This document shows, one piece after another, positions 1 through 64,000 of a stretch of 64,000 nt of DNA. Within the stretch, counting starts at the first letter, position 1; each line of letters begins with the position of its first letter. Both the position numbers and the translations under genes were made by a program. Source of the DNA: Zwartia panacis (lineage in GTDB: Bacteria; Pseudomonadota; Gammaproteobacteria; Burkholderiales; Burkholderiaceae_B); NCBI RefSeq assembly GCF_030410395.1, contig NZ_JAUHHF010000007.1, positions 1 through 64,000 on the forward strand. Reading direction: 5' to 3'. The notes under the pieces were generated by a model that was given only the letters and a program-made list of their open reading frames with translations, searched no databases and had not been told where the DNA came from.

Positions 1-1
1 G

Positions 2-2554
2 ACCAACGACGCGGCCAACCAGCTCAATGCGGGTCAGGTCGTCACCGAGGTGTTTACGGTGGCCACGAGCGATGGTGGCAGCGCGACGGTGACGGTGAAC
101 CTCACCGGCACGAATGATGTGGCCACGATTTCCGGAACAACATCAGGAAATGTGACAGAAATCGGTGGCTTGAATAATGCTACGCCTGGTGTTCCTGCGA
201 CTTCTGGTCAACTGACGAGTGCAGACGTTGATAATCCGATAAATAGTTTCCAGGCAAGTTCTGGAAATGCGAATTATGGCACGTATACGATTAATAGTTC
301 CGGAGCTTGGACGTACTCTTTAAATAACGGAAATGCAAGCGTTGACGCTCTAAATGCTGGTGAAACGTTGAGCGATTCGTTTGTTGTGAGTTCAGTCGAT
401 GGAACACAGCAGACGATTACTGTTTCGATCCAAGGTTCTACTGATTATATTTCTCTAACCGGAACATCAGGCGTCGATAATCTCATTGGAACATCAGCGA
501 ATGAAATTATCACTGGCGGTTTATCGGGAGATAATTTAACTGGCAACGACGGACTCGATATTTTTGTTGTAAGTAGCGGGATTAGTTTTGCTGGGAGTAC
601 TACTACAAATCCTGTCTTAACTGGCTTTGATAAGGTTAACGATTTTCAATCAGGTTCTGATCAAATTCAATTGCCTGTGAATATCATTGTTGCGACAGAT
701 ACTGGTCGTGTGAATGGCTCAGATTCGTTGTACCAATATTCATCGTCAAATGCACTTATTCGTTCTCATTCGATTTCAAATGGGGTAGTGACTTTTTACA
801 ATGCCAATTCAAACGGTAGTACTGTTGTCATAGATACTGCTAAAGCAGTTGCTTCTGCAGTGAATTATTTAAGTCGTAACGATTTAGGTAACGCTGGTGT
901 AACAGTAACTTTTTCCACCACAATGACAGAGGTTGTAGGCGGAACTACTCTATATAAAAACTATATTTATCAACAACCTACCAACTCAGCTGGATCTACT
1001 AGTGCAACTTTAGTGGAAGTGAAAGTTCCTACTCAAGTATTCGTTCTCGACGTGACACCTGGCACCAAAATAATCAACCCAATCGCGCTTGACCTAAATC
1101 AGGACGGCGTCACCTACATTGATCGTTCTCATGGCGTTACTTACGATTATGCTAATGACGGTTCCGCTGTTTCCACCGCTTGGGTTGAATCCTCTGATGG
1201 TTTATTAGCCGTTAAAACAGATGATGGCAAACTGAATATCGTGTTTTCAACTCAAGAGGGTGAAACTGACCTTGAGGGTCTTGCCAAGATTTATGACGTT
1301 AACAAAGATGCTGTACTTGATACTAAGGATGAAAGCTTTGACAAGTTTGGTGTTTGGCAAGATGTCAATAGTGACGGCTTTGTTCAGGCTGGCGAGTTCA
1401 AATCTCTTGAGGAGGCTGGTATCGCTAGTTTATCGCTTGAGTCTTCTGGTGAGAAGCTCTCGACGGCTAATGGAGATGTGATCGTATATGGTCAATCATC
1501 ATTCACAACCAAAGATGGTAAGACGCACATGCTCGAGGATGCGGGTTTTGCGACAACAACGGGTTCTCAACTGATCGGGTTGATCTCTAATACCGAGCCT
1601 GCCCTTATCACTACGGTTGCTACAACAACACAAGGGAGGGAGTCACTACTTGGATATTCTGTGGTTACAACCCTGGAAAATACAGAAGCCAAGGTGGGTG
1701 ATGAGATTTCGCTGGTCATCAATGATGGAGCGATCACTCTTTCTCATGTGTTGACTTCTGAAGATATTACTAACCGACGCTACGAATTTAGAATGTCCGA
1801 TAATGCGATTGTGACGGATGTGACCAACGTTGTGGGTGTCAATCTAGGCGTTTCAGGCTCGGCCATCTCATCGTATGCGAATCCTGTGAATGTTCCTTAT
1901 ACATTGCTCGCGCCCGTAACGTATGTTGAGGCACCGACATCAGGCAAGGGCTCCTTGGCATCGAACGAATCAGCCAGCCAACCATTGAAGTTTTCCGTGC
2001 TGATGAGCGAGACGCTGACCGAAACAATAGCTCCTCAAAAAGCTCTTGTGGTTGATGACTTTGTCGCCTCCAGTGGAACTGTCTCATCTGTTTCGGTGAT
2101 CGACAGTACTCATTACACGCTTGAAGTTATTTCTGATGGTCGCACGCCTTTGAGTGAGGTTGCTTTGAAGGTTCCTCAGTTGGAGGCACCCGCGCCGGAC
2201 TCTCTACCTTCGTTGGCTGAAATCGATGCAGTCTCAAAGGTTACTCCGCAAACAGCTGATACCGCTGACTTTATGTTGCTTGAGTTAGGTGGAGTGACTT
2301 ATGTGATCGACACGGCCAATACTAGCTCGGGCGGGGTGAGCGCCATTGACGATTATGCCTTGACAAGTCCTTTATCTGCACCTTTGGTAGCAGGTCCCTG
2401 GACAGAGGTTGTCGCTGGCATTGAACCAGTAGTTGAGCCAATAGAGACCGTAGAACCAGCTAATCCTTTGACGGACACAAGTGCGCCACCGATGATCAAT
2501 ACTGAAGTTTTGGCTGATCCTAAGCTGACAGACAATAGCTCTTGGACTCCTTGA
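2..2554 (+). CDS. Large VCBS/RTX-like secreted repeat protein, C-terminal part (5' truncated by window)
   Basis: The frame is open from base 2, so the true start lies left of the window. What is visible begins inside a VCBS-type repeat ending in LTGTND, followed by a second, divergent unit ending in QGSTD. A degenerate hemolysin-type stretch (GTSGVDNLIGTSANE) comes next. The middle carries three Asp-rich EF-hand/dockerin-like loops (LDLNQDG, DVNKDAVLD, DVNSDGFVQ), which suggest calcium binding. The last ~250 residues are Thr/Ser/Pro-rich and I do not recognise them. Proteins of this build are usually type I-secreted adhesins or RTX-like surface proteins, but no type I exporter genes are in the window. 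The first ~125 bases are clearly richer in G+C than the rest of the gene. The family is fairly sure; the specific function is unknown. Confidence 0.75.
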   Translation, partial: TNDAANQLNAGQVVTEVFTVATSDGGSATVTVNLTGTNDVATISGTTSGNVTEIGGLNNATPGVPATSGQLTSADVDNPINSFQASSGNANYGTYTINSSGAWTYSLNNGNASVDALNAGETLSDSFVVSSVDGTQQTITVSIQGSTDYISLTGTSGVDNLIGTSANEIITGGLSGDNLTGNDGLDIFVVSSGISFAGSTTTNPVLTGFDKVNDFQSGSDQIQLPVNIIVATDTGRVNGSDSLYQYSSSNALIRSHSISNGVVTFYNANSNGSTVVIDTAKAVASAVNYLSRNDLGNAGVTVTFSTTMTEVVGGTTLYKNYIYQQPTNSAGSTSATLVEVKVPTQVFVLDVTPGTKIINPIALDLNQDGVTYIDRSHGVTYDYANDGSAVSTAWVESSDGLLAVKTDDGKLNIVFSTQEGETDLEGLAKIYDVNKDAVLDTKDESFDKFGVWQDVNSDGFVQAGEFKSLEEAGIASLSLESSGEKLSTANGDVIVYGQSSFTTKDGKTHMLEDAGFATTTGSQLIGLISNTEPALITTVATTTQGRESLLGYSVVTTLENTEAKVGDEISLVINDGAITLSHVLTSEDITNRRYEFRMSDNAIVTDVTNVVGVNLGVSGSAISSYANPVNVPYTLLAPVTYVEAPTSGKGSLASNESASQPLKFSVLMSETLTETIAPQKALVVDDFVASSGTVSSVSVIDSTHYTLEVISDGRTPLSEVALKVPQLEAPAPDSLPSLAEIDAVSKVTPQTADTADFMLLELGGVTYVIDTANTSSGGVSAIDDYALTSPLSAPLVAGPWTEVVAGIEPVVEPIETVEPANPLTDTSAPPMINTEVLADPKLTDNSSWTP

Positions 2555-2581
2555 TTTTTTGATATTTATATTTTTAGGAGT

Positions 2582-2620
2582 AGCGTTTCAGAATAACCCC
2601 GCAATGGAGGGAACGCTTTT
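2582..2620 (+). terminator. Probable terminator after the VCBS protein gene
   Basis: The arms AGCGTT (2582-2587) and AACGCT (2612-2617) can pair, with a shorter CCC/GGG pairing inside, and a TTT run follows. It sits about 30 bases after the stop codon and just before the tRNA promoter region. The stem is short, so this is a moderate call. Confidence 0.4.
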
Positions 2621-2631
2621 CTGGCTAGGGA

Positions 2632-2637
2632 TATAAT
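2632..2637 (+). promoter_or_regulatory. -10 element of the tRNA promoter
   Basis: A perfect TATAAT lies about 20 bases upstream of the mature tRNA 5' end, giving a short leader from a start near base 2644. No convincing -35 hexamer is present at 17 bases spacing. Confidence 0.45.
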
Positions 2638-2657
2638 GTCGGGTATTCATTCTTCAT

Positions 2658-2736
<79 letters not shown>

Positions 2737-2777
2737 AAACTCTTCCTCTTTCGCCAGAATCCGAGCTTTATCATCCC

Positions 2778-2791
2778 TTGATTTAGCTCAA
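2778..2791 (+). promoter_or_regulatory. FNR/Anr-like box, distal, upstream of ompW
   Basis: TTGAT-TTAG-CTCAA matches the FNR consensus TTGAT-N4-ATCAA at nine of ten positions. Its centre is 32 bases upstream of the centre of a second box, about three helical turns, so both would face the same side of the DNA. Confidence 0.55.
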
Positions 2792-2809
2792 ATGTACCTG
2801 CGCGCACGG

Positions 2810-2823
2810 TTGACTTAGATCAA
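2810..2823 (+). promoter_or_regulatory. FNR/Anr-like box, proximal, upstream of ompW
   Basis: TTGAC-TTAG-ATCAA matches the FNR consensus at nine of ten positions. If TACGCT at 2846-2851 is the -10 element, transcription would start near base 2858, which places this box at about -41.5, the standard position for a class II FNR-activated promoter. Confidence 0.6.
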
Positions 2824-2845
2824 TGTCTGAACAAGATTGAAGTCT

Positions 2846-2851
2846 TACGCT
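2846..2851 (+). promoter_or_regulatory. Candidate -10 element of the ompW promoter
   Basis: TACGCT keeps the most conserved first, second and last positions of a sigma-70 -10 hexamer. Its distance from the proximal FNR-like box fits an activator-dependent promoter lacking a good -35 element. Confidence 0.35.
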
Positions 2852-2881
2852 TAGCTTACACATCAACCAAGAGGAATCATC

Positions 2882-3508
2882 ATGTGTAAGAAAGTGTTCG
2901 CTGCGGCGCTTGTGTCTGTCGGTATGTTGTCTGTTGCCAGTGTTCAGGCTCAAACGGCCGATCCTGGTTCATTTATGGTTCGGGCGCGGGCTGTTTATCT
3001 CGGGTTTGAAAATGGCCAGAGTGGTGGCTTGCCAATTGGCGGCAACACCAAAGTGACTGCGCAGAGCCTGTGGATCCCCGAAGTGGATTTCACCTATTTC
3101 TTTACTAAAAACATTGCTGCTGAGTTGGTGTTGACCTACCCACAAGATATCAATATCAACGTTGGCGGCACCAAGGCCGGCACAATCTCTGCCTTGCCGC
3201 CCTCATTATTGCTGCAGTATCACTTTACGGATATGGGTGCCTTCAAGCCTTATGTCGGTGTTGGTTTGAACTACACGATTTTTACAAAACGAGACAACAT
3301 TCTTGACGGTGCGGCCAAGGTCAGCAGCTCGAGTGTTGGGGCGGTGGGTCAGGTCGGTTTTGATTACATGCTGGACAAAAACTGGGGTTTGAACGTCGAT
3401 TTGAAGTACATCCAGATGTCTACTAAGGTCTATGTCCAGGGTGACAAAGTGGGCACAGTCAATTTGAATCCGCTTTCGGTCGGTATGGGTGTGTCTTATC
3501 GGTTCTAA
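2882..3508 (+). CDS. ompW: OmpW family outer membrane protein
   Basis: This is a 208-residue protein with an N-terminal signal peptide (charged MCKK start, hydrophobic core, likely cleavage after VQAQ/TAD or just before). The mature part is a series of alternating amphipathic strands, as in the 8-stranded OmpW beta-barrel, and it ends in a C-terminal phenylalanine (GVSYRF), the usual outer-membrane insertion signal. OmpW forms a narrow hydrophobic channel for small apolar compounds. The ATG is preceded by an AGAGGAA ribosome-binding site. Two FNR-like boxes sit upstream, in line with the known oxygen-dependent control of ompW in enterobacteria. It appears to be monocistronic, with a candidate terminator downstream. 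Confidence 0.9.
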   Translation: MCKKVFAAALVSVGMLSVASVQAQTADPGSFMVRARAVYLGFENGQSGGLPIGGNTKVTAQSLWIPEVDFTYFFTKNIAAELVLTYPQDININVGGTKAGTISALPPSLLLQYHFTDMGAFKPYVGVGLNYTIFTKRDNILDGAAKVSSSSVGAVGQVGFDYMLDKNWGLNVDLKYIQMSTKVYVQGDKVGTVNLNPLSVGMGVSYRF

Positions 3509-3513
3509 AGAAA

Positions 3514-3537
3514 GCTGGCTGACGAATGCTGGCTGAC
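3514..3537 (+). repeat. 10-bp direct repeat after ompW
   Basis: GCTGGCTGAC occurs twice, separated by GAAT. The second copy overlaps the stem of the candidate terminator. Confidence 0.5.
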
Positions 3538-3567
3538 CCGGTCAAGGCGAGGCATTCATTTCGATTT
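3524..3567 (+). terminator. Candidate terminator after ompW
   Basis: GAATGC (3524-3529) pairs with GCATTC (3552-3557), and inside it TGACC pairs with GGTCA. A T-rich tail with TTTTT follows. The stem is interrupted, so the call is moderate. Confidence 0.4.
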
Positions 3568-3614
3568 TTGTTATAACCTTCTGTTATACAAAATCTTTTT
3601 TGAATGGCTCACCC

Positions 3615-4802
3615 ATGAAACGGTTCTCTTCACGGATGGCGGCAGTCGATGCTCCCATCATTCCTGCTATCGCTGAACTCGTTCGCAGCAATCCCGGTAC
3701 GATTTCGCTGGGGCAGGGCGTTGTCAATTACGGTCCTCCAGAGGAGGCCATCCAAGCACTTCCCGGTTTAATGGGCGATACGCAGCTCCACAAATACCAA
3801 GCCGTCTTGGGTCATGCGGGGCTGCTCGAAGCGCTGGCTCAAAAACTCGACGTTGAAAACAATATCAAGCCGGGCCCGGACTCGCTGGTGATGGTGACCG
3901 CGGGTAGCAATATGGCATTTTTGAATTGCGTCATGGCTGTTGGCGATCCAGGTGATGAATTTATTTTGCCCATGCCGTTTTACTTTAATCAGGAAATGGC
4001 CATCAGAATGTGTGGCTGTGTGCCGGTAACAGTGCCCGTCAACGAAGACTGGAGCCTCAATGTCGAGGCGCTTGCTGCGGCCATCACACCTCGCACGCGT
4101 GCCATTGTGACGGTCTCGCCCAACAATCCTACTGGTGCCGTGTATTCCGAGGCTTCCTTGACCGCAGTCAATAAACTTTGCGCTGAAAAAGGGCTTTACC
4201 ATTTCAGCGATGAGGCCTACGAATACTTTACGTATGAGGGTGTCAAACATTTTTCTCCAGCTTCGTTACCCGGCGCGGGGCGGCACACTTTTTCGTTTTA
4301 TTCCATGTCTAAAAACTACGGCATGGCGAGTTGGCGTCTGGGATATGTCGTTTTTCCGGCAGATTTGTTTGATGCCATGAACAAGGTGCAGGATACCAAC
4401 CTGATATGCGCTCCGGTACCTTCGCAGTTACTGGCGCTACAGGTTTTAAAGTACGGTCGAGAATGGGTCGCGCCTAAAGTCGAGGCATTGGCGGCTGTCA
4501 GGGAAAATGTCTACCAGGCGCTTGGTCAGCTGGGAGATCTCGTGCAGTTCCCAAAGACTCAGGGTGCTTTCTATGTGTTGATGAAAATGCCCGGTCTTGA
4601 AAGCGGTCAAGATCCCCTGGCATTCAATCGAGCCATGGCGCAGCGGCATAAAGTGGTGTCTATTCCCGGATTTGCTTTTGGTTTGACGAATACGCAAGAG
4701 GCCAACTATCAGCGTTTGTCTTATGGCGCGCTCCAGTCTGCAAGTGTCTCGGAGGGCGTTGAGCGCTACGTCGGCGCGGTTCGTGAATGGTATGGACGAT
4801 AA
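3615..4802 (+). CDS. Pyridoxal-phosphate-dependent class I/II aminotransferase
   Basis: This is a fold-type I PLP enzyme of 395 residues. It shows the family motif SPNNPTGAVY and the PLP-binding lysine in SMSKNYGMASWRLGY (about K233), with the phosphate-binding arginine shortly after. It transfers an amino group between an amino acid and a 2-oxo acid in the cytoplasm. The closest general types are aspartate/methionine-type aminotransferases, but the substrate cannot be read from sequence. An in-frame TTG lies 15 bases upstream; I chose the ATG because the first shared motifs (AAVDAPIIPAI) follow it directly, although no strong ribosome-binding site is visible for either. The next gene starts only 3 bases after the stop, so the two are probably cotranscribed. 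Confidence 0.85.
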   Translation: MKRFSSRMAAVDAPIIPAIAELVRSNPGTISLGQGVVNYGPPEEAIQALPGLMGDTQLHKYQAVLGHAGLLEALAQKLDVENNIKPGPDSLVMVTAGSNMAFLNCVMAVGDPGDEFILPMPFYFNQEMAIRMCGCVPVTVPVNEDWSLNVEALAAAITPRTRAIVTVSPNNPTGAVYSEASLTAVNKLCAEKGLYHFSDEAYEYFTYEGVKHFSPASLPGAGRHTFSFYSMSKNYGMASWRLGYVVFPADLFDAMNKVQDTNLICAPVPSQLLALQVLKYGREWVAPKVEALAAVRENVYQALGQLGDLVQFPKTQGAFYVLMKMPGLESGQDPLAFNRAMAQRHKVVSIPGFAFGLTNTQEANYQRLSYGALQSASVSEGVERYVGAVREWYGR

Positions 4803-4805
4803 ACC

Positions 4806-5507
4806 ATGAAAATGACACACTTTATTGTTGCATCTCTAATCACTCTGGGTCTATCCACAGGCTTGAGTTTGGCGCAAAGCTCGCAACCCGTGACGGCTTC
4901 CCTGCAAGCATCTGCAAGCAAACCCGTTTTGCAAGACGAAGTCAAAATCGTTTTTGCCCACGAAGCGAAAGGTAAAACCGCCGCAGAGGTTAATCGTGCG
5001 CTTGCACAAGCGATTGAGCAGGCGAGGGCGTTGATCACCCCTACAAAGGGCTTCACGCTATCGAACGGGAGTTTCCGTACATCACCGGCCTATAACAAAG
5101 AGGGGCGCACCGATGGTTGGCAGGGCCGCGCTGAGCTGGTATTGACCTCAAGTGATTTGCCTGCGGCTGAACATGCGGCAGGAATGCTCGGTACACAACT
5201 TGCCATTGCGAACATTCAGTTTTCGCTCTCGGCCACCAAACGCAGAGATGAGGAAAAAGCCTTACTGACAGAGGTTGCAAAATCTTTTCGAGATCGTGCT
5301 CAGGCAGCGGCTTCGGCGTTTGGATTTGAGCGTTACAAAATTATGAGTCTGGATTTCAACGGACCTGGTGCCGCAGGAGCTGCACCGGTCATGATGCGAA
5401 GTGCTGCACCGATGTCAGCTCCGGCACCCGAGCCGATCAAGCTTTCGCTAGAGCCTGGCTTGGTACAGGTCGCAATTGACGTTTCGGGCAAGGTCAGTTT
5501 TGAGTGA
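4806..5507 (+). CDS. SIMPL domain-containing periplasmic protein (DUF541)
   Basis: This is a 233-residue protein with a signal peptide (MKMTHFIVASLITLGLS, cleavage likely after LAQ). The mature part has the spacing of the SIMPL/DUF541 family, including the segment with AELVLTSSDL and the C-terminal beta strand VQVAIDVSGKVSF. A Met/Ala/Pro-rich linker (APVMMRSAAPMSAPAPEP) precedes the last strand. Members are exported and form oligomeric beta-rich assemblies; their role is poorly defined and has been linked to oxidative stress in some bacteria. It starts 3 bases after the aminotransferase stop, and its own end overlaps the next gene. Confidence 0.8.
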   Translation: MKMTHFIVASLITLGLSTGLSLAQSSQPVTASLQASASKPVLQDEVKIVFAHEAKGKTAAEVNRALAQAIEQARALITPTKGFTLSNGSFRTSPAYNKEGRTDGWQGRAELVLTSSDLPAAEHAAGMLGTQLAIANIQFSLSATKRRDEEKALLTEVAKSFRDRAQAAASAFGFERYKIMSLDFNGPGAAGAAPVMMRSAAPMSAPAPEPIKLSLEPGLVQVAIDVSGKVSFE

Positions 5508-5919
5508 CACCACGCAACGGCTCAACACGCACGCATGTCCTTGTGGCCGATTGGATGCTGCGGGCAAGCCCCTCGTGTTTGCTCATTGTTGTGGACAGTA
5601 TCTAGATCATTTTGACAGCATGCCTGCCCCAGATCCGCAAAGTCTGATGCGATCCCGCTACAGTGCTTTTGTGCTCGGGAGAGAGCGGTATCTTCTGGAT
5701 ACCTGGAGTGCAGAGCAACGACCCAGTGCAATTGAGTTTGATGCGCAGACGAAATGGTTAGGGCTAGAAGTCAAGAATCAAAAAATCCATGATGAACATC
5801 ACGGAGAGGTCGAGTTTGTCGCGCGCTATCGCATCGGGGGACGTGCCACCCGCATACATGAAAATAGTGAGTTCTCTAAAATCAATGGTCGTTGGTATTA
5901 CGTGAAGGCTAAAGAGTGA
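5500..5919 (+). CDS. YchJ family SEC-C motif protein
   Basis: A small protein of about 139 residues with an N-terminal zinc-binding SEC-C-like motif (CPCGR followed about 15 residues later by HCCG) and the conserved LMRSRYSAFV segment of the YchJ/UPF0225 family. The C-terminal half has an NTF2-like fold with VEFVARYR and INGRWYYV. The function is unknown. The TTG at 5500 overlaps the stop of the SIMPL gene by 8 bases and gives MSDTTQRL; a further in-frame TTG at 5476 is possible but would lengthen the overlap. The next gene overlaps its stop by 4 bases (GTGA), so it lies inside an operon. Confidence 0.8.
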   Translation: MSDTTQRLNTHACPCGRLDAAGKPLVFAHCCGQYLDHFDSMPAPDPQSLMRSRYSAFVLGRERYLLDTWSAEQRPSAIEFDAQTKWLGLEVKNQKIHDEHHGEVEFVARYRIGGRATRIHENSEFSKINGRWYYVKAKE

Positions 5920-6659
5920 ATCCAAGCAAATTTTCTGGCATGAAATCACTCGGGCAAGGCTATCGCGCCTTGATTGTGGGTGCGAGTGGCGCGATTGGTG
6001 GTGCTTTTGTGACAGCTCTGCGAGCTGACCCCGCCTGCGCAGAGGTCGTTGAGGTATCCAGGGCTCTTTATCCTGAGTTTTCCCTGGAAAATGAGACAAG
6101 TATCGAGAACATCGCCGCGGTGCTTAAAAACCATGCACCTTTTGCGTTGATTGTGGATGCAACGGGTGCCTTGACGATAGACGGACAGGGTCCAGAGAAA
6201 AGTCTGAGCGCACTCAATGCAGAGCGCTTGCTGCGAAGCTTTCAAGTCAATGCGATTGGTCCGGCGCTTCTGCTCAAGCATCTTTTGCCTTTGCTGGGAT
6301 CGGGCCGTTCTGTCTACGCCAAACTTTCAGCCCGCGTTGGGAGTATTTCTGACAACAAGAAAGGGGGATGGTACGGATATCGCGCCTCCAAGGCTGCCCT
6401 CAATATGCTGTTGCAAACGGCGGCGATCGAGCTGCATCGCAAGAAACCCGCTGCAATCGTGGCAGCTTTGCAGCCTGGTACGGTCCAATCCGCCTTATCA
6501 ACACCTTTTGTGTCTCAACAGGACTCTCTGGCACCTGAGGTCGCGGTGGCAGGTCTGCTCGAGGCGCTTGACTCCTTGGGTGCTCAACCCACTGGCGAGG
6601 ACTTTGAGTATAAAGGCGCGTATTTTCTTGATTACCAAGGCAAACCTATCCCTTGGTAG
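5916..6659 (+). CDS. Short-chain dehydrogenase/reductase (SDR) family protein
   Basis: This is a 247-residue SDR enzyme. The nucleotide-binding motif GASGAIGG is at residues 22-29, with N112, S143 and the catalytic pair Y155/K159 (YRASK). The form is close to the CsgA/C-factor-like SDRs. It would use NAD(P)H to reduce or oxidise a small carbonyl or alcohol; the substrate is unknown. The GTG start overlaps the previous stop; an ATG eight codons downstream (MKSLGQGYRALIVG) is an alternative. It ends the four-gene run that begins with the aminotransferase. Confidence 0.8.
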   Translation: MNPSKFSGMKSLGQGYRALIVGASGAIGGAFVTALRADPACAEVVEVSRALYPEFSLENETSIENIAAVLKNHAPFALIVDATGALTIDGQGPEKSLSALNAERLLRSFQVNAIGPALLLKHLLPLLGSGRSVYAKLSARVGSISDNKKGGWYGYRASKAALNMLLQTAAIELHRKKPAAIVAALQPGTVQSALSTPFVSQQDSLAPEVAVAGLLEALDSLGAQPTGEDFEYKGAYFLDYQGKPIPW

Positions 6660-6737
6660 CAAAGGTGGTTGAGTTCATATTTATCCCACTTCTTTATTTC
6701 TTTTGGTAATAAAGAGATAGAAAATATGTTCTTCGGA

Positions 6738-6776
6738 ATTCTGCGATCAAAGAGCAGAATCTAAGTTCTGTTTTCT
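6738..6776 (+). promoter_or_regulatory. Leader with two mutually exclusive hairpins upstream of the rhodanese gene
   Basis: ATTCTGC (6738-6744) can pair with GCAGAAT (6754-6760). The same bases CAGAA (6755-6759) can instead pair with TTCTG (6766-6770), which is followed by TTTT. The arrangement resembles a small attenuator, but the stems are short and it may be coincidence. A separate 8-bp A/T-rich hairpin (6691-6698 with 6708-6715) lies upstream. Confidence 0.25.
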
Positions 6777-6799
6777 GAATATCCTGGGTTGTTCACGTC

Positions 6800-7732
6800 A
6801 TGAAAAAAATTGCTGCCTATTTCCTTGGTTTGTTGTTTGTCTTCAGCGCGCATGCGGCAGAGCCTTTGCTGACTGCGCAGGCTGTGCAGGCCTCTTTGGC
6901 TTCGCCTCAAACAGTCGTGCTCGATATCCGCGATCCTAAGTCCTATGCCGCGGGTCATATCGCGGGTGCATTGAACGCTCCGTATGGCAGTTGGCGCGGC
7001 CCAGCGAGTAATCCTGGAGAGTTGCCCTCCATTGAAAACTTGACCAAGCTGGTCCAGCGTCTGGGGCTCACGCCAGACACCCACATCATCGTGACCTCCT
7101 CTGGTAAAGACGATACAGATTTCGGTGCAGCGGCTCGCGTGTACTGGACGCTGAAAGTTCTGGGTTTGCAAAAACTGTCTATTTTGAATGGCGGTCTCAA
7201 GGCGTGGCAAGCCGCTGGCTACGCGTTGGATAATCAAACTGTCAATGTCCAGACGAGTTCCTTTGTACCCACCATTAATCAACGCATGATCGCAACCCGT
7301 GACGAGGTCGCCGCCAAAGTTCAAGCAGGCCAGGCCCAGCTCGTCGATGCTCGTCCTGCCGCATTTTTTGAAGGCTCGACGCGTCATACCGCCGCCAAGG
7401 TACCAGGCACATTGAAAGGTGCCGTCAATGTCGAGCATTCAACATGGTTTGAGCCCAACAGCAGTGCAGTGGTTTCTGCGTCTGAAGCCAAAAAATTAGT
7501 GGCTTCGACTTCGGTCAACACGGATCAAGATACGGTGTCGTTTTGCAATACTGGCCACTGGGCCGCGACAAACTGGTTCGTTCTGTCAGAGCTTGTGGGT
7601 CAGCAAAACGTCAAGCTCTATTCAGGCTCGATGGTGGACTGGACGCAAGCTGATGGTGCGTTACCCATGGATAACGTGCCCAATCGTTTCAAGCAGCTGT
7701 ACATCGATGCACAACTCTGGCTGGCTAAATAA
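6800..7732 (+). CDS. Periplasmic two-domain rhodanese-type sulfurtransferase
   Basis: A 310-residue protein with a clear signal peptide (MKKIAAYFLGLLFVFSAHAA) followed by two rhodanese domains, about 25-150 and 165-305. The second carries the active-site loop CNTGHWAA with catalytic Cys249; the first lacks the cysteine, as is usual in tandem rhodaneses. Rhodaneses carry a persulfide and move sulfane sulfur from thiosulfate or 3-mercaptopyruvate to a thiophilic acceptor. Export means it should act in the periplasm. A YeeE-type permease follows 19 bases downstream, which suggests that the pair handles thiosulfate. No strong ribosome-binding site is visible at the ATG, but the signal peptide fixes the start. 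Confidence 0.88.
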   Translation: MKKIAAYFLGLLFVFSAHAAEPLLTAQAVQASLASPQTVVLDIRDPKSYAAGHIAGALNAPYGSWRGPASNPGELPSIENLTKLVQRLGLTPDTHIIVTSSGKDDTDFGAAARVYWTLKVLGLQKLSILNGGLKAWQAAGYALDNQTVNVQTSSFVPTINQRMIATRDEVAAKVQAGQAQLVDARPAAFFEGSTRHTAAKVPGTLKGAVNVEHSTWFEPNSSAVVSASEAKKLVASTSVNTDQDTVSFCNTGHWAATNWFVLSELVGQQNVKLYSGSMVDWTQADGALPMDNVPNRFKQLYIDAQLWLAK

Positions 7733-7751
7733 GCATCGAGCGGTCTGACTG

Positions 7752-8825
7752 ATGAAACGTCTTCCCCTGAGCGTGTTGCTGCTGTTGTTTTTCCTTTTCC
7801 TCGCATGGACGGTTTCTATCCGTCAGGCTGTTTTATTCGCAGTCGGTATCGGTATGGGTGCCGCGCTGGCGGGCGCGCGGTTTGGTTTCACGACCGGCTG
7901 GAGACAGTTAATTGAAAAGCGAGACCCCAGAGGAGTCATGGGTCAGTTAGTGTTGCTGGCACTCGCCTCGGTGTTTTCTTTGACATTGCTTGGACAATAT
8001 CCAGAGCTGACCGCTGCACTCGGTCCACCCAGTATCAGCTTGCTGATCGGTGCGTTCGTGTTCGGTCTGACCATGCAGATTGCGGATGGTTGTGGTTCAG
8101 GGACTCTTTACAAAGCTGGATTGGGTATCCCTCTGAATATGGGGATTTTGCCCCTGTTCGCGCTGGGGAGCTTTCTGGGCTCGGTGCAGGTGGGCGATTG
8201 GCTCAAGCTGGGTCAGATTGCACCCATCGGTCTTGTATCGGAGTTTGGAAGCGTCAATGCATTGTGGATCACCCTGGCCGGGCTATTCATCTTTGGCCTG
8301 GCTGCCAGACTCTGGGTCGGCAAGGGACGAACCTGGTGGGATCGGAAATGGCTAGTGGGTGCCTTGGCCTTGGCGATCTTGGCGGCGCTGAATTTGATTA
8401 TTGCAGGTCAGCCTTGGGGTGTGGTCTACGGTTTTGGTCTCTGGGCAGCCAAGATCGTCCATGCGGCAGGCCTGTTTGATCCTGCCGCAAACGCCTTTTG
8501 GAGCCAGGCCGGCAACGCGCAGCGCCTCAATGAAATGGTCTTGATGGATATCACCTCCATCACCAATATCGGTATTCTGGGTGGAGCGTTGTGGATCTCC
8601 GCACGTGCTTCAGGAGACAGTAAGCCTTTGACAGGCAAGCAATGGATGGTGGGCCTGATTGCCGGCTTTCTGATGGGGTATAGCTCGCGCTTGGCGTTTG
8701 GTTGCAACATCGGCGCGATGCTCAGTGGTATTTCAACCGGCAGCATACATGGCTGGATCTGGGTGCCTTTGGCTTTTGCAGGCACGATGATCGGTGTGCG
8801 TATTCGTCGTCATTATCAATTTTAA
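7752..8825 (+). CDS. YeeE/YedE (TsuA-like) sulfur-compound transporter
   Basis: A 357-residue polytopic membrane protein with about nine hydrophobic helices. It contains the two family repeats with conserved cysteines (DGCGSGTLYKAG near residue 115 and FGCNIGAMLSG near residue 318). In TsuA such cysteines line the pathway that passes thiosulfate through the inner membrane. The usual cytoplasmic TusA-like partner (TsuB) is not adjacent; a periplasmic rhodanese precedes it instead. Cotranscription is likely. The ATG at 7752 is the first in frame and is followed at once by a hydrophobic helix. Confidence 0.87.
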   Translation: MKRLPLSVLLLLFFLFLAWTVSIRQAVLFAVGIGMGAALAGARFGFTTGWRQLIEKRDPRGVMGQLVLLALASVFSLTLLGQYPELTAALGPPSISLLIGAFVFGLTMQIADGCGSGTLYKAGLGIPLNMGILPLFALGSFLGSVQVGDWLKLGQIAPIGLVSEFGSVNALWITLAGLFIFGLAARLWVGKGRTWWDRKWLVGALALAILAALNLIIAGQPWGVVYGFGLWAAKIVHAAGLFDPAANAFWSQAGNAQRLNEMVLMDITSITNIGILGGALWISARASGDSKPLTGKQWMVGLIAGFLMGYSSRLAFGCNIGAMLSGISTGSIHGWIWVPLAFAGTMIGVRIRRHYQF

Positions 8826-8838
8826 GGATCGGGTGCAT

Positions 8839-9009
8839 ATGATCCAGTCGACCAAAAAACTCCAGGCAATTTTTTGGGCCTGTCTGATGACGTTTTTAGT
8901 CTGGGATACGGCAGTTTCTCCGCCCGTTGATTTGCGCAACGAACCGCCCTTATTTGCTGCAGGCTCAGGCAAACCCTCCAGCGGTGGGCATTGCGCGGTT
9001 TCTAAATAA
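8839..9009 (+). CDS. Small predicted membrane/exported protein (56 aa), unrecognised
   Basis: A 56-residue ORF with a good ribosome-binding site (AAGGA ending 10 bases before the ATG, overlapping the stop of the transporter gene). It has a basic start (MIQSTKKLQ), one hydrophobic segment (AIFWACLMTFLVW) and a short Gly/Ser-rich tail containing a single Cys (SSGGHCAVSK). It could be a signal-anchored small protein of the thiosulfate module. I do not recognise a family. It is followed directly by a bidirectional terminator. Confidence 0.5.
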   Translation: MIQSTKKLQAIFWACLMTFLVWDTAVSPPVDLRNEPPLFAAGSGKPSSGGHCAVSK

Positions 9010-9013
9010 AAAA

Positions 9014-9043
9014 AGTCCTCAGTTCATTTCGACACTGAGGACT
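9014..9043. terminator. Bidirectional terminator hairpin
   Basis: AGTCCTCAGT (9014-9023) and ACTGAGGACT (9034-9043) form a perfect 10-bp stem. On the minus strand it is followed at once by a run of seven T, a strong terminator for the cupin/Bug operon; on the plus strand a TTTTT run follows 12 bases later. Confidence 0.8.
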
Positions 9044-9071
9044 GACACTGAGAACTTTTTCACATCTGATC

Positions 9072-9449
9072 TTATCGTCTGACTCGATCGGGATGTTCAC
9101 CATAGGGCGGTCCATACATGACCAGGACTCTGGCGGGCTCCGGGCTGGTGACTGAAAACACATGCATTTTGTCCGCAGGGAAAAAGCAGGTGTCGCCGGC
9201 CTCCATTTCGAAGGATTCGCCGTCTACCTCGACGTGGGCCGTGCCCGCGAGGAGGTAGCAGACTTGTTCAAGACCTGGGTGCGCATGAGGCAGTGCACCA
9301 CCGCCACGCGCGATCGTGCCGAGGACGACCTCGATATGCTTGGCACCCACATTATCCGCACCAATCAAGCGACGATTACTCGTGCCGTGGTGGTTGGCAG
9401 GCGAGTAGGGCGCCACGCTTGATTCTTTGATCAGATACTTTGAAGCCAT
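9072..9449 (-). CDS. Cupin domain-containing protein
   Basis: A 125-residue single-domain cupin. The first cupin motif is seen as HAHPGLEQVCYLLAG and the second around EAGDTCFFPADKMHVF, so the three-His/one-Glu metal site is largely present (H-x-H, E, and the later H). Such small cupins are often regulators, isomerases or dioxygenase-like enzymes; the activity cannot be told from sequence. It lies 15 bases downstream of an orphan Bug receptor gene on the same strand, so it may bind or act on the same ligand. Confidence 0.8.
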   Translation of the reverse strand: MASKYLIKESSVAPYSPANHHGTSNRRLIGADNVGAKHIEVVLGTIARGGGALPHAHPGLEQVCYLLAGTAHVEVDGESFEMEAGDTCFFPADKMHVFSVTSPEPARVLVMYGPPYGEHPDRVRR

Positions 9450-9464
9450 GATGCTTTTGAACCC

Positions 9465-10424
9465 TTATTCTGGCTTGACGCCCGCGCCACGGAGCATTTC
9501 ACCCCAGTGCTTGAGCTGAAAGTCTACGTATTTGGCAAACTCCTCGGGTGTTTTGGTGGGGTCGAGTTCAAAGCCAGTCGCTGCGATTTTTTGTTGGAAG
9601 TCTTTATCAGCAAAGACAGCTTGGAGCTCTGTGTTGAGTTTATCGACAATCGGACGGGGCAAGTTCGCGGGTCCGAAAATTCCGTTCCAGGAGGTGAGGT
9701 CAAAGCCCTTTACTGTGCTGGCGATGGAGGGCACATTCGGGAAACTTTGCGATCCCTTCGCCGTTGTGACGGCGAGCGTGCGCACACGATCTGATTTCAG
9801 CGCGCCCATACCAGAGCCCAAGTCCACCACATACACCTGAACCTGACCAGCGATCAAATCGGTCATTGCTTGAGGGCTGGCTTTGTAGGGGATACCGACC
9901 ACGTCAATACCGGAAATACGCTTGATGGTTTCCATCGCGACGAGTGAGGTGCTGTTTGGCGTGGCATAAGACAGCTTGCCAGGGTTCTTTTTGGCATATT
10001 CAATAAACTCTGGCAGCGTATTGACTGGCAGCTTTGGATTGACAGCCAAGGCAAAAGGCAACTCGCCCACGCGCGTGATTGGCGTGAAATCCTTAATTGG
10101 ATCGTAGCTGAGTGTTTTGAACATCCAGGGATTGGCTGAATGCGACGTGTTGGTCGTCATAAACAGCGTGTAACCATCGGGCGCGGCCTTGGCGACATAT
10201 TGGGCAGCGATCTGGGCACTTGCGCCTGCTTTGTTTTCCACAATCACAGGTTGCTTGAGGCGCTCGGATAACTTTTGGGCGACGTTACGTGCGACACCAT
10301 CCGTACCGCTTCCTGCAGCAAAAGGAATCACCAGCGTGATGGGCTTGTTCGGGTAGGCTTGCGCAAAAACACTCGCTGAAAGGGTCAGAGTGGCGATGCC
10401 AAGCAGAGTTTTGAACTTCTTCAT
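9465..10424 (-). CDS. Bug/TctC family periplasmic solute receptor
   Basis: A 319-residue tripartite-tricarboxylate-type receptor. The signal peptide is MKKFKTLLGIATLTLSASVFAQ, followed by the family start YPNKPITLVIPFAAGSGTD and the ligand-loop region AAPDGYTLFMTTN. Such proteins bind carboxylates, amino acids or aromatic acids in the periplasm. No TctA/TctB membrane genes are nearby, as is common for Bug receptors in Bordetella and Cupriavidus relatives. Upstream in-frame ATG and GTG codons exist, but the signal peptide decides this start. It is probably cotranscribed with the cupin gene. Confidence 0.9.
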   Translation of the reverse strand: MKKFKTLLGIATLTLSASVFAQAYPNKPITLVIPFAAGSGTDGVARNVAQKLSERLKQPVIVENKAGASAQIAAQYVAKAAPDGYTLFMTTNTSHSANPWMFKTLSYDPIKDFTPITRVGELPFALAVNPKLPVNTLPEFIEYAKKNPGKLSYATPNSTSLVAMETIKRISGIDVVGIPYKASPQAMTDLIAGQVQVYVVDLGSGMGALKSDRVRTLAVTTAKGSQSFPNVPSIASTVKGFDLTSWNGIFGPANLPRPIVDKLNTELQAVFADKDFQQKIAATGFELDPTKTPEEFAKYVDFQLKHWGEMLRGAGVKPE

Positions 10425-10587
10425 TGATCTTGATCCAAGCTCTAAGACGGGCTTACTTTTTAGCATAATGACTCCCTCGCGAGTCGACAAAAAAGTGAGT
10501 ATCTTCCCTAGGATGCGTCGGTTTGGTTGAGCTCAGTGGTTGGACTTGGACTTTACTGGCATTCGTCAAAAATGGCACAATTGCTGT

Positions 10588-11532
10588 ATGTCAACACCTC
10601 CCTATCTCACTGCAGCGTTCTACTTATTCGTAGATTTACCCGATTACACCGCCCGCAGGCAGCCTTTGCTCGATTTTTGTGAACAGCATCATGTCAAAGG
10701 CATGATTCTTTTGGCGCGAGAAGGCATCAACAGCACGATCGCAGGCGCGCCCGAGGATGTGCGCGCGGTCTTGGCATATCTCCGTTCGGACCCAAAATTT
10801 GCCGCCTTGCAGCACAAGGAATCCTGGTCTGATTTGCCGCCTTTTCACCGGATGAAAGTCCGTCTCAAAAAAGAGATCGTGACAATGGGAGTACCCGGAA
10901 TCAGTCCCACTATTATGGCGGGTACCTATGTCAAGCCTAAAGACTGGAATGCCCTGATCAGCGATCCATCCGTTGTGTTGATAGATACCCGCAATGATTA
11001 TGAAGTCGAGCTCGGTACCTTCGAAGGCGCGATCGACCCCAAGATCAAGACTTTTTCCGAACTTGTACAGTGGGTGGATCAGGCCAAGGTGCTCGAGGAA
11101 AAAACAGGGAAAAAGCCCAAGGTTGCGATGTTTTGTACCGGTGGTATACGTTGCGAGAAGTCAACGGCGCTCATGCGAACCAAAGGGTTTGATGAGGTGT
11201 ATCACCTGGAGGGCGGCATTCTCAAATATCTGGAGGAAATTCCTCCCGAGCAAAGTCAATGGAATGGTGAGTGTTTCGTCTTTGACGATCGTGTCTCGGT
11301 CGACCACCATTTGCAGCGCTCTGGCCGCCAGCTTTGCCATAACTGCAGGGATCCCTTGCCTGACGGAGCGATGCAGTCCCCGGAGTTTGAAAAAGGGGTG
11401 AGTTGTCCGCGTTGCTTTAGCAAGTGCGATGAAGATCACAAGCGTCGCGCCCGTGAACGGCAAAAACAGTACGAATTGGCTAAAGCTCGCCGACAGCTTC
11501 ATATCGGCGCTAAGATAGCGCCGCACAAGTAA
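10588..11532 (+). CDS. trhO: tRNA uridine-34 hydroxylase (YceA/TrhO)
   Basis: A 314-residue protein with an N-terminal acylphosphatase-like domain (MSTPPYLTAAFYLFVDLPDY) and a central rhodanese domain with catalytic Cys183 in MFCTGGIRCEK. The C-terminal zinc-type cysteine motifs are CHNC and CPRC. This matches TrhO, which adds oxygen to U34 of certain tRNAs to give 5-hydroxyuridine, the precursor of the wobble modification (m)cmo5U. The ATG at 10588 matches the family N-terminus; the open frame extends 16 codons upstream without family sequence. A Bug receptor gene follows 23 bases later. Confidence 0.92.
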   Translation: MSTPPYLTAAFYLFVDLPDYTARRQPLLDFCEQHHVKGMILLAREGINSTIAGAPEDVRAVLAYLRSDPKFAALQHKESWSDLPPFHRMKVRLKKEIVTMGVPGISPTIMAGTYVKPKDWNALISDPSVVLIDTRNDYEVELGTFEGAIDPKIKTFSELVQWVDQAKVLEEKTGKKPKVAMFCTGGIRCEKSTALMRTKGFDEVYHLEGGILKYLEEIPPEQSQWNGECFVFDDRVSVDHHLQRSGRQLCHNCRDPLPDGAMQSPEFEKGVSCPRCFSKCDEDHKRRARERQKQYELAKARRQLHIGAKIAPHK

Positions 11533-11555
11533 AGTCTTTTCTTTCAGAGAAATCC

Positions 11556-12536
11556 ATGATGATCAAAAAAACACTCGCAGCGCTCACCGGCGCTCTCTTA
11601 CTCAGCTGTTTGGGCGGCACGGCTCTGGCCCAGGAGTTTCCTCCCTCCAAGACGGTCACCCTTTACGTCGGTTTTCCCCCTGGTGGAGCCAATGATATCG
11701 CTGCACGCATCATCGGCAAGAAACTTTCTGAAAACATTGGTCAGAAAATTGTGGTCGATAACAAACCAGGTGCGGGCGGTAATATTGTTACAGGCATGGT
11801 GGCAAACGGTCCTGCGGATGGTTCGGTGATTTTGCTGGGATCGATTGGTCCTCTTTCGATCGCATCCTATCTGATGAAACTGCCTTATGACCCCGTTAAG
11901 GACTTGGCGCCGCTTGCGATGGGAGGGAGTTTCCCCAACGTATTGCTTGTGTCTCCTGATTCCGGGATTAAAAGTCTGAAAGACCTCGTGGATCGTGCCA
12001 AGAAAGAACCGGGTAAACTGACTTACGCCTCGACCGGCGCAGGCTCGGCTTCGCATTTGCAAGGTGAGTTGTTCAACCAGCGCGCAGGTGTGGATATCGT
12101 GCACGTCCCCTATAAAGGCGGTGGCGCGGCCATGGTTGATGTGATCGGCAATCGTGTGACGGTCTATTATTCGGCTCTGCCTTCGGCAGCACCTCAAATC
12201 CGCTCAGGCAAGTTAATTCCTTTGGCGGTCACGAGCGATACACGGGCTGATATTTTCCCCGACATACCGACCATCGCCGAGTCAGGTTACCCAGGTTTCG
12301 ATGCGCGCAACTGGTACGCGTTTGTCGCCTCGTCCAAGACTCCAACCGCGATTCTGGATCGCTGGAATCAGGAAATCGTGAAGGTGATTACTGACAAGGA
12401 AGTCACCGAGGCGCTTCTCTCGCACGGATTGACGCTCGAACCCGGTACGCGTGAGGATTTGGCCAAGTACATCGCCAAAGAGTCAGCGACTTGGGGCCAA
12501 ATCGTCAAAGACCGCAATATCAAAATCGATAACTAG
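11556..12536 (+). CDS. Bug/TctC family periplasmic solute receptor
   Basis: A 326-residue receptor. The signal peptide is rich in Leu/Ala with cleavage likely after TALAQ; an LLSC sequence inside it could also act as a lipobox. It shows the family motifs VTLYVGFPPGGANDIAAR, VVDNKPGAGGNI and HVPYKGGGAAMVD. It binds an organic anion for transport or sensing. There are no TctAB partners here. Two consecutive ATG codons are present, preceded by AGAGAAA. It ends 8 bases from the convergent hydrolase gene, over a hairpin. Confidence 0.9.
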   Translation: MMIKKTLAALTGALLLSCLGGTALAQEFPPSKTVTLYVGFPPGGANDIAARIIGKKLSENIGQKIVVDNKPGAGGNIVTGMVANGPADGSVILLGSIGPLSIASYLMKLPYDPVKDLAPLAMGGSFPNVLLVSPDSGIKSLKDLVDRAKKEPGKLTYASTGAGSASHLQGELFNQRAGVDIVHVPYKGGGAAMVDVIGNRVTVYYSALPSAAPQIRSGKLIPLAVTSDTRADIFPDIPTIAESGYPGFDARNWYAFVASSKTPTAILDRWNQEIVKVITDKEVTEALLSHGLTLEPGTREDLAKYIAKESATWGQIVKDRNIKIDN

Positions 12537-12558
12537 TTTGAAAGCTAGTCTTCAAACT
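12535..12558. terminator. Convergent-junction hairpin, likely bidirectional terminator
   Basis: AGTTTGAA (12535-12542) and TTCAAACT (12551-12558) form a perfect 8-bp stem that overlaps both stop codons of the convergent genes. There is no long T run, so termination efficiency is uncertain. Confidence 0.4.
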
Positions 12559-13510
12559 GACCAAAGCGGACGGTGGTTGAACCGACTTTGACGTTCGATG
12601 TGGAGGGCATCACCAATACGGTGTTGTCGTAAGGCACTCGAATGGTGTGATCACCGTCTGTCGCAACAATGTCTCCCTTCTTGGGAACGACTTCGAGGCC
12701 TTTGTAATCTTTGTTAAAGCGAAAGCCTGTCGACTTTGCGACGACTGCTTCTGTAACACGCACAATACGCTGCTTGGGACAGATGGGTAATCTTAACGAT
12801 GGATTGACAAAGGCATCGTCAACCATGTTGAACAGACGTAAAAATCTCAACAAGGTGTCGTTGGCGACATCCGCGGCGGACTTTTCCCAATGCTGACCGC
12901 ATTCGATCAGAATGCCTGTGCGCGGATCATTCGGTTTGCCAAAACCGCCACGCTCAATCATGCGCAGACCAGCGGGATGTCCTGTGTCAATCAACAGGTA
13001 TTCAGGAATCCCGAGACGTTTTGAAAGGGCGGCGCTTTTCTCGCCGCCTTGCCCGGTCGCGCCACACACCATGATCGGTGCGCAAGGCTCGGACATCGAG
13101 TGGATATCGAGTAGGTAATCCGCGGCATCCACGAAGGGCTGAAGCACGCGGGCCCGGCGCAGCTCCGCCGAATCACGCGAGCCAAACAAAACGTCATCCC
13201 CCCAGACGCGATTGAAGTCTTCGTCGATATAACGACTCGCACTTGGTTTTTCAGGATCCCACCGGGAATAGGCAAGCACGTTCGCAAAGGCAATGGTGAG
13301 GCGACCGACCAGAGGTTTGACCTGCTGGCGTAAAAACCAGTCAACAGCAATCGCACCGCAAAATTCGTTCCCGTGGGTCAGGGCCTGCACCATGACGTGC
13401 GGACCTGGACGACCGGAATCAAAACTCCAAACATAAGGAACGCCTGTATTACCTTGCTCCCAGGCGCTGATGTCGGGGGCTTGAATTTCGATCGGGTAAG
13501 GTTGTTTCAT
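12545..13510 (-). CDS. Succinylglutamate desuccinylase/aspartoacylase family hydrolase
   Basis: A 321-residue zinc hydrolase of the AstE/AspA branch of the M14 carboxypeptidase fold. The first metal motif is THGNEFCGA (His and Glu) and the third ligand is in LLDIHSM. The C-terminal ~80 residues form the beta-rich extra domain of this family. Enzymes of this type remove acyl groups from N-acylated amino acids or act as deacylating amidohydrolases. It is the last gene of the peptide ABC transporter operon, 25 bases after the second ATPase gene, so its substrate is probably what the transporter brings in. The exact substrate is unknown. Confidence 0.82.
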   Translation of the reverse strand: MKQPYPIEIQAPDISAWEQGNTGVPYVWSFDSGRPGPHVMVQALTHGNEFCGAIAVDWFLRQQVKPLVGRLTIAFANVLAYSRWDPEKPSASRYIDEDFNRVWGDDVLFGSRDSAELRRARVLQPFVDAADYLLDIHSMSEPCAPIMVCGATGQGGEKSAALSKRLGIPEYLLIDTGHPAGLRMIERGGFGKPNDPRTGILIECGQHWEKSAADVANDTLLRFLRLFNMVDDAFVNPSLRLPICPKQRIVRVTEAVVAKSTGFRFNKDYKGLEVVPKKGDIVATDGDHTIRVPYDNTVLVMPSTSNVKVGSTTVRFGQFED

Positions 13511-13535
13511 TTTTTGCTTTTGCGGATGAGTGGAA

Positions 13536-14516
13536 TTAATTAGGATCGTTCAGGTGACAGGCCGAGAGTCTGCCGGGGCCGATTTCTCTTAAAGTCGGAA
13601 CTTCGACCGAACAACGAGGCATCGCCTTCGGGCAGCGTGGGTGGAAATGGCAGCCGGGTGGTGGGGCGAGTGGAGAGGGGATTTCACCCCTGATGGGCAC
13701 AAAGGTTCGGTGCTTCCTGTCGATTCTGGGTATTTCTTCGAGCAAGGCTTGCGTGTAGGGATGGTTCGGTTCCGCAAACAACTCTTCGGTCGGCGCAATC
13801 TCCGCCACACGTCCAAGATACATCACGACCACACGATTGGATAAGTGACGCACAACGCCCAAGTCGTGGCTGATAAAAAGATAAGTCAGTCCGAGTTCAT
13901 CGCGCAGATCCATGAACAAGTTCAGGACTTGTGCCTGAATTGAGACGTCGAGCGCCGCGACGGCCTCATCGCACACCAGGAATTCGGGTTTGACAGCCAA
14001 TGCTCTGGCGATGCCAATCCGGGCACGCTGCCCACCTGAGAACTGATGTGGATAGCGTTGCATATAAGAAGGATCAAGACCGACACGCGTCAGTAACGCG
14101 GCGGTGTAATCGCGTTGTTGCGCCCCATCGACCAAACCGTGCACGCGAGGGGCCTCACCAACAATATCGAGCACGCGCATGCGCGGATTGAGCGAAGCGA
14201 AAGGATCTTGAAAAATGAGTTGTACAGGGCGACGCACGCCACTTTCGCTTTCAAGGGGCTGACCACGGTAGCGCACGGTACCTTCCGTGGGCGTATGCAG
14301 CCCGCAACCTAAGCGACCGAGCGTGGATTTGCCACAACCCGACTCGCCCACCAGCCCAACCACTTCACCTTGTTGAATGGTAAAGGAGACATTATCCACG
14401 GCATGAACCGTTTGCTCCTTGATGTTCGAACCGAAGACGTTGGCGATTTTTTCAAAAATATCGAGTTTTTTCCCGAAGCGTTTGGAGACTCGATCAAAGG
14501 CTAATAATTCGGTCAC
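13536..14516 (-). CDS. Peptide-type ABC transporter ATP-binding protein (DppF/OppF class)
   Basis: A 326-residue cytoplasmic ATPase with Walker A GESGCGKST, the signature FSGGQRARIGIARAL, Walker B LVCDEAVAALD and the H-loop SHDLGVV. The C-terminal oligopeptide/dipeptide extension contains the cysteine motif FHPRCPKAMPRC, which in relatives binds an Fe-S cluster. It pairs with the next-upstream ATPase to power the two permeases. The GTG at 14516 overlaps the upstream stop in a GTGA arrangement, which decides the start; longer in-frame extensions lack family sequence. Confidence 0.9.
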   Translation of the reverse strand: MTELLAFDRVSKRFGKKLDIFEKIANVFGSNIKEQTVHAVDNVSFTIQQGEVVGLVGESGCGKSTLGRLGCGLHTPTEGTVRYRGQPLESESGVRRPVQLIFQDPFASLNPRMRVLDIVGEAPRVHGLVDGAQQRDYTAALLTRVGLDPSYMQRYPHQFSGGQRARIGIARALAVKPEFLVCDEAVAALDVSIQAQVLNLFMDLRDELGLTYLFISHDLGVVRHLSNRVVVMYLGRVAEIAPTEELFAEPNHPYTQALLEEIPRIDRKHRTFVPIRGEIPSPLAPPPGCHFHPRCPKAMPRCSVEVPTLREIGPGRLSACHLNDPN

Positions 14517-15508
14517 GCTACGCTCTCCGTTGAGGCCGTGGAAGGCTGCTGAACGATGGGATTCCAGCACCGGGTACTGCGAGAGCCGATCGTCACCATG
14601 TCAGGCATGAGTGAACAAGCAGACGTCGCGCGCGTGCAGCGCGCTTCAAAAGCACAGCCTGCGCCAAGTTGCATGATCGAGGGCGTTGAGCCGGGAATCT
14701 GCCGCAAGCGTTGCCCAGGTGTGGTCGTGGCCGGCACAGAGTCCAGCAAGCCACGGGTATAAGGGTGGGTGGGATTGCTCAGGACATCGTCGGCGGGGCC
14801 CTGTTCGACAATCCGACCTGCATACATCACGGCAATTTTATCTGCTAGTCCTGCCACCACTGCCAAGTCGTGGGTGATCCAGATCAATGCGGTGCCAGAC
14901 TGGCTCACCAGTTGTTGCATCTCGTACAGGATCTGACCTTGCACAGTGACATCAAGTGCTGTTGTGGGTTCATCCGCGATGATCAGATCAGGTTTATGGA
15001 GCATCGCGATCGCGATGGCGACGCGCTGTCGCATGCCACCGGAAAATTGATGTGGATACTGACCGAGCCGTTCGCTTGGCGACGCGATACCCACCTTGCC
15101 CAAGACTTCGACACAACGCGCACGCGCAACGGCTCGGCTGACAGACTCGTGCGCGAGCACTGTTTCAATCATCTGGGTCTCAACGGTCAACACAGGATTG
15201 AGCGTCATCATCGGATCTTGAAAGATCATGGCGATGCGACGGCCACGCAGTCTGCGCAGCGTTTCCTCGTCCGCACCGACAAGCTCTTGACCATCAAAAA
15301 CAATACTGCCACCCGCGATCTTGCCGGGAGCATCCACGAGCCCCATGATCGAAAAACCAGTCACCGATTTACCGGAGCCAGATTCACCGACCAATCCGAG
15401 CACTTCGCCCCGCTTGAGATCAAAGGAAACATCCGCGACTGCAGGCAAGACACCGTCACGGGTAAGGAATTCGGTGCGTAGGTCTTTGACTGTTAATAGC
15501 GCGCTCAT
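14513..15508 (-). CDS. Peptide-type ABC transporter ATP-binding protein (DppD/OppD class)
   Basis: A 331-residue ATPase with Walker A GESGSGKSV, signature FSGGMRQRVAIAIAM, Walker B LIIADEPTTALD and H-loop THDLAVV. The C-terminal extension carries FEARCTRATSAC. It begins inside the end of the upstream permease gene (4-bp overlap) and ends inside the start of the partner ATPase, as in standard five-gene dpp/opp operons. The combined context makes an importer for a peptide-like substrate. Confidence 0.9.
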   Translation of the reverse strand: MSALLTVKDLRTEFLTRDGVLPAVADVSFDLKRGEVLGLVGESGSGKSVTGFSIMGLVDAPGKIAGGSIVFDGQELVGADEETLRRLRGRRIAMIFQDPMMTLNPVLTVETQMIETVLAHESVSRAVARARCVEVLGKVGIASPSERLGQYPHQFSGGMRQRVAIAIAMLHKPDLIIADEPTTALDVTVQGQILYEMQQLVSQSGTALIWITHDLAVVAGLADKIAVMYAGRIVEQGPADDVLSNPTHPYTRGLLDSVPATTTPGQRLRQIPGSTPSIMQLGAGCAFEARCTRATSACSLMPDMVTIGSRSTRCWNPIVQQPSTASTESVA

Positions 15509-16407
15509 CGTGACAACCTCGGATTCAAGATGTCACGCATTTGATCGCCCACCAGATTGATCGCCAAAATCGTCAGGAGCAGCGCGATACCGGGGTACAC
15601 GCTGATCCAGTACTTGCCTGACAAGAGATATTCGTAACCATTCGAAATCAACAGTCCAAGCGAAGGCTCGGTCGCGGGCAAACCTAAACCTAAAAAGGAG
15701 AGGGTGGCCTCCAACGCAATCGCATGGGCGACTTGAACGGTGCCCACCACAATCAAAGGGGCCATCGCGTTCGGTAGGAGGTGTCGCAACACGATGCGTG
15801 AACCCTTGAGTCCGAGCGAGCGCGCGGCTTCGACATATTCTTTGCCGCGTTCGACTAAGGCGGCTGAACGCGCAGTGCGTGCGTAGTAAGCCCATTGGAC
15901 ACTGACAAGTGCGATGATGATTTTATCCACGCCCTTGCCAAGGACTGCGAGCAGGACCAAGGCCACGAGAATCGCTGGAAAACCAAGCTGGATGTCGACC
16001 AGACGCATGATGACTTGTTCAAATCGACCACCCAGGTGAGCGGCCAGTACGCCCAACACACTTCCGATCACCAAGGCGATCACGCCACTCGTGATACCAA
16101 CATAAAGAGACACGCGCAGGCCGTAAAAAATGGCGGAAACCATATCGCGACCCTGGCCATCCGTGCCTAGCAAGTAGGTCTGGCCGTTCAGTCCTTTTTC
16201 ACCTGGCGCCAGACGGGCGTCCATCAAGTCAAGACCGGCAAGATCATAGGGGTTTTGCGGGGAAATCCAGGGTGCAAACAATGCAGTGAACATCACCACG
16301 ACCAACATGACGAGGCCGATCATGGCGACCGGGCTTTCGGCGAATTGTGTGCAAAGTCGCTTGAAAGGAGTTTGCACCTTGGCGACCTGTGTAATGGTTT
16401 CGCTCAT
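15505..16407 (-). CDS. Peptide-type ABC transporter permease (DppC class)
   Basis: A 300-residue inner-membrane protein with a long cytoplasmic N-terminus, a first helix (VAMIGLVMLVVVMFTALFAPW) and the DppC-specific periplasmic segment (YLLGTDGQGRDMVS). The permease EAA loop is seen around EYVEAARSLGLKGSRIVLRH. It forms the heterodimeric channel with the DppB-type permease. Its ATG overlaps the DppB stop by one base (TGATG). Confidence 0.9.
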   Translation of the reverse strand: MSETITQVAKVQTPFKRLCTQFAESPVAMIGLVMLVVVMFTALFAPWISPQNPYDLAGLDLMDARLAPGEKGLNGQTYLLGTDGQGRDMVSAIFYGLRVSLYVGITSGVIALVIGSVLGVLAAHLGGRFEQVIMRLVDIQLGFPAILVALVLLAVLGKGVDKIIIALVSVQWAYYARTARSAALVERGKEYVEAARSLGLKGSRIVLRHLLPNAMAPLIVVGTVQVAHAIALEATLSFLGLGLPATEPSLGLLISNGYEYLLSGKYWISVYPGIALLLTILAINLVGDQMRDILNPRLSR

Positions 16408-17381
16408 CAGTGTTGCTCCGCGATACGGACTCTTGGGTCGAGAAGAGAGTAAAGAATATCAACCACCAAATTAATTATGATGTACATGGCAACCACCACA
16501 AGCAAATAGGCCACCACCACGGGACGGTCCAGCTGGAAAATAGAATCGATCACGAGCTTGCCCATACCTGGCCAGGCGAAAATTGTCTCGGTTACGATGG
16601 CGTAAGCAATCACAGAACCAAGCTCCAGTCCGATGACCGTGACAAGCGGAATCAAGATGTTTTTAAGCAGATGCACACCCACGACGCGGCTGGATTTCAA
16701 TCCTTTGGCACGCGCGAACTTGATGTAATCCAGCAAACCTTGTTCCCGTGTTTGAGCACGGGTCAGACGAATAATCAGTGCCAGTTTGAGCAAGGCGAGA
16801 TTCAGAGCAGGGAGCAGGGCGTATTTCAGGCCCTCCCAGCTGAATATCGACAATTGCAAGCCAAACACATCCGTGGTCGGTCCTCTGCCGGTAGAGGGTA
16901 ACCAGCCCATGGTGACCGCGAAAAACAAAATCAGCAGCAGTCCCACCCAGAAGGTCGGCAGGGAAAAGCCCACGATCGAGCTTGTCATGATCAGTCGGGA
17001 AAACGGGGAGTTGGGCCTGAGCCCCGCATACAGTCCTAGCGGGATACCCAGAAACACGGAGATCAGCATCGCGAGGACAGCGAGCTCCATGGTGGCGGGC
17101 ATTCTTTCAAAAATGATGTCAAGTGCGGGCCTGGCATACACAAAAGAGTTACCGAGATTGCCCGTGACTGCACCCTTTAAAAAAATGAAGTACTGCTCGA
17201 CAACGGGTTTGTCCAGACCCAGCGCAACACGTGCGCGCTCTTTTTCAATTTGATCGGCTTCGGGGTGAACCAATATCTCAACGGGATCGCCAACGAGATA
17301 CAACCCACCAAAAACCAAAATTGACGTGACAAACAACACCAACAAGGACTGTGCCAAACGACGAAGGATAAAAGCGGTCAC
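16407..17381 (-). CDS. Peptide-type ABC transporter permease (DppB class)
   Basis: A 324-residue permease with the standard N-terminal helix (RLAQSLLVLFVTSILVFGG) and about six membrane segments. The EAA loop is near YIKFARAKGLKSSRVVGVH. It is the second gene of the operon, 43 bases after the receptor gene. The order receptor, B, C, D, F matches dipeptide/glutathione/opine importers; the substrate is not predictable from the permease. Confidence 0.9.
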   Translation of the reverse strand: MTAFILRRLAQSLLVLFVTSILVFGGLYLVGDPVEILVHPEADQIEKERARVALGLDKPVVEQYFIFLKGAVTGNLGNSFVYARPALDIIFERMPATMELAVLAMLISVFLGIPLGLYAGLRPNSPFSRLIMTSSIVGFSLPTFWVGLLLILFFAVTMGWLPSTGRGPTTDVFGLQLSIFSWEGLKYALLPALNLALLKLALIIRLTRAQTREQGLLDYIKFARAKGLKSSRVVGVHLLKNILIPLVTVIGLELGSVIAYAIVTETIFAWPGMGKLVIDSIFQLDRPVVVAYLLVVVAMYIIINLVVDILYSLLDPRVRIAEQH

Positions 17382-17424
17382 TGGTTACATGTCCTTTGCT
17401 GGTGTGTAGAAGAGACTAAGAGAA

Positions 17425-19056
17425 TTACTTGGCGCGCTTGACATCTTGGGCGAGTGTGTACTGATCCGCGCGACCGCCATATTGAATGCCTTTGCGAGAG
17501 GCCCAAGTGCTGACCTCGTAGTGAAGAGGAATCAGCCCCATGAGCTCGATTGCTTTTTCACTGGCGAGTGCCAAGGCGGCATCACGTTTTTCGTCGTCAA
17601 TAATCACAATGGCTTTGGCGATCAGAGCATCAAGTTCGGGACTCGAAAAACGACCGCGGTTGGCACCACCCATCCCGGCTTTGGGATCGTTGGTGGCAAG
17701 CAAGGCACGCAGTGGCGAGGACGTGTCTCCCGAAGCGGCGCCCCATCCTGCCAGAATCAGGGAAAACTCCATTTTGCTGGCACGCGAAAAGAAGATGTTG
17801 GAAGGCATGGTGTCGACTTTAGTCGGAATGCCGTTGCGTGACAGAAACTGGGCGACCGCCTGAGCTGTGGCGCCATCATTGATGTAACGATTGTTGGGGG
17901 AGTGCAAGGTCACGCCAAAGCCATTTGGATAACCAGCCTCGGCCAACAGCTTTTTAGCGCCAGCGGGATCATAAGCGTCTGGCTTGAGTTTTTTGCTGGT
18001 GCCAAAAAACGCTTCGTCCAGGAGCTGACCCGCTGGAATCGCCTGACCTTCCATGACACGCGAAACAATCGCATTGCGATCGATCATTTTGCTCATGGCA
18101 CGGCGAACACGGGCATCCGTCAGAGGATTGGCTTCCATCGGTTTGCCATCGGCAGTCGTGATGAAAGGCGAGTTGGTTTTACGATCACTATCCATGTGCA
18201 GATAGATCATGCGGTTGGAGACCGCATTGGAGACTTCGACGCGTTTGTCTTTCTTGAGTTTGGCGGCATCGGCAGTCGGTACGCCCTCGATCATATGCAC
18301 ATCGCCAGACAACAGGGCAGCGACGCGCGCGGGGGCGCTCGTGATCATCCGGAAAGTGACTTTGTCCCAATCCGGCTGCTTGCCGTAGTAGTCTTTATTA
18401 CGGGTCAAGACGACACGATCGCCAGAGACATACTGCTCAAAGCGGAAGGGGCCGGTGCCGATCATGGCTTTACCTGAATTGAAGTCTTCAGTTTTTGCCG
18501 TTTCGGCGACGGACTTAGGGACAATCGCGACTGAAACCATGTCGGCGGGCAGCAGTGGGTAGGGCTCTTTCGTTTTGAAGCGAATGGTGTGCGGGTCAAC
18601 AATGTTGACATCCGTAATGGCCCGTACAAAAACCGCAAACGAAGCAGGGCTATTCGGGACATTCGGAATGCGTTTGATGGTGGCAGCGACGTCCTCGGCA
18701 GTGAAGGGCTCACCGTTATGCCATTTCACATCCTTGCGAAGCTTGAATTCCCATTCGGTGTCTGACAGGGCTTTCCATGATTCGGCCAGTCCGGGATAGG
18801 TTTTCAGAGCGGGGTCGGTTTTGACCAGCGTCTCGAAAACATGCGCGGCCATCCCGTTGTTGGGTGTCAGGTTGTGGAAGTGGGGATCCACCGTTGTCAC
18901 GGGTGTTGACAAGGCGATCACGAGATCTTTGACCTCTTGTGAGAAGGACATGGTGGGCCATGCCGTCGTCAGCGCAACAGAGGCGGCCAGCGACGCGCCC
19001 ACTAACAATCGGCGAACAGGATTCAGACCTAATTTTGGCGATTTTGATGCAGTCAT
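17425..19056 (-). CDS. Peptide-type ABC transporter periplasmic substrate-binding protein (SBP family 5)
   Basis: A 543-residue family 5 solute-binding protein. The N-terminus has an Arg-containing signal (MTASKSPKLGLNPVRRLLVGASLAASVALT) and the mature protein starts near SQEVKDLVIALS. It shows the family motifs VFETLVKTDP, YPGLAESWKALSDTEWEFKLRKDVKWHNGEPF and the D-R repeat region DARVRRAMSKMIDR. It delivers the ligand to the DppBC-type channel. It is the first gene of a six-gene operon that ends in an acyl-amino-acid-type hydrolase, which suggests a modified peptide or N-acyl amino acid as ligand. Confidence 0.92.
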   Translation of the reverse strand: MTASKSPKLGLNPVRRLLVGASLAASVALTTAWPTMSFSQEVKDLVIALSTPVTTVDPHFHNLTPNNGMAAHVFETLVKTDPALKTYPGLAESWKALSDTEWEFKLRKDVKWHNGEPFTAEDVAATIKRIPNVPNSPASFAVFVRAITDVNIVDPHTIRFKTKEPYPLLPADMVSVAIVPKSVAETAKTEDFNSGKAMIGTGPFRFEQYVSGDRVVLTRNKDYYGKQPDWDKVTFRMITSAPARVAALLSGDVHMIEGVPTADAAKLKKDKRVEVSNAVSNRMIYLHMDSDRKTNSPFITTADGKPMEANPLTDARVRRAMSKMIDRNAIVSRVMEGQAIPAGQLLDEAFFGTSKKLKPDAYDPAGAKKLLAEAGYPNGFGVTLHSPNNRYINDGATAQAVAQFLSRNGIPTKVDTMPSNIFFSRASKMEFSLILAGWGAASGDTSSPLRALLATNDPKAGMGGANRGRFSSPELDALIAKAIVIIDDEKRDAALALASEKAIELMGLIPLHYEVSTWASRKGIQYGGRADQYTLAQDVKRAK

Positions 19057-19130
19057 GGCAAAGATCCCAGATCAAAGTGTTAACGTCCTTCAATATAGCG
19101 GGTGGGCAGACGGGTGACAACACTATTGTC

Positions 19131-19145
19131 TAGTGGTTTCCACTA
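19131..19145. promoter_or_regulatory. Short inverted repeat between ABC operon and OYE gene
   Basis: TAGTGG-TTT-CCACTA is a perfect 6-bp inverted repeat in the 162-base divergent promoter region, with a related TAGTGG half-site about 10 bases further on. It could be an operator shared by the two directions; no matching regulator gene is adjacent. Confidence 0.25.
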
Positions 19146-19218
19146 TCTAACTTTAGTGGGTCTGATGTGGGTATAGAATCCATGCGTTGCTTTTAACTTT
19201 GTACAGGCTTACCCACAT

Positions 19219-20310
19219 ATGAAACTTCTCACACCGATCCAGCTTGGTGCACTCACCCTGAATAACCGTGTCGTCATGGCTCCCTTGACGCGCATGCGCG
19301 CGACAGATGGTGATGTGCCGGGTGAACTCGCGGCCGAGTACTACAGTCAGAGAGCCAGCGCCGGATTGATTATTTCCGAGGCGGCTCAAATATCCAATTT
19401 GGGTAAAGGCTACCCTGCCACACCAGGTATTTACAGCGATGCGCAGGTCGCAGGCTGGAAAAAAGTGACTGATGCGGTGCATGCCAAGGGTGGGAAAATG
19501 GTTTGCCAGCTCTGGCATGTCGGTCGTATTTCACACTCCTCTCTACACCCGCAAGAGGGTTTGCCTGTGGCGCCTTCGGCGATTGCTCCTAGCGGCAAGG
19601 TTTACACCGCCTCATGGCAACTCGCTGAGTATGAGACGCCTCGCGCTTTGAGTCTGACAGAGATTCCGGCGCTGATCGCAGATTATGTTCATGCGGCCAA
19701 ACAAGCACATGCAGCAGGTTTTGACGGTGTTGAAGTGCATGGCGCTAACGGCTATCTGCTGGATCAGTTTTTGCATGATGGATCCAACACGCGAAACGAC
19801 CAATATGGCGGCAGCTTTGAAAATCGCTCACGTCTCCTGCTCGAAGTCCTGCGCGCTGTGATCGGTATCTGGGGAGCGGATCGCGTGGGTGTACGACTTT
19901 CGCCGTATGGCACGTTCAACGATATGTCTGACAAAGACACCATGGGCTTGTTCATGGACCTTATTGGACGACTCAATCCGCTTGGATTGGCTTATCTGCA
20001 CCTGATCGAACCGCGCTCAACCATGGCGGGTGGTTCGGACAAGGTCAAAGAAGATCAGCCCAGTACCTCTGAATTGTTCCGTCCCTTGTTTAACGGGAAA
20101 ATCATCGCCGCCGGAGGTTTTGATCGTCAGGGCGCGGAGGAGTTCGTGAGCAAAGGTCTAGCAGATGCCATCGCTTTTGGCCGTTTCTTTATCTCCAATC
20201 CGGATCTTCCGGCGAGATTGTTAGCCAATGCGCCATTGAACCCGTATGACCGTAGCACTTTTTATGGCGGTGGCGCCAAAGGCTACGTGGATTATCCCGC
20301 GCTCACCTGA
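19219..20310 (+). CDS. Old yellow enzyme family alkene reductase (NemA-like)
   Basis: A 363-residue FMN-dependent (beta/alpha)8 enzyme. It shows the OYE motifs MAPLTRMRA, LWHVGRISH, the substrate-anion pair in VHGANGYLLDQFLHDGSN and the FMN-phosphate region IAFGRFFISNPDLP. It reduces activated C=C bonds of enals, enones, maleimides and some nitro compounds with NAD(P)H. The length fits N-ethylmaleimide reductase relatives. It begins the plus-strand side of the catabolic island and is followed 31 bases later by a crotonase gene. Confidence 0.9.
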   Translation: MKLLTPIQLGALTLNNRVVMAPLTRMRATDGDVPGELAAEYYSQRASAGLIISEAAQISNLGKGYPATPGIYSDAQVAGWKKVTDAVHAKGGKMVCQLWHVGRISHSSLHPQEGLPVAPSAIAPSGKVYTASWQLAEYETPRALSLTEIPALIADYVHAAKQAHAAGFDGVEVHGANGYLLDQFLHDGSNTRNDQYGGSFENRSRLLLEVLRAVIGIWGADRVGVRLSPYGTFNDMSDKDTMGLFMDLIGRLNPLGLAYLHLIEPRSTMAGGSDKVKEDQPSTSELFRPLFNGKIIAAGGFDRQGAEEFVSKGLADAIAFGRFFISNPDLPARLLANAPLNPYDRSTFYGGGAKGYVDYPALT

Positions 20311-20341
20311 TTCACTACGATAACAAGGAGACTCAAACATC

Positions 20342-21121
20342 ATGTCTGAAATTTTGTTGCAATCCCGAGTAGACGATATCGTGACCTTGACGATCAATCG
20401 TCCAGAAAAGCTCAATGCGATGACTAAACCCCTTTGGGGCGAACTCGGCGACACCATCGTGGCGTTGTCGGCTCAAGAAGACGTGCGCTGTATTATTTTG
20501 CGCGGAGCAGGGGAAAAGGCATTTTCGCCCGGCAACGATATCAGTGAGTTTGAGACTCAGCGTTCCAATCAGGCGCAAGCGACCGAATACGGTCACTTCA
20601 TGCATCAGACCGTCAAGAAAATTAAGAGTTGTCGTCATCCGATCGTCGCACAAATACACGGTATTTGTGTGGGTGGGGGGATGGAAATTGCCTCTCTGGC
20701 CGATATTCGTATCTGTGGCACGTCCAGCCGTTTTGGCGCCCCGATTAAAAATCTTGGGCTCGTGATGGCCTATGACGAAATGGAACCGATCGCTTCCTTG
20801 ATCGGTGCTTCAAAAGCATTGGAGATTTTGCTTGAGGGGCGAATTTTTGATGCCCAGGAAGCCTTGAGCATCGGGTTGGTGTCACGTGTCGTCCCAGATG
20901 ATCAAGTCGCCACAGAGGCGATGGCCACGGCGCAGCGCATCGCATCTGGCGCCCCGTTGGTTGCACGTTGGCACAAAAAATTCGCGCGTCGTCTGGCAGA
21001 TCCAACACCACTGACAGATAAGGAGCGTCAAGAGTGTTTTGAATGTTTTGACACTGAAGATTTCCGCATTGGTTACAAATCATTTTTGGCCAAGACGTCT
21101 CCAAAGTTCGTGGGTCGATAA
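20342..21121 (+). CDS. Enoyl-CoA hydratase/isomerase (crotonase) family protein
   Basis: A 259-residue crotonase-fold protein. The oxyanion-hole segments are EKAFSPGNDISEF and HGICVGGGMEIASLADIRI. The first catalytic glutamate lies in the GGGMEIA region; the second expected position reads LGLVMAYDE, so the reaction may differ from simple hydration. It acts on a CoA thioester. An AAGGAG ribosome-binding site precedes the ATG. The next gene, a CaiB-type CoA transferase, starts 14 bases later, giving an activation-plus-modification pair. Confidence 0.87.
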   Translation: MSEILLQSRVDDIVTLTINRPEKLNAMTKPLWGELGDTIVALSAQEDVRCIILRGAGEKAFSPGNDISEFETQRSNQAQATEYGHFMHQTVKKIKSCRHPIVAQIHGICVGGGMEIASLADIRICGTSSRFGAPIKNLGLVMAYDEMEPIASLIGASKALEILLEGRIFDAQEALSIGLVSRVVPDDQVATEAMATAQRIASGAPLVARWHKKFARRLADPTPLTDKERQECFECFDTEDFRIGYKSFLAKTSPKFVGR

Positions 21122-21135
21122 ACAGGTGGTATGAC

Positions 21136-22371
21136 ATGAGTCACACAGAGCAGCCGCGTCAGGCGCCCACGGGTCCTCTGGCCGGGATTTGCGTACTAGA
21201 GCTTTCACAAATCATGGCGGGACCGACCTGCGGAATGATGTTGGCCGACATGGGCGCCGATGTCATCAAGATCGAAAAAATTCCCAAAGGGGACGACTCA
21301 CGCGGCTATCAGGATCCCAGGATCAATGGGGTATCCGCACCTTTTTTGGTATTGAATCGTAATAAACGCGGACTTGCTCTGGATCTGAAAAATCCTAAAG
21401 GCGCTGACGTACTCAAGCGCATGGTCGCTCGGGCAGATGTGCTCACTGAAAACTATCGTCGCGGGACGCTTGAAAAGCTGGGAGTGGGTTATGACACGCT
21501 CAAACTTCTCAATCCGGGTTTGATTTACAGCGTGGTGTCTGGCTATGGCCGCACGGGTCCGCTTGCCGATAAGGGTGGTTTTGATCTTATCGCGCAGGGT
21601 TTCAGTGGCTTGATGAGTATTACGGGGCATCCCGGAAGTCCACCGGCAAAAACGGGTAATCCTGTATCGGATATCAATGCGGGGATTTTGGCGTGCGTGG
21701 GCATTTTGGCGGCGCTCGTCCATCGCGGAAAGACCGGACAGGGTCAAATTGTGGATACCTCTTTGATGGAGGCGGCCATGCAGCAAACGTATTGGCAGGC
21801 CGCCATGTTTTTCGCCACGGGGATTTCTGCCGGACCAGGCGGGTCAGCGCATCCTTTGACAGCACCTTATCAGGCTTTCAAGACTGCCAATGGATATCTG
21901 AATATTGGCGGAGCGAATCAGGCTAATTGGGAGCGTGTGGCTGAGACTCTCGGACATCCCGAATGGAAAACTGATCCGCGTTTCGAAACTAACACCATTC
22001 GTTTAGCGAATCGCGAGCAACTTGAGGCGTTGATCGAGTCTGAGTTGTCCAAAAAAACGACCGAGGAGTGGATAGAGATTTTCGACACGACGGGTGTGCC
22101 TGCGGGGCCTGTGCATTCAATCGAACAAGCCTTTAGCCATCCTCAGGCGATTGCCCGCGAGATGGTGGTCGAATCTGTTCACCCCAAGGCGGGTCCTGTA
22201 AAAGGTGTGGGTTTCCCCATCAAGTTTTCCGAACAACCCCGCACCGCAGTTCTGCCCGCACCCGAGCTTGGTGAGCACACTGTTCAGGTGCTGAGGGAGT
22301 TTGGATTCATGGACGGTGAGATCGATGACCTCATTCGCGAGCGTGTTGTTGCGCAAACTGTCGACAATTAG
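21136..22371 (+). CDS. CaiB/BaiF family (class III) CoA transferase
   Basis: A 411-residue class III CoA transferase. It has the N-terminal motif LSQIMAGPTCGMMLADMGADVIKIE, the segment RNKRGLALDLKNPKG and the catalytic Asp region near GFDLIAQGFSGLMSITG. It moves CoA from one acyl-CoA to a free acid, activating it without ATP. The start has an AGGTGG site 6 bases upstream. Its last 41 bases overlap the convergent aldolase gene tail-to-tail. The acid substrate is unknown. Confidence 0.9.
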   Translation: MSHTEQPRQAPTGPLAGICVLELSQIMAGPTCGMMLADMGADVIKIEKIPKGDDSRGYQDPRINGVSAPFLVLNRNKRGLALDLKNPKGADVLKRMVARADVLTENYRRGTLEKLGVGYDTLKLLNPGLIYSVVSGYGRTGPLADKGGFDLIAQGFSGLMSITGHPGSPPAKTGNPVSDINAGILACVGILAALVHRGKTGQGQIVDTSLMEAAMQQTYWQAAMFFATGISAGPGGSAHPLTAPYQAFKTANGYLNIGGANQANWERVAETLGHPEWKTDPRFETNTIRLANREQLEALIESELSKKTTEEWIEIFDTTGVPAGPVHSIEQAFSHPQAIAREMVVESVHPKAGPVKGVGFPIKFSEQPRTAVLPAPELGEHTVQVLREFGFMDGEIDDLIRERVVAQTVDN

Positions 22372-23122
22372 AGAGCAAGGTATCGCTGGCTTTGGCCAGC
22401 AGTCCTTGGTCTGAGCCTAGACCGACCATCTTGTAGCCCCATTCGATGTAGCGTTGCACATCCGCTTCGGAGGCAGCCAAAATGCCGATCGACTTGCCAT
22501 GTTTAGCGGCGACCGCAGGAAGCGATTGAATTGTTTTTTGAACATCCGAATGATGTTGCTGACCTAAAAATCCCATGCTGGCAGCCAAGTCGTTCGGTCC
22601 AACAAACGCCCCATCGATGCCTTCGGTGCCGATGATGGCATCGAACTGGTTCACGCCCGGCGCGGATTCGATCTGCACGAGTACACAGATTTGCTCGTCT
22701 GCGGTTTGAGCATAATTGGCGATGCGTCCCCAGCGATTGGCGCGTTGCTGGCCAGCGACTCCACGAACGCCACGATGGGGATAGCGTGTCGACAAGACAA
22801 TTTCCCCGGCTTGGGCAGCTGATTCCACATTCGGCAAAATCAACGTCCGCACGCCCATATCCAGATACTGTTTGACCAGATCTTTGTCGAACTTCACCAA
22901 ACGAACTGCGGGCTCGAGATTGTAGGCGCCCAGCATTTGCAGCTGCGTCAATACGGTATGCATATCGTTGGGCGAGTGCTCCATATCGAGCGTGAGCCAG
23001 TCGTAGCCAGAGCCTGCGACAATCTCGGTGGAGTAGCTGCTGGAGAGCGCACACCACAGTCCGAGTTGAATTTTTCTGTTGTACAAGGCCGCTTTGAGTG
23101 CGTTGGGTTTGAGCGTTGTCAT
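22331..23122 (-). CDS. HpcH/HpaI (GarL-like) family aldolase
   Basis: A 263-residue class II aldolase. It has the characteristic QLGLWCALSSSYSTEI start, DWLTLDMEHSPND, the metal-ligand glutamate in VQIESAPGV and the aspartate in GAFVGPNDLAASMG, with the arginine in VRLVK. It resembles both 5-keto-4-deoxy-D-glucarate aldolase (GarL) and 4-hydroxy-2-oxoheptanedioate aldolase (HpaI); these split hydroxy-oxo acids to pyruvate and an aldehyde. The presence of garD 12 kb away makes the GarL reading attractive, but position alone does not prove it. Confidence 0.87.
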   Translation of the reverse strand: MTTLKPNALKAALYNRKIQLGLWCALSSSYSTEIVAGSGYDWLTLDMEHSPNDMHTVLTQLQMLGAYNLEPAVRLVKFDKDLVKQYLDMGVRTLILPNVESAAQAGEIVLSTRYPHRGVRGVAGQQRANRWGRIANYAQTADEQICVLVQIESAPGVNQFDAIIGTEGIDGAFVGPNDLAASMGFLGQQHHSDVQKTIQSLPAVAAKHGKSIGILAASEADVQRYIEWGYKMVGLGSDQGLLAKASDTLLSNCRQFAQQHARE

Positions 23123-23249
23123 ATGCGTTTGTCTTTTCTTTTATGATTGATTTTTGCGATGGTAAAGCACTTCGTTCATTTTAAATAGATGTTAAGTTCA
23201 ATCTTGGCGGAATGGCTCAGTAAGATTTTGTTGCTAAAAGGATCGTGGC

Positions 23250-23921
23250 ATGGACAAGCTAGAAAAATGGCGTGGATACATTCCTGATGAGGAACTGCAG
23301 ACTTATAAAAAGGGAGGGTTTGGCGAACGGATCGGCATGGGCGCGCGCGTGGCTTTGCTCAACGTTGACACCACTTTCATGTTTGTCGATCCTGCGTATT
23401 CAATGTGCGGCAGGGATATGACGTCTGTGACAGATGCGGTGACAGCATTGACCGAACAGTTTCGACTATTGGATTTACCTATCTATTACAGCCGACGCGA
23501 CGATAGAAGCCATCCCACTTATCGGGGCGTCTGGAATTACAAGCTTGCCGCACCAGACGCTTTCCAGTACCACAGTGATCCGCGCGCTGACCAGTGGCCA
23601 GAGGCGTATGCGCCCCGACCGATTGATCGTATTGTTCTAAAAAACAAACCATCCTGTTTTTTTGGCACTCCGCTCGAATCATTTTTGCGTTATGACGGTA
23701 TCGACACGATCGTGGTGTGTGGTATTTCCACTTCGGGATGCGTGCGCGGCGCGGTGTCAGACGCTTTTGCGCATAACTTCCGTGTCATCGTCGTCGAAGA
23801 GGCCTGTGGAGACCGCAGCCCTCAGGCTCACAAGGCGAATCTCTTCGATATGGACATGAAATCCGCGGATGTCGAGTCTCTTGCTTATGTGCAAGAACAG
23901 CTCGAAGCGAAGTTCGCGTGA
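23250..23921 (+). CDS. Isochorismatase-fold cysteine hydrolase (N-carbamoylsarcosine amidase-like)
   Basis: A 223-residue hydrolase of the isochorismatase family with the catalytic triad Asp40 (ALLNVD), Lys131 or Lys133 (VLKNKPS) and Cys164 (STSGCVRG). The cis-peptide region is VCGIST. The length and the N-terminal extension (KWRGYIPDEE) fit the N-carbamoylsarcosine amidase/maleamate amidase branch, so hydrolysis of a carbamoyl or amide group is likely. AAAAGGA lies about 10 bases before the ATG. It stands alone between a divergent aldolase gene and a convergent nitroreductase gene. Confidence 0.85.
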   Translation: MDKLEKWRGYIPDEELQTYKKGGFGERIGMGARVALLNVDTTFMFVDPAYSMCGRDMTSVTDAVTALTEQFRLLDLPIYYSRRDDRSHPTYRGVWNYKLAAPDAFQYHSDPRADQWPEAYAPRPIDRIVLKNKPSCFFGTPLESFLRYDGIDTIVVCGISTSGCVRGAVSDAFAHNFRVIVVEEACGDRSPQAHKANLFDMDMKSADVESLAYVQEQLEAKFA

Positions 23922-23946
23922 AGTCTGCAGGCGATTGTTGTTGTCT

Positions 23947-24609
23947 TCAACGATGCCAAGTCGTGAATTCGTCAATCGCCATGCGCGTGCTGTGGTAACT
24001 GTTGATCGGAGCGCTCAAGTCGGGGTAGCCCAGTGACATCGAGACGATAAGTTTTTTGGTGGAGGGCAGCCCCAGACATTCCCGGATGGCATCGGGGTAG
24101 CCTGAAACGGAGGCTTGCATGCAGGTACCCAAGCCCGCGCCATGTGCGGCAAGTGTGAAGGACTGCAGAAATAATCCCATGTCCAGCGCTGACCAGTGAC
24201 CGAGCGCCTCGTCCATAAAGAAAAACACCGCGCACGGAGCGCCAAAAAACTTGAAGTTTTGCAACCGTAATTCATTACGCAGCTTGCTGTCGTCCCGGCC
24301 AATCCCTAAAGCGTTGAATCGGCGTGTTCCGTGGTCTCTCGAACGAAAATCCAGGGCAGGAGGCCAGGACTCAGGCGCTGCAAAGTCGTAATTCGGCGGC
24401 GTGTTATTGCTTGCAAGTTTGAAGAGGATATCGGAAAGTGTCTCACGCGTTTTTCCCGTCACGATGGAGACTTCCCAGGGTTGCGTGTTTTTGTAAGAGG
24501 GGCTGCGGCCAGCTGCTTGTAACACCTCTCGTAAAACAGTCTCTGGTACGGGGGTCTGTGTAAAGCCACGAATACTTTGACGCGAATTGATTCCCTGCAG
24601 CAAGTCCAT
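23947..24609 (-). CDS. Nitroreductase family protein
   Basis: A 220-residue FMN-dependent nitroreductase. The FMN-phosphate contacts appear as the N-terminal RQSIRGFTQTPVP and the later AHGAGLGTCMQ, with AAGRSPSYKNTQPWE. It transfers electrons from NAD(P)H to nitro groups, quinones or flavins. The ribosome-binding site GGAG lies in a 10-bp sequence that is mirrored in front of the divergent Bug gene. It is one of two nitroreductases flanking the CoA-thioester genes of this island. Confidence 0.88.
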   Translation of the reverse strand: MDLLQGINSRQSIRGFTQTPVPETVLREVLQAAGRSPSYKNTQPWEVSIVTGKTRETLSDILFKLASNNTPPNYDFAAPESWPPALDFRSRDHGTRRFNALGIGRDDSKLRNELRLQNFKFFGAPCAVFFFMDEALGHWSALDMGLFLQSFTLAAHGAGLGTCMQASVSGYPDAIRECLGLPSTKKLIVSMSLGYPDLSAPINSYHSTRMAIDEFTTWHR

Positions 24610-24614
24610 CTTAG

Positions 24615-24690
24615 AGTCTCCAAAGTTTTTTTCTGCGGCGATTGTAGCGATGGTTTAAAGTAACGCGTGATATTTTGATTTTTGGAGACT
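24615..24690. repeat. 10-bp inverted repeat containing both ribosome-binding sites of a divergent gene pair
   Basis: AGTCTCCAAA (24615-24624) and TTTGGAGACT (24681-24690) are perfect complements 56 bases apart. Each arm carries the GGAG ribosome-binding site of the gene it faces (nitroreductase to the left, Bug receptor to the right). Confidence 0.6.
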
Positions 24691-24694
24691 TAAA

Positions 24695-25660
24695 ATGCGT
24701 TTTCCATTTTCCCGCGCTGTGCTGGCAGCCGTTGCTTTGCTGGGCACCACCTTGACGCATGCGGCCTATCCAGACCGCAACATTACATTGGTCGTGACGT
24801 ATCCGCCTGGCGGGACAGCGGACCGTGTCGCGCGTTTGATTGCCCCCGAGTTGGCAAAAGAACTTGGTCAAAACGTGATTGTGGATAATCGCGGTGGTGC
24901 CGGCGGCATGATCGGCGCAGCATATGTCGCCAAAGCGGCGCCAGATGGTTACACCATCATGCTGGATGCGGCCAACCACACGCAAAATCCTGCCTTGCGC
25001 AAGATGCAGTTCGATACGCTCAAAGACTTTTCTTCTGTCATGTTGTTGCAGCGTGTCCCGAATATCCTGGTTTCAAACCCCGCCTATCCCGTCAAAACGG
25101 TACAAGAGCTGATCAAGGTTGCGACCCCCAAGACGCCGGTTGTGCATTACGCCACATCCGGAGCGGGTAGCGCCCAGCATTTGGCGGGGGCGTTATTCAA
25201 TGCGCTGGCGGGTACCCATCTTGAGTCCGTGCATTACAAAGGTGGTGGTTTGGCGATCACCGATGTGATGTCTGGTCAGGTTCCGCTTGCATTTGCCACG
25301 GTGGGGACCGCGCTTCCACAGATCAAGTCCGGCAAGCTCAATGTGATTGCCTCGGGTGGCGAAAAACGATCCGCAGTGTTGCCGGATGTTCCAACGATCG
25401 CCGAGAGTGGAGTCAAGGGCTATTCGAGCTACGAGTGGAACGCTATTTTTGCTCCTGCAGGGACTCCACCCGCTGTCATCGATCGTTTGAACAAAGCGTT
25501 GGTCAAGGTGATGCAGCAGCCGTCGGTCAAAGCCGGCATTGATGCATTCAGTGGAGAGATTATCGCCTCATCCCCACAACAGCTTGAGGATTTCCGGCGC
25601 GCCGAAATTGAAAAATGGCAACGCGTCGCTAAAGAATTCGACATTAAGCTTGATCAATGA
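24695..25660 (+). CDS. Bug/TctC family periplasmic solute receptor
   Basis: A 321-residue receptor with the signal peptide MRFPFSRAVLAAVALLGTTLTHA and the mature start YPDRNITLVVTYPPGGTADRVAR. The ligand-binding segments AAPDGYTIMLDAANHT and HYKGGGLAITDVMSGQ are typical. It sits immediately upstream of a CaiB CoA transferase and a D-aminoacylase-like gene in what looks like one operon, so its ligand may be the acid or N-acyl compound degraded there. No TctAB partner is present. Confidence 0.9.
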   Translation: MRFPFSRAVLAAVALLGTTLTHAAYPDRNITLVVTYPPGGTADRVARLIAPELAKELGQNVIVDNRGGAGGMIGAAYVAKAAPDGYTIMLDAANHTQNPALRKMQFDTLKDFSSVMLLQRVPNILVSNPAYPVKTVQELIKVATPKTPVVHYATSGAGSAQHLAGALFNALAGTHLESVHYKGGGLAITDVMSGQVPLAFATVGTALPQIKSGKLNVIASGGEKRSAVLPDVPTIAESGVKGYSSYEWNAIFAPAGTPPAVIDRLNKALVKVMQQPSVKAGIDAFSGEIIASSPQQLEDFRRAEIEKWQRVAKEFDIKLDQ

Positions 25661-25688
25661 CAATGTTTAAATGAATTGGAATCCCACC

Positions 25689-26912
25689 ATGTCAGGTCCA
25701 CTTTCGCACATCAAAGTTCTCGATTTGTCCCGCGTGTTGGCGGCCCCCTGGGCTGCTCAAAACCTCGCCGATTTAGGTGCGGATGTCATCAAGGTTGAAC
25801 GCCCTGTCAAAGGCGACGATTCCCGGGCTTTTGCACCCCCTTTTTTGAAAGACGAGCAGGGTAATACCACGCGTGAATCCGCATATTTTTGTGCGGCTAA
25901 TCGCGGTAAGCGTTCGATCACAATCGATATCTCCAAGCCCGAAGGTCAAGAGCTCGTTCGTGAACTGTCCAAAAACGTGGACGTCATCCTTGAAAACTAT
26001 AAAGTGGGTGACCTTGCGCGCTACGGACTTGGTTACGAGGACATCAAGAAAATCAATCCCTCAGTGATTTATTGTTCCGTGACAGGATTTGGCCAGACCG
26101 GTCCTGAAAAGGATCGCCCAGGTTACGACTTTATGGCCCAGGGCATGGGCGGACTGATGAGTATCACAGGCGAGCGTGATGACCTGCCAGGTGGCGGCCC
26201 CCAGCGTGTCGGTGTGCCAATTATCGACTTGACGACAGGAATGTATGCAAGCATTGCGATTTGTGCGGCGATCGCGCATCGCGCGGTCACCGGCAAGGGC
26301 CAGTGGATTGATGTTTCGTTGCTCGACTCTTGCGTTGCATTTCTCGCGAATCAGGCGATGAATTATTTTGCAACTGGCGAGTCACCCAAGGCAATTGGTA
26401 ATGCTCACCCGAACATCGTTCCATACCAGACATTCAAAACTGCCGATGGCGCGTTGATTCTTGCCTGCGGGAATGACAACCTGTTCAACAAGTTTTGCGA
26501 GATCGCGGATTGTGTCCATTTATCAAAGGATCCGCTCTATTCAACAAATGGTGCACGCGTTAAAAATCGCGAAGCCATTACCAACATTTTGAATGATATT
26601 TTCCTCAAGAAAACAACCCGCGAATGGGTCAAGTTACTGGATGAGGCGGGTGTGGCAAATGGTCCGATCAACAATGTTGCTCAGGTCTTCGAAGAACCCC
26701 AGGTGTTGGCGCGCGGGATGAAGATCGAACTGCCTCATGCAGTCGCTGGAAAGGTTCCTCTGGTGGGAAGTCCAATGAAGTTTTCCGACACACCCATCAA
26801 GCATGAAATTCCACCCCCTGCGCTGGGGCAGCACACAGACGAAATTTTGATGTCCGTGTTAAAAAAATCGCAAGACGAAGTCACTTCGCTCAAGACGAAG
26901 GGCATCGTCTAA
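25689..26912 (+). CDS. CaiB/BaiF family (class III) CoA transferase
   Basis: A 407-residue class III CoA transferase. It has LSRVLAAPWAAQNLADLGADVIKVE, NRGKRSITIDISKPEG and the catalytic-Asp segment GYDFMAQGMGGLMSITG. It activates a free acid with CoA taken from another thioester. I chose the ATG at 25689, preceded by GGAA, over an ATG six codons upstream without a ribosome-binding site. It is the second gene of this type in 5 kb. It follows the Bug gene by 28 bases and precedes the amidohydrolase gene. Confidence 0.9.
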   Translation: MSGPLSHIKVLDLSRVLAAPWAAQNLADLGADVIKVERPVKGDDSRAFAPPFLKDEQGNTTRESAYFCAANRGKRSITIDISKPEGQELVRELSKNVDVILENYKVGDLARYGLGYEDIKKINPSVIYCSVTGFGQTGPEKDRPGYDFMAQGMGGLMSITGERDDLPGGGPQRVGVPIIDLTTGMYASIAICAAIAHRAVTGKGQWIDVSLLDSCVAFLANQAMNYFATGESPKAIGNAHPNIVPYQTFKTADGALILACGNDNLFNKFCEIADCVHLSKDPLYSTNGARVKNREAITNILNDIFLKKTTREWVKLLDEAGVANGPINNVAQVFEEPQVLARGMKIELPHAVAGKVPLVGSPMKFSDTPIKHEIPPPALGQHTDEILMSVLKKSQDEVTSLKTKGIV

Positions 26913-26960
26913 TGAAGAGCTGAATGTAAGAGCTACATTTAAAAATATAAGGGGAGACAT

Positions 26961-28649
26961 ATGTACGACTTGATTATCAGACAGGCCCGTGTGTTTGACG
27001 GACTGGGCAATCCCGGAAAAATTGCAGACGTTGCCGTGCAAAATGGCATTGTGGCTGAAATCGGGTCCGTCACGGGGCCGACAAAAAATGAGGTCGATGC
27101 AAAGGGTTTAGCCTTGATGCCGGGTATTGTGGATTTGCACACGCATTTCGACGCCCAGGTCACCTGGGATTCGACGCTTTCGCCTTCGCCAGCTTTGGGT
27201 GTCACGACAGTGGTGATGGGAAACTGCGGTTTTGGCATTACCCCTTGCCCTGCCGAGCATCGCGAGACGATGATGAAAAATCTCTCCGTCGTCGAGGGTA
27301 TGGATCTCAATGCTTTGCTCAATGGCATCAACTGGAATTTTGAAACCTTCAAAGAGTACATGGATCAATTGCGTGCAACTAAGCCGTATTTGAATACTGC
27401 GCTCTTTGTCGGTCACTCTGTGGTGCGCACCGCGGTGATGGGCGAGGCCGGATCACAAAAGGTGGAGCCTTCACGCCAAGAGCTTGAGGCCATGTGTCAG
27501 CTGGTACGCGAGGCCATGCAGGCTGGCGCGATTGGTTTTGCTTCCTCATTCTCACCCAACCACAGTGGCTATGGCGGTATACCCATGCCATCGACAATCG
27601 CGACCGAAGAAGAGCTTCTCGCCCTGTCGGGCGTGATGAAAGAGTTCGATAAGGGTGTGTTCATGATGGCCACGGGTGCACGCGCCACGCCTGAGGTGAT
27701 TGAGAAGGTTGCCGCCAACAGCGGTCGTCCTGCTTTTATCTCGACAGTTTTGTCGATGTACAACCCTGCAACACCTGATCTGGCGATCACCTACTATGAA
27801 AAAGCCGAGCAGGCGCGCGCGCGTGGTCATGAGGTCTATATCTTGACGAGCTGTCAGCCGCTGTCCTTTGACTTCACGCTCGAAGAGCCTTATCCGCTGT
27901 TTAGTCACTCCGCATTTGACCGGGTTAAAAACAGACCTGCAGAAGAGATTTTGAGTGCCTACAAAGATCCTGCTTTCCGTCAGCAGTTTAGAGAGGATCT
28001 TAAAAACCTCAAACCAGGCATTTTGTTCCTCGGCGATTGGAATTATCTTGAAGTTGGGGAGGTTTCCCGGCCGGAACATGCCGAACTTGAAGGGATGACT
28101 TATGTCGAACTCGGCAAGAAGTGGGGGATGGATCCTCTTGATGCCTTTTTCGAGCTCGCGATCAAAGAAAATTTGAAAAACCATGTGATCGGTAAATTCT
28201 TTAATCATATTGATGCCGGAGTCGCACCTTTGCTCAAGCACTCCTCCTCGGTCGTGACGCTGTCAGACGCCGGGGCGCATCTGATCTACATGTGTGATGC
28301 TGCCTTTGGTTTGCATTTCCTGGGACACTGGGTGCGCAAGACGGGGGAGTTTTCACTCGAGGAGGGGATTCGCCGCATCACGAGTCATGCCGCCGACCGT
28401 TTCAAAATTCCGAATCGGGGTCGTTTGATCAAGGGCGCGCCCGCTGACATGCTGTTGTTCGATCCTCAAGAAGTCGGTATGACCAAACTTGAAACCTTAC
28501 ATGATTTGCCAGGTGGTGGTGCCCGCAAGGTTCGTTCCGGTACAGGCATTCATGGCGTGTGGGTGAACGGCTGCATGGTTCACGACGGTAAGGACTACGT
28601 CAAACTCGCCGAAGGTCCTGGTCATGTGATTGATTCCTTCATGCACTAA
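26961..28649 (+). CDS. D-aminoacylase-like amidohydrolase (N-acyl-D-amino-acid deacylase family)
   Basis: A 562-residue metal-dependent amidohydrolase of the DAN (D-aminoacylase) subgroup. The metal site begins with His60 and His62 (DLHTHFDAQ), a conserved Cys lies in MGNCGFGITPC, and later ligands are in LSDAGAHLIYMCD. Known members hydrolyse N-acyl-D-amino acids; others of similar length cleave different amide or lactam compounds. GGGGAG sits five bases before the ATG. A crotonase gene follows 17 bases downstream, so the product may enter a CoA-thioester route. Confidence 0.87.
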   Translation: MYDLIIRQARVFDGLGNPGKIADVAVQNGIVAEIGSVTGPTKNEVDAKGLALMPGIVDLHTHFDAQVTWDSTLSPSPALGVTTVVMGNCGFGITPCPAEHRETMMKNLSVVEGMDLNALLNGINWNFETFKEYMDQLRATKPYLNTALFVGHSVVRTAVMGEAGSQKVEPSRQELEAMCQLVREAMQAGAIGFASSFSPNHSGYGGIPMPSTIATEEELLALSGVMKEFDKGVFMMATGARATPEVIEKVAANSGRPAFISTVLSMYNPATPDLAITYYEKAEQARARGHEVYILTSCQPLSFDFTLEEPYPLFSHSAFDRVKNRPAEEILSAYKDPAFRQQFREDLKNLKPGILFLGDWNYLEVGEVSRPEHAELEGMTYVELGKKWGMDPLDAFFELAIKENLKNHVIGKFFNHIDAGVAPLLKHSSSVVTLSDAGAHLIYMCDAAFGLHFLGHWVRKTGEFSLEEGIRRITSHAADRFKIPNRGRLIKGAPADMLLFDPQEVGMTKLETLHDLPGGGARKVRSGTGIHGVWVNGCMVHDGKDYVKLAEGPGHVIDSFMH

Positions 28650-28666
28650 GGCCTGGGCATTTCAAT

Positions 28667-29362
28667 ATGATTATTTCAAATCTCGACCAAGGCGTGCTCT
28701 GGCTGACGCTTAATCGCGCGGGGGCCGCTAACGCTCTCAATCAGGCGCTCTACGATGCTTTGCATTTGGCGCTGCGGCAGGCCGTCGCGGATCCGGAGGT
28801 CAAATGTATCGTCCTGACTGGAGAGGGACAAAAGGCCTTTTGTGCGGGGGCTGATTTAAAAGCGTTTGCCGAGCTCGGGCGCGAGCAAGCAGAGCTTCGC
28901 CATCTTGATTTGCTGGACAGATGTTTCGAGGATGTCCTGGATTGCGGCAAGCCAGTTGTGGCATGCGTGCAGGCTGCTGCCGTGGGCGCGGGTTTGATGC
29001 TGGCTGCGCTCTGCGATGAAATCGTGATGGCAGAGCATACTTGGGTCTCATTGCCTGAAGTGCTCTTTGATATGCCCACGCCGATCGGCGCGGCGATTAT
29101 GGCACCAAGAGTGAGCCGACGTCTCATGCATCGGCTGGTTCAGCTCGGTGAGCGTGTTAATGCCTCAGAGTGTTTGACCGAAGGTTTGGCGACACTCGTC
29201 GCGCCCTCTGAGCAATTAAGGCAAGTTACCCAGACACGCGCATTGGCACTGGCCGCGATTCCAAATCATGCTTTCGCGCTAAACAAGCAGTGGATCAATC
29301 ACCACACAAAAGCCGAGCTTGCCCAGGCGTCTCGCTTGGCACGCTCGGTCCTTGAGCATTAG
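28667..29362 (+). CDS. Enoyl-CoA hydratase/isomerase (crotonase) family protein
   Basis: A 231-residue crotonase-fold protein, short for the family. The oxyanion-hole segments are KAFCAGADLKAF and AAAVGAGLMLAALCDEIVM. The glutamate normally in the first catalytic position is replaced in this region (GAGLMLA), while SLPEVLFDMPTP carries a candidate second glutamate, so the reaction cannot be assumed to be hydration. It is the last gene of the Bug, CoA transferase, amidohydrolase, crotonase run and ends convergently to a nitroreductase gene. Confidence 0.82.
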   Translation: MIISNLDQGVLWLTLNRAGAANALNQALYDALHLALRQAVADPEVKCIVLTGEGQKAFCAGADLKAFAELGREQAELRHLDLLDRCFEDVLDCGKPVVACVQAAAVGAGLMLAALCDEIVMAEHTWVSLPEVLFDMPTPIGAAIMAPRVSRRLMHRLVQLGERVNASECLTEGLATLVAPSEQLRQVTQTRALALAAIPNHAFALNKQWINHHTKAELAQASRLARSVLEH

Positions 29363-29398
29363 TCGAATACAAGGCGAGCACAGACTTGCCTTGATGGA

Positions 29399-30016
29399 TC
29401 AAACGATGGTAAGTACTTCCTGGACAGGAAGTCGCGGTTTTTGCGGCCAATTGCCCGCTGCGGCAACACCGACTGCGACCAGCATGGCAGGAACTTCTTT
29501 TTCAGAGAGCTTGAATTCTTTGGCTACGCCGGCGGGATCAAAGCCAATCATCGGACCACTGACCAAACCCATGCTCTGAGCGGCAAGCATCAGCGTCATC
29601 GCGCCCATGGATGCGGAACGGATCGCCTCGTCACGCTGCCTGACAGGATTGCCTTCGTGACCGTCATGGGCCATTTGCACCCACGCATCTGCCATGGATT
29701 GTTCCAGCAAACCTGAAGCAACCGAGGGCTTTAACGCATGCGCCAAACCTTTATGCGCTTCAAGCTTTCCGCAGACAATGAAGGTGACAGCGGCATCAAC
29801 AATTTTCTGCTGACCATAGGCAACTGCTTTGAGGCGCTCTTTCGCTTCCTTGGATTGGACTGCGATGAATTTCCAGTTTTGAAAATTGAAAGCGGTTGGC
29901 GCGCATGTGGCTAAACGAACCAGTTCTTCGATCTGTGCAGTCGTCAGACTCTTGGTCGGATCGAACATATTGGCGGAGATACGTTGTTCGATCGCTTCTT
30001 TGATTGAGAGTGTCAT
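29399..30016 (-). CDS. Nitroreductase family protein
   Basis: A 205-residue FMN nitroreductase. It has the N-terminal helix with EQRISANMFDP, the segment ATCAPTAFNFQNWKFIAV and the FMN-phosphate region MLAAQSMGLVSGPMIGFDP. It is probably a cytoplasmic NAD(P)H-dependent reductase of quinones or nitro compounds. It starts 34 bases after the large FAD/Fe-S dehydrogenase gene and so is probably the last gene of that operon. Confidence 0.87.
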   Translation of the reverse strand: MTLSIKEAIEQRISANMFDPTKSLTTAQIEELVRLATCAPTAFNFQNWKFIAVQSKEAKERLKAVAYGQQKIVDAAVTFIVCGKLEAHKGLAHALKPSVASGLLEQSMADAWVQMAHDGHEGNPVRQRDEAIRSASMGAMTLMLAAQSMGLVSGPMIGFDPAGVAKEFKLSEKEVPAMLVAVGVAAAGNWPQKPRLPVQEVLTIV

Positions 30017-30050
30017 ATTGATACGTGAGCTTTTAAAAAGTGGGGTTGTT

Positions 30051-33000
30051 TTATTTCAAGGCTTGCGCAAGCAGCACTGCGGTATGAGTGGCTTCAGTAT
30101 CGGCTCCATCCTGAATTTGGTGTCGACAGCTTGTGCCATCCGCGACAACCACCGTGCCAGCCGCTCGTTGACGAATGGCTGGAAGCAACGACATTTCAGC
30201 CATCGCCATGGAGGCTGCGTGATGCTCTGCCTCGTATCCAAAACTGCCCGCCATCCCGCAACAAGAAGACTCAATCGTTGAAACCTTTAGATCAGGAATC
30301 CAGCTCAACACAGTTTGAACAGGCGTCAACGCATCAAACGCTTTTTGATGGCAGTGACCATGAAGCATGGCGGTATTTGTCTCAATGGGCTTGAGATTCA
30401 GGGTGCACCGTCCGGCTTTATGTTCTTTGACTAAAAACTCTTCGAACAGATACGCGTGCTGGGCGAGGAGTTTGGCTTCTTCGCCATAGCCGTAGTCAAG
30501 AAACTCGTCGCGCAGGGTGAGCAGACAGGATGGTTCAAGTCCCACAATGGCTACGCCGCGTTTGACGAAGGGTACGAGGGCGTCAAGTGTGCGTCGTGCT
30601 TCAGCTTTGGCCTGGTCGACTAAACCGGCCGAGAGAAAGGTACGACCGCAACACAATGGGCGCTCGCCAGGACGTTGATTCAGATGAACGGTGTAACCCG
30701 CTGCTTGCAACACCTGCTGGGCTGCCAGGGCGTTTTGCGTATCGATGTAGTTGTTGAACGTATCGACAAATAGCAACACCTCACGTCCAGAAACCGAGGG
30801 TGTTGGCGTCTGTTCACTATGTTGCCCTAGAAAGCTGGTTTTGAAACGTGGCAGAGAACGTTCTGTGGCCAGACCAAGTGCGCGCTTGGTCATGGCGCCC
30901 AGTACGGGTGTGTGCTCAAGTGCGCTCAACAGTCCGCCGACACGACTCGCCAAGCCGGCGTATCGGGGCATGTAAGCGACCAGCTTTTCCCGCAGGCTTG
31001 TCCCGTGGCGCCCGGCCCAGGCTGCACGGGCTTCTATCTTCATCTTGGCCATGTCGACACCTGTCGGGCAATCACGCTTGCAGCCTTTGCAAGAGACACA
31101 TAGATCGAGTGTTTCTTTGACCTCGGGGCTGGCCAGACCTTCGGTTCCCAGTTGTCCGGAGAGTGCAAGACGCAAGGTGTTGGCTCGTCCCCGGGTAAGA
31201 TGTTGTTCATCTTTAGTGATGCGGTAACTGGGGCACATCGTACCCGCATCGAACTTGCGGCAATGCCCGTTGTTGTTGCACATCTCGATGGCCGAGGCCA
31301 GTCCACCGCTGGCATCTACTCCGGTGCCAGGTGCTGTCTCCACGCCGGTCATTGGATCACGCAGGACGTTCCAGGCGGACCAGTCCAGTGCGGTCGGTGT
31401 AGAGGCGACTGTGTAGCCGGGTGCAAAACGGAAATTACTGCGATCATCCATCTTGGGTGGATGAATCATCTTGTTTGGGCTGAATCTGTTTTCTGGGTCG
31501 AACAGATTCTTGATCTCGGCAAAAGCCTGATGGATGCGCGGCCCGTATTGCCAGGACACCCATTCGCCTCGACAAAGACCATCACCGTGCTCACCCGACA
31601 GCGCGCCTTTGTATTCTCGGACCAGCGCCGCAGTTTCTTCGGCGATCGCGCGCATTTGAGCGGCACCCTCGCGGCGCATGTCCAGAATCGGTCTGACGTG
31701 CAGCGTACCCACGCTCGCATGGGCGTACCACGTACCCTCGGTGCCGTAGCGATTAAAGACTTCGGTCAACCGACTTGTGTAGTCTGCAAGATGTTCGAGC
31801 GGGACTGCGCAGTCTTCGACGAAAGAAACGGGTTTGCCGTCTCCTTTCATGCTCATCATGATGTTCAGACCGGCTTTGCGCACATCCCAAAGTGCCTTTT
31901 GCGCTTTGGCTTCAGGCATTTTGACGACACAGTTTGGCAGTCCCAGATCGCTCATCAGGACGTCAAGCTCATCCAGTTTTTGAATGAGCGCCGCTTGGTC
32001 TTGGCCGGCGAACTCCACCAATAAAATCGCAGCGGGTGATCCGACGAGGGCTTTTTCGATCACGGGCCTGAAAGATGGATTTTCCATCGCGAGATCGATC
32101 ATCGTCCGGTCCACGAGTTCGACAGCCGTGGGTTTGAGCTTGACGATATGTTGAGTCGTTTCCATGGCTTTGTAAAAGCTCTGGAAGTTCACGACGCCAA
32201 GAGTTTTGTGCTCGGGTAATGGAGAAAGTTTGAGCGTGATTTGGCGACTATAGGCGAGGGTACCTTCTGAGCCCACCAGCAAGTGAGAAAGGTTGGCGAA
32301 ACCATCATCCGTGTACGCACGCGGATTTTGGCAGTCGAACAAGTCGATGTTGTAACCTGCAACGCGCCGTAATACTTTTGGAATGCGTTCGGCGAGCTCA
32401 CCGCGCTCACGCGTCGCAATCGTTTTGAGCGTTTCCAAGATCTCAGTTAGGCGAGTACCTTGTACAGGCTCTTTCAATGAGCCAAAATGCGCCTGGGTTC
32501 CATCGGCAAGTACCGCATCAATACCCAGCACGTTATGAACCATGTTGCCATATTCGATCGAGCGTGAACCACAGGAGTTGTTGCCTGTCATGCCACCGAT
32601 CGTGCACTGAGCACTCGTCGACACATCAACAGGAAACCAGAGGCCATAAGGCTTGAGCCAGGCATTGAGGTGATCCAGAACAATTCCTGGTTCGACCGTG
32701 ACAGTGCGTGCGTGCTGATCGAAATCCACGACATTGCACAACCAACGGCTGTTGTCGATGATGAGTGCTTCGCCAACCGTCTGACCGCATTGACTGGTGC
32801 CTGCTCCTCGCGACAAGACCGCCACCTTTTGATCGCGTGCGATATCGAGTGCGCGCAGAACGTCAGCTTGATCATGTGGCACGACGACGCCAATTGGCGT
32901 GATCTGGTAGATCGAGGCATCCGTCGAATAACGTCCACGACTTGCGCTGTCAAACAACACATCCCCTCGCAACTCATTTGACAGGAGTCGCGCAAGCGGA

Positions 33001-33071
33001 GAACGGGTTCCGGACTTGGTCGGTGAAAAGATGACTGGCTTGGGGATGACGGGTGATGCGACTGAGCTCAT
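30051..33071 (-). CDS. FAD-binding and Fe-S cluster D-2-hydroxyacid dehydrogenase (YdiJ-like fusion)
   Basis: A 1006-residue fusion. The N-terminal FAD-binding type 4 domain (about 45-230) contains SRGAGTSQCGQ and GNNSCGSRSIEYG, followed by the FAD-oxidase C domain (about 240-530, with SGEHGDG and NKMIHP). The 4Fe-4S region near residue 655 has CVSCKGCKRDCPTG. The C-terminal Cys-rich half has two CCG motifs, near 805 (LCCGRTF) and 935 (SCCGMAGSFG). This is the GlpC/GlcF plus GlcD arrangement in one chain, as in YdiJ, which oxidises D-2-hydroxyglutarate; D-lactate or glycolate are other options. Its ATG overlaps the aminotransferase stop (ATGA), so it is translated with that gene. Confidence 0.88.
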   Translation of the reverse strand: MSSVASPVIPKPVIFSPTKSGTRSPLARLLSNELRGDVLFDSASRGRYSTDASIYQITPIGVVVPHDQADVLRALDIARDQKVAVLSRGAGTSQCGQTVGEALIIDNSRWLCNVVDFDQHARTVTVEPGIVLDHLNAWLKPYGLWFPVDVSTSAQCTIGGMTGNNSCGSRSIEYGNMVHNVLGIDAVLADGTQAHFGSLKEPVQGTRLTEILETLKTIATRERGELAERIPKVLRRVAGYNIDLFDCQNPRAYTDDGFANLSHLLVGSEGTLAYSRQITLKLSPLPEHKTLGVVNFQSFYKAMETTQHIVKLKPTAVELVDRTMIDLAMENPSFRPVIEKALVGSPAAILLVEFAGQDQAALIQKLDELDVLMSDLGLPNCVVKMPEAKAQKALWDVRKAGLNIMMSMKGDGKPVSFVEDCAVPLEHLADYTSRLTEVFNRYGTEGTWYAHASVGTLHVRPILDMRREGAAQMRAIAEETAALVREYKGALSGEHGDGLCRGEWVSWQYGPRIHQAFAEIKNLFDPENRFSPNKMIHPPKMDDRSNFRFAPGYTVASTPTALDWSAWNVLRDPMTGVETAPGTGVDASGGLASAIEMCNNNGHCRKFDAGTMCPSYRITKDEQHLTRGRANTLRLALSGQLGTEGLASPEVKETLDLCVSCKGCKRDCPTGVDMAKMKIEARAAWAGRHGTSLREKLVAYMPRYAGLASRVGGLLSALEHTPVLGAMTKRALGLATERSLPRFKTSFLGQHSEQTPTPSVSGREVLLFVDTFNNYIDTQNALAAQQVLQAAGYTVHLNQRPGERPLCCGRTFLSAGLVDQAKAEARRTLDALVPFVKRGVAIVGLEPSCLLTLRDEFLDYGYGEEAKLLAQHAYLFEEFLVKEHKAGRCTLNLKPIETNTAMLHGHCHQKAFDALTPVQTVLSWIPDLKVSTIESSCCGMAGSFGYEAEHHAASMAMAEMSLLPAIRQRAAGTVVVADGTSCRHQIQDGADTEATHTAVLLAQALK

Positions 33072-34282
33072 GATGCGTTTGCGAAATAATCCATGCCTGC
33101 TGCCACGCCGCTGCCTGCGAGCTTGACGCCGGAGAGTTTCAATCCCATCTCGATACCCGTCAAGGTCGCGAGCAAGGTCAGGTCATTGCTGTCTCCCAAG
33201 TGACCAATGCGGAACATGCGGCCCTTGAGTTTGCCAAGCCCGGTGCCGAGCGACAGGTCAAAACGCTGTTGCACTAATTTGCGAATGGCATCGGCATCGA
33301 CGCTTTCAGGGGTAATCACACCAGTCAATACGGGGGAGTACACGCTTGGATCGGCACATTGAATCGGCAAGCCCCAAGCGGTGACGGCCGCGCGAACGCC
33401 AGCCGCCCAGCGCTGATGGCGCGCGAACACATTTTCCATACCTTCTTCGGTCAGCATGTCGATCGCTTCCGAAAGACCATAAAGCAAGTTTGTGCTTGAG
33501 GTGTAGGGCCAGTAGCCGTCTTTGTTCATCTCGACGATCTCGTCCCATGCCCAGAAGGAACGGGGTAGGTTTGCTTTTTTGGAGGCCTCGATCGCGCGTG
33601 GCGAGAGCGCGTTAAAACTAATGCCAGGTGGCAGCATCAAACCTTTTTGGGAACCACTGATCGACACATCAATGCCCCATTGATCGTGCCTGAAGTCCGC
33701 GCTGGCCAAGCCGGAAATCGTGTCAACCATCAGGAGTGCAGGGTGCTTGGCATCGTCGATGGCTTTGCGTACCGCAGCGATGTCCGAGGTCACACCTGTC
33801 GATGTCTCGTTATGGACGACACAGACCGCCTTGATGCTGTGTGATTTGTCCTCGAGCAAGCGGGCATGGATCATATCGGCCTGTACGCCGCGACGCCAGC
33901 CAGGTGCATTGGGTAAGTGCTCGTCTTTGCCCTGCCATGACAGCAATTCTGTCTTCAGGCCAATACGGGTTGCGAGCTTGTTCCAGAGAGAGGCAAACTG
34001 ACCCGTTTCAAACATCAGGATGTGGTCGCCCGCACTTAGAGTATTGACCAAGGCGGCTTCCCAGGCACCCGTGCCCGAAGCGGGATAGATCACAACGGGA
34101 TGCTCAGTCTTGAAAATCGTTTTCATCCCTTCCAGAACCTTGCGACCCAAGGCGCCAAACTCTGGTCCGCGATGGTCGATGGTTGGCAGGCTGATCGCAC
34201 GCAAAATACGATCCGGCACGGGACTTGGGCCGGGGATCTGAAGGAAATGGCGACCAGTGGGGTGAAAATTGAGTTTAAGCAT
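33068..34282 (-). CDS. Alanine/serine-glyoxylate-type aminotransferase (class V)
   Basis: A 404-residue class V PLP aminotransferase. The family start is FLQIPGPSPVPDRILRA, followed by YPASGTGAWEAAL; the PLP lysine is in SGSQKGLMLPPG (about K213) and the C-terminal segment is FRIGHLGDSN. It would move an amino group between glyoxylate (or a similar oxo acid such as tartronate semialdehyde) and alanine or serine. The ATG at 34282 has GGAG six bases upstream and gives the family N-terminus; a longer frame exists but adds unrelated residues. Its stop overlaps the dehydrogenase start. Confidence 0.88.
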   Translation of the reverse strand: MLKLNFHPTGRHFLQIPGPSPVPDRILRAISLPTIDHRGPEFGALGRKVLEGMKTIFKTEHPVVIYPASGTGAWEAALVNTLSAGDHILMFETGQFASLWNKLATRIGLKTELLSWQGKDEHLPNAPGWRRGVQADMIHARLLEDKSHSIKAVCVVHNETSTGVTSDIAAVRKAIDDAKHPALLMVDTISGLASADFRHDQWGIDVSISGSQKGLMLPPGISFNALSPRAIEASKKANLPRSFWAWDEIVEMNKDGYWPYTSSTNLLYGLSEAIDMLTEEGMENVFARHQRWAAGVRAAVTAWGLPIQCADPSVYSPVLTGVITPESVDADAIRKLVQQRFDLSLGTGLGKLKGRMFRIGHLGDSNDLTLLATLTGIEMGLKLSGVKLAGSGVAAGMDYFANAS

Positions 34283-34403
34283 GAAAGCTCCAAGTTGGAC
34301 GTTTGGAGAAAAATACCATAAGGCGCGCCTGGATTGGCTCAAACACGCACGTGTCTAGCCGAAAGCTTCAAAATGGTGCGCGGTCTAGGGAAAAGCCTGA
34401 TTG

Positions 34404-35087
34404 CTAATTTTTATGGTGTGGAGGGTCGAATGCAGGTGGTTCAAGCGCAATGCCCGTACGTAGCGCAAATTTCTCAAGATCTTGCGGATGATCGATGTCA
34501 AAAATGAAATGATCGGATGCGGCTGAAAATCGATGGACCTCATCGGAGTGTACGTTGATGAAGTCACGACAAGTCAAGCCGCTGTCCAACACCCGATCCG
34601 CAGTGGATGCATCCAGTATCACGGGGTTGCCACGCTGTCCGTTAAAGACCGGGTAGACAATGGTGCATGCCGGTGGGCGCTGATGAAATGCGTTTAAACA
34701 TTCCTGGAAGTCTGTCGCCTGCATCAAGGGCTGATCAGCCAGAGCGATCATCACAGGGGTAGGGAAGTTGCCATGCGCCGTGAGCGCTCTCAGCCCAAGT
34801 CGCACGGTTGTTTGCTGACCCTCCTCAGGGTGAGGATGTCGAACGATTTCTATCAGGACTTTGCACGTTGTTCGAATGCGCTCAAGTTCAGCCTCGATGT
34901 CGGAATAATAAAAACCGGTCACCACGACAATATGAGTGGCGCCCGCGGTATTCAACCCTTGAATCTGCCGCTCGAGTAGGGACTGACCATCAAGCTTGAA
35001 AAGACTTTTTGGCATGCCTCCTAGCCTGGAGCCTTTTCCTGCCGCGAGCAGGACGACGCGAAAAGCGTGTGCAGAATGTGTAGGCAT
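34404..35087 (-). CDS. MobA/MocA-like nucleotidyltransferase
   Basis: A 227-residue NTP-transferase. It has the nucleotide-binding motif LLAAGKGSRLGGMPKSLFKLDGQ near the N-terminus and the metal-binding aspartate in MIALADQPLM. The family includes molybdopterin cytidylyl- and guanylyltransferases, which charge molybdenum cofactors for dehydrogenases. No molybdenum enzyme is visible in the window. The gene lies between garD (35-base gap) and the aminotransferase gene (121-base gap) on the same strand. I started at the ATG that directly precedes the Rossmann motif; the open frame extends upstream into garD. Confidence 0.78.
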   Translation of the reverse strand: MPTHSAHAFRVVLLAAGKGSRLGGMPKSLFKLDGQSLLERQIQGLNTAGATHIVVVTGFYYSDIEAELERIRTTCKVLIEIVRHPHPEEGQQTTVRLGLRALTAHGNFPTPVMIALADQPLMQATDFQECLNAFHQRPPACTIVYPVFNGQRGNPVILDASTADRVLDSGLTCRDFINVHSDEVHRFSAASDHFIFDIDHPQDLEKFALRTGIALEPPAFDPPHHKN

Positions 35088-35122
35088 GGTGTGGGCGATA
35101 TTCGTGGTCAGAGGATGACCTT

Positions 35123-36691
35123 TCAGGTGATCGGAGCCGGATTGAACAGCACCAGAGAGTTTTGGATTTTCCAGTGTTCCGCCCAAGTTTTGCGTCCACT
35201 GGCAACGTCGAGCATTAGATGGAATATTTCCCAGCCAAGTTCATCCAGGGTGAGTTCTCCGTCGGCGACTCGTCCCGCATTGACGTCCATCAGATCGTGC
35301 CATCTTCTGGCAAGGTCGGTGCGTGTCGCGACTTTGATCACAGGGCAATGTGCCAGTCCATAAGGGGTGCCGCGTCCAGTGGTGAAGATATGCAAATTCA
35401 TGCCGGCTGCGAGTTGCAAGGTCCCACAGATAAAATCACTGGCAGGCGTGGCAGCATAGACGAGGCCGCGCTGATCGCGGGCGAGCTTTTCACCGGGGGG
35501 AAGTACGCTTGAGATCGGGGCGGTTCCACTTTTGATAATCGACCCCATCGCTTTTTCAACAATATTCGCCAAGCCACCGGCCTTGTTGCCGGGGGTGGTG
35601 TTCGCGCTCCGGTCGACCTTGCCGCGTGCCAAGTATCGGTCATACCAGTCGAGCTCGGCGACGATATCGTGGGCCACCTCCGGTGTCGCCGCGCGCGAAG
35701 TCAGTTGGTCGACGCCATCGCGCACTTCAGTATTTTCACTAAACATCACTGTCGCACCCGCGCGAACCAGCAAATCAGCGGCTTTCCCAAGCGCGGGATT
35801 AGCCGTGACGCCGCTCAGCGCATCGCTCCCTCCGCACTGCATGCCTACCACCAGTTCACTTGCAGGTACGGTTTCGCGTCTGCGTTGATTGAGTCTGTTC
35901 AGATGCACAGCCGCCTCTTGCATAATGGCGTCAATCATCGACATGAAACCAACATGTTTAGGGTCCTGCAAGCAAACAGTATCCACTCCTGTTGAGCGAT
36001 CGTCTTTGATCGGAAAGCTACCCGGTGGCATGAGTCGATCAGGTTGCAATTTTTCACACCCCAGGCTGACTACCATGACCTCGCCACCAAAATTTGGATT
36101 CAGGCTGATATTGCGTACAGTGCGAATAGGAATAACGGCTTCGGGTGCGTCGATCGCCACACCGCAGCCGTAGGAATGTTCCAGACCGACAACGTCGTCT
36201 ACGTTTGGATATTTGGGCAAAAGTTCATTTTTAATACGCTGTACCGCGAAATCGACCACGCCCGCGACGCATTGCACCGTAGTGGTGATACCAAGCAGAT
36301 TACGTGTGCCAACAGAACCATCCGCATTACGGTATCCCTCAAAAGTAAAGCCCTCGAGAGGGCCACCAAGATCCGGTTTGATGGTCGCGGTGGGCAAATT
36401 TTCAAAATTCCTTGCCTCAGGCATTCTGAGTAAGCGCTCATGAACCCAGCTTCCCGCAGGAATGTCTCTGAGGGCAAAGCCGATAGTGACCCCATAGCGT
36501 TTTACAGGCTCATTCGTCTTGAAGTCGACTAAAGCTACCTTGTGTGCCTGGGGTACCCGATCTTTGAGGGTCAGCCCGTCCAAAACGATAGTGCCCGCAG
36601 CCAGACCTCCATCATTGCCTACAATCGCGACATTGTCGTCGGGGTGCATTTTGATGAGATGAGGGTTGCTATCATTCAAAGAAGTGGTCAT
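35123..36691 (-). CDS. garD: Galactarate dehydratase
   Basis: A 522-residue protein that matches E. coli GarD in length and nearly throughout, as far as I recall that sequence: an N-terminal SAF domain ([12 protein letters not shown]), then [68 protein letters not shown] and the C-terminus VLFNPAPIT. GarD removes water from galactarate to give 5-keto-4-deoxy-D-glucarate, using Fe(II). The ATG at 36691 is used; a GTG ten codons upstream is possible. The downstream aldolase step could be supplied by the GarL-like gene elsewhere in the window. Confidence 0.93.
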
Positions 36692-36736
36692 GGCTCTGTT
36701 TTTAAACGATGATGAATGCACATCTTATACTGTCTA

Positions 36737-36751
36737 CCCTCTGACTGAGGG
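36737..36751. promoter_or_regulatory. Short inverted repeat in the garD/cupin divergent promoter region
   Basis: CCCTC-TGACT-GAGGG lies in the 125-base gap between the divergent garD and cupin genes, near a TATACT hexamer (36726-36731). It could be a regulator site for either direction. Evidence is weak. Confidence 0.2.
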
Positions 36752-36816
36752 CCGATGTCCGAGTCACTATCAATCCCTAAACTCTCAATTTACAGTCACT
36801 GAAGGAGTATCAAAGC

Positions 36817-37350
36817 ATGTGCAACTCGGCCCTGAAGACCGTCATCTCGCGCACTGGATGCTTTCTTGGTGTTGGTCTTGCGATAGCTTTGACAACTTTG
36901 TCTCATGCTCACGTGGTAGATTCGAAAGAGGCTTCGGTCACAATCAATGAGAAGATTGTCGTTCCAAACAGTGGTGGGGTCACAACGATCCGATCCAACT
37001 CACCGGTCATTACTCGCCAGCAGGTTCAGATTTTTCCAGGTATTTCCACGTCATCTGCCGGCTCCAAACAACTGTCTATGAACCGCATCATTCTTCCTGC
37101 AGGCATGAAAGGTTTGCGTCATATGCATAAAGATTCGGAGACTGCCATTTATATTATTGAAGGGAATTCAAGAACGCTGATTGGCGAGAATGGTGAAATC
37201 GCAGTCGATAATAAAGCTGGGGATTTCATCTTTATTCCTGCCAATGTTTGGCACCAACCCGTCAATGTTTCTAATGAACGTGTGATTGCTGTGGAAGTCC
37301 GTGCCGATGCCGACGATAAGCAGAACGTTATCTTGGCACCCAATCAGTAA
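36817..37350 (+). CDS. Exported cupin domain-containing protein
   Basis: A 177-residue protein. The N-terminal ~32 residues look like a signal peptide (hydrophobic FLGVGLAIALTTLSHAH). The rest is one cupin domain, with a first motif around RHMHKDSETAIYIIEG and a second around GDFIFIPANVWHQPVNV; metal ligands H-x-H, E and H are all present. Periplasmic cupins of this kind are uncharacterised; they may bind or isomerise a sugar acid. AAGGAG precedes the ATG by about 10 bases. It is divergent from garD and upstream of the tartrate dehydratase gene. Confidence 0.75.
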   Translation: MCNSALKTVISRTGCFLGVGLAIALTTLSHAHVVDSKEASVTINEKIVVPNSGGVTTIRSNSPVITRQQVQIFPGISTSSAGSKQLSMNRIILPAGMKGLRHMHKDSETAIYIIEGNSRTLIGENGEIAVDNKAGDFIFIPANVWHQPVNVSNERVIAVEVRADADDKQNVILAPNQ

Positions 37351-37494
37351 TTCCTCATTAAGACCTGTCCATCCATGCTGAACTAAGAAGAAATCGATAT
37401 TGTGGTGGATGAATTATTTACCTGATACATTAAACGTCGATGAGAATTTGATTCGGCCTGATGCTTTTAAACCTGAAATTGACTGATACAAAAA

Positions 37495-38658
37495 ATGAAA
37501 ATCGTTGAAATCCGCGAATCGACACGCCCCATCAAGTCGAATATTCGAAATGCCTATATCGACTTTTCAAAAATGACCTTGAGCTTGGTCGCCGTGGTCA
37601 CGGATGTCATACGTGATGGCAAACCAGTGATTGGTTATGGTTTTAATTCGAATGGCCGTTATGGACAGGGCGCGTTGATGCGCGAACGTTTTATTCCGCG
37701 TGTGCTTGAGGCGGCTCCTGATTCTTTGCTGGATGATCGCGGGATTTTGTGTCCGCACAAAATCTGGGCCACGATGATGAACAACGAAAAGCCTGGTGGT
37801 CACGGAGAACGTTCGGTTGCCATCGGCACGATCGACATGGCTATTTGGGATGCGGTCGCCAAAATCGAAGGGGTGCCTCTATACCAGATGCTGGCAGATC
37901 GTTATGGCAACGGGCAACCCAATCGTCAGGTTTTCGTCTATGCGGCCGGCGGTTATTACTGGCCCGGTCAGGGACTTGAGGGACTCACAAAAGAAATGCA
38001 GAGCTATCTTGATCGCGGCTATTCCGTCGTCAAGAAAAAAATTGGGGGCGCCTCACTTGCCGAAGATTGCAAGCGCATTGAAGCGGTACTCAAACTGTTG
38101 GGACCAGGTCAGCGCCTGGCCGTCGATGCCAATGGTCGTTTCGATCTAAAGACTGCCGTGGCCTATGCCAAAGAGCTTTCTCAATACAACCTGTTTTGGT
38201 ATGAAGAAGCGGGTGATCCGCTCGATTATGAATTGCAGGCCGAACTTGCCAATCATTATGAAAACCCGATGGCCACGGGTGAGAATTTATTCTCCATGCA
38301 GGATGCGCGTAACTTGATTCGTTATGGTGGGATGCGCCGCGACCGTGACTGGTTACAGTTTGACTGCGCATTGAGTTACGGTTTAGTGGAGTATTTGCGC
38401 ACGCTCGACATGCTGCGCGAATACGATTGGTCTCCAAGCCGTTGTATTCCTCATGGCGGACATCAGATGTCGCTCGCAATCGCCGCCGGGTTGGGCTTGG
38501 GGGGCAACGAGAGCTATCCCGATCTGTTCCAGCCCTATGGTGGGTTTCCGGACGGTGTTCGGGTCGAAAATAGCATCGTGACCCTTCCTGAGCTCGTGGG
38601 AATTGGCTTCGAAGGCAAGGCCGATCTTTACGCAGAAATGAAGGCGCTCGCGAGCTAA
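37495..38658 (+). CDS. tarD: D-tartrate dehydratase (enolase superfamily)
   Basis: A 387-residue mandelate-racemase-type enolase-superfamily enzyme. The residues line up with the characterised Bradyrhizobium D-(-)-tartrate dehydratase with an offset of two: metal ligands D211, E237 and E263; KxK bases K180/K182 (VKKKIGG); His320 in CIPHGGHQMS. The segments YGFNSNGRYGQG and NNEKPGGHGERS are typical of that family. It would convert D-tartrate to oxaloacetate. It sits 144 bases after an exported cupin gene, in a stretch of sugar-acid genes. The assignment rests on recalled similarity rather than a search. Confidence 0.87.
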   Translation: MKIVEIRESTRPIKSNIRNAYIDFSKMTLSLVAVVTDVIRDGKPVIGYGFNSNGRYGQGALMRERFIPRVLEAAPDSLLDDRGILCPHKIWATMMNNEKPGGHGERSVAIGTIDMAIWDAVAKIEGVPLYQMLADRYGNGQPNRQVFVYAAGGYYWPGQGLEGLTKEMQSYLDRGYSVVKKKIGGASLAEDCKRIEAVLKLLGPGQRLAVDANGRFDLKTAVAYAKELSQYNLFWYEEAGDPLDYELQAELANHYENPMATGENLFSMQDARNLIRYGGMRRDRDWLQFDCALSYGLVEYLRTLDMLREYDWSPSRCIPHGGHQMSLAIAAGLGLGGNESYPDLFQPYGGFPDGVRVENSIVTLPELVGIGFEGKADLYAEMKALAS

Positions 38659-38687
38659 GCGCTTGAGCTAAGCGCGTGAGCTCAGCG
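38652..38687 (+). repeat. 13-bp tandem repeat, about 2.8 copies, at the end of tarD
   Basis: GAGCTAAGCGCTT is followed by GAGCTAAGCGCGT and a partial GAGCTCAGCG. The first unit contains the tarD stop codon, so the repeat may arise from recent local duplication of the gene end. Confidence 0.7.
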
Positions 38688-38700
38688 ATCGGCTATTTCT

Positions 38701-39699
38701 ATGAAACTTTCAAACCGAACGTTCGTAATCGCCTCGATCATTTTGATCTTGCTCAACCTGTTCGTCTACTTTTGGTGGGCGAACAGACCTTTCGCTGTCC
38801 TGAGGCCTGCTGACGTCAATCGTGAGATCGTTTCTGGTTTGGAGGCTGAAAGTCTCAGGATCCAGGCGCTGTTAGACAGTGCCTGCACCAGCTCTGAGTT
38901 ACAAGCTTATCGCCGGGGAGAAATTGGTCCATTGCAGCGCAGTCTCCCCGAGTCAAGTCTGCCGAGCTCGCCCGCCTCACCGGCTGCACCGCCTGCACCG
39001 CCCAGTCAGACGACCACAAAAATATTGCCTCAAGAACAGCTCGTCGCCTTACTTGAATCGGCGACGGTGCGTGTACTGGTGTTTTCCGATCAAATGAAAT
39101 ACCTCGGTCATGGCACTGGTTTTTTTATTGATAAAAATACAGTCGTCACGAATCGACACGTCATTGAGGCAGGCAAGAAATTTGCAATCACGAGCAGCAC
39201 TTTAGGTAAAGAGCCCCTGCCAGCGCGACTGATCGCGGCCACCCGTGACTCTGAATACACCAATCCGGATTTCGCTGTTCTTCGCGCAGAAAAGGTGCCT
39301 GCGAATATCCGTCCGCTTGCGATTTCAACGCAACCTCAGTTGCTCCAAACTGTGGTGGCTTCTGGTTTCCCGAGTTCCGAAATACGTGTTGATGCAAATT
39401 TGGTGACGCCCAATACGGTATTTTCCCAGGGGGAGGTGAGCGTCCTACAGCCTCAGCCCAACAACATGGTTCTCGTGCTTCATACCGCCAGGATTGCCAC
39501 TGGCAGCTCGGGCGGTCCGCTTGTGAATCGGTGTGGAAACGTCGTGGGGGTGAATACTTTCATTGGTGCGCAAACTGACAAATTCAGTGACCGTTCGTTG
39601 TATGCCTTGTCGGGTAATGCGTTGCGAAGCTTCCTGGATCAGAGTGGGGTGTCTTATACAAAAGTCCCCAACGACTGTTCCACGGACCCCAAGAATTAA
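38701..39699 (+). CDS. Membrane-anchored trypsin-like serine protease
   Basis: A 332-residue protein. One N-terminal transmembrane helix (residues 8-27) with a short basic cytoplasmic start places the rest in the periplasm. A Pro/Ser-rich linker (about 82-105) leads to a trypsin-like domain with the full triad His153 (TNRHVI), Asp190 (NPDFAVL) and Ser270 (TGSSGGPL). There is no PDZ domain, unlike DegP/DegS. Cysteines at 62, 278 and 326 could form disulfides. The target is unknown. The next gene, 32 bases downstream, encodes another single-pass protein with a periplasmic domain and is a natural candidate for substrate or partner. Confidence 0.85.
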   Translation: MKLSNRTFVIASIILILLNLFVYFWWANRPFAVLRPADVNREIVSGLEAESLRIQALLDSACTSSELQAYRRGEIGPLQRSLPESSLPSSPASPAAPPAPPSQTTTKILPQEQLVALLESATVRVLVFSDQMKYLGHGTGFFIDKNTVVTNRHVIEAGKKFAITSSTLGKEPLPARLIAATRDSEYTNPDFAVLRAEKVPANIRPLAISTQPQLLQTVVASGFPSSEIRVDANLVTPNTVFSQGEVSVLQPQPNNMVLVLHTARIATGSSGGPLVNRCGNVVGVNTFIGAQTDKFSDRSLYALSGNALRSFLDQSGVSYTKVPNDCSTDPKN

Positions 39700-39731
39700 C
39701 CCGGCCCCCAGCGCTGACAGAGCTCCTCGCC

Positions 39732-41057
39732 ATGCAAACATTGCCGATCATCACCAAGCGCACTCAGATTGATGTTCAAGGCATCAACGGTCAGCCCATC
39801 TTCAGCTATTACCAACAGCTTCTTGGTTTGCTTAAAAAAGAAGGGCAGGATGAGAGTTTGCAACATCTGTTCGCGGAGCCTGTCACCAATGTTCTGCGCG
39901 GTGAGGTCTCATGGGTCACAAAGCTTGAGGGTCATGTTCGCGCTTTTGATACGCTGAGCCCCGATGAAAAACTAAACGTTGCCAAGACGCTTAGCCAAGC
40001 TTGCGCGACGGTGCGTCGACTCGCGGATAAAGTCGCATCAGGCTCTGGGACCTCTGCGTCCTATGGTGCCCAGGCCTTGCGTGGCATGCTGTCGACGCCT
40101 GACCCTCTGGCTTCGATCTTCTTGGTTGGAGAGCAACTGGTTATTGCTCAGTGGGGTTGTGTGCCCTATGGAGACCAGTCGGTTGATCGCAGCATCGATA
40201 CACGCTTTGCTGAGGCTTTCAAGCCAGCTGTGAAAGTGATCGCCGCTCAGCAGGCCGCTCAGAGGACGTTTGCTCAGACGGCTCATACGACAGACGGACC
40301 GCCTGATCACTCTTTCAGCTTCGCGGGCTTAGCAAAATGGCTGACGCTAGCGGCTCTTGTTGCATTGTTGCTCGCAGGTCTCTTTTACAAACAGTGGAGC
40401 GTGGTGGTTGATCCTGGTCCCTCCGTTCAAACGGAAGAGGCTTTGCGCTCACGTATCGCGCAGTTATGGGTCAACGTTGAACAAAAGGCGGCGGCCTGTT
40501 TTCCGCCCGCGCCCATTCAGCCCGTTGTCCCTGCGACGCCCACTCAGCCAGTTTCAACGTCTCAGGAACCCCCTGCAACGGTGAGCACTAGCGAGATTGA
40601 TCGACGACTCAAAGAAAACGCAGTCACGCAGGGGCAGTTCGTGAACGTGACTCTAGCCTGGAAAAATCAGGCGGATCTGGATCTGATCGTGGTCGAACCA
40701 AGCGGTGTCACCGTCAGCATGTACGACAATGACGTGCGCAAGTCGCCGTCTGGTGGCAGTCTCGATATTGATGCCAATGCATGTCAAAAAATGTCAGGCT
40801 GCCCATCTCGACCTGAACCAGTGGAGAACATTTCCTGGAACAAAAAGCCTCCTTCCGGTCGCTACGATGTTTATGTGGCACTATTCAGCGCAAATGTACC
40901 GATTTCACAACGTGAGGATATCCCCTATACCGTTGTGGTCACGGTTGACGGTAAAAAGACGAGTTACGAAGGCCTGATCAAAATCAACGATATGGTGTGC
41001 GGTGAACGTTGCCGCAGCAAAATCAGAATGAAAGTGGCCTCGTTTACCATCCCCTGA
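39732..41057 (+). CDS. Single-pass membrane protein with a YfaP/DUF2135-like periplasmic domain
   Basis: A 441-residue protein in three parts. Residues 1-195 are hydrophilic and probably cytoplasmic; I recognise no family there (segment FLVGEQLVIAQWG). One transmembrane helix spans about 199-218. A Pro/Thr-rich linker (257-285) leads to a C-terminal beta-rich domain (about 300-435) with the pattern of DUF2135: LAWKNQADLDLIVVEPSG, GGSLDIDANA, PVENISW, PPSGRYDVYV. Cysteines at 256, 351, 357, 423 and 427 suit an oxidising compartment. The function is unknown. It is linked to the preceding protease gene and followed by a methyltransferase gene. Confidence 0.65.
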   Translation: MQTLPIITKRTQIDVQGINGQPIFSYYQQLLGLLKKEGQDESLQHLFAEPVTNVLRGEVSWVTKLEGHVRAFDTLSPDEKLNVAKTLSQACATVRRLADKVASGSGTSASYGAQALRGMLSTPDPLASIFLVGEQLVIAQWGCVPYGDQSVDRSIDTRFAEAFKPAVKVIAAQQAAQRTFAQTAHTTDGPPDHSFSFAGLAKWLTLAALVALLLAGLFYKQWSVVVDPGPSVQTEEALRSRIAQLWVNVEQKAAACFPPAPIQPVVPATPTQPVSTSQEPPATVSTSEIDRRLKENAVTQGQFVNVTLAWKNQADLDLIVVEPSGVTVSMYDNDVRKSPSGGSLDIDANACQKMSGCPSRPEPVENISWNKKPPSGRYDVYVALFSANVPISQREDIPYTVVVTVDGKKTSYEGLIKINDMVCGERCRSKIRMKVASFTIP

Positions 41058-41096
41058 TTTTCTTAATGCGAGTCATTTATCTTGTCACCACCTTTG

Positions 41097-41789
41097 ATGG
41101 TAGAAAGCAAAGCATACCGAGCCTCTGTGGCGCGTGCGCTGATTGAGCAACAACCCCGAAAAGTTCTCGATATTTGTTGTGGGGATGGTTGGCTTCCATA
41201 TGCCCTTGGCTCGGAGGTCGAGCTCCATGGTGTCGACTTATTTGAGCAAGCACCTCCTGGCTATCACAAGTTCATCATCGCAGACTTCAACCAAGGTTTG
41301 CCCGATGGACTCGAGCAGTACGATGCCATCGTCTGTTGCGAAGCGATGGGTTATTTACAAAACCCCGGCTTATTTTTGCAAAGCGTTCGCAATCATCTCA
41401 AAGAAGGCGGTGTTTTTATTTTGTCCATACCCAACCCAAACTACGTTGGGGCACGGATCAATCATTTGATTCAAGGTTTTCCAAGGTCTTACTCCTGGTT
41501 CAAGCAAAATGAAACAATGGAGCCTCATATGCCTTGGTTGTCACTGGGTGTTTTTCAATTGTGGCTGTTGCTGGGTCTCAATGGTTTTAAAAACATGCAG
41601 GTCCATGACGTGGACGAGGAAAAACCTCGGCACATTTGGGAACACATTTTTGGCTGGGTCATCAAAGGGTATGCCAGGCGACGCTTAAAAAAGGCGCAGA
41701 CCGAAAGTTTGCGGGAGCTCTGGAAAAGCGCGATGCGTGATCAAGTCGTTTATGGTCGCCAGCTCGTGGTGTCTGCAATGGTTAAATAA
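41097..41789 (+). CDS. Class I SAM-dependent methyltransferase
   Basis: A 230-residue methyltransferase with the SAM motif VLDICCGDGWLPYA near the N-terminus, acidic motif II in HGVDLFEQA and the later YDAIVCCEAMGYL and LKEGGVFILSIPNPNY. This form is frequent among methyltransferases acting on sugars, lipids or small molecules. The C-terminal segment is basic and aromatic (KGYARRRLKKAQ). A TTG 15 bases upstream is an alternative start; neither has a clear ribosome-binding site. It follows the DUF2135-like gene by about 40 bases; whether it belongs to that unit is uncertain. Confidence 0.8.
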   Translation: MVESKAYRASVARALIEQQPRKVLDICCGDGWLPYALGSEVELHGVDLFEQAPPGYHKFIIADFNQGLPDGLEQYDAIVCCEAMGYLQNPGLFLQSVRNHLKEGGVFILSIPNPNYVGARINHLIQGFPRSYSWFKQNETMEPHMPWLSLGVFQLWLLLGLNGFKNMQVHDVDEEKPRHIWEHIFGWVIKGYARRRLKKAQTESLRELWKSAMRDQVVYGRQLVVSAMVK

Positions 41790-41850
41790 GTGATGGTGGA
41801 TGAAGCATTAAAAATGAGAGAGGTACCAATGCCCCAAGCTTCGATTTAAC

Positions 41851-41856
41851 TATAAT
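41851..41856 (+). promoter_or_regulatory. Candidate -10 element upstream of nadX
   Basis: A perfect TATAAT sits about 40 bases before the nadX ATG. No strong -35 hexamer is seen at the usual spacing. Confidence 0.35.
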
Positions 41857-41894
41857 CAACGCACTTTTAATTCTTTTCTTGTTGGTGAATCCTC

Positions 41895-42725
41895 ATGACG
41901 CAAGTTGCTGCCCAAACACCGAATCTTCGTATCGCGATCGCCGGCTTAGGCGCAATTGGAAAGTCTATTTCAACCACCCTTGCCAAGGGAGGCGTCCCAG
42001 GCGTGGAGCTCACCGCAGTTTCAGCCAAAAATCACGACAAGGCTAAGGAATTTGTGGCGACGCTGGCTCGCCCAGTTAAAGTATTGAATATCGCCGATCT
42101 GGAAAAAGAAGCGGATCTCGTGATCGAGTGTGCGCCGGCTGCGCTTTTGCCTGAAATCGCCACACCCTTTCTCAAGGCGCAAAAGCAGGTCATTGTCCTG
42201 TCAGTCGGTGCGCTGCTGTTTCATCCGGAGCTCATCGCGATGGCGAAAGAGCAGGGTGGTGTGATTCACGTTCCAACTGGCGCGCTCATTGGTCTGGATG
42301 CGATGATCGCTGCGGCCGAAGGCAAGATTCACTCTGTTCGCATGGTGACACGTAAGCCTCCCAAGGGATTGGCTGGTGCTCCTCATTTGATCGAGCACAA
42401 CATCAATATCGAGGGTCTGACCGAGGCTAAAAAAGTCTTTGAAGGTAATGCCCGTGATGCAGCCAAAGGCTTTCCGGCCAACTTGAATGTGGTAGTGGCG
42501 CTTGCTCTTGCGGGTGTCGGTCCTGAAAATACTTTACTTGAAATATGGGCCGATCCAGCCGTGGTTAGAAACACTCACACGATCGTGGTGGACTCTGATT
42601 CTGCCAAGTTCACGATGACGATGGAAAACATTCCATCCGAAAATCCCAAGACAGGGCGTATCGTTGCTCAAAGCGTCATTGCGATGCTGCGCAAAATGAA
42701 GTCCAGTTTCAAGGTGGGTACTTAA
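41895..42725 (+). CDS. nadX: L-aspartate dehydrogenase
   Basis: A 276-residue protein with the Rossmann motif IAGLGAIGKSI, the conserved ECAP segment (VIECAPAALLP), VPTGALIGLDAM in the dimer/catalytic region and MVTRKPPKGLAG. This is the aspartate dehydrogenase family, which converts aspartate and NAD(P)+ to oxaloacetate (or iminoaspartate for NAD synthesis) and ammonia. No nadA or nadC is adjacent, so a catabolic or amino-acid role is also possible. The convergent dioxygenase gene ends 14 bases downstream. Confidence 0.88.
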   Translation: MTQVAAQTPNLRIAIAGLGAIGKSISTTLAKGGVPGVELTAVSAKNHDKAKEFVATLARPVKVLNIADLEKEADLVIECAPAALLPEIATPFLKAQKQVIVLSVGALLFHPELIAMAKEQGGVIHVPTGALIGLDAMIAAAEGKIHSVRMVTRKPPKGLAGAPHLIEHNINIEGLTEAKKVFEGNARDAAKGFPANLNVVVALALAGVGPENTLLEIWADPAVVRNTHTIVVDSDSAKFTMTMENIPSENPKTGRIVAQSVIAMLRKMKSSFKVGT

Positions 42726-42739
42726 GTCGCATACAAGAA

Positions 42740-43633
42740 CTAAGCTGCAATTCCGACCGCTGAAGTAGTTTGGCGTGGCAGGTCCAGGGTGGTGACTCGA
42801 GTAAGTTCCCGTTTGTATTTTTTATCGTCGAACGGCCGTGCCCTGTGCATGGTTGTTCGATTGTCCCAGATCACCAGATCACCCAGTTGCCACTGATGGG
42901 AATTTAAAAACTCCCGTTGAGTGGCATGCTCGATTAAATCCCTAAGCAATAAGCGGCCTTCCGGTACCTCCCATTCAATGATCCTCGCGGCATGTGAGGC
43001 GAGATAAAGCGCTTTACGATCCGAACCTTCGATGGTGCGCACCAGCGGATGCGTGGCTCCAGGCAGTTTTGCCTGTTCCTCGGGTGAAAAGTCGAATCCC
43101 ATAGTGTGTCTGGAGTAGACAATCGAGTGGTAGGCATGCAAGTGCTCGATGGTTCTCTTCATCTCGTCGCTCAATGCTTCATAGGCTGCACGCATGTCGG
43201 CAAACTCGGTATCGGCTCGAACAGGTGGGATATTGCGGGCATACAACATTGAGTATCGGCCGCATGGGTTTTCAAATGATGCATCGGTATGCCAGATACG
43301 GTTGCTGATGCCGTTCATGCGACGACGATCTTGTGCCTCAAGAATGTTGCCATCACTCCCCACGTTGGAAATATCGGTGAGCGCTTCGTTGCCAAATCTG
43401 TTTTTAGTCAGCACGGCAGACGAAGTCTTGGCATGAAGCTCTCCGTCCAGACGTTGTGCAAACTCTACTTGCTCGTCATTTGAAAAATGTTGTCCTCTGA
43501 ATACCAGCACGCCATACTGACTCATGGCCTGTCGGATCTGTTCGAGGACTGACTGATCGTGCAAGCGACACAAGTCGACCGGACTGGCCTGCGCCATAAA
43601 GGTTGGATGCAGTTTTTCGAAGCTCAGGCTCAC
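42740..43633 (-). CDS. TauD/TfdA family Fe(II)/2-oxoglutarate-dependent dioxygenase
   Basis: A 297-residue dioxygenase with the iron ligands in IWHTDASF (His-x-Asp) and the distal His in TTMHRARPF, followed by the 2-oxoglutarate-binding arginine (RELTRVT region). The start is FEKLHPTFMAQASPVDLC, then VLVFRGQHFSNDEQVEFA. It oxidises a small organic compound with release of succinate and CO2; relatives act on taurine, 2,4-D and similar acids. The specific substrate is unknown. It is divergent from a D-hydroxyacid dehydrogenase gene. Confidence 0.88.
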   Translation of the reverse strand: MSLSFEKLHPTFMAQASPVDLCRLHDQSVLEQIRQAMSQYGVLVFRGQHFSNDEQVEFAQRLDGELHAKTSSAVLTKNRFGNEALTDISNVGSDGNILEAQDRRRMNGISNRIWHTDASFENPCGRYSMLYARNIPPVRADTEFADMRAAYEALSDEMKRTIEHLHAYHSIVYSRHTMGFDFSPEEQAKLPGATHPLVRTIEGSDRKALYLASHAARIIEWEVPEGRLLLRDLIEHATQREFLNSHQWQLGDLVIWDNRTTMHRARPFDDKKYKRELTRVTTLDLPRQTTSAVGIAA

Positions 43634-43735
43634 GTTTGTCTCCCAGTACCAAGTATTTGTAGGCTAGGTTGATTTTTTTAGTTAGGATTTGACCCTCAAT
43701 ATACACGTTCCCCCCACACCTTCCTACAGGCTGCC

Positions 43736-44725
43736 ATGTCTAAAAAAGTTGTTTTTCTGACGAATCCGATCCACCCGGCGATTCATGCGGAGCTCGAAAC
43801 AATCGCCCAGGTAGAAGTCGCTCGATCTACGAGTGCCATGGATCTTATCGAAGGTGCAGAGTCGGCCTCCATCATCGTCGTGCGTCATCCTCTGCCACCT
43901 GAGCTTTTTTCCCATGCGACTCAACTTGTTGGTGCGATCAGGCATGGAGCGGGTGTGGACATGATTCCAATCGATATTGCGACGCAGCATGATGTTGCTG
44001 TCGCGAACGCACCGGGCGCTAATGCCAGGACCGTCGCAGAGTTTGCCGTGGGTCAGATGCTTGCTCTCGCGCACAAAAGCGCGGCGATTCATTTCAAAAT
44101 GAGGACCCAGGGCTGGGCACAAGCTCGCGTACTGGCCGACCAAGGCTTTGATTTGGCTGGCAAAAGTGTGGGTTTAGTCGGGGTGGGGGCGATCGGGCAG
44201 GCTGTGGCAAATATTTGTCATTTTGGCTTCGGGATGCACGTCACAGGATATCGGCCAAGTGGCAAACCAGCGCTGGATATCATTGAACCCTCCAGTCTGG
44301 AGAAAATTTTTGCCGAGTCTGATTTCGTCGTAGTGGCTTGTCCGTTAAATGACCAGACCCGTGGACTGATTAGTCGTTCACTTTTGCAGTCTATGAAATC
44401 CTCCGCATGTCTCATTAATGTTGCGCGCGGCGCGGTCATCGATGAGGGGGCTTTGGTTGATCTCCTGGTCAGCAGGAAAATCGCGGGCGCGGCGCTTGAC
44501 GTATTTACGCATCAGCCACTTTCTGAGTCGTCTCCTCTTTACGGCTTGGAGCATGTATTGCTATCGCCCCACATGGCGGGCATTACGGACGATAGCCTTC
44601 GCGCGGTTGGCGCGAGTGTGGCTGCGCAGGCTAAACAGCTTTTAAAAGGTGAGCTGCCACGGCATCTCGTCAATCATGCATACGCAGCTGCGATTGAAAT
44701 GCGTCTGAAAAGACTCATGTCTTAA
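43736..44725 (+). CDS. D-isomer-specific 2-hydroxyacid dehydrogenase family protein
   Basis: A 329-residue NAD-dependent dehydrogenase. It has the nucleotide-binding motif VGLVGVGAIGQAVANI, the substrate arginine region LINVARGAVIDEGAL, the glutamate/His relay (ALDVFTHQPL and LSPHMAGITDDS) and the N-terminal RHGAGVDMIPIDIA. Phosphoglycerate-dehydrogenase-like members and glyoxylate/hydroxypyruvate reductases share this form. With garD, tartrate dehydratase and a glyoxylate-type aminotransferase nearby, reduction of glyoxylate, hydroxypyruvate or tartronate semialdehyde is plausible but not shown. Confidence 0.87.
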   Translation: MSKKVVFLTNPIHPAIHAELETIAQVEVARSTSAMDLIEGAESASIIVVRHPLPPELFSHATQLVGAIRHGAGVDMIPIDIATQHDVAVANAPGANARTVAEFAVGQMLALAHKSAAIHFKMRTQGWAQARVLADQGFDLAGKSVGLVGVGAIGQAVANICHFGFGMHVTGYRPSGKPALDIIEPSSLEKIFAESDFVVVACPLNDQTRGLISRSLLQSMKSSACLINVARGAVIDEGALVDLLVSRKIAGAALDVFTHQPLSESSPLYGLEHVLLSPHMAGITDDSLRAVGASVAAQAKQLLKGELPRHLVNHAYAAAIEMRLKRLMS

Positions 44726-44759
44726 AATTCAGCAAAACTAAGATATTCTTTTTATTTTA

Positions 44760-44850
44760 GGGGCTATTGAATCGATTGACACAATCTATCGAGAGCGAAG
44801 CCCCCGTTTAAGGGAGGGGAAATGATTTTCCCAGGCACTCATCCGGTGCT
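44760..44850 (+). promoter_or_regulatory. Structured 5' leader of pckG (three successive hairpins)
   Basis: The 176-base gap before pckG folds into GGGGCT/AGCCCC (44760-44765 with 44799-44804, enclosing GATTG/CAATC), GGGAAA/TTTCCC (44817-44822 with 44827-44832) and GCAC/GTGC (44835-44838 with 44846-44849). The hairpins end about 50 bases before the ATG. I do not recognise a known riboswitch class. Confidence 0.35.
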
Positions 44851-44901
44851 ACTATTTCAGGTTACCGAAGTTTGAACTCTGTGTCTTTAAGAAGCATTTA
44901 C

Positions 44902-46761
44902 ATGAATCTGCCACTGAACGCTCCAGAATATGTCCGCCACGAAGGCCTGAAAAAATGGGTCGCCTCCATCGCAGCCAAGGTCAAGCCCGCTCGCATCGTG
45001 TGGTGTGACGGATCACAAGAAGAGTATGACCGTCTCTGTGCCGAAATGGTTGAGTCCGGAATGCTGATCAAGCTCAACCCTGAAAAGCGACCCAACTCTT
45101 ACCTCGCTCGCTCAGCTCCAGATGATGTGGCGCGAGTCGAAGACCGTACTTTTATCTGCAGCGCCAAAAAAGAAGACGCGGGTCCGACCAACAACTGGAT
45201 TGCGCCTGCAGAAATGCGTGCCAAGCTCGACGAGCTGTTCGAAGGCTCGATGGCAGGCCGCACACTTTACGTCGTCCCTTTCTCCATGGGTCCGCTCGGA
45301 TCGCCGATCGCCCAGATTGGTATTGAACTGTCCGATTCCCCCTACGTTGTCGTGAACATGCGCATGATGACGAGAATGGGTAAAAAGGTCTATGACGTCT
45401 TGGGTACGGACGGCGAGTATGTACCCTGTGTGCACACCGTTGGTGCGCCATTGGCCGCAGGTCAGGCCGATGCGGTCTGGCCTTGCAATGCGACTAAGTA
45501 CATTGTTCATTTCCCTGAAACACGTGAAATCTGGTCCTATGGCTCAGGTTATGGTGGCAATGCCTTGCTGGGTAAAAAATGTTTTGCCTTGCGTATTGCT
45601 TCGACGATGGGGCGTAGCCAGGCTAGTGAAAAATCACCTGGCTGGCTTGCCGAGCACATGTTGATTTTGGGTGTGCAAGCACCCTGGGGCAAAAAATACC
45701 ACGTGGCGGCGGCCTTTCCATCTGCGTGTGGAAAAACCAACTTCGCCATGTTGATTCCTCCTGCAGGCCTGGCTCAGCAAGGTTGGAAAATCACCACGAT
45801 TGGTGATGACATTGCCTGGATCAAGCCTGATGCGCAGGGTAATTTGCGCGCGATTAATCCCGAAGCAGGGTATTTTGGCGTCGCACCCGGTACAAACGAG
45901 CAGTCCAACTACAACTGTATGGCCACGCTCAAGCGTGACACCATTTTCACGAACGTGGCACTCACTGATGATGGCGATGTCTGGTGGGAGGGCATGACCA
46001 AGGTCCCGCCCGCGCATTGCATCGACTGGCAGGGTCGTGATTGGACCCCCGAGCAAGCCAAGGAAAAGGGTATCAAAGCCGCCCATCCTAACGCGCGCTT
46101 TACGGTATCAGCGACTCAAAACCCTGTTCTGGACTCTGAGTGGGATAACCCTGAAGGTGTCGTAATCGATGCATTCATTTTCGGCGGTCGTCGCTCGACG
46201 ACAGTGCCGCTTGTGACCGAAGCGCGTGACTGGGCTGAGGGTGTCTACATGGCTGCCACCATGGGTTCCGAAACGACAGCCGCTGCTGTTGGTCAGCAAG
46301 GCGTTGTGCGTCGCGATCCTTTCGCGATGTTGCCATTTTGTGGTTACAACATGGCCGAGTACTTTGAACACTGGTTATCGTTGGGCAGCTTCCTGCAAAA
46401 GTCCGGCGCCAAGCTCCCCAAGATTTTCTGTGTGAACTGGTTCCGTACGGATGAGAACGGCAAGTTTGTTTGGCCAGGCTTTAGTGAAAACACTCGAGTG
46501 CTCAAGTGGATGCTTGGTCGGATTGAAGGTCAGGCCAAAGGCAGCGAGCATGCATTTGGCATCACGCCTGGATTTGAAGATATCGACTGGTCAGGCATGA
46601 ACTTTTCACAAGAATTGTTCAACAAGATTACCTCGATTGACGTGAGTGCCTGGGAGCAGGAGTTTAAACTGCACGACGAGTTGTTTGAAAAACTCTCTTA
46701 CGGTTTGCCCGAGCACTTGCTTAAAATCAAAGCTAATTTCGAGTCCCGCCTGAGCAAGTAA
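44902..46761 (+). CDS. pckG: Phosphoenolpyruvate carboxykinase (GTP)
   Basis: A 619-residue GTP-type PEPCK. The nucleotide loop is [10 protein letters not shown] with Cys276, Lys278 and Thr279; the cysteine in this loop marks the GTP family. Other hallmarks are [29 protein letters not shown] and [13 protein letters not shown]. It converts oxaloacetate and GTP to PEP, CO2 and GDP, the first committed step of gluconeogenesis from organic acids, which fits the acid-degrading gene content here. The ATG at 44902 gives the family N-terminus ([11 protein letters not shown]). A strong terminator follows. Confidence 0.96.
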
Positions 46762-46787
46762 TCCTGTTTCCGGCTGAGTGAAATAAC

Positions 46788-46816
46788 AATGGCCCGATTT
46801 TGAATCGGGCCATTTT
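46788..46816 (+). terminator. Strong hairpin terminator after pckG
   Basis: AATGGCCCGATT (46788-46799) and AATCGGGCCATT (46803-46814) form a perfect 12-bp stem with a 3-base loop, followed by TTC TTA. It may serve both convergent genes. Confidence 0.85.
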
Positions 46817-46846
46817 CTTATGAATGCATCAGTTGCGAATCAAAGT

Positions 46847-48103
46847 TTAAGTACCTGCTCTTTCTAGCATCGCATGGAGCAATACGTTGCAACCAGCTTC
46901 AAGATGCTCAGGCTTGGCATCCTCGATTTCATTGTGGCTGATTCCATCCTTGCAGGGCACAAAGATCATCGCAGTTGGAGCCACTCGGGCTAAGTAAACC
47001 GCATCATGGCCTGCGCCACTTACTACGTTCATCTCGGACAACCCAATATTTTTCGCACCATGACGCACTGCATTGACAAGTTCTTTAGCAAAGGCTTGGG
47101 GTGGAAAATAAACAACCTGAGTGATGTCTATTTTGACTTTGCCTTGTTTCGCAATCTCTTGCGCTTTTGCGTGTAAGTTTTCAACCATGCGCGTCAGGAT
47201 GTCATCGCTGTCCGCCCGGAAATCCACAGACATTTTGACTGTGCCCGGGATCACATTCCGCGAGTTGGGATAGTTGTCCAGCATACCGACCGTTCCGCGG
47301 GCATTGGGCGCGTGATCGAGCGCGGTCTGGTTAACGAGTTGGATCATGTGCGAGGCGGCGAGCAACGCATCCTGGCGCAAAGCCATGGGTGTGGGACCTG
47401 CATGCGCCTCGGAGCCTGTAATCACAACGTCGAACCAGCGCTGTCCGAGTGCGCCTGTCACAACACCGATTGTGATGTCGTTAGCCTCCAGAACGGGACC
47501 TTGTTCAATATGCGCTTCAAAATAGGCACCGATATTTTTAGGATCGATCCGGTCCTGACCGTGATAGCCGATCGATTTAAGCGCTTCCCCGACTGAAATG
47601 CCATCCCGGTCTTTTTGTGCAAGGATAAAGTCCGTTTCGAACTCTCCGATGAACGCACCAGAACCCATCATGACAGGAACAAATCGCGAGCCTTCCTCGT
47701 TGGTCCAGACCACGACCTCCAATGGTGCTTCGGTTTCGATGCCGGCGTCATTGAGTGTGTGTAAAACTTCGATACCCGCCAAGACGCCATAGTTGCCATC
47801 AAACTTTCCGCCTGTGGGCTGGGTATCAATATGGCTACCCGTCATGACAGCCGGCAAATGATTGTTTCGACCCGCTCTGCGCGCAAAAATATTGCCAACT
47901 GCGTCAATGCGAATCGTACAGCCTGCAGCTTTTGCCTGGGAGACAAAATAGTCGCGGCCTTGCCGATCAAGATCTGTCAGGGCAAGGCGACAAACCCCGC
48001 CTTTTTTGGTGGCGCCGATTTTTGCAAGCTCCATCAGGGATCGCCAAAGACGCTCTCCATTGACACGCAAATCAGTCAGAGGTGCAAGGGCGGTGACGGA
48101 CAT
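46847..48103 (-). CDS. M20-type amidase/hydantoinase-carbamoylase family hydrolase
   Basis: A 418-residue zinc hydrolase of the N-carbamoyl-L-amino-acid hydrolase/allantoate amidohydrolase group. The motifs are GSHIDTQPTGGKFDGNYGVLAG, EEGSRF, FEAHIEQGPVLE, HAGPTPM and SGAGHDAVYLA, carrying all expected metal ligands. It cleaves carbamoyl or ureido groups from amino acids or purine-derived ureides. No hydantoinase gene is adjacent, so the substrate is open (N-carbamoyl amino acid, allantoate or beta-ureidopropionate). It is divergent from the pyruvate kinase gene. Confidence 0.88.
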   Translation of the reverse strand: MSVTALAPLTDLRVNGERLWRSLMELAKIGATKKGGVCRLALTDLDRQGRDYFVSQAKAAGCTIRIDAVGNIFARRAGRNNHLPAVMTGSHIDTQPTGGKFDGNYGVLAGIEVLHTLNDAGIETEAPLEVVVWTNEEGSRFVPVMMGSGAFIGEFETDFILAQKDRDGISVGEALKSIGYHGQDRIDPKNIGAYFEAHIEQGPVLEANDITIGVVTGALGQRWFDVVITGSEAHAGPTPMALRQDALLAASHMIQLVNQTALDHAPNARGTVGMLDNYPNSRNVIPGTVKMSVDFRADSDDILTRMVENLHAKAQEIAKQGKVKIDITQVVYFPPQAFAKELVNAVRHGAKNIGLSEMNVVSGAGHDAVYLARVAPTAMIFVPCKDGISHNEIEDAKPEHLEAGCNVLLHAMLERAGT

Positions 48104-48254
48104 AATCTAACTCCATGAAAGTTTTGTGAATCGTGTGGCAATAAAGCGACTCTGTACTTAAACAGTTTTATTGCGCTTAAAGCGAGAACTAGGTTAAATG
48201 ATGCCATGCGATCGTGCAATGCGCGACCGTATTTAAATCAAATAAGGCTAAAAG

Positions 48255-49706
48255 ATGAAACTTGATGCGATTTCGCACCGTCACCGTAATACTAAGATTG
48301 TCGCCACGCTAGGCCCCTCCAGCAGTGAGCCTGCCATGATCCGCCAGCTTTTCGACGCTGGCGTCGATGTTTTTCGTCTGAATTTTAGCCACGGGACCCA
48401 CGCGGATCACAAGTTGCGCTACGACGCGATACGCCAGATTGAGGCCGATGTCGGTCGACCCGTTGGTATTTTGATGGACTTGCAAGGTCCCAAGCTGCGT
48501 CTCGGTAAGATCACCGAAGGTAAATTAGCGCTTTCAACAGGTCAAAAAATCCGTCTGGATTTAGATCCCACACCAGGTGATATCAATCGGGTTCCTCTTT
48601 TGCACCCCGAGATTTTTGCTGCGATTCGTCCAGGCGATGATTTACTGATTGACGATGGAAAAGTTCGTTTGCGCGTGCTCGCCAGCACGCCTGAATATGC
48701 GGATGTCCAGGCCCTGAATGCAGGTGTGATTTCGGATCGCAAAGGCGTCAACGTTCCAGGCGCGATTTTGCCTATGTCGGCGCTCACGACCAAAGATCGT
48801 GAGGATCTGGACTTTGGCCTGAGTATTGGCGTCGACTGGATCGCGCTGTCTTTTGTGCAGCGTCCAGAGGACATCATCGAGCTGCGCGAGATCGTCGGTA
48901 ATCGTGCCTGGATCATGGCCAAGCTTGAAAAGCCTTCGGCCATCGACTCGCTCGAAGCTATTGTGGCCAGTTCCGATGGTGTGATGGTGGCGCGTGGTGA
49001 CTTGGGCGTAGAGCTCCCACCCGAAGAAGTGCCTGTCCTTCAAAAAAGAATCGTTCGCGCCTGTCGGGAAGCGGGCAAACCCGTCATCGTCGCGACCCAG
49101 ATGCTTGAGTCCATGATTACATCGCCCGTACCGACGCGTGCCGAGGTGAGCGATGTGGCGACTGCCGTCTATGACGGCGTAGACGCTGTGATGTTGTCCG
49201 CAGAGTCCGCCTCGGGTGCCTATCCGATAGAAGCGGTCACGATGATGGACAGGATCTTGCTCAGCACCGAGCGCGATCCTTTGCAACGGATCACGATGGA
49301 TGCCGTCCACTCACGTCGTAAAAATGATGCCCGCGATGCGATTTCTGCTGCGATCCGCACGGTTGCGGAAACTCTGCCAGTTGCCGCAACGGTGGCCTAC
49401 ACCTCATCGGGAGCGACGACTCTGCGTGTGGCCCATGAAAGGCCTCGGGCACCTATCCTGAGCATGACGCCCGTTGCTGCGGCGGCGCGTCGTTTGTCAC
49501 TGGTCTGGGGCGTCCATTCTATCCAGGCAGCCGATGTCGAAAGCACCGAAGAAATCGTCATGCATGCGACGCTCGCTGCCAAGAAAAACGGCTTCGGCGT
49601 CCCTGGCCAGGCACTTCTGATTATTGCGGGCACCCCGTTCGGCGTTCCAGGCTCGACCAACCTCTTGCGAATTTCCTGGATTGGTGAGGAACCCGACGTT
49701 TCTTGA
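48255..49706 (+). CDS. pyk: Pyruvate kinase
   Basis: A 483-residue pyruvate kinase. It shows RNTKIVATLGPSS, DVFRLNFSHG, the catalytic lysine segment IMAKLEKPSAI, the metal/effector region GVMVARGDLGVELPPEEVP and VATQMLESMI. The C-terminal domain (from about residue 350) is present. It converts PEP and ADP to pyruvate and ATP. Together with the nearby pckG it sets the balance at the PEP node. No neighbour suggests an operon; the gene is divergent from the amidohydrolase. Confidence 0.96.
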   Translation: MKLDAISHRHRNTKIVATLGPSSSEPAMIRQLFDAGVDVFRLNFSHGTHADHKLRYDAIRQIEADVGRPVGILMDLQGPKLRLGKITEGKLALSTGQKIRLDLDPTPGDINRVPLLHPEIFAAIRPGDDLLIDDGKVRLRVLASTPEYADVQALNAGVISDRKGVNVPGAILPMSALTTKDREDLDFGLSIGVDWIALSFVQRPEDIIELREIVGNRAWIMAKLEKPSAIDSLEAIVASSDGVMVARGDLGVELPPEEVPVLQKRIVRACREAGKPVIVATQMLESMITSPVPTRAEVSDVATAVYDGVDAVMLSAESASGAYPIEAVTMMDRILLSTERDPLQRITMDAVHSRRKNDARDAISAAIRTVAETLPVAATVAYTSSGATTLRVAHERPRAPILSMTPVAAAARRLSLVWGVHSIQAADVESTEEIVMHATLAAKKNGFGVPGQALLIIAGTPFGVPGSTNLLRISWIGEEPDVS

Positions 49707-49768
49707 AAGGTGACTTGCCCAGGTCGGGTAGAGTTTGATCGGAAAATTGATCAGCAGTCATTGAAAAA

Positions 49769-49784
49769 AGTACTAAAGTACTAA
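49769..49784 (+). repeat. Tandem 8-bp repeat AGTACTAA x2
   Basis: Two adjacent copies of AGTACTAA lie in the gap between pyk and the exported methyltransferase-like gene. Each contains the palindrome AGTACT. Possible promoter or operator material; nothing else stands out in this gap. Confidence 0.4.
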
Positions 49785-49901
49785 TTTGTGTTTGATCGCA
49801 CTAGGAATTTATGCGGCCGAATGCTACCCTTTTTGAAATTATTTTTGCATTCGGTTTGCTTGATGTCTTTTGGTTTTCACATTTCATCGAAGAGGTTACT
49901 C

Positions 49902-50759
49902 ATGCGTTTTCGTCTGGCTCTAACGGCAGCAACTCTTGTCGCAGGTATGTCATTTGCAACCTCTTTTGCGCAAGGTACGGATGCGCCGAAAATCGGCGAT
50001 GAAAAGTACAAGCCTTCCGTCGGACAAAGCGGCAAAGATGTGATTTGGGTACCCACCAATGACGCCGTGGCAGAGGCCATGCTCAAGATGGCCGATGTCA
50101 AGCCAGGCGATCTGGTTTATGACCTCGGCTCCGGTGATGGAAAAATTGCGATTGCTGCTGCAAAAAACTTTGGTGCGACAGCGGTCGGCATCGAGTTCAA
50201 TAAAGATATGGCTGATTTGGCGACCCGTAATGCGGCACGCGCGGGTGTTTCTGACAAAGTCAAAATTATCAATGGTGATATTTTTGTAGAGGATTTTTCC
50301 AAAGCAAACGTACTCACCATGTATCTTCTGCCTGACCTGAATCTCAAGTTGCGTCCAACCATTCTCAAGATGGCGCCCGGCACACGTGTTGTGACCAACT
50401 CCTTTCACATGGGCGATTGGGAGCCAGATGCATTGATCGGTAATGGTTATACCCAGGGATACTACTGGGTCGTGCCTGGCAACGCAGCAGGAAAGTGGAC
50501 GATCAAGGGTATTGAGGGCGGCAAGTCAGCCACACTCGATATCGCGCAGCGTTATCAGCGCGTGGGCGGGACACTTTCGATCGACGGGAAATCACAACCG
50601 ATTCTTGGACCAAGCCTGGTCGGTAACCGTTTGAAATTCAGTTTTGTTGATCACAGTGGTCAGTCAAGAATCATCGACGTCACATTAAAGGGCAACACCT
50701 TTGCTGGTAATGTTGTAGAAAACTCCCCACTCTACGAAGTCTCCGGTATCCGCAACTGA
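49902..50759 (+). CDS. Exported methyltransferase-fold protein with C-terminal beta domain
   Basis: A 285-residue protein starting with a convincing signal peptide (MRFRLALTAATLVAGMSFATSFAQ), with AGAGG eight bases before the ATG. The next ~150 residues have a class I SAM-methyltransferase pattern: VYDLGSGDGKIAIAAAK, VGIEFNKDM, INGDIF, YLLPDLNLKLRP. This resembles the FAM173/ATP-synthase-c lysine methyltransferase group. The last ~110 residues (from GYYWVVPGN) look like beta strands of unknown type. Because SAM is cytoplasmic, export is unexpected and the fold may have another role. An open frame continues upstream, but the signal peptide and ribosome-binding site favour this start. Confidence 0.75.
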   Translation: MRFRLALTAATLVAGMSFATSFAQGTDAPKIGDEKYKPSVGQSGKDVIWVPTNDAVAEAMLKMADVKPGDLVYDLGSGDGKIAIAAAKNFGATAVGIEFNKDMADLATRNAARAGVSDKVKIINGDIFVEDFSKANVLTMYLLPDLNLKLRPTILKMAPGTRVVTNSFHMGDWEPDALIGNGYTQGYYWVVPGNAAGKWTIKGIEGGKSATLDIAQRYQRVGGTLSIDGKSQPILGPSLVGNRLKFSFVDHSGQSRIIDVTLKGNTFAGNVVENSPLYEVSGIRN

Positions 50760-50795
50760 GCATTTATTTCATTGCTCCATTCTCCCTTCGTTTAT

Positions 50796-50831
50796 GAAAC
50801 GACATCAGTGATTATTCACTGATGTTGTTTC
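50796..50831. terminator. 16-bp hairpin between the methyltransferase-fold gene and the APC permease gene
   Basis: GAAACGACATCAGTGA (50796-50811) pairs with TCACTGATGTTGTTTC (50816-50831) with one G-T wobble and a 4-base loop. There is no adjacent T run on the plus strand. It is probably a terminator or RNA-stabilising hairpin of the upstream gene. Confidence 0.5.
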
Positions 50832-50876
50832 GTATCCAGAAGGCAGTTTTTTAATTCAACTACCGCATCACCGACT

Positions 50877-52232
50877 ATGACTCAGCCAACATCCATCGTG
50901 AATGAACCAACACAGCGTCTGACTGCTTTCAGTGCAATCGCGATTATTGTGGGAATTGTGATTGGTGCAGGTATCTTTAAAACCCCTTCGATGGTGGCTG
51001 GTGTGACCGGGGATGCGGGCTGGTTATTGGTTGCATGGTTTTTGGGCGGTTTGATTTCTTTGGCTGGCGCGCTGTGTTATGCCGAGCTTGCCACGACCTA
51101 TCCCCATGCCGGAGGTGATTACCACTTTCTGGCTCGCGCCTTTGGTAAGGATATTTCGTTCCTTTACGCCTGGGCTAAAGCCACAGTCATCAACACGGGT
51201 TCAATTGCTTTGTTGGCTTTTGTATTTGGCGACTACATGACCAAGGCGATCAATCTCGGACCGTATTCCTCAGCCATCTGGGCGATTGGTGTGGTGGTTG
51301 TCCTGACGGCGATCAATCTGATCGGTATTTCTGCGACCTCATGGGTGCAGACCCTTTTGACGTTGATCGAAGTGACCGGTTTGATTCTTGTCGCAATTGC
51401 TGGTTTTTACGTTTCAGGAGACGCTCCTGCCTCTCCTGCGCTTTTTTCAACGACCCCCAGTTTAGGGATGTTTGGACTCGCGATGGTTTTCGTACTGCTG
51501 ACGTATGGCGGCTGGAATGAGGCCGCCTATATCTCGGCCGAAGTCCGGGGTGGTCGCAAAGCGATCGTACCCGTGATTCTGATCAGTATCCTGATTTTGA
51601 CTTTGATCTATCTGTTTGTGAATATTGCCTTGCTAGCGGGCCTTGGACTAGATGGTTTGTCCAAGAGTAGTGCGGTTGCTGCTGATTTGATGGGTAAAGC
51701 CTTTGGTCCGTGGGGAGAGCGTACGCTAGGTGTGTTTGTCGCAGTCGCTGCGCTCACCAGCATCAACGCGACCATGATCGTGGGCGCACGCACGAACTAT
51801 GCTTTAGGGCGTGATTGGCCCGCCTTGCGCTTTATGGGTCATTGGGAAGGGGGGCGTGGTTCTCCAATTCGTGGATACATGGTTCAGTCCGCCATCAGCC
51901 TAGCCCTGGTGATTTTTGGAATCTGGCAAACGGATGGCTTTGGCGTCATGGTCGAATTCACCGCTCCCGTATTCTGGTTTTTCTTATTTTTAGTGGGTAT
52001 CTCGGTATTTGTGATGCGTGTCAGAGACCCCCAGGCAGATCGACCGTTCAAAGTGCCTCTCTATCCGTTTACGCCCATTTTGTTTGTTCTCACCTGTGCA
52101 TACCTCACTTACTCGAGTGTGACCTACGCTGTCAGCAAGGGGGCTGTGCATATTTCATTGGTGGTTATGGGGATCGGGGTCGTCGCGTTGTTATTCATGC
52201 GTGGCGTGAAAAAACCCGCCATCGCTCGTTAA
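50877..52232 (+). CDS. APC family amino acid permease
   Basis: A 451-residue polytopic protein with about 12 hydrophobic helices. Helix 1 contains the APC glycine motif IVGIVIGAGIFKTP, followed by LSLAGALCYAELATTYPHAGGDY-type sequence and GGWNEAAYISAEVRGG. It imports or exchanges amino acids across the inner membrane. The substrate cannot be inferred. It appears monocistronic. Confidence 0.88.
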   Translation: MTQPTSIVNEPTQRLTAFSAIAIIVGIVIGAGIFKTPSMVAGVTGDAGWLLVAWFLGGLISLAGALCYAELATTYPHAGGDYHFLARAFGKDISFLYAWAKATVINTGSIALLAFVFGDYMTKAINLGPYSSAIWAIGVVVVLTAINLIGISATSWVQTLLTLIEVTGLILVAIAGFYVSGDAPASPALFSTTPSLGMFGLAMVFVLLTYGGWNEAAYISAEVRGGRKAIVPVILISILILTLIYLFVNIALLAGLGLDGLSKSSAVAADLMGKAFGPWGERTLGVFVAVAALTSINATMIVGARTNYALGRDWPALRFMGHWEGGRGSPIRGYMVQSAISLALVIFGIWQTDGFGVMVEFTAPVFWFFLFLVGISVFVMRVRDPQADRPFKVPLYPFTPILFVLTCAYLTYSSVTYAVSKGAVHISLVVMGIGVVALLFMRGVKKPAIAR

Positions 52233-52270
52233 GGCGTTGGTGGGTGTTCGTATTTGCCTAGTCGATCGAA

Positions 52271-52591
52271 TTAGTGCTTGATACCAAGTACGGCGAGTGT
52301 CTCGCCGTACACCAGTGCATCTTCGCAAAGATAAACAACGATGTCTTGGTCAGACATGTTTTCCAGAATCTGGATGACTTCCTGGGAAATGTCGGTACCC
52401 GGCTGTATGCCCGCGACGTGGACCTGAGCGCCACTTTCAAATACCGAAATTGGAACAAGTTTTTCAACGATCGAAAAATCCATCGGAGCGATCACGACGT
52501 AAGCGCGCACATTTAACTCGCTGACGGTAACGTCAAGCAGGACACCGTCAACGACGTTTTCAACAAGACTACTCTGAATCATCCAGTCCAT
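52271..52591 (-). CDS. Hypothetical acidic protein (106 aa) downstream of rdgC
   Basis: A 106-residue acidic soluble protein with alternating beta-strand-like segments (NVRAYVVIAPM, AQVHVAGIQPG, DIVVYLCEDALVYG). I recognise no family. Its ATG is preceded by AAGGGA, and it starts 29 bases after rdgC on the same strand, so it is probably cotranscribed with rdgC. Its 3' end contains a perfect 10-bp inverted repeat. The opposite-strand frame over the same bases lacks these signals. Confidence 0.65.
   Translation of the reverse strand: MDWMIQSSLVENVVDGVLLDVTVSELNVRAYVVIAPMDFSIVEKLVPISVFESGAQVHVAGIQPGTDISQEVIQILENMSDQDIVVYLCEDALVYGETLAVLGIKH
52288..52310. repeat. Perfect 10-bp inverted repeat inside the 3' end of the hypothetical gene
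   Basis: GTACGGCGAG and CTCGCCGTAC are separated by TGT. It would form a strong hairpin in RNA from either strand, near the 3' ends of two convergent genes, but no T run follows. Confidence 0.6.
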
Positions 52592-52620
52592 TTTTTCCCT
52601 TTTTGAGCTTGGGTATGCGG

Positions 52621-53535
52621 TCAGGCTGCCTGAGGAATGAGTTTCTTTTCTTCGAGCGAGTCTAGAAGTCCTGATAGAAGCTGATCGAGTTCAGCGCACA
52701 TGAGGGTAAATTCACCATCAAACTTTTCAGCCTCGTTGGCGGGAGCCGCACGGTCGGCTTCATCAAGGATGTCCTGTGGTGCGACACGCTTGATATCCAA
52801 TGTTTCAGTGAGAACGAATGACACCTTGTCATTCCAGGTCAAGGCAAGTCTTGTGCATTGTTTGCCTGACTGGATGTGTTTTTCGATATCTGCGCTGTCT
52901 AGCGTGTGTTTCACATAACGTATTGCGGCAGCTTGATCTCCGCCTGACCGTAACTCAGCGTCCTGATCGATCGTAAAGTTCGCGGGAGGCTGGCCGCTCG
53001 TGAGCCACTGTGTCATGGCCACCGCAGGACTGATGGCGACTTGGATCGGTTCAACAGGGAAGGGGTAAATGGCTTTGCCGAGCGCGGACAGAATTTCCTC
53101 GGCTTTCGTAGCTGAAGCGGTGTCGATCACAAGCCAGTGATGAACGGGATCAATCCAGACGCGCGTGTCTTTGGTCAAACTGAACGCTCTCGGGATCAGG
53201 GCATTGGTGACTTCTTCTTTGAGGTCTCTGAGTTGTTTGCGGCCAGGTTTGAAACCTTGCTGTTCTTCGAGTTCAATTGCGCGCTGTTTGACAAACTGAT
53301 TAATCACCGAGGCGGGGAGAAGTTTTTTTTCAGAGCGAAAGGCGCACAGAATCTGTCGATCCACGCTGTAGGCCATGCGTACATCATTTTCTCTGGGCGG
53401 TGTCCACCCCGAGGCGACAGGTGCCGCGGCGCCGGGTGAAACGAATTGCTCTTTAGCCAGTAAGGCATCGAGTTGCTCGGCAGTCCAGTTCCATGAAGTC
53501 GAGAGACGAAACAACTTGAGATTTTTAAACCACAT
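52621..53535 (-). CDS. rdgC: Recombination-associated protein RdgC
   Basis: A 304-residue protein that matches RdgC in length and in its start (MWFKNLKLFRLS). Further family segments are VRMAYSVDRQILCAFRSEKKLLPASVI, the helix KPGRKQLRDLKEEV and FDGEFTLMCAELDQLL. RdgC forms a ring dimer around DNA and restrains RecA filament formation. It acts in the cytoplasm on the nucleoid. The small unknown gene downstream shares its transcript. Confidence 0.93.
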   Translation of the reverse strand: MWFKNLKLFRLSTSWNWTAEQLDALLAKEQFVSPGAAAPVASGWTPPRENDVRMAYSVDRQILCAFRSEKKLLPASVINQFVKQRAIELEEQQGFKPGRKQLRDLKEEVTNALIPRAFSLTKDTRVWIDPVHHWLVIDTASATKAEEILSALGKAIYPFPVEPIQVAISPAVAMTQWLTSGQPPANFTIDQDAELRSGGDQAAAIRYVKHTLDSADIEKHIQSGKQCTRLALTWNDKVSFVLTETLDIKRVAPQDILDEADRAAPANEAEKFDGEFTLMCAELDQLLSGLLDSLEEKKLIPQAA

Positions 53536-53597
53536 AACTCACCCAGCCAAAGGGAGGCATTCTAGCTGATGTGAGTCGGTTGTTTCATTTCTAAGTG

Positions 53598-54263
53598 TCA
53601 GGATCGTCCAGTCATGCCTTGGAAGGTTGTATGAATCAACAATTCAACGATGTCCTCGTCAGAAAAGGCGCCGCCCATTTTCAAAAAGTCTGCGACTGGA
53701 TCGCAGGAGCGCGCGAAAATCGTATACAGAATGACCTCGCCAGGAAGTGAGGGGGAAAGTTCTCCATTCTGCTGCGCCTGACCAATCCATTCTCCGAGTG
53801 TTTCAGTCAGCTCACTGAGCTTGGCGATATAGGGCGGATTGTTGAGCAATGATTGCTGGATACTTGAGCGGGTAGACGGCAGCAAGGGCATTGTTCCGCT
53901 TAGGTGCAGTTTGATCGCCCATCTGACAAGCCCCTTGAGTTTATCGAGAGCTGTCATTTTGTGTGACATGCTTTCGGTCACACTGATTGCATCCGCAAGG
54001 AGGCGTGTCATTGACGCAGCCGCCAATGCCTCTTTTGACTCGAAATGTTTATAGAGGCTGGCTTTGGCAATACCGACATCGGCTGCGACTTCGTCCATTG
54101 TCATCAGGTCGAAGCCTTTTTGAGCCAGAAGTCTGTTGACCGCATCCAAGATAGCGTTTTCTCGGAACTTAAGCTGTTGTTGCTTGAACGTAAGCTTGTT
54201 GCTGCGGATAGTTTGTGGGCTAGCGGACATTGTCTGAAGTTGAATTTTATCTGAATGGTTCAT
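53598..54263 (-). CDS. TetR/AcrR family transcriptional regulator
   Basis: A 221-residue regulator. The N-terminal helix-turn-helix (about 40-85) reads AILDAVNRLLAQKGFDLMTMDEVAADVG, then IAKASLYKHFESKEAL, which is standard for TetR. The C-terminal ligand domain is specific to this protein. A second ATG eleven codons in is possible. It is divergent from the nine-gene lipid operon with only 82 bases between, so it very probably represses that operon and itself. The inducer may be a fatty acid or related lipid. Confidence 0.88.
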   Translation of the reverse strand: MNHSDKIQLQTMSASPQTIRSNKLTFKQQQLKFRENAILDAVNRLLAQKGFDLMTMDEVAADVGIAKASLYKHFESKEALAAASMTRLLADAISVTESMSHKMTALDKLKGLVRWAIKLHLSGTMPLLPSTRSSIQQSLLNNPPYIAKLSELTETLGEWIGQAQQNGELSPSLPGEVILYTIFARSCDPVADFLKMGGAFSDEDIVELLIHTTFQGMTGRS

Positions 54264-54278
54264 AATATTACTATTCAG
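54251..54278. promoter_or_regulatory. Candidate TetR operator overlapping the regulator's start
   Basis: CTGAAT (54251-54256) and ATTCAG (54273-54278) form an inverted repeat centred on the start of the TetR gene, with A/T-rich DNA between. The size fits a TetR-dimer site, but the arms are short. Confidence 0.3.
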
Positions 54279-54286
54279 TCTAAAAA

Positions 54287-54292
54287 TATACT
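54287..54292 (+). promoter_or_regulatory. Candidate -10 element of the lipid operon
   Basis: TATACT lies about 55 bases before the first gene of the operon and next to the candidate operator, so a bound repressor could cover the promoter. No good -35 hexamer is seen. Confidence 0.3.
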
Positions 54293-54345
54293 AATATGTT
54301 GAAAATTTCTCGTTTCGGTTACTTTTAATCCAGTTAAGTTCAATT

Positions 54346-54870
54346 ATGCCTCCATCCTTTAACACTGACGACAAAAAAAGCAACGCTTCCAGCTCTGCAA
54401 GCTATCCAGAGGCGTTCAGTCGTGTCTGTCAGGATACGTGGCGTTTATGCGGTGAGGGCGTCTTTAGCTGGAGTGTGTTTCGTTTTTATCGTGCAAGGTT
54501 GCTCACGCACACTGGAACATTCGATTCTGATAAACCCTTTCTTCTTGATTTGCATTACTTGAGGGCGCTGACGGGTCAGCAAATCGTGTCGACCTCAATG
54601 GATGAAATCGCACGGATTCATCCGCTCAACGAGGAGCAACGCAGGCGTTGGGCCGCGGCGCTTGAATCGATGATCCCCGACGTATGTTTGGGCGACAGAT
54701 TGCTAGGATGGTTTGTGCCCGGCAATCGCGTTGATTTTTTCTCATCGTCAGATGCTCTGGGTCAAATCAATGATCCTGAGTTTGTCAGAATGTTCAGTTC
54801 AATATGGCTCGATGAGAAAACACGGAGTCCACAACTACGCGAGGCGCTTTTGGGCGAGGTCCGGATATGA
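54346..54870 (+). CDS. Chalcone isomerase-like protein, cytoplasmic form
   Basis: A 174-residue protein with the bacterial chalcone-isomerase-like pattern: GVFSWSVFRFYRARLLT, FLLDLHYLRALTGQQIVSTSMDEIARI, LLGWFVPGNRVDFF and FSSIWLDEKTRSPQLREALLG. It has no signal peptide, unlike its paralogue four genes downstream. The plant CHI fold includes fatty-acid-binding members, and bacterial genes of this kind often sit beside CFA-synthase genes. It is the first gene of the operon, and its stop overlaps the next start (ATGA). Confidence 0.8.
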   Translation: MPPSFNTDDKKSNASSSASYPEAFSRVCQDTWRLCGEGVFSWSVFRFYRARLLTHTGTFDSDKPFLLDLHYLRALTGQQIVSTSMDEIARIHPLNEEQRRRWAAALESMIPDVCLGDRLLGWFVPGNRVDFFSSSDALGQINDPEFVRMFSSIWLDEKTRSPQLREALLGEVRI

Positions 54871-56162
54871 CGAGTCAGCACCTCATCCCTCGGCAAAGCA
54901 AAATCGCGGTCATCGGCTCTGGCATTGCCGGACTGTCCTGCGCATGGTTTCTTAGACAGCAATTTAATGTGACCTTATTCGAGGCAGGCGCTTATTTTGG
55001 CGGTCATTCCAATACGGTGGATGTCTCACTCGAAGGGCATACACATCCGGTCGATACTGGATTCCTCGTCCATAATGACCTGACTTATCCAAATCTCGTT
55101 CAGTTATTTTCGTATTTGAACATTCCTGTACATTCGAGCGACATGTCGTTTGGGGTTTCAATCAGCCAACCAGATATCGAATGGGCAGGTACAAATTTGA
55201 ATACGGTTTTCGCTCAGCGAACCAATGTACTCAAGCCCAAGTTTTTGGTGATGCTGCGGGAGATTCTTCGTTTTAATCGCCTGGCTTCGCAGTACCTCGA
55301 ACAAATGCGTGTGTCGCCACTTACGCTTGGCGAGCTTCTGGAGCGTGAACGCTTCGGAGAGGCAATGCGTGATTGGTATTTGCTCCCGATGGCTGCTGCG
55401 ATCTGGTCCTCTTCGGTCAAGGATATTCTTGGTTTCCCTGCCGCAACGTTTTTAACGTTTTGTCTGAACCACCGGTTATTGCAGATTGAGAACAGACCTC
55501 AGTGGAAAACAGTTCTGGGCGGTTCCCGGGAATACGTGAAAGCCATGGTTTCACAGATCAATGATGCACGGCTCAATTGTCCCGTGCATCGCGTGTTTCG
55601 CAAGCAAGAGCAGGTCGTGATTCACTCTGCTCAAGGCGTGGAGTATTTCGATGCAGTTATTTTCGCCTGCCACGCCCCGACAACCCTGGCCATGCTGGAT
55701 GTCGATGAACAAGAACAACGTGTGCTCCAAGGCTTTCGATATCAGCCTAACAAAGCGTTGCTTCATCTGGATGCGCGACTATTGCCGCGTCGCAAAAAAG
55801 TCTGGTCCGCCTGGAATTACATGTCATCACCTGGCTATGGGGCCGAGCGTCCCGTGGCCGTGAGTTACTTGCTCAATCAATTACAGCCTTTGCCCTTCAA
55901 GGCACCGGTGATCGTGACGCTGAATCCTCATACCGAACCTCATCAAGACCTGGTACTGCGCACCTTTGATTACGAGCATCCGGTGATGAATACGGACGCC
56001 GAGCTTGCACAGAAGTTATTGCCTTCTGTTCAAGGACGGAACCGAGCCTGGTTTTGCGGTGCCTGGACTGGTTATGGATTTCATGAGGATGGTCTCAAGT
56101 CCGCCCTGCGTATCGTGAGAGATTTCGGAGTGGACATTCCTTGGACACCTTTTTATGAATAG
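54867..56162 (+). CDS. FAD-dependent oxidoreductase (flavin amine oxidase type) of lipid cluster
   Basis: A 431-residue flavoprotein. The dinucleotide motif is VIGSGIAGLSCAWFL (residues 15-29), followed by FEAGAYFGGHSNTV and the C-terminal FAD contact CGAWTGYGFHEDGLKSAL. It belongs to the amine-oxidase/phytoene-desaturase-like group usually found beside DUF1365 and CFA-synthase-like genes. In Rhodobacter a protein of this kind is reported to desaturate methylated fatty acyl chains on the route to furan fatty acids; that role here is inference. It overlaps both neighbours, so translation is probably coupled. Confidence 0.85.
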   Translation: MTSQHLIPRQSKIAVIGSGIAGLSCAWFLRQQFNVTLFEAGAYFGGHSNTVDVSLEGHTHPVDTGFLVHNDLTYPNLVQLFSYLNIPVHSSDMSFGVSISQPDIEWAGTNLNTVFAQRTNVLKPKFLVMLREILRFNRLASQYLEQMRVSPLTLGELLERERFGEAMRDWYLLPMAAAIWSSSVKDILGFPAATFLTFCLNHRLLQIENRPQWKTVLGGSREYVKAMVSQINDARLNCPVHRVFRKQEQVVIHSAQGVEYFDAVIFACHAPTTLAMLDVDEQEQRVLQGFRYQPNKALLHLDARLLPRRKKVWSAWNYMSSPGYGAERPVAVSYLLNQLQPLPFKAPVIVTLNPHTEPHQDLVLRTFDYEHPVMNTDAELAQKLLPSVQGRNRAWFCGAWTGYGFHEDGLKSALRIVRDFGVDIPWTPFYE

Positions 56163-56958
56163 TCATCTTCTGGAGCTTTGTCGTGGCCGCGTGATGCATG
56201 CCCGTCTCAAGCCATTCGTCCACAGGTTTGTCTATCGGGTGTTTTGTATTCGTGTGCGTGTCGATCAGCTCTCCAATCTCAGTCGTTTTAACAGCTGGCT
56301 CTTTGGGGTTGATAAGAAGCGAATTGTCAGTTTTCAATCTCGTGATCATGGCGCAAGAGATGGCTCAGATCTGATTTCATGGTTAAACGATGCTTTGCAC
56401 GCGAGCGAGATTTCTTTGACATTGGGCGCTGTCTGGCTGCAGTGCTTCCCACGCGTGTTTGGCTATGTTTTTAACCCTGTGAGCTTTTGGTATGTGCATG
56501 ACCAGCAAGGAAATCTCCGTGTTTTAGTTGCCGAGGTCAACAACACATTCGGTCAGCGCCACCAGTATGTGCTGACAGCGCCGGGCATGGCTGTGATCGA
56601 AGAAAACTCTGTTCTCGAATGTCGCAAAATCTTTCATGTTTCCCCTTTTTGCGACGTTGAGGGCTTATATCGTTTTAAGAGCTCGCGACGCGGCGAACAA
56701 GAACGCATGGCCATTGATTACTTTGACGATCCAGCTTCACCCAAGCCACTGCTCAAAACCGCGATCGTTGTTCAGGCTCAAGTTTTTTCAACACGCGCGC
56801 TGTTGGCTTGCCTGATCTCTATGCCGATGATGACCCTCGGAGTGATGTGGCGAATTCATTGGCAAGCATTCAAGCTATGGCGACAGGGGGCTCAATATCA
56901 TCCTGTTCCGCCTCTGCCGGAAAACGAAGTCTCTAACAATGGAAAGGTTTCCTCATGA
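56155..56958 (+). CDS. DUF1365 domain-containing protein
   Basis: A 267-residue protein of the DUF1365 family. It begins LCRGRVMHARLKPFVHRFVYRVFC and contains the signature FGYVFNPVSFWYVHDQQGNLRVLVAEVNNTFG in two halves. It carries a late hydrophobic segment (ALLACLISMPMMTLGVMW) that may associate with the membrane. The biochemical role is unknown; the family is almost always next to an FAD oxidoreductase and a CFA-synthase-like methyltransferase, as here. It overlaps the upstream gene by 8 bases and the downstream gene by 4. Confidence 0.88.
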   Translation: MNSHLLELCRGRVMHARLKPFVHRFVYRVFCIRVRVDQLSNLSRFNSWLFGVDKKRIVSFQSRDHGARDGSDLISWLNDALHASEISLTLGAVWLQCFPRVFGYVFNPVSFWYVHDQQGNLRVLVAEVNNTFGQRHQYVLTAPGMAVIEENSVLECRKIFHVSPFCDVEGLYRFKSSRRGEQERMAIDYFDDPASPKPLLKTAIVVQAQVFSTRALLACLISMPMMTLGVMWRIHWQAFKLWRQGAQYHPVPPLPENEVSNNGKVSS

Positions 56959-58187
56959 GTTCGAACGAAGAGCGTCTCTCAGGTTCAATGGCTAATATTC
57001 CTTGGGCCGGGAGACTTCTTGTGAGTTTATTAGGACGTATTACTTATGGCTCCCTTAAGCTGATTAACCCCATGGGTATCGAGCTGATGCTGGGGCAAAA
57101 TGCGTCCGCACCGAGTGGTGAGGTCCCGCACGCTGAGTTGCGTATAAATGACTGGCGTGCGGCCGGGCTCATCTTGCGACAAGGTGATATCGGTTTTGCC
57201 GAGAGTTTACGAAGAGGTTGGGTTGACACACCAGATCTGGTTGCGCTGTTCACTTTAGCGATTCGTAACGAACAGATTTCCGAAGCCGTGGATGGTCACT
57301 GGTGGGCTTTGTTGCTCAAGCGTTTGTCACATTGGGTGCTCAAAGACAACAGCCGTGCGGGTAGTCGCCGTAATATTCTGAGTCATTACGATGTCGGCAA
57401 CAGTTTTTATCGATTGTGGCTTGATCCCTCGATGACGTATTCCGCTGGATTATTCGAGGGGGATCTGACGCGTGGGCTTGAGCAAGCTCAAGACGCCAAG
57501 TACGACCGTATTCTTGATCAGATTGATGCTTTGCCAGGGCAGACCATTCTCGAAGTGGGTTGTGGCTGGGGAGGGTTTGCCGAACGTGCCGCAAGACGCG
57601 GTTTAAATGTTGTCGGTATCACTTTGTCGGATGCGCAGCTTGAGTGGGCGACACAGCGAATGCGTCAGGCAGGCTTGAGTGATCGCGTGTCGCTCAGGCT
57701 GCAAGACTATCGCGATGTACCAGAAAAATTTGATCATATTGTTTCGATCGAAATGTTCGAGGCTGTCGGATTGTTGCATTGGCCAAGCTACTTTCAGATG
57801 CTTGCCCGTTGTCTCAAACCAGGCGGTCGCATCGTTGTCCAAACCATTGACATGACTGAAGATAAGTTCGATTCATATCGCAGGGGTACGGATTTTATTC
57901 AGCAATACATATTTCCCGGCGGCATGTTACCGAGCCCCTCGCGCTTCAGAAAAGAATGCGAAGCCGCCGGACTGCGGGCGCTGGAGGTTCTTTCTTTTGG
58001 TCAGGACTACGCGGAGACGCTCAAGCGCTGGGCACAACGCTTTGAAGCTTCATTGTCTCAAATTCGCGAACTTGGTTATGACGATGCATTCATCCGCATT
58101 TGGAAAATGTATCTTGCTTATTGTGAAGTTGGTTTCCGACAAACCCGAACGGATGTCAAACAATGGACACTATGCGCAAACTCTTGA
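56955..58187 (+). CDS. Cyclopropane-fatty-acyl-phospholipid synthase family methyltransferase
   Basis: A 410-residue protein. The N-terminal SCP-like domain (about 1-120) precedes the SAM domain with HYDVGNSFYRLWLDPSMTYS, ILEVGCGWGGFAE (residues 198-210), SIEMFEAVG and FIQQYIFPGGMLPS. The conserved cysteine near the C-terminus lies in AYCEVGFRQ. It acts on double bonds of membrane phospholipid acyl chains, adding a methylene or methyl carbon from SAM. The setting next to the FAD oxidoreductase suggests methylation on the way to branched or furan fatty acids rather than simple cyclopropane formation. Confidence 0.9.
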   Translation: MSSNEERLSGSMANIPWAGRLLVSLLGRITYGSLKLINPMGIELMLGQNASAPSGEVPHAELRINDWRAAGLILRQGDIGFAESLRRGWVDTPDLVALFTLAIRNEQISEAVDGHWWALLLKRLSHWVLKDNSRAGSRRNILSHYDVGNSFYRLWLDPSMTYSAGLFEGDLTRGLEQAQDAKYDRILDQIDALPGQTILEVGCGWGGFAERAARRGLNVVGITLSDAQLEWATQRMRQAGLSDRVSLRLQDYRDVPEKFDHIVSIEMFEAVGLLHWPSYFQMLARCLKPGGRIVVQTIDMTEDKFDSYRRGTDFIQQYIFPGGMLPSPSRFRKECEAAGLRALEVLSFGQDYAETLKRWAQRFEASLSQIRELGYDDAFIRIWKMYLAYCEVGFRQTRTDVKQWTLCANS

Positions 58188-58681
58188 TGGTGCTCTTGCT
58201 TGCCTTGGGACTGACCAGTCTTCAGGCGGCTCCAGTTTTTACACAGTTGTTACCGGGTGCTCAGCAAGTCGGTCAAGGTGTTTTTAAACGCTTTGGATGG
58301 TCGATCTACGAGGCTCGACTCTACGCATCAGGCGGACGCTTTGACGCTTCAAAGCCTTATGCCTTGTCACTGACGTATGAGCGAACGATTGCCGGCGATC
58401 GTTTGGTACAAGCTTCGCTTGACGAGATGCGTAAGCTTGGTGCGCCCGTTGATGAGCGCCCTGAGTGGGCGGCTGCTTTATCTCAAGTTCTGCCGAGTGT
58501 TTCCAAAGGTGTCACGCTCACGGGCGTCTATCGCCCCGGAGAGGGCGCTGTTTTTTATGAGCAAGACAAAGAAACAGGACGCATCGATGACGCGCTTGCC
58601 CGTATGTTTTTTGCCATTTGGCTCGATCCTCGCACGAGCGAGCCGAGCCTGCGACAGTCACTGCTTGGAATGAACCAGTGA
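58163..58681 (+). CDS. Chalcone isomerase-like protein, exported form
   Basis: A 172-residue protein with a signal peptide (MRKLLMVLLLALGLTSLQA after an alternative fourth-codon ATG at 58172). It has the same pattern as the cytoplasmic paralogue: FGWSIYEARLYAS, YALSLTYERTIAGDRLVQASLDEMRKL, GVYRPGEGAVFY and FFAIWLDPRTSEPSLRQSLLG. It probably binds lipid or a lipid product in the periplasm. It overlaps the CFA-type gene by 25 bases, or 16 if the inner ATG is used. No catalytic role can be assigned. Confidence 0.83.
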   Translation: MDTMRKLLMVLLLALGLTSLQAAPVFTQLLPGAQQVGQGVFKRFGWSIYEARLYASGGRFDASKPYALSLTYERTIAGDRLVQASLDEMRKLGAPVDERPEWAAALSQVLPSVSKGVTLTGVYRPGEGAVFYEQDKETGRIDDALARMFFAIWLDPRTSEPSLRQSLLGMNQ

Positions 58682-59955
58682 ACGTCCCGAGCCTCGTTGC
58701 TTATGCAGCGCTAGGTTTGCCTCTGGCGATGGCAATGCTGCCCATTTATATGATTTCGCCTAAATTTTATGGTGATGGACTTGGGATAGATTTGGCTGCT
58801 TTGGGGGCGGTTTTATTTTTGACACGAATTTTTGATACCGTCCAAGATCCTTTTTTAGGACGAGTCGTTGACGCCTTTCAGCGCAAACGCCACGGCTGGC
58901 TATCGCTCATGCTTGTCTCCGGTGTCATCCTTGCCCTGGGTTTTGTATTGTTGTTCACGCCACCAGAGTGGTCCAAATCGGGGTTGTTGGTATGGCTGAC
59001 TCTGAGTTTGTTACTGGTCTATTTTGCTCATAGCTTATTGAATATTTGTTATTTAACCTGGGGAGCCAGACTGAGTGATGACGTGGGGCAGCGTTCACGT
59101 GTGACAGCTTGGCGAGAGGCATTTGGTTTGATTGGGGTCGTGCTGGCCTCGGTTCTGCCTACTTTTTGGGTCGCGGACTGGGGGCCCAGGCAAGGCTATC
59201 AACTTTTTGCATGGGTGTTCGTAGGCGTTTTGTTTCTGGGTTTGGTGACGACTCTGCGTTGGGCGCCCAAACCCCAGATTTCAGTCGCCGGAACCCTCCA
59301 AGGTTGGCGCATGGCCCTCAAGCCATGGGCTGTCCAACGTGTGATGTGGTTTTATTTGTTCAATGCTATTTCTGTCGCAATTCCCGCTACGCTCGTACTC
59401 TTTTTTATTGACGACGTTGTTCGTGCACCTCAACAAGCGGGAATGTTTCTTGGCATATATTTTTTAGCAGGGATGTTGACCCTACCCGTTTGGGTCGCTT
59501 TGTCGGATCGAATTGGCAAGGCGCGTACCTGGACTCTGGGCAGTATTTTGGCCGCGCTATCCCTGCTTGGTTCTGGTTGGATCCAGGGTGGAGATGTGTT
59601 TGCCTACAGTGTGATTTGTTTGCTTGCAGGTACTGCTCTTGGCGCGGATGTTGCTCTGCCGCCCGCCATGCTCGCCGACGCGATTCCGGAAGAAAACCGT
59701 AAAAGCACGGGTTTGTATTTTGGGATATGGGTCTTGATCAGTAAGTTTGCCCTGGCATTGGCCGCAGGTTTGGCACTTCCGAGCCTCAAAATATTTGGCT
59801 ACACACCGGGTGATTTTCAGACAACAGGTGCGTTGACTGCCCTGTATGTGTTTTTACCAATCGTTTTCAAGGGCATCGCCATCCTGGTGCTGCTCCCACT
59901 GATAAGTGGAAGTTCGACATTGCGGGCATTACCCCGCGGGGAGTCTCACACATGA
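58678..59955 (+). CDS. MFS transporter (GPH/sugar-cation symporter type)
   Basis: A 425-residue polytopic protein with about 12 helices. It has the GPH-type first-loop sequence TRIFDTVQDPFLGRVVDAFQRK and the later DVALPPAMLADAIPEENRKSTGLYFG. The GTG start overlaps the upstream stop (GTGA). Transporters of this type recur in CFA/DUF1365 clusters, where the cargo is unknown; movement of a lipid or lipid precursor is a possibility but unproven. Confidence 0.85.
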   Translation: MNVPSLVAYAALGLPLAMAMLPIYMISPKFYGDGLGIDLAALGAVLFLTRIFDTVQDPFLGRVVDAFQRKRHGWLSLMLVSGVILALGFVLLFTPPEWSKSGLLVWLTLSLLLVYFAHSLLNICYLTWGARLSDDVGQRSRVTAWREAFGLIGVVLASVLPTFWVADWGPRQGYQLFAWVFVGVLFLGLVTTLRWAPKPQISVAGTLQGWRMALKPWAVQRVMWFYLFNAISVAIPATLVLFFIDDVVRAPQQAGMFLGIYFLAGMLTLPVWVALSDRIGKARTWTLGSILAALSLLGSGWIQGGDVFAYSVICLLAGTALGADVALPPAMLADAIPEENRKSTGLYFGIWVLISKFALALAAGLALPSLKIFGYTPGDFQTTGALTALYVFLPIVFKGIAILVLLPLISGSSTLRALPRGESHT

Positions 59956-60500
59956 AATTCAAAGCACTGATAGCCTCTGCAACAGCTGCATTGATGACGG
60001 CTTGCGGCAGCGTGGATGTCGATCAATACGCCAAAGAAACCCCGAAACTTGAACTGTCCAGTTTTTTCACTGGAACGATTGATGCCTGGGGAATTTTTCA
60101 AAAACGCAACGGCGAAGTTGCGCGTCGTTTTCACGTCGAGATCTTGACCAATTGGACCAGTCCTTCAGAAGGCACCCTCGATGAGCGTTTCACCTACGCC
60201 GATGGCGAGAAGCAGCGGCGTGTCTGGACACTCAAGCGTCAAGCAGACGGGACTTGGCAGGGAACGGCAGATGATGTCGTCGGGGTCGCGACTGGACGTG
60301 TCTCTGGCAATGCACTCCATTGGACGTATGTCCTTCGATTGCCTGTTGATGGCAAAGAGTATCTGGTTAATTTTGATGACTGGATGTGGCAGATGGACGA
60401 GAGCTCAATGATGAATCGTTCAACCATGTCTAAATTCGGCATCGATTTAGGCGAAGTCACATTGTTTTTCCGCAAACGCATGCCTGGCAGTCCTTCATGA
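59952..60500 (+). CDS. DUF3833 family lipoprotein
   Basis: A 182-residue lipoprotein with the signal MKFKALIASATAALMTAC, where Cys18 is in a lipobox (LMTAC). The mature part shows DUF3833 features: AWGIFQKRNGEVARRFHV, ERFTYADGEKQRRVWTLKR, LVNFDDWMWQMD and TLFFRKR. It is probably anchored in the periplasmic face of a membrane with a lipocalin-like beta fold. The function is unknown. Its ATG overlaps the transporter stop (ATGA) and its stop overlaps the SDR start. Confidence 0.87.
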   Translation: MKFKALIASATAALMTACGSVDVDQYAKETPKLELSSFFTGTIDAWGIFQKRNGEVARRFHVEILTNWTSPSEGTLDERFTYADGEKQRRVWTLKRQADGTWQGTADDVVGVATGRVSGNALHWTYVLRLPVDGKEYLVNFDDWMWQMDESSMMNRSTMSKFGIDLGEVTLFFRKRMPGSPS

Positions 60501-61276
60501 TCGGTCCGTTGAATCCACCCGTGACGAACTGGCATGGTAAGCGCGTTTGGTTGATTGGTGCTTCAAGCGGTATCGGTGCAGCTTTGGCTCAAACGCTTCT
60601 TGAAGCGGGTGCATGGGTGACTGTGTCAGCGCGGCGCCAAGAGACCTTGCAACATGTTGCTCAGCCGTATGCCCATGCACATGTCGTCGCTTTTGATGCC
60701 GCGGATCTTAATGCCTGGCCTGAGGCGTTTGAGCGCACCTTGGCTGCGATGGGGCATGTCGATCTGGTTGTGTTTGGCGCGGCTCGATATGATCCCACGC
60801 ATAGTTGGGAGTTGAATCTGGATCAGGTGCAAAAAAGTTTTGATTTGAATGTCGTCGCTATTTACAAAGGTGTTTCCCTATTGGTTCCGTATTTTCTCAA
60901 ACGAGGCGAGGGTGGTCTCGCGGTGATTGCCAGTATTTCAGCCTACACCGGACTGCCTAAAGCTGTGATTTACGGGGCGACTAAAGCGGCCTTGAACAAT
61001 ATGGCGCAAACTCTGTATTTTGAACTTGAACCAAAAGGACTGTCGGTATATTTGATCAACCCTGGGTTTGTCGAAACACCGATGACGGCTGTGAACGACT
61101 TTGCAATGCCTGGATTGATGAAACCTTTTGATGCCGCCAAAGCAATCGTGGCGGGTTTTGAGCGCGGTGATTTCGAGGTTCGCTTTCCCCGCGGGTTTGC
61201 TGGCTCTTTGCGTTGGATTAGTTTTTTGGCGGATCGATTCCGTTTTCCGCTGTTACATAAAATCACTAAGCTCTAA
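60497..61276 (+). CDS. Short-chain dehydrogenase/reductase (SDR) of lipid cluster
   Basis: A 259-residue SDR with the NAD(P) motif LIGASSGIGAALAQ, the Ser in IASISAYTG and the catalytic pair in YGATKAAL. The length and the C-terminal hydrophobic stretch fit classical SDRs acting on fatty acyl or ketone substrates. Its position in the CFA/DUF1365 operon matches the SDR that accompanies the Rhodobacter gene set. The substrate is unknown. Confidence 0.87.
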   Translation: MIGPLNPPVTNWHGKRVWLIGASSGIGAALAQTLLEAGAWVTVSARRQETLQHVAQPYAHAHVVAFDAADLNAWPEAFERTLAAMGHVDLVVFGAARYDPTHSWELNLDQVQKSFDLNVVAIYKGVSLLVPYFLKRGEGGLAVIASISAYTGLPKAVIYGATKAALNNMAQTLYFELEPKGLSVYLINPGFVETPMTAVNDFAMPGLMKPFDAAKAIVAGFERGDFEVRFPRGFAGSLRWISFLADRFRFPLLHKITKL

Positions 61277-61281
61277 GGGAG

Positions 61282-61719
61282 ATGATCTTGCACGCTCGCT
61301 TCATTGAAATTGCGCAATGGTTTGAGTCCCTGACTACCGATTCCCTGGCAAGTGTGTCTGACATTTATGCTGCAGATGCAGTATTTATTGATCCTTTTAA
61401 CAATCTTAGCGGCCTTCAAGCCGTCCGTGCTGTTTACCAGCACATGTTTGACACCTTGGTGCATCCTCGCTTTGTCGTCACAAATATTGTGTCCGATGAG
61501 CGGCAGGGTTTTATGAATTGGGATTTCCTGTTTGAGTGCAGAAATCAAGCCCAAAAAATTTCAGGTTGCACGCAATTTGAATTAAACGAACAGGGGCGGA
61601 TTGTTTTGCATCGTGATTATTGGGATGCCGCTCAACAAGTCTATGAAAAGATTCCATTGCTTGGTGCGATCTTGAGAGCCCTGAGACGCAAGCTTTCGCT
61701 GCCTTTGCAAAATAAGTAA
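61282..61719 (+). CDS. NTF2-like (SnoaL type) small protein
   Basis: A 145-residue protein with the cone-shaped NTF2-like pattern: an N-terminal helix (IEIAQWFESLT), VSDIYAADAVFIDPFNN, QHMFDTLVHPRF, and a C-terminal sheet with RIVLHRDYWDA. Such proteins bind or isomerise small hydrophobic molecules. The ATG called here lies directly after AAGGGAG; the TTG two codons later (61288) is better spaced from that ribosome-binding site and may be the true start. It is the last gene of the nine-gene operon. Confidence 0.8.
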   Translation: MILHARFIEIAQWFESLTTDSLASVSDIYAADAVFIDPFNNLSGLQAVRAVYQHMFDTLVHPRFVVTNIVSDERQGFMNWDFLFECRNQAQKISGCTQFELNEQGRIVLHRDYWDAAQQVYEKIPLLGAILRALRRKLSLPLQNK

Positions 61720-61732
61720 TCCCCGTTCGACT

Positions 61733-61757
61733 CAAAAAAAAAGCCCCCGAAGGGGCT
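61733..61757 (-). terminator. Rho-independent terminator of the symporter gene
   Basis: On the minus strand AGCCCC, a TTCG tetraloop and GGGGCT form a 6-bp stem followed by nine T. It ends the symporter transcript and may also serve the convergent lipid operon. Confidence 0.85.
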
Positions 61758-61763
61758 ATAAAG

Positions 61764-61790
61764 CCGTTTGAGCGCAGCAGTCTCAGACGG
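61764..61790. repeat. Additional 9-bp imperfect hairpin in the symporter 3' untranslated region
   Basis: CCGTTTGAG and CTCAGACGG pair with a single G-T wobble around a 9-base loop, just upstream (in minus-strand terms) of the terminator. It may stabilise the transcript end. Confidence 0.45.
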
Positions 61791-61805
61791 CGGGGAACTT
61801 TTTAA

Positions 61806-63935
61806 TTAACGTGCGGCATCTCCACGCAGTGTGGGGTAGCGCACGTGATCAACCAACTCCTGGATATCTTTGCGAGGCTGTGGTGTCAGCAAGCTCACAA
61901 TGATGATCAGCGCAAAACCTATTGGCACGCCAAATACGCCTGCGGAGATTGGCGAGATACCATACCAGAGCTCGACGGGTGAGGTCACACCAAACACTCC
62001 ACGCAGCCAGGGCTGAGTCATCACCATGTAGTAGAAGGTGATACCCAGACCGCCGATCATGCCAGCGACTGCACCGTACTTGTTTGCGCGCTTCCAGAAG
62101 ATCCCCAGCGTCAGGGCAGGGAAGAACGCCGCCGCGGCAAAGGAGAACGCAGCAGAAACCAGGAACAAGATGTCAGCCGGTTTTTGTGCGGCCACATAAG
62201 CTGCGGCAAGAGCAACGATCAGCAACAAGATTTTCGAAATCAACACGCGACGGGCAGTCGGCGCATTGGGGTTGATCATCTTGAAGTAGAGGTCGTGTGA
62301 CAAAGCGTTGGCGATTGTCAGCAACAAGCCGTCAGCGGTTGAAAGCGCCGCAGCCAAGCCGCCCGCTGCCACCATGCCCGAGATCACATAAGGCAAACCA
62401 CCGATCTCTGGCGTGGCCAACACGACGATGTCGCCACCAATACGCATTTCGCCAAGTTGCAGAATGCCATCTTTGTTCACGTCGACAACAGACAACAAGG
62501 AGGGGTCAACAGTTGCCCATTGCGCGATCCATCCCGGTAGTTTGTCGAACGGCGTACCCACCAGGACATGGAAGACTTCATATTTCACCAGCACGGCTAA
62601 TGCGGGGGCCGTGAAGTAAAGCAAGAAGATAAAGAACAAGGACCATGTCACCGACTCGCGGGCCTGTTTGACCGAAGGCGTGGTGTAGTAGCGCATCAGG
62701 ATGTGAGGAAGCGCAGCCGTACCGACCATCAAGCAGAAAATCAACGCAAGGAAGTTACGACGGGAGGTGTCGTAGGCGACCTTTTGTGCATCGGTTCCGT
62801 TCGGATCCCCCGCAAACTGCTGTGCGTGACGAGGCATACCGGCCAGTGGCACCGCCCGAGCGTTGTTTGCATTACGCTCTTGCGTCCACAGTTTTTGCGC
62901 TGCGGCTTCGGTCGTGGGGACTGCCGCCAGAGCCTTTTGAGCCGCTTCGAGTTCTGCCTTTGGAGCATTGGATGCTTTCAGGTCAGCAACGCGCTTCTCG
63001 GCAGCTGCTTTGTCCGCAGCCATCGCAGCAGGGATGTCTTTGAGCTTCGCAGCGGCTTCTTCTGCACGCTTTTTATAGATCGCAATGACCTCAAGCTCTT
63101 TGGGATCCTTGAGTAACTCGGCTTCTTTGGCGGTCACTTTTTCAAGCTGATAACCGTAGATCGCCTGTGGAATCGGCACACCCGTTTGCTTAACAGAAAG
63201 CCAAACCACGGGAATCATGTAGGCAATGATCAGGATGATGTACTGAGCCACTTGAGTCCAAGTCACAGCACGCATACCACCGAGGAAAGAACACACCAAA
63301 ATGCCGCCGAGACCTAAAAAGATACCGATCTCAAAAGGCACACCCGACAGACGTGTCGTGATCAGTCCCACACCGTAAATCTGTGCCACCACATACGTGA
63401 ATGAGCAAAGAATTGCGGCGATGATCCCGAGCAGACGCGGCAAATTACCGTCATAACGCTCACCCAGAAAGTCTGGAATAGTGAATTGACCAAATTTGCG
63501 CAGATAAGGTGCGAGGAACAGTGCCACCAGGCAGTAGCCACCCGTCCAGCCCATGATGAAGGCCAAACCGCTGTAGCCTGTCAGGTACAAAGTACCTGCC
63601 ATACCGATAAAGGAAGCGGCTGACATCCAGTCCGCACCCGTTGCCATACCGTTATACAAAGCAGGCACTCGTCTTCCTGCAACGTAATACTCGGCTGCAT
63701 CGTTTGTACGGCTCATAATGCCGATGCCGGCATAGAGTGCAACTGTCGCTGCCAGGAAGATGTAACCAATCCAGGCTCGGGTCAGACCCATTTGCTCGGC
63801 GATTGCCAGGGCAATCACGAAAGCGACAAAACCACCGGTGTACCAAGTGTAGACTTTGTTAAGAGACTTTTTGAATTGTGCGTTCGTGGTGTTTGAGGCG
63901 AACATTCCGCCTTCGTCGGGAGTCATTCCGGCCAT
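61806..63935 (-). CDS. VC_2705-type sodium/solute (acetate-like) symporter, large subunit
   Basis: A 709-residue SSS-family symporter with about 13 helices and family segments EYYVAGRRVPALYNGMATGADWMSAASFIG and GGLAAALSTADGLLLTIANALSHD. Between two helices sits a hydrophilic insert of about 130 residues, rich in Ala/Lys/Glu and probably coiled coil (about 265-395). A canonical EF-hand loop (DVNKDGILQLGE) occurs in a later extracytoplasmic segment. It imports a monocarboxylate such as acetate with sodium. AGGAGG six bases before the ATG decides the start. The small-subunit gene ends one base upstream. Confidence 0.9.
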   Translation of the reverse strand: MAGMTPDEGGMFASNTTNAQFKKSLNKVYTWYTGGFVAFVIALAIAEQMGLTRAWIGYIFLAATVALYAGIGIMSRTNDAAEYYVAGRRVPALYNGMATGADWMSAASFIGMAGTLYLTGYSGLAFIMGWTGGYCLVALFLAPYLRKFGQFTIPDFLGERYDGNLPRLLGIIAAILCSFTYVVAQIYGVGLITTRLSGVPFEIGIFLGLGGILVCSFLGGMRAVTWTQVAQYIILIIAYMIPVVWLSVKQTGVPIPQAIYGYQLEKVTAKEAELLKDPKELEVIAIYKKRAEEAAAKLKDIPAAMAADKAAAEKRVADLKASNAPKAELEAAQKALAAVPTTEAAAQKLWTQERNANNARAVPLAGMPRHAQQFAGDPNGTDAQKVAYDTSRRNFLALIFCLMVGTAALPHILMRYYTTPSVKQARESVTWSLFFIFLLYFTAPALAVLVKYEVFHVLVGTPFDKLPGWIAQWATVDPSLLSVVDVNKDGILQLGEMRIGGDIVVLATPEIGGLPYVISGMVAAGGLAAALSTADGLLLTIANALSHDLYFKMINPNAPTARRVLISKILLLIVALAAAYVAAQKPADILFLVSAAFSFAAAAFFPALTLGIFWKRANKYGAVAGMIGGLGITFYYMVMTQPWLRGVFGVTSPVELWYGISPISAGVFGVPIGFALIIIVSLLTPQPRKDIQELVDHVRYPTLRGDAAR

Positions 63936-63936
63936 G

Positions 63937-64000
63937 TTATTCCTCCTCCTCTTCGTTGACGCCGCATTCTTCGTCAAGCTTGTTCATGTACGAGGCATAA
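63937..64000 (-). CDS. DUF4212 symporter small subunit, C-terminal end (truncated by window)
   Basis: Only the last 20 codons are visible, reading YASYMNKLDEECGVNEEEEE and a TAA stop. Family small subunits end in a similar short hydrophilic tail after a second membrane helix (pattern Y-M-x-R/K-L-D-x-E). One base separates this stop from the symporter ATG. That is the normal gene order for VC_2705-type symporters, so the assignment rests on context plus the short tail. Confidence 0.6.
   Translation of the reverse strand, partial: YASYMNKLDEECGVNEEEEE

Follow-up and report, generated by a model that had tools for sequence, protein, structure and literature searches.

The operons closest to the one analysed here have been described in several Proteobacteria. 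In Rhodobacter sphaeroides, ufaM and the operon RSP1091-1087 are reported as part of the RpoE/ChrR regulon (PMC7380195); RSP1087-1089 are described as dispensable for synthesis. The Rhodopseudomonas palustris genes RPA2571-2569, which correspond to ufaD-ufaO-ufaM, are reported to be sufficient for the production of 9M5-FuFA (PMC7380195). Halomonas sp. YLGW01 is described as carrying ufaD-ufaO-ufaM as well, and expression of its UfaM in E. coli gave rise to a methyl-octadecenoate peak (PMC12089945). For Pseudomonas, a light-inducible cluster of phrB, SDR, FAD and ufaM genes under the control of LitR is described (PMC9758184).

The window studied here is a stretch of 64,000 nucleotides of Zwartia panacis (contig NZ_JAUHHF010000007.1, positions 1 to 64,000), in which nine genes follow one another on the forward strand between positions 54346 and 61719. 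All nine open reading frames of the original prediction were recovered in the order it gave, and its gene names are backed by matches to Pfam profiles. The first gene (54346..54870) encodes CHI1, a leaderless CHI-like protein (Chalcone_3, E 3.6e-07, over the cut-off). It is followed by genes for a UfaD-like FAD oxidoreductase that is predicted to desaturate the acyl chain after its methylation (54867..56162; Amino_oxidase, NAD_binding_8), a UfaO-like DUF1365 protein, the predicted O2-inserting, furan-forming enzyme (56155..56958; DUF1365, E 1.7e-73; alignment A1), and a UfaM-like SAM-dependent acyl methyltransferase, which is set apart from true Cfa by its residues (56955..58187; CMAS, E 1.4e-86). 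Further downstream, the operon encodes the CHI-fold protein CHI2, whose N-terminus looks signal-like by eye (58163..58681; Chalcone_3, E 3.4e-07, over the cut-off), a GPH/MFS_2 transporter (58678..59955; MFS_2, E 1.2e-70), a DUF3833 protein with a lipobox-like N-terminus, also by eye (59952..60500; DUF3833, E 7e-69), an SDR oxidoreductase (60497..61276; adh_short, E 1.2e-38) and, as the last gene product, an NTF2/SnoaL_2-like protein (61282..61719; SnoaL_2, E 2.7e-15). The GTG start of the transporter gene is a presumed one, a longer TTG frame opening at 58618, and the GPH subfamily was assigned from an NCBIfam match that scores below the NCBIfam cut-off. The junctions measure -4, -8, -4, -25, -4, -4, -4 and +5 bases; as predicted, most of them (seven of eight) overlap, by 4 to 25 bases. 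Divergent from the operon, a TetR-family regulator is encoded on the reverse strand (53598..54263; TetR_N, E 5.6e-15). The TetR gene and all nine genes are found in the same order in 10 of 16 close relatives (L001-L016), so this is no chance line-up; in the remaining six, the locus is interrupted by contig ends. The full set is present in L015, the locus of Zwartia hollandica.

As judged from published descriptions rather than from sequences, the window shares with R. sphaeroides the homologues of UfaD, UfaO and UfaM and downstream genes of the lipoprotein and SDR types; the differences are that ufaM is part of the operon here, that a pair of CHI-like genes and an NTF2-like gene occur, and that TetR takes the place of RpoE/ChrR. 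The likeness to Rhodobacter that had been predicted is genuine at the level of homology and, where UfaD-UfaO-UfaM is concerned, of gene order (PMC7380195). A locus with a Rhodobacter-like layout (L127; ECF/ChrR, UfaD-UfaO-GPH-DUF3833-SDR) matches the window gene by gene at 33-43%. Compared on the same basis of published descriptions, R. palustris and Halomonas sp. YLGW01 share the three consecutive genes ufaD-ufaO-ufaM. The Pseudomonas cluster, as described, has the core enzymes, an SDR gene and a regulator encoded in the region in common with the window; however, this regulator is a MerR-type LitR there and a TetR here, and the LitR regulon includes photolyase and fol genes. The eight genes from UfaD to NTF2 also occur in the same order on plasmid p2 of Cupriavidus pinatubonensis HN-2 (L235), next to a divergent TetR gene whose product is 42% identical to that of the window, and on plasmid pAZKH of Azoarcus sp. 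KH32C (L237), next to a divergent MerR gene; both plasmid loci differ from the window in the absence of CHI1.

Synteny was surveyed in 60 Burkholderiales loci, hand-picked at about one per genus among the matches listed and away from contig edges. The eight-gene form from UfaD to NTF2 is complete in 31 of them, CHI2 is present in 35 and the NTF2-like gene in 38; NTF2-, SDR-, CHI- and DUF3833-like genes were also found beside ufaDOM in genomes outside the Burkholderiales. The exported CHI-like and NTF2-like proteins, which had been regarded as additions in this locus, are therefore common, and the proposal of a variant pathway with its own lipid-binding proteins was too strong for eight genes that represent a common form; only CHI1, the leaderless first gene, is specific to one clade. 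The predicted structure of CHI2 (pLDDT 88.5) matched CHI, CHIL, AtFAP1 and AtFAP3 in Foldseek (E 2.8e-07 to 3.2e-05), and the model thus points to a CHI fold; CHI1 was assigned to the CHI family by Chalcone_3 and alignment A2, and a search of PDB with the CHI sequence profile gave no match. Both fatty acid binding (FAP) and haem binding (Aim18p type) are described for this fold (PMC9996372). The exported CHI-fold protein, the transporter, the DUF3833 lipoprotein, the SDR and the NTF2-like protein would be accessory to the pathway and perhaps handle or move the modified lipid. Among the matches listed, no open-access literature was found that treats DUF3833 together with DUF1365 or links chalcone isomerase, furan fatty acids and bacteria.

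Enzymes of this kind are known and widespread, and the gene set very likely serves to supply the cell membrane with fatty acids of the furan type. UfaD-, UfaO- and UfaM-type genes are all present and consecutive in the order D-O-M, as in R. palustris, and this order, the loss of His266 in UfaM and the presence of a separate true Cfa on another contig of the same genome together argue for a furan fatty acid operon. By analogy to homologues, for which these reactions are proven, UfaM would methylate a cis-unsaturated phospholipid chain, UfaD would desaturate this chain to yield a conjugated diene that bears the methyl group, and the insertion of O2-derived oxygen by UfaO would close the furan ring. 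The match of UfaM to the CMAS family could also indicate an ordinary cyclopropane fatty acid operon, and overexpression of Halomonas UfaM in E. coli is reported to have coincided with cyclic plus methylated fatty acids (PMC12089945); nevertheless, such an operon is extremely improbable here. In E. coli Cfa, bicarbonate is liganded by Glu239, His266 and Tyr317 (PMC11387697); of these, the window's UfaM keeps Glu and Tyr but has Gln at the position of His266, besides Glu at 236, Ala at 240 and Ala at 139. Gln replaces His266 in all 105 aligned operon methyltransferases, the window's copy included; Q266, E236 and A240 are common to the operon copies, a signature defined from operon context and not from sequences of proven activity, whereas the genome's own Cfa has C139, G236, H240 and H266 intact. 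It is also unlikely that the pathway ends at a methyl-branched unsaturated chain or another oxidised lipid through a differing UfaO-like reaction. Among the three enzymes, conservation is lowest for UfaO (26-35% identity to four copies from outside the Burkholderiales, compared to 39-45% for UfaD and four operon copies, likewise from outside), and two UfaO proteins are reported as tested in PMC7380195; however, UfaD and UfaM accompany DUF1365 in all 60 sampled Burkholderiales loci, and Halomonas and R. palustris are described with the same three genes in a row. The best Foldseek matches of UfaO were nitrobindin-type barrels (E 0.015), too weak for assigning a cofactor, and its profile matched none of the PDB sequences.

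The regulator slot was compared across 132 labelled ufa loci, a non-random sample of which 131 were placed in the tree. Loci L021, L030-L059, L223-L225, L002, L007, L014 and L019 were left out as duplicate, cut or odd, as were L200-L209 except for two that completed a genome; the class labels (alpha, gamma) of some genomes were deduced from kinship and gene order. The slot is taken by TetR in 35 loci, by LitR/CarH-type MerR-B12 proteins in 33 and by ChrR in 17, and in the 47 others no regulator was recognised within 2.5 kb; MerR-B12 and TetR never occur together. Burkholderiales ufa operons mostly adjoin MerR-B12 or a TetR of the window's type, and many operons elsewhere are associated with RpoE/ChrR. 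TetR in this slot is not unique to the window's genome: the window itself and relatives retrieved with its own methyltransferase account for 14 of the 35 TetR loci, three more belong to the same clade and 18 lie outside it. The window falls within a group of 36 ufa loci (SH-like support 99), of which 31 have TetR, five show no regulator and none has MerR-B12. In line with the original prediction, no sigma factor/ChrR pair was seen, and the divergent TetR gene occupies the slot, as it does in the uncut close relatives. ChrR over the cut-off is absent from the whole genome (two weak cupin-type matches, the best with 36.8 of 124.5 bits), and neither TGATC nor CGTA, the RpoE/ChrR promoter motif as given in PMC5507510 and PMC4336711, occurs in 54264-54345. 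A LitR-grade MerR-B12 protein was found neither beside the operon nor elsewhere in the genome (best match 35% over 77 residues), and a ChrR or LitR encoded at a distance was rejected at the family level. The marks of the RpoE/ChrR singlet-oxygen regulon and of the LitR/CarH light regulon were thus not found. The four TetR homologues that score best in the 54 matching plasmid records all come from Cupriavidus and lie about 1.5 kb from ufaO. The homologues closest to the window's TetR (45-58%) in the Burkholderiales sample are mostly located away from ufaO; 37 such matches, sorted by eye, comprise four beside ufaO, 29 elsewhere, two in genomes without DUF1365 and two unplaced. TetR control of a ufa operon was not found in open-access text among the matches listed, subscription papers being outside the search.

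A conserved palindrome with the core ACT-N4-AGT, a predicted TetR operator without strand, lies at 54266..54282, beside a second, imperfect site, TACTAATATGTT, at 54289-54300. The core, initially derived from 15 loci, was found in 26 of the 35 TetR loci, compared to 1.4 expected from shuffles (16 of the 18 that lie outside the window's clade and 10 of the 17 within it), and in 1/33 MerR-B12, 0/17 ChrR and 1/47 other loci, and it ranked first of 704 short palindromes. It was present in 12 of 13 previously unviewed loci outside the window's clade and in two of two Cupriavidus plasmid loci. In nine TetR loci, including L001, L003-L005, L011, L015 and L181, the exact core is absent from the 220 bases searched, and the match in L226 sits at another position. 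Among 12 genes for such close TetR homologues that lie away from ufaO as orphans, eight have the core within 350 bases or inside the gene, compared to three to four by chance, an estimate with no shuffle control. When the genome was scanned with the window's 17-mer, a single further site turned up, with three mismatches, in a stretch that we read as phage-like, and the reversed control gave three; the site is thus attributed to chance, and a wider regulon was rejected. A sigma-70 scan (two sites, 7.5 in shuffles) was uninformative. A palindrome that is conserved across loci within the shared intergenic region is as expected for a cognate operator, and it lends support to the "different trigger" of the original prediction. 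TetR would bind this site, which lies between the start codons of the divergent genes, and most likely keeps both genes repressed until it is released by a ligand. An improbable alternative is that furan fatty acids are made while TetR acts on little beyond its own gene, ufa expression depending instead on a promoter that is internal or constitutive, or on a regulator encoded far away. Such an arrangement would fit the TetR-CHI pair that stands alone in genome G495 and the 47 loci with no recognised regulator nearby. However, CHI1 and ufaD overlap by four bases, which makes a shared transcript most likely, and where TetR loci lack CHI1, it is ufaD that diverges from the TetR gene, preceded by the palindrome in 16 of 18. 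The locus is probably a furan fatty acid operon in the form common among Burkholderiales, controlled by the local TetR. This lineage appears to have exchanged the usual switch, which responds to light or oxygen stress, for one of the TetR type that has a candidate DNA site of its own.

CHI1 seems to belong with TetR as its partner, since the stand-alone pair (L238, genome G495) was found in one other genome; both of its genes group with the window's TetR and CHI1. CHI1 forms a clade of its own with the L238 copy (support 98), so a simple duplication of CHI2 is not favoured. In a profile search of 399 genomes, the window's CHI1 scored 285 bits and the G495 copy 214, the latter partly by construction because it was included in the profile; no other genome exceeded 157. 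In the window's clade, TetR was probably acquired jointly with a leaderless CHI gene of its own, and this gene came to head the operon. It is conceivable, though rather doubtful, that both proteins form a sensing unit that pre-existed as a stand-alone pair and was grafted onto the operon, CHI1 binding an acyl, oxidised-lipid or haem ligand within the cell and handing it to TetR. If so, furan-lipid synthesis would be switched by the state of the membrane lipids, not by light or singlet oxygen.

What is new in this locus is the regulatory variant of a known operon. According to the survey, a single set of enzymes occurs with three interchangeable switches, and a candidate DNA site is put forward for the third of them. 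Its trigger, as well as what the accessory genes do, thereby becomes testable in hosts that can be cultured, such as Cupriavidus or Zwartia.

The nine open reading frames on the forward strand at 54346-61719 match, in gene order, the Pfam families Chalcone_3, Amino_oxidase, DUF1365, CMAS, Chalcone_3, MFS_2, DUF3833, adh_short and SnoaL_2. Seven of the eight junctions overlap (by 4, 8, 4, 25, 4, 4 and 4 bases), and the last is a 5-base gap. A divergently oriented gene at 53598-54263 matches TetR_N, so that the nine-gene order, the mostly overlapping junctions and the divergent TetR gene were all confirmed. Among the NCBIfam matches listed for these ten genes, no model reached its own cut-off. 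A search of genome contigs revealed methyltransferase relatives encoded at 19 loci; the TetR gene and all nine genes are present in the same order in 10 of the 16 nearest relatives, contig ends cutting the other six.

The synteny survey comprised 158 stretches, two of them from the window's own genome, which were annotated with profiles from the window's orthologues. DUF1365 was found in 197 of 399 genomes of the order and in 47 of 151 of the family, and DUF3833 in 113 of 398 at phylum level. In an order sample (60 loci with DUF1365 from Burkholderiales, chosen at roughly one per genus), computation demonstrated that the operon is conserved: UfaD, UfaO and UfaM are encoded in 60/60 loci, and the complete set of eight (with CHI2, the GPH transporter, DUF3833, SDR and NTF2-like genes) in 31. 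The genes from UfaD to NTF2 are ordered as in the window in Cupriavidus pinatubonensis HN-2 and Azoarcus sp. KH32C, and many genomes of the same GTDB class that belong to another taxonomic order have the arrangement NTF2-SDR-UfaD-UfaO-UfaM, with CHI and DUF3833 close by. Because of these counts and layouts, the exported CHI-fold protein CHI2 (35/60 loci) and the NTF2-like protein (38/60) are ordinary operon members, and the accessory genes are standard. The resemblance to furan fatty acid genes in the original prediction holds for the D-O-M set, but a variant pathway with added lipid-binding proteins is too strong a reading: of the "added" proteins there remains CHI1, the leaderless first gene product, which was found in the window's clade alone among the surveyed ufa loci. 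A second Burkholderiales ufa cluster (L140-L143, L147-L149, L151, L153, L158) has a CMAS paralogue preceding UfaD-UfaO-UfaM, as do genes for DUF1295, a lipocalin and a fatty acid desaturase in several of these loci. In 15/15 aligned paralogues (these ten loci and L019, L145, L152, L171, L189), His240 and His266 are retained and Ile268 is replaced by Phe.

According to Lemke et al. 2020 (PMC7380195), phospholipid cis-vaccenate becomes a methylated furan fatty acid through the action of three proteins: the SAM-dependent methylase UfaM, the RSP1091 product UfaD and UfaO (RSP1090, DUF1365). In the same report, R. palustris RPA2571-2570-2569, which share the D-O-M order of the window, are sufficient for furan fatty acid, and RSP1087, 1088 and 1089 are dispensable. 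We therefore infer that the locus is a furan fatty acid operon in its common Burkholderiales form. Alignment of 105 operon methyltransferases, the window's among them, to E. coli Cfa (L027) demonstrated a residue signature: Gln at His266 and Glu at position 236 in 105/105 and Ala at His240 in 104/105. Glu239 and Tyr317 are retained; with His266, they are the reported ligands of the bicarbonate base of E. coli Cfa (PMC11387697). Since a second CMAS protein of the window's genome (contig C33) has Cys139, Gly236, His240 and His266, it is probably a true Cfa. Judging from context and homologues, the operon methyltransferase would move a methyl group without ring closure; however, E. coli cells with Halomonas UfaM are reported to contain cyclic fatty acids alongside the methylated one (PMC12089945), which speaks against a sharp split between UfaM and Cfa. 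The model of UfaO (56155-56958; pLDDT 85.1) is beta-rich and had no match among PDB structures at E 0.001 or better, its best, non-significant matches being nitrobindin-type haem barrels. H15, H115 and H235 are invariant and H23, H136 and H161 nearly so (13 sequences), and these histidines could be metal or haem ligands. The model of CHI2 (pLDDT 88.5) resembles AtFAP1 and AtFAP3, which bind fatty acids, as well as chalcone isomerases; lipid binding is only possible, since haem may be the ligand of a CHI-fold protein, as is reported for yeast Aim18p (PMC9996372).

By Pfam, the upstream genes of representative loci encode ECF sigma factors, ChrR, MerR with B12-binding domain (LitR/CarH type), FolE2, glutathione peroxidase, photolyase, lipocalin and fatty acid desaturase. 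For Rhodobacter and P. syringae, control by ChrR is described in the literature (PMC5507510), as is control by LitR for Pseudomonas (PMC9758184). Within 2.5 kb upstream of ufaD, 132 loci, weighted to the window's relatives (17/35 TetR loci lie in its clade), have a TetR of the window's family in 35 cases, MerR-B12 in 33, ECF/ChrR in 17 and none of these in 47, and TetR and MerR-B12 never occur together (0/132). Within the order sample, the long operon occurs at 37 loci, which divide into 18 with MerR-B12, 13 with TetR and six with neither. A FastTree phylogeny of joined D, O and M proteins (SH-like support) demonstrated regulator exchange, with at least four TetR/MerR-B12 interchanges over 68 rows; the window's supported clade has TetR in 31 of 36 rows, none in five and MerR-B12 in 0. 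Five of six same-genus genomes with DUF1365 have TetR and CHI1, and the sixth, G837, has MerR-B12 and is without CHI1. The MerR-B12-linked operon of G837 (L210, L227) groups with other MerR-B12 operons, and its whole ufa module has probably been replaced. In another genome of the genus, G782 (L222), CHI2 was not called. The noted absence of a sigma factor/ChrR pair was borne out, as no ChrR over cut-off is encoded in the window's whole genome; nor was a LitR-grade protein found there, which leaves TetR as the sole remaining of the three regulator kinds. In two window-family genomes (L214, L217), the TetR gene is followed by a photolyase gene of the same orientation, which may place it in a photo-stress context there. 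Two adjoining photolyase-like matches, one with in-frame stops, are present in the window's genome (L230, L231; G000:C11:302169-304413).

Between the start codons of TetR and CHI1, a palindromic predicted operator, ACT-N4-AGT, is located at 54266-54282. It was first proposed from eyeing 15 TetR intergenic stretches, and a search of 220 upstream bases with expectations from shuffles demonstrated it in 26/35 TetR loci (1.4 expected), compared with 1/33 MerR-B12 (0.6), 0/17 ChrR (0.4) and 1/47 other loci (0.9). By hand count, it occurs in 10/17 TetR loci within the window's clade and in 16/18 beyond it. The motif is present in 11/15 viewed and 15/20 unviewed TetR loci (12/13 unviewed outside the clade), and ranks 1 of 704 short palindromes for TetR loci. 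Close relatives (L001, L003-L005, L011, L015) have near matches only, and related sequences do not count as independent evidence. MerR-B12 loci favour GTC-N3-GAC (15/33), tied with GCG-N3-CGC, whose count may reflect base composition. Both Cupriavidus plasmid TetR loci have ACT-N4-AGT, which is absent from the plasmid MerR locus and one ECF-linked locus. On a plasmid of Cupriavidus sp. USMAHM13 (L234), TetR-ufaD-ufaO is followed by a rearranged gene set (CHI, lipocalin, DUF2878, two CMAS genes and DUF1295) and then by a photolyase gene. The TetR gene in the slot and the conserved palindrome agree with the different trigger that had been proposed, and TetR would presumably exert this control.

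TetR homologues at E 1e-15 or better were found in 68/399 genomes of the order sample. By eye, the 37 matches of at least 45% identity, window excluded, lie beside ufaO in 4 cases, elsewhere in 29, in genomes without DUF1365 in 2 and are unplaceable in 2, which cuts against a simple story; at least 22 of the 34 matches below 45% lie beside ufaO. The neighbours of 12 inspected orphan genes varied, and ACTN4AGT occurs in the gene or within 350 bases in 8/12, where perhaps three to four would be expected by chance, an estimate without shuffle control; the subfamily perhaps shares one kind of site. Given the orphan placements and at least three changes between ufa-linked and orphan copies on the TetR tree, the subfamily was either recruited to the ufa operon or lost from it more than once. 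The orphan TetR of G495 (L238; 58% identity) branches as sister to the window-type TetRs (support 92); its gene is transcribed divergently from that of a leaderless CHI protein, which falls in the CHI1 clade (supported at 98). A CHI1 profile, which included both copies, scored the window at 285 bits, G495 at 214 and all others in 399 genomes at 157 or less. We read this as a TetR-CHI1 pair that was probably grafted onto the operon, its stand-alone form being known from one genome. Overall, we infer that the locus represents a regulatory variant linked to TetR, with an operator that is predicted and a CHI1 gene specific to the lineage.
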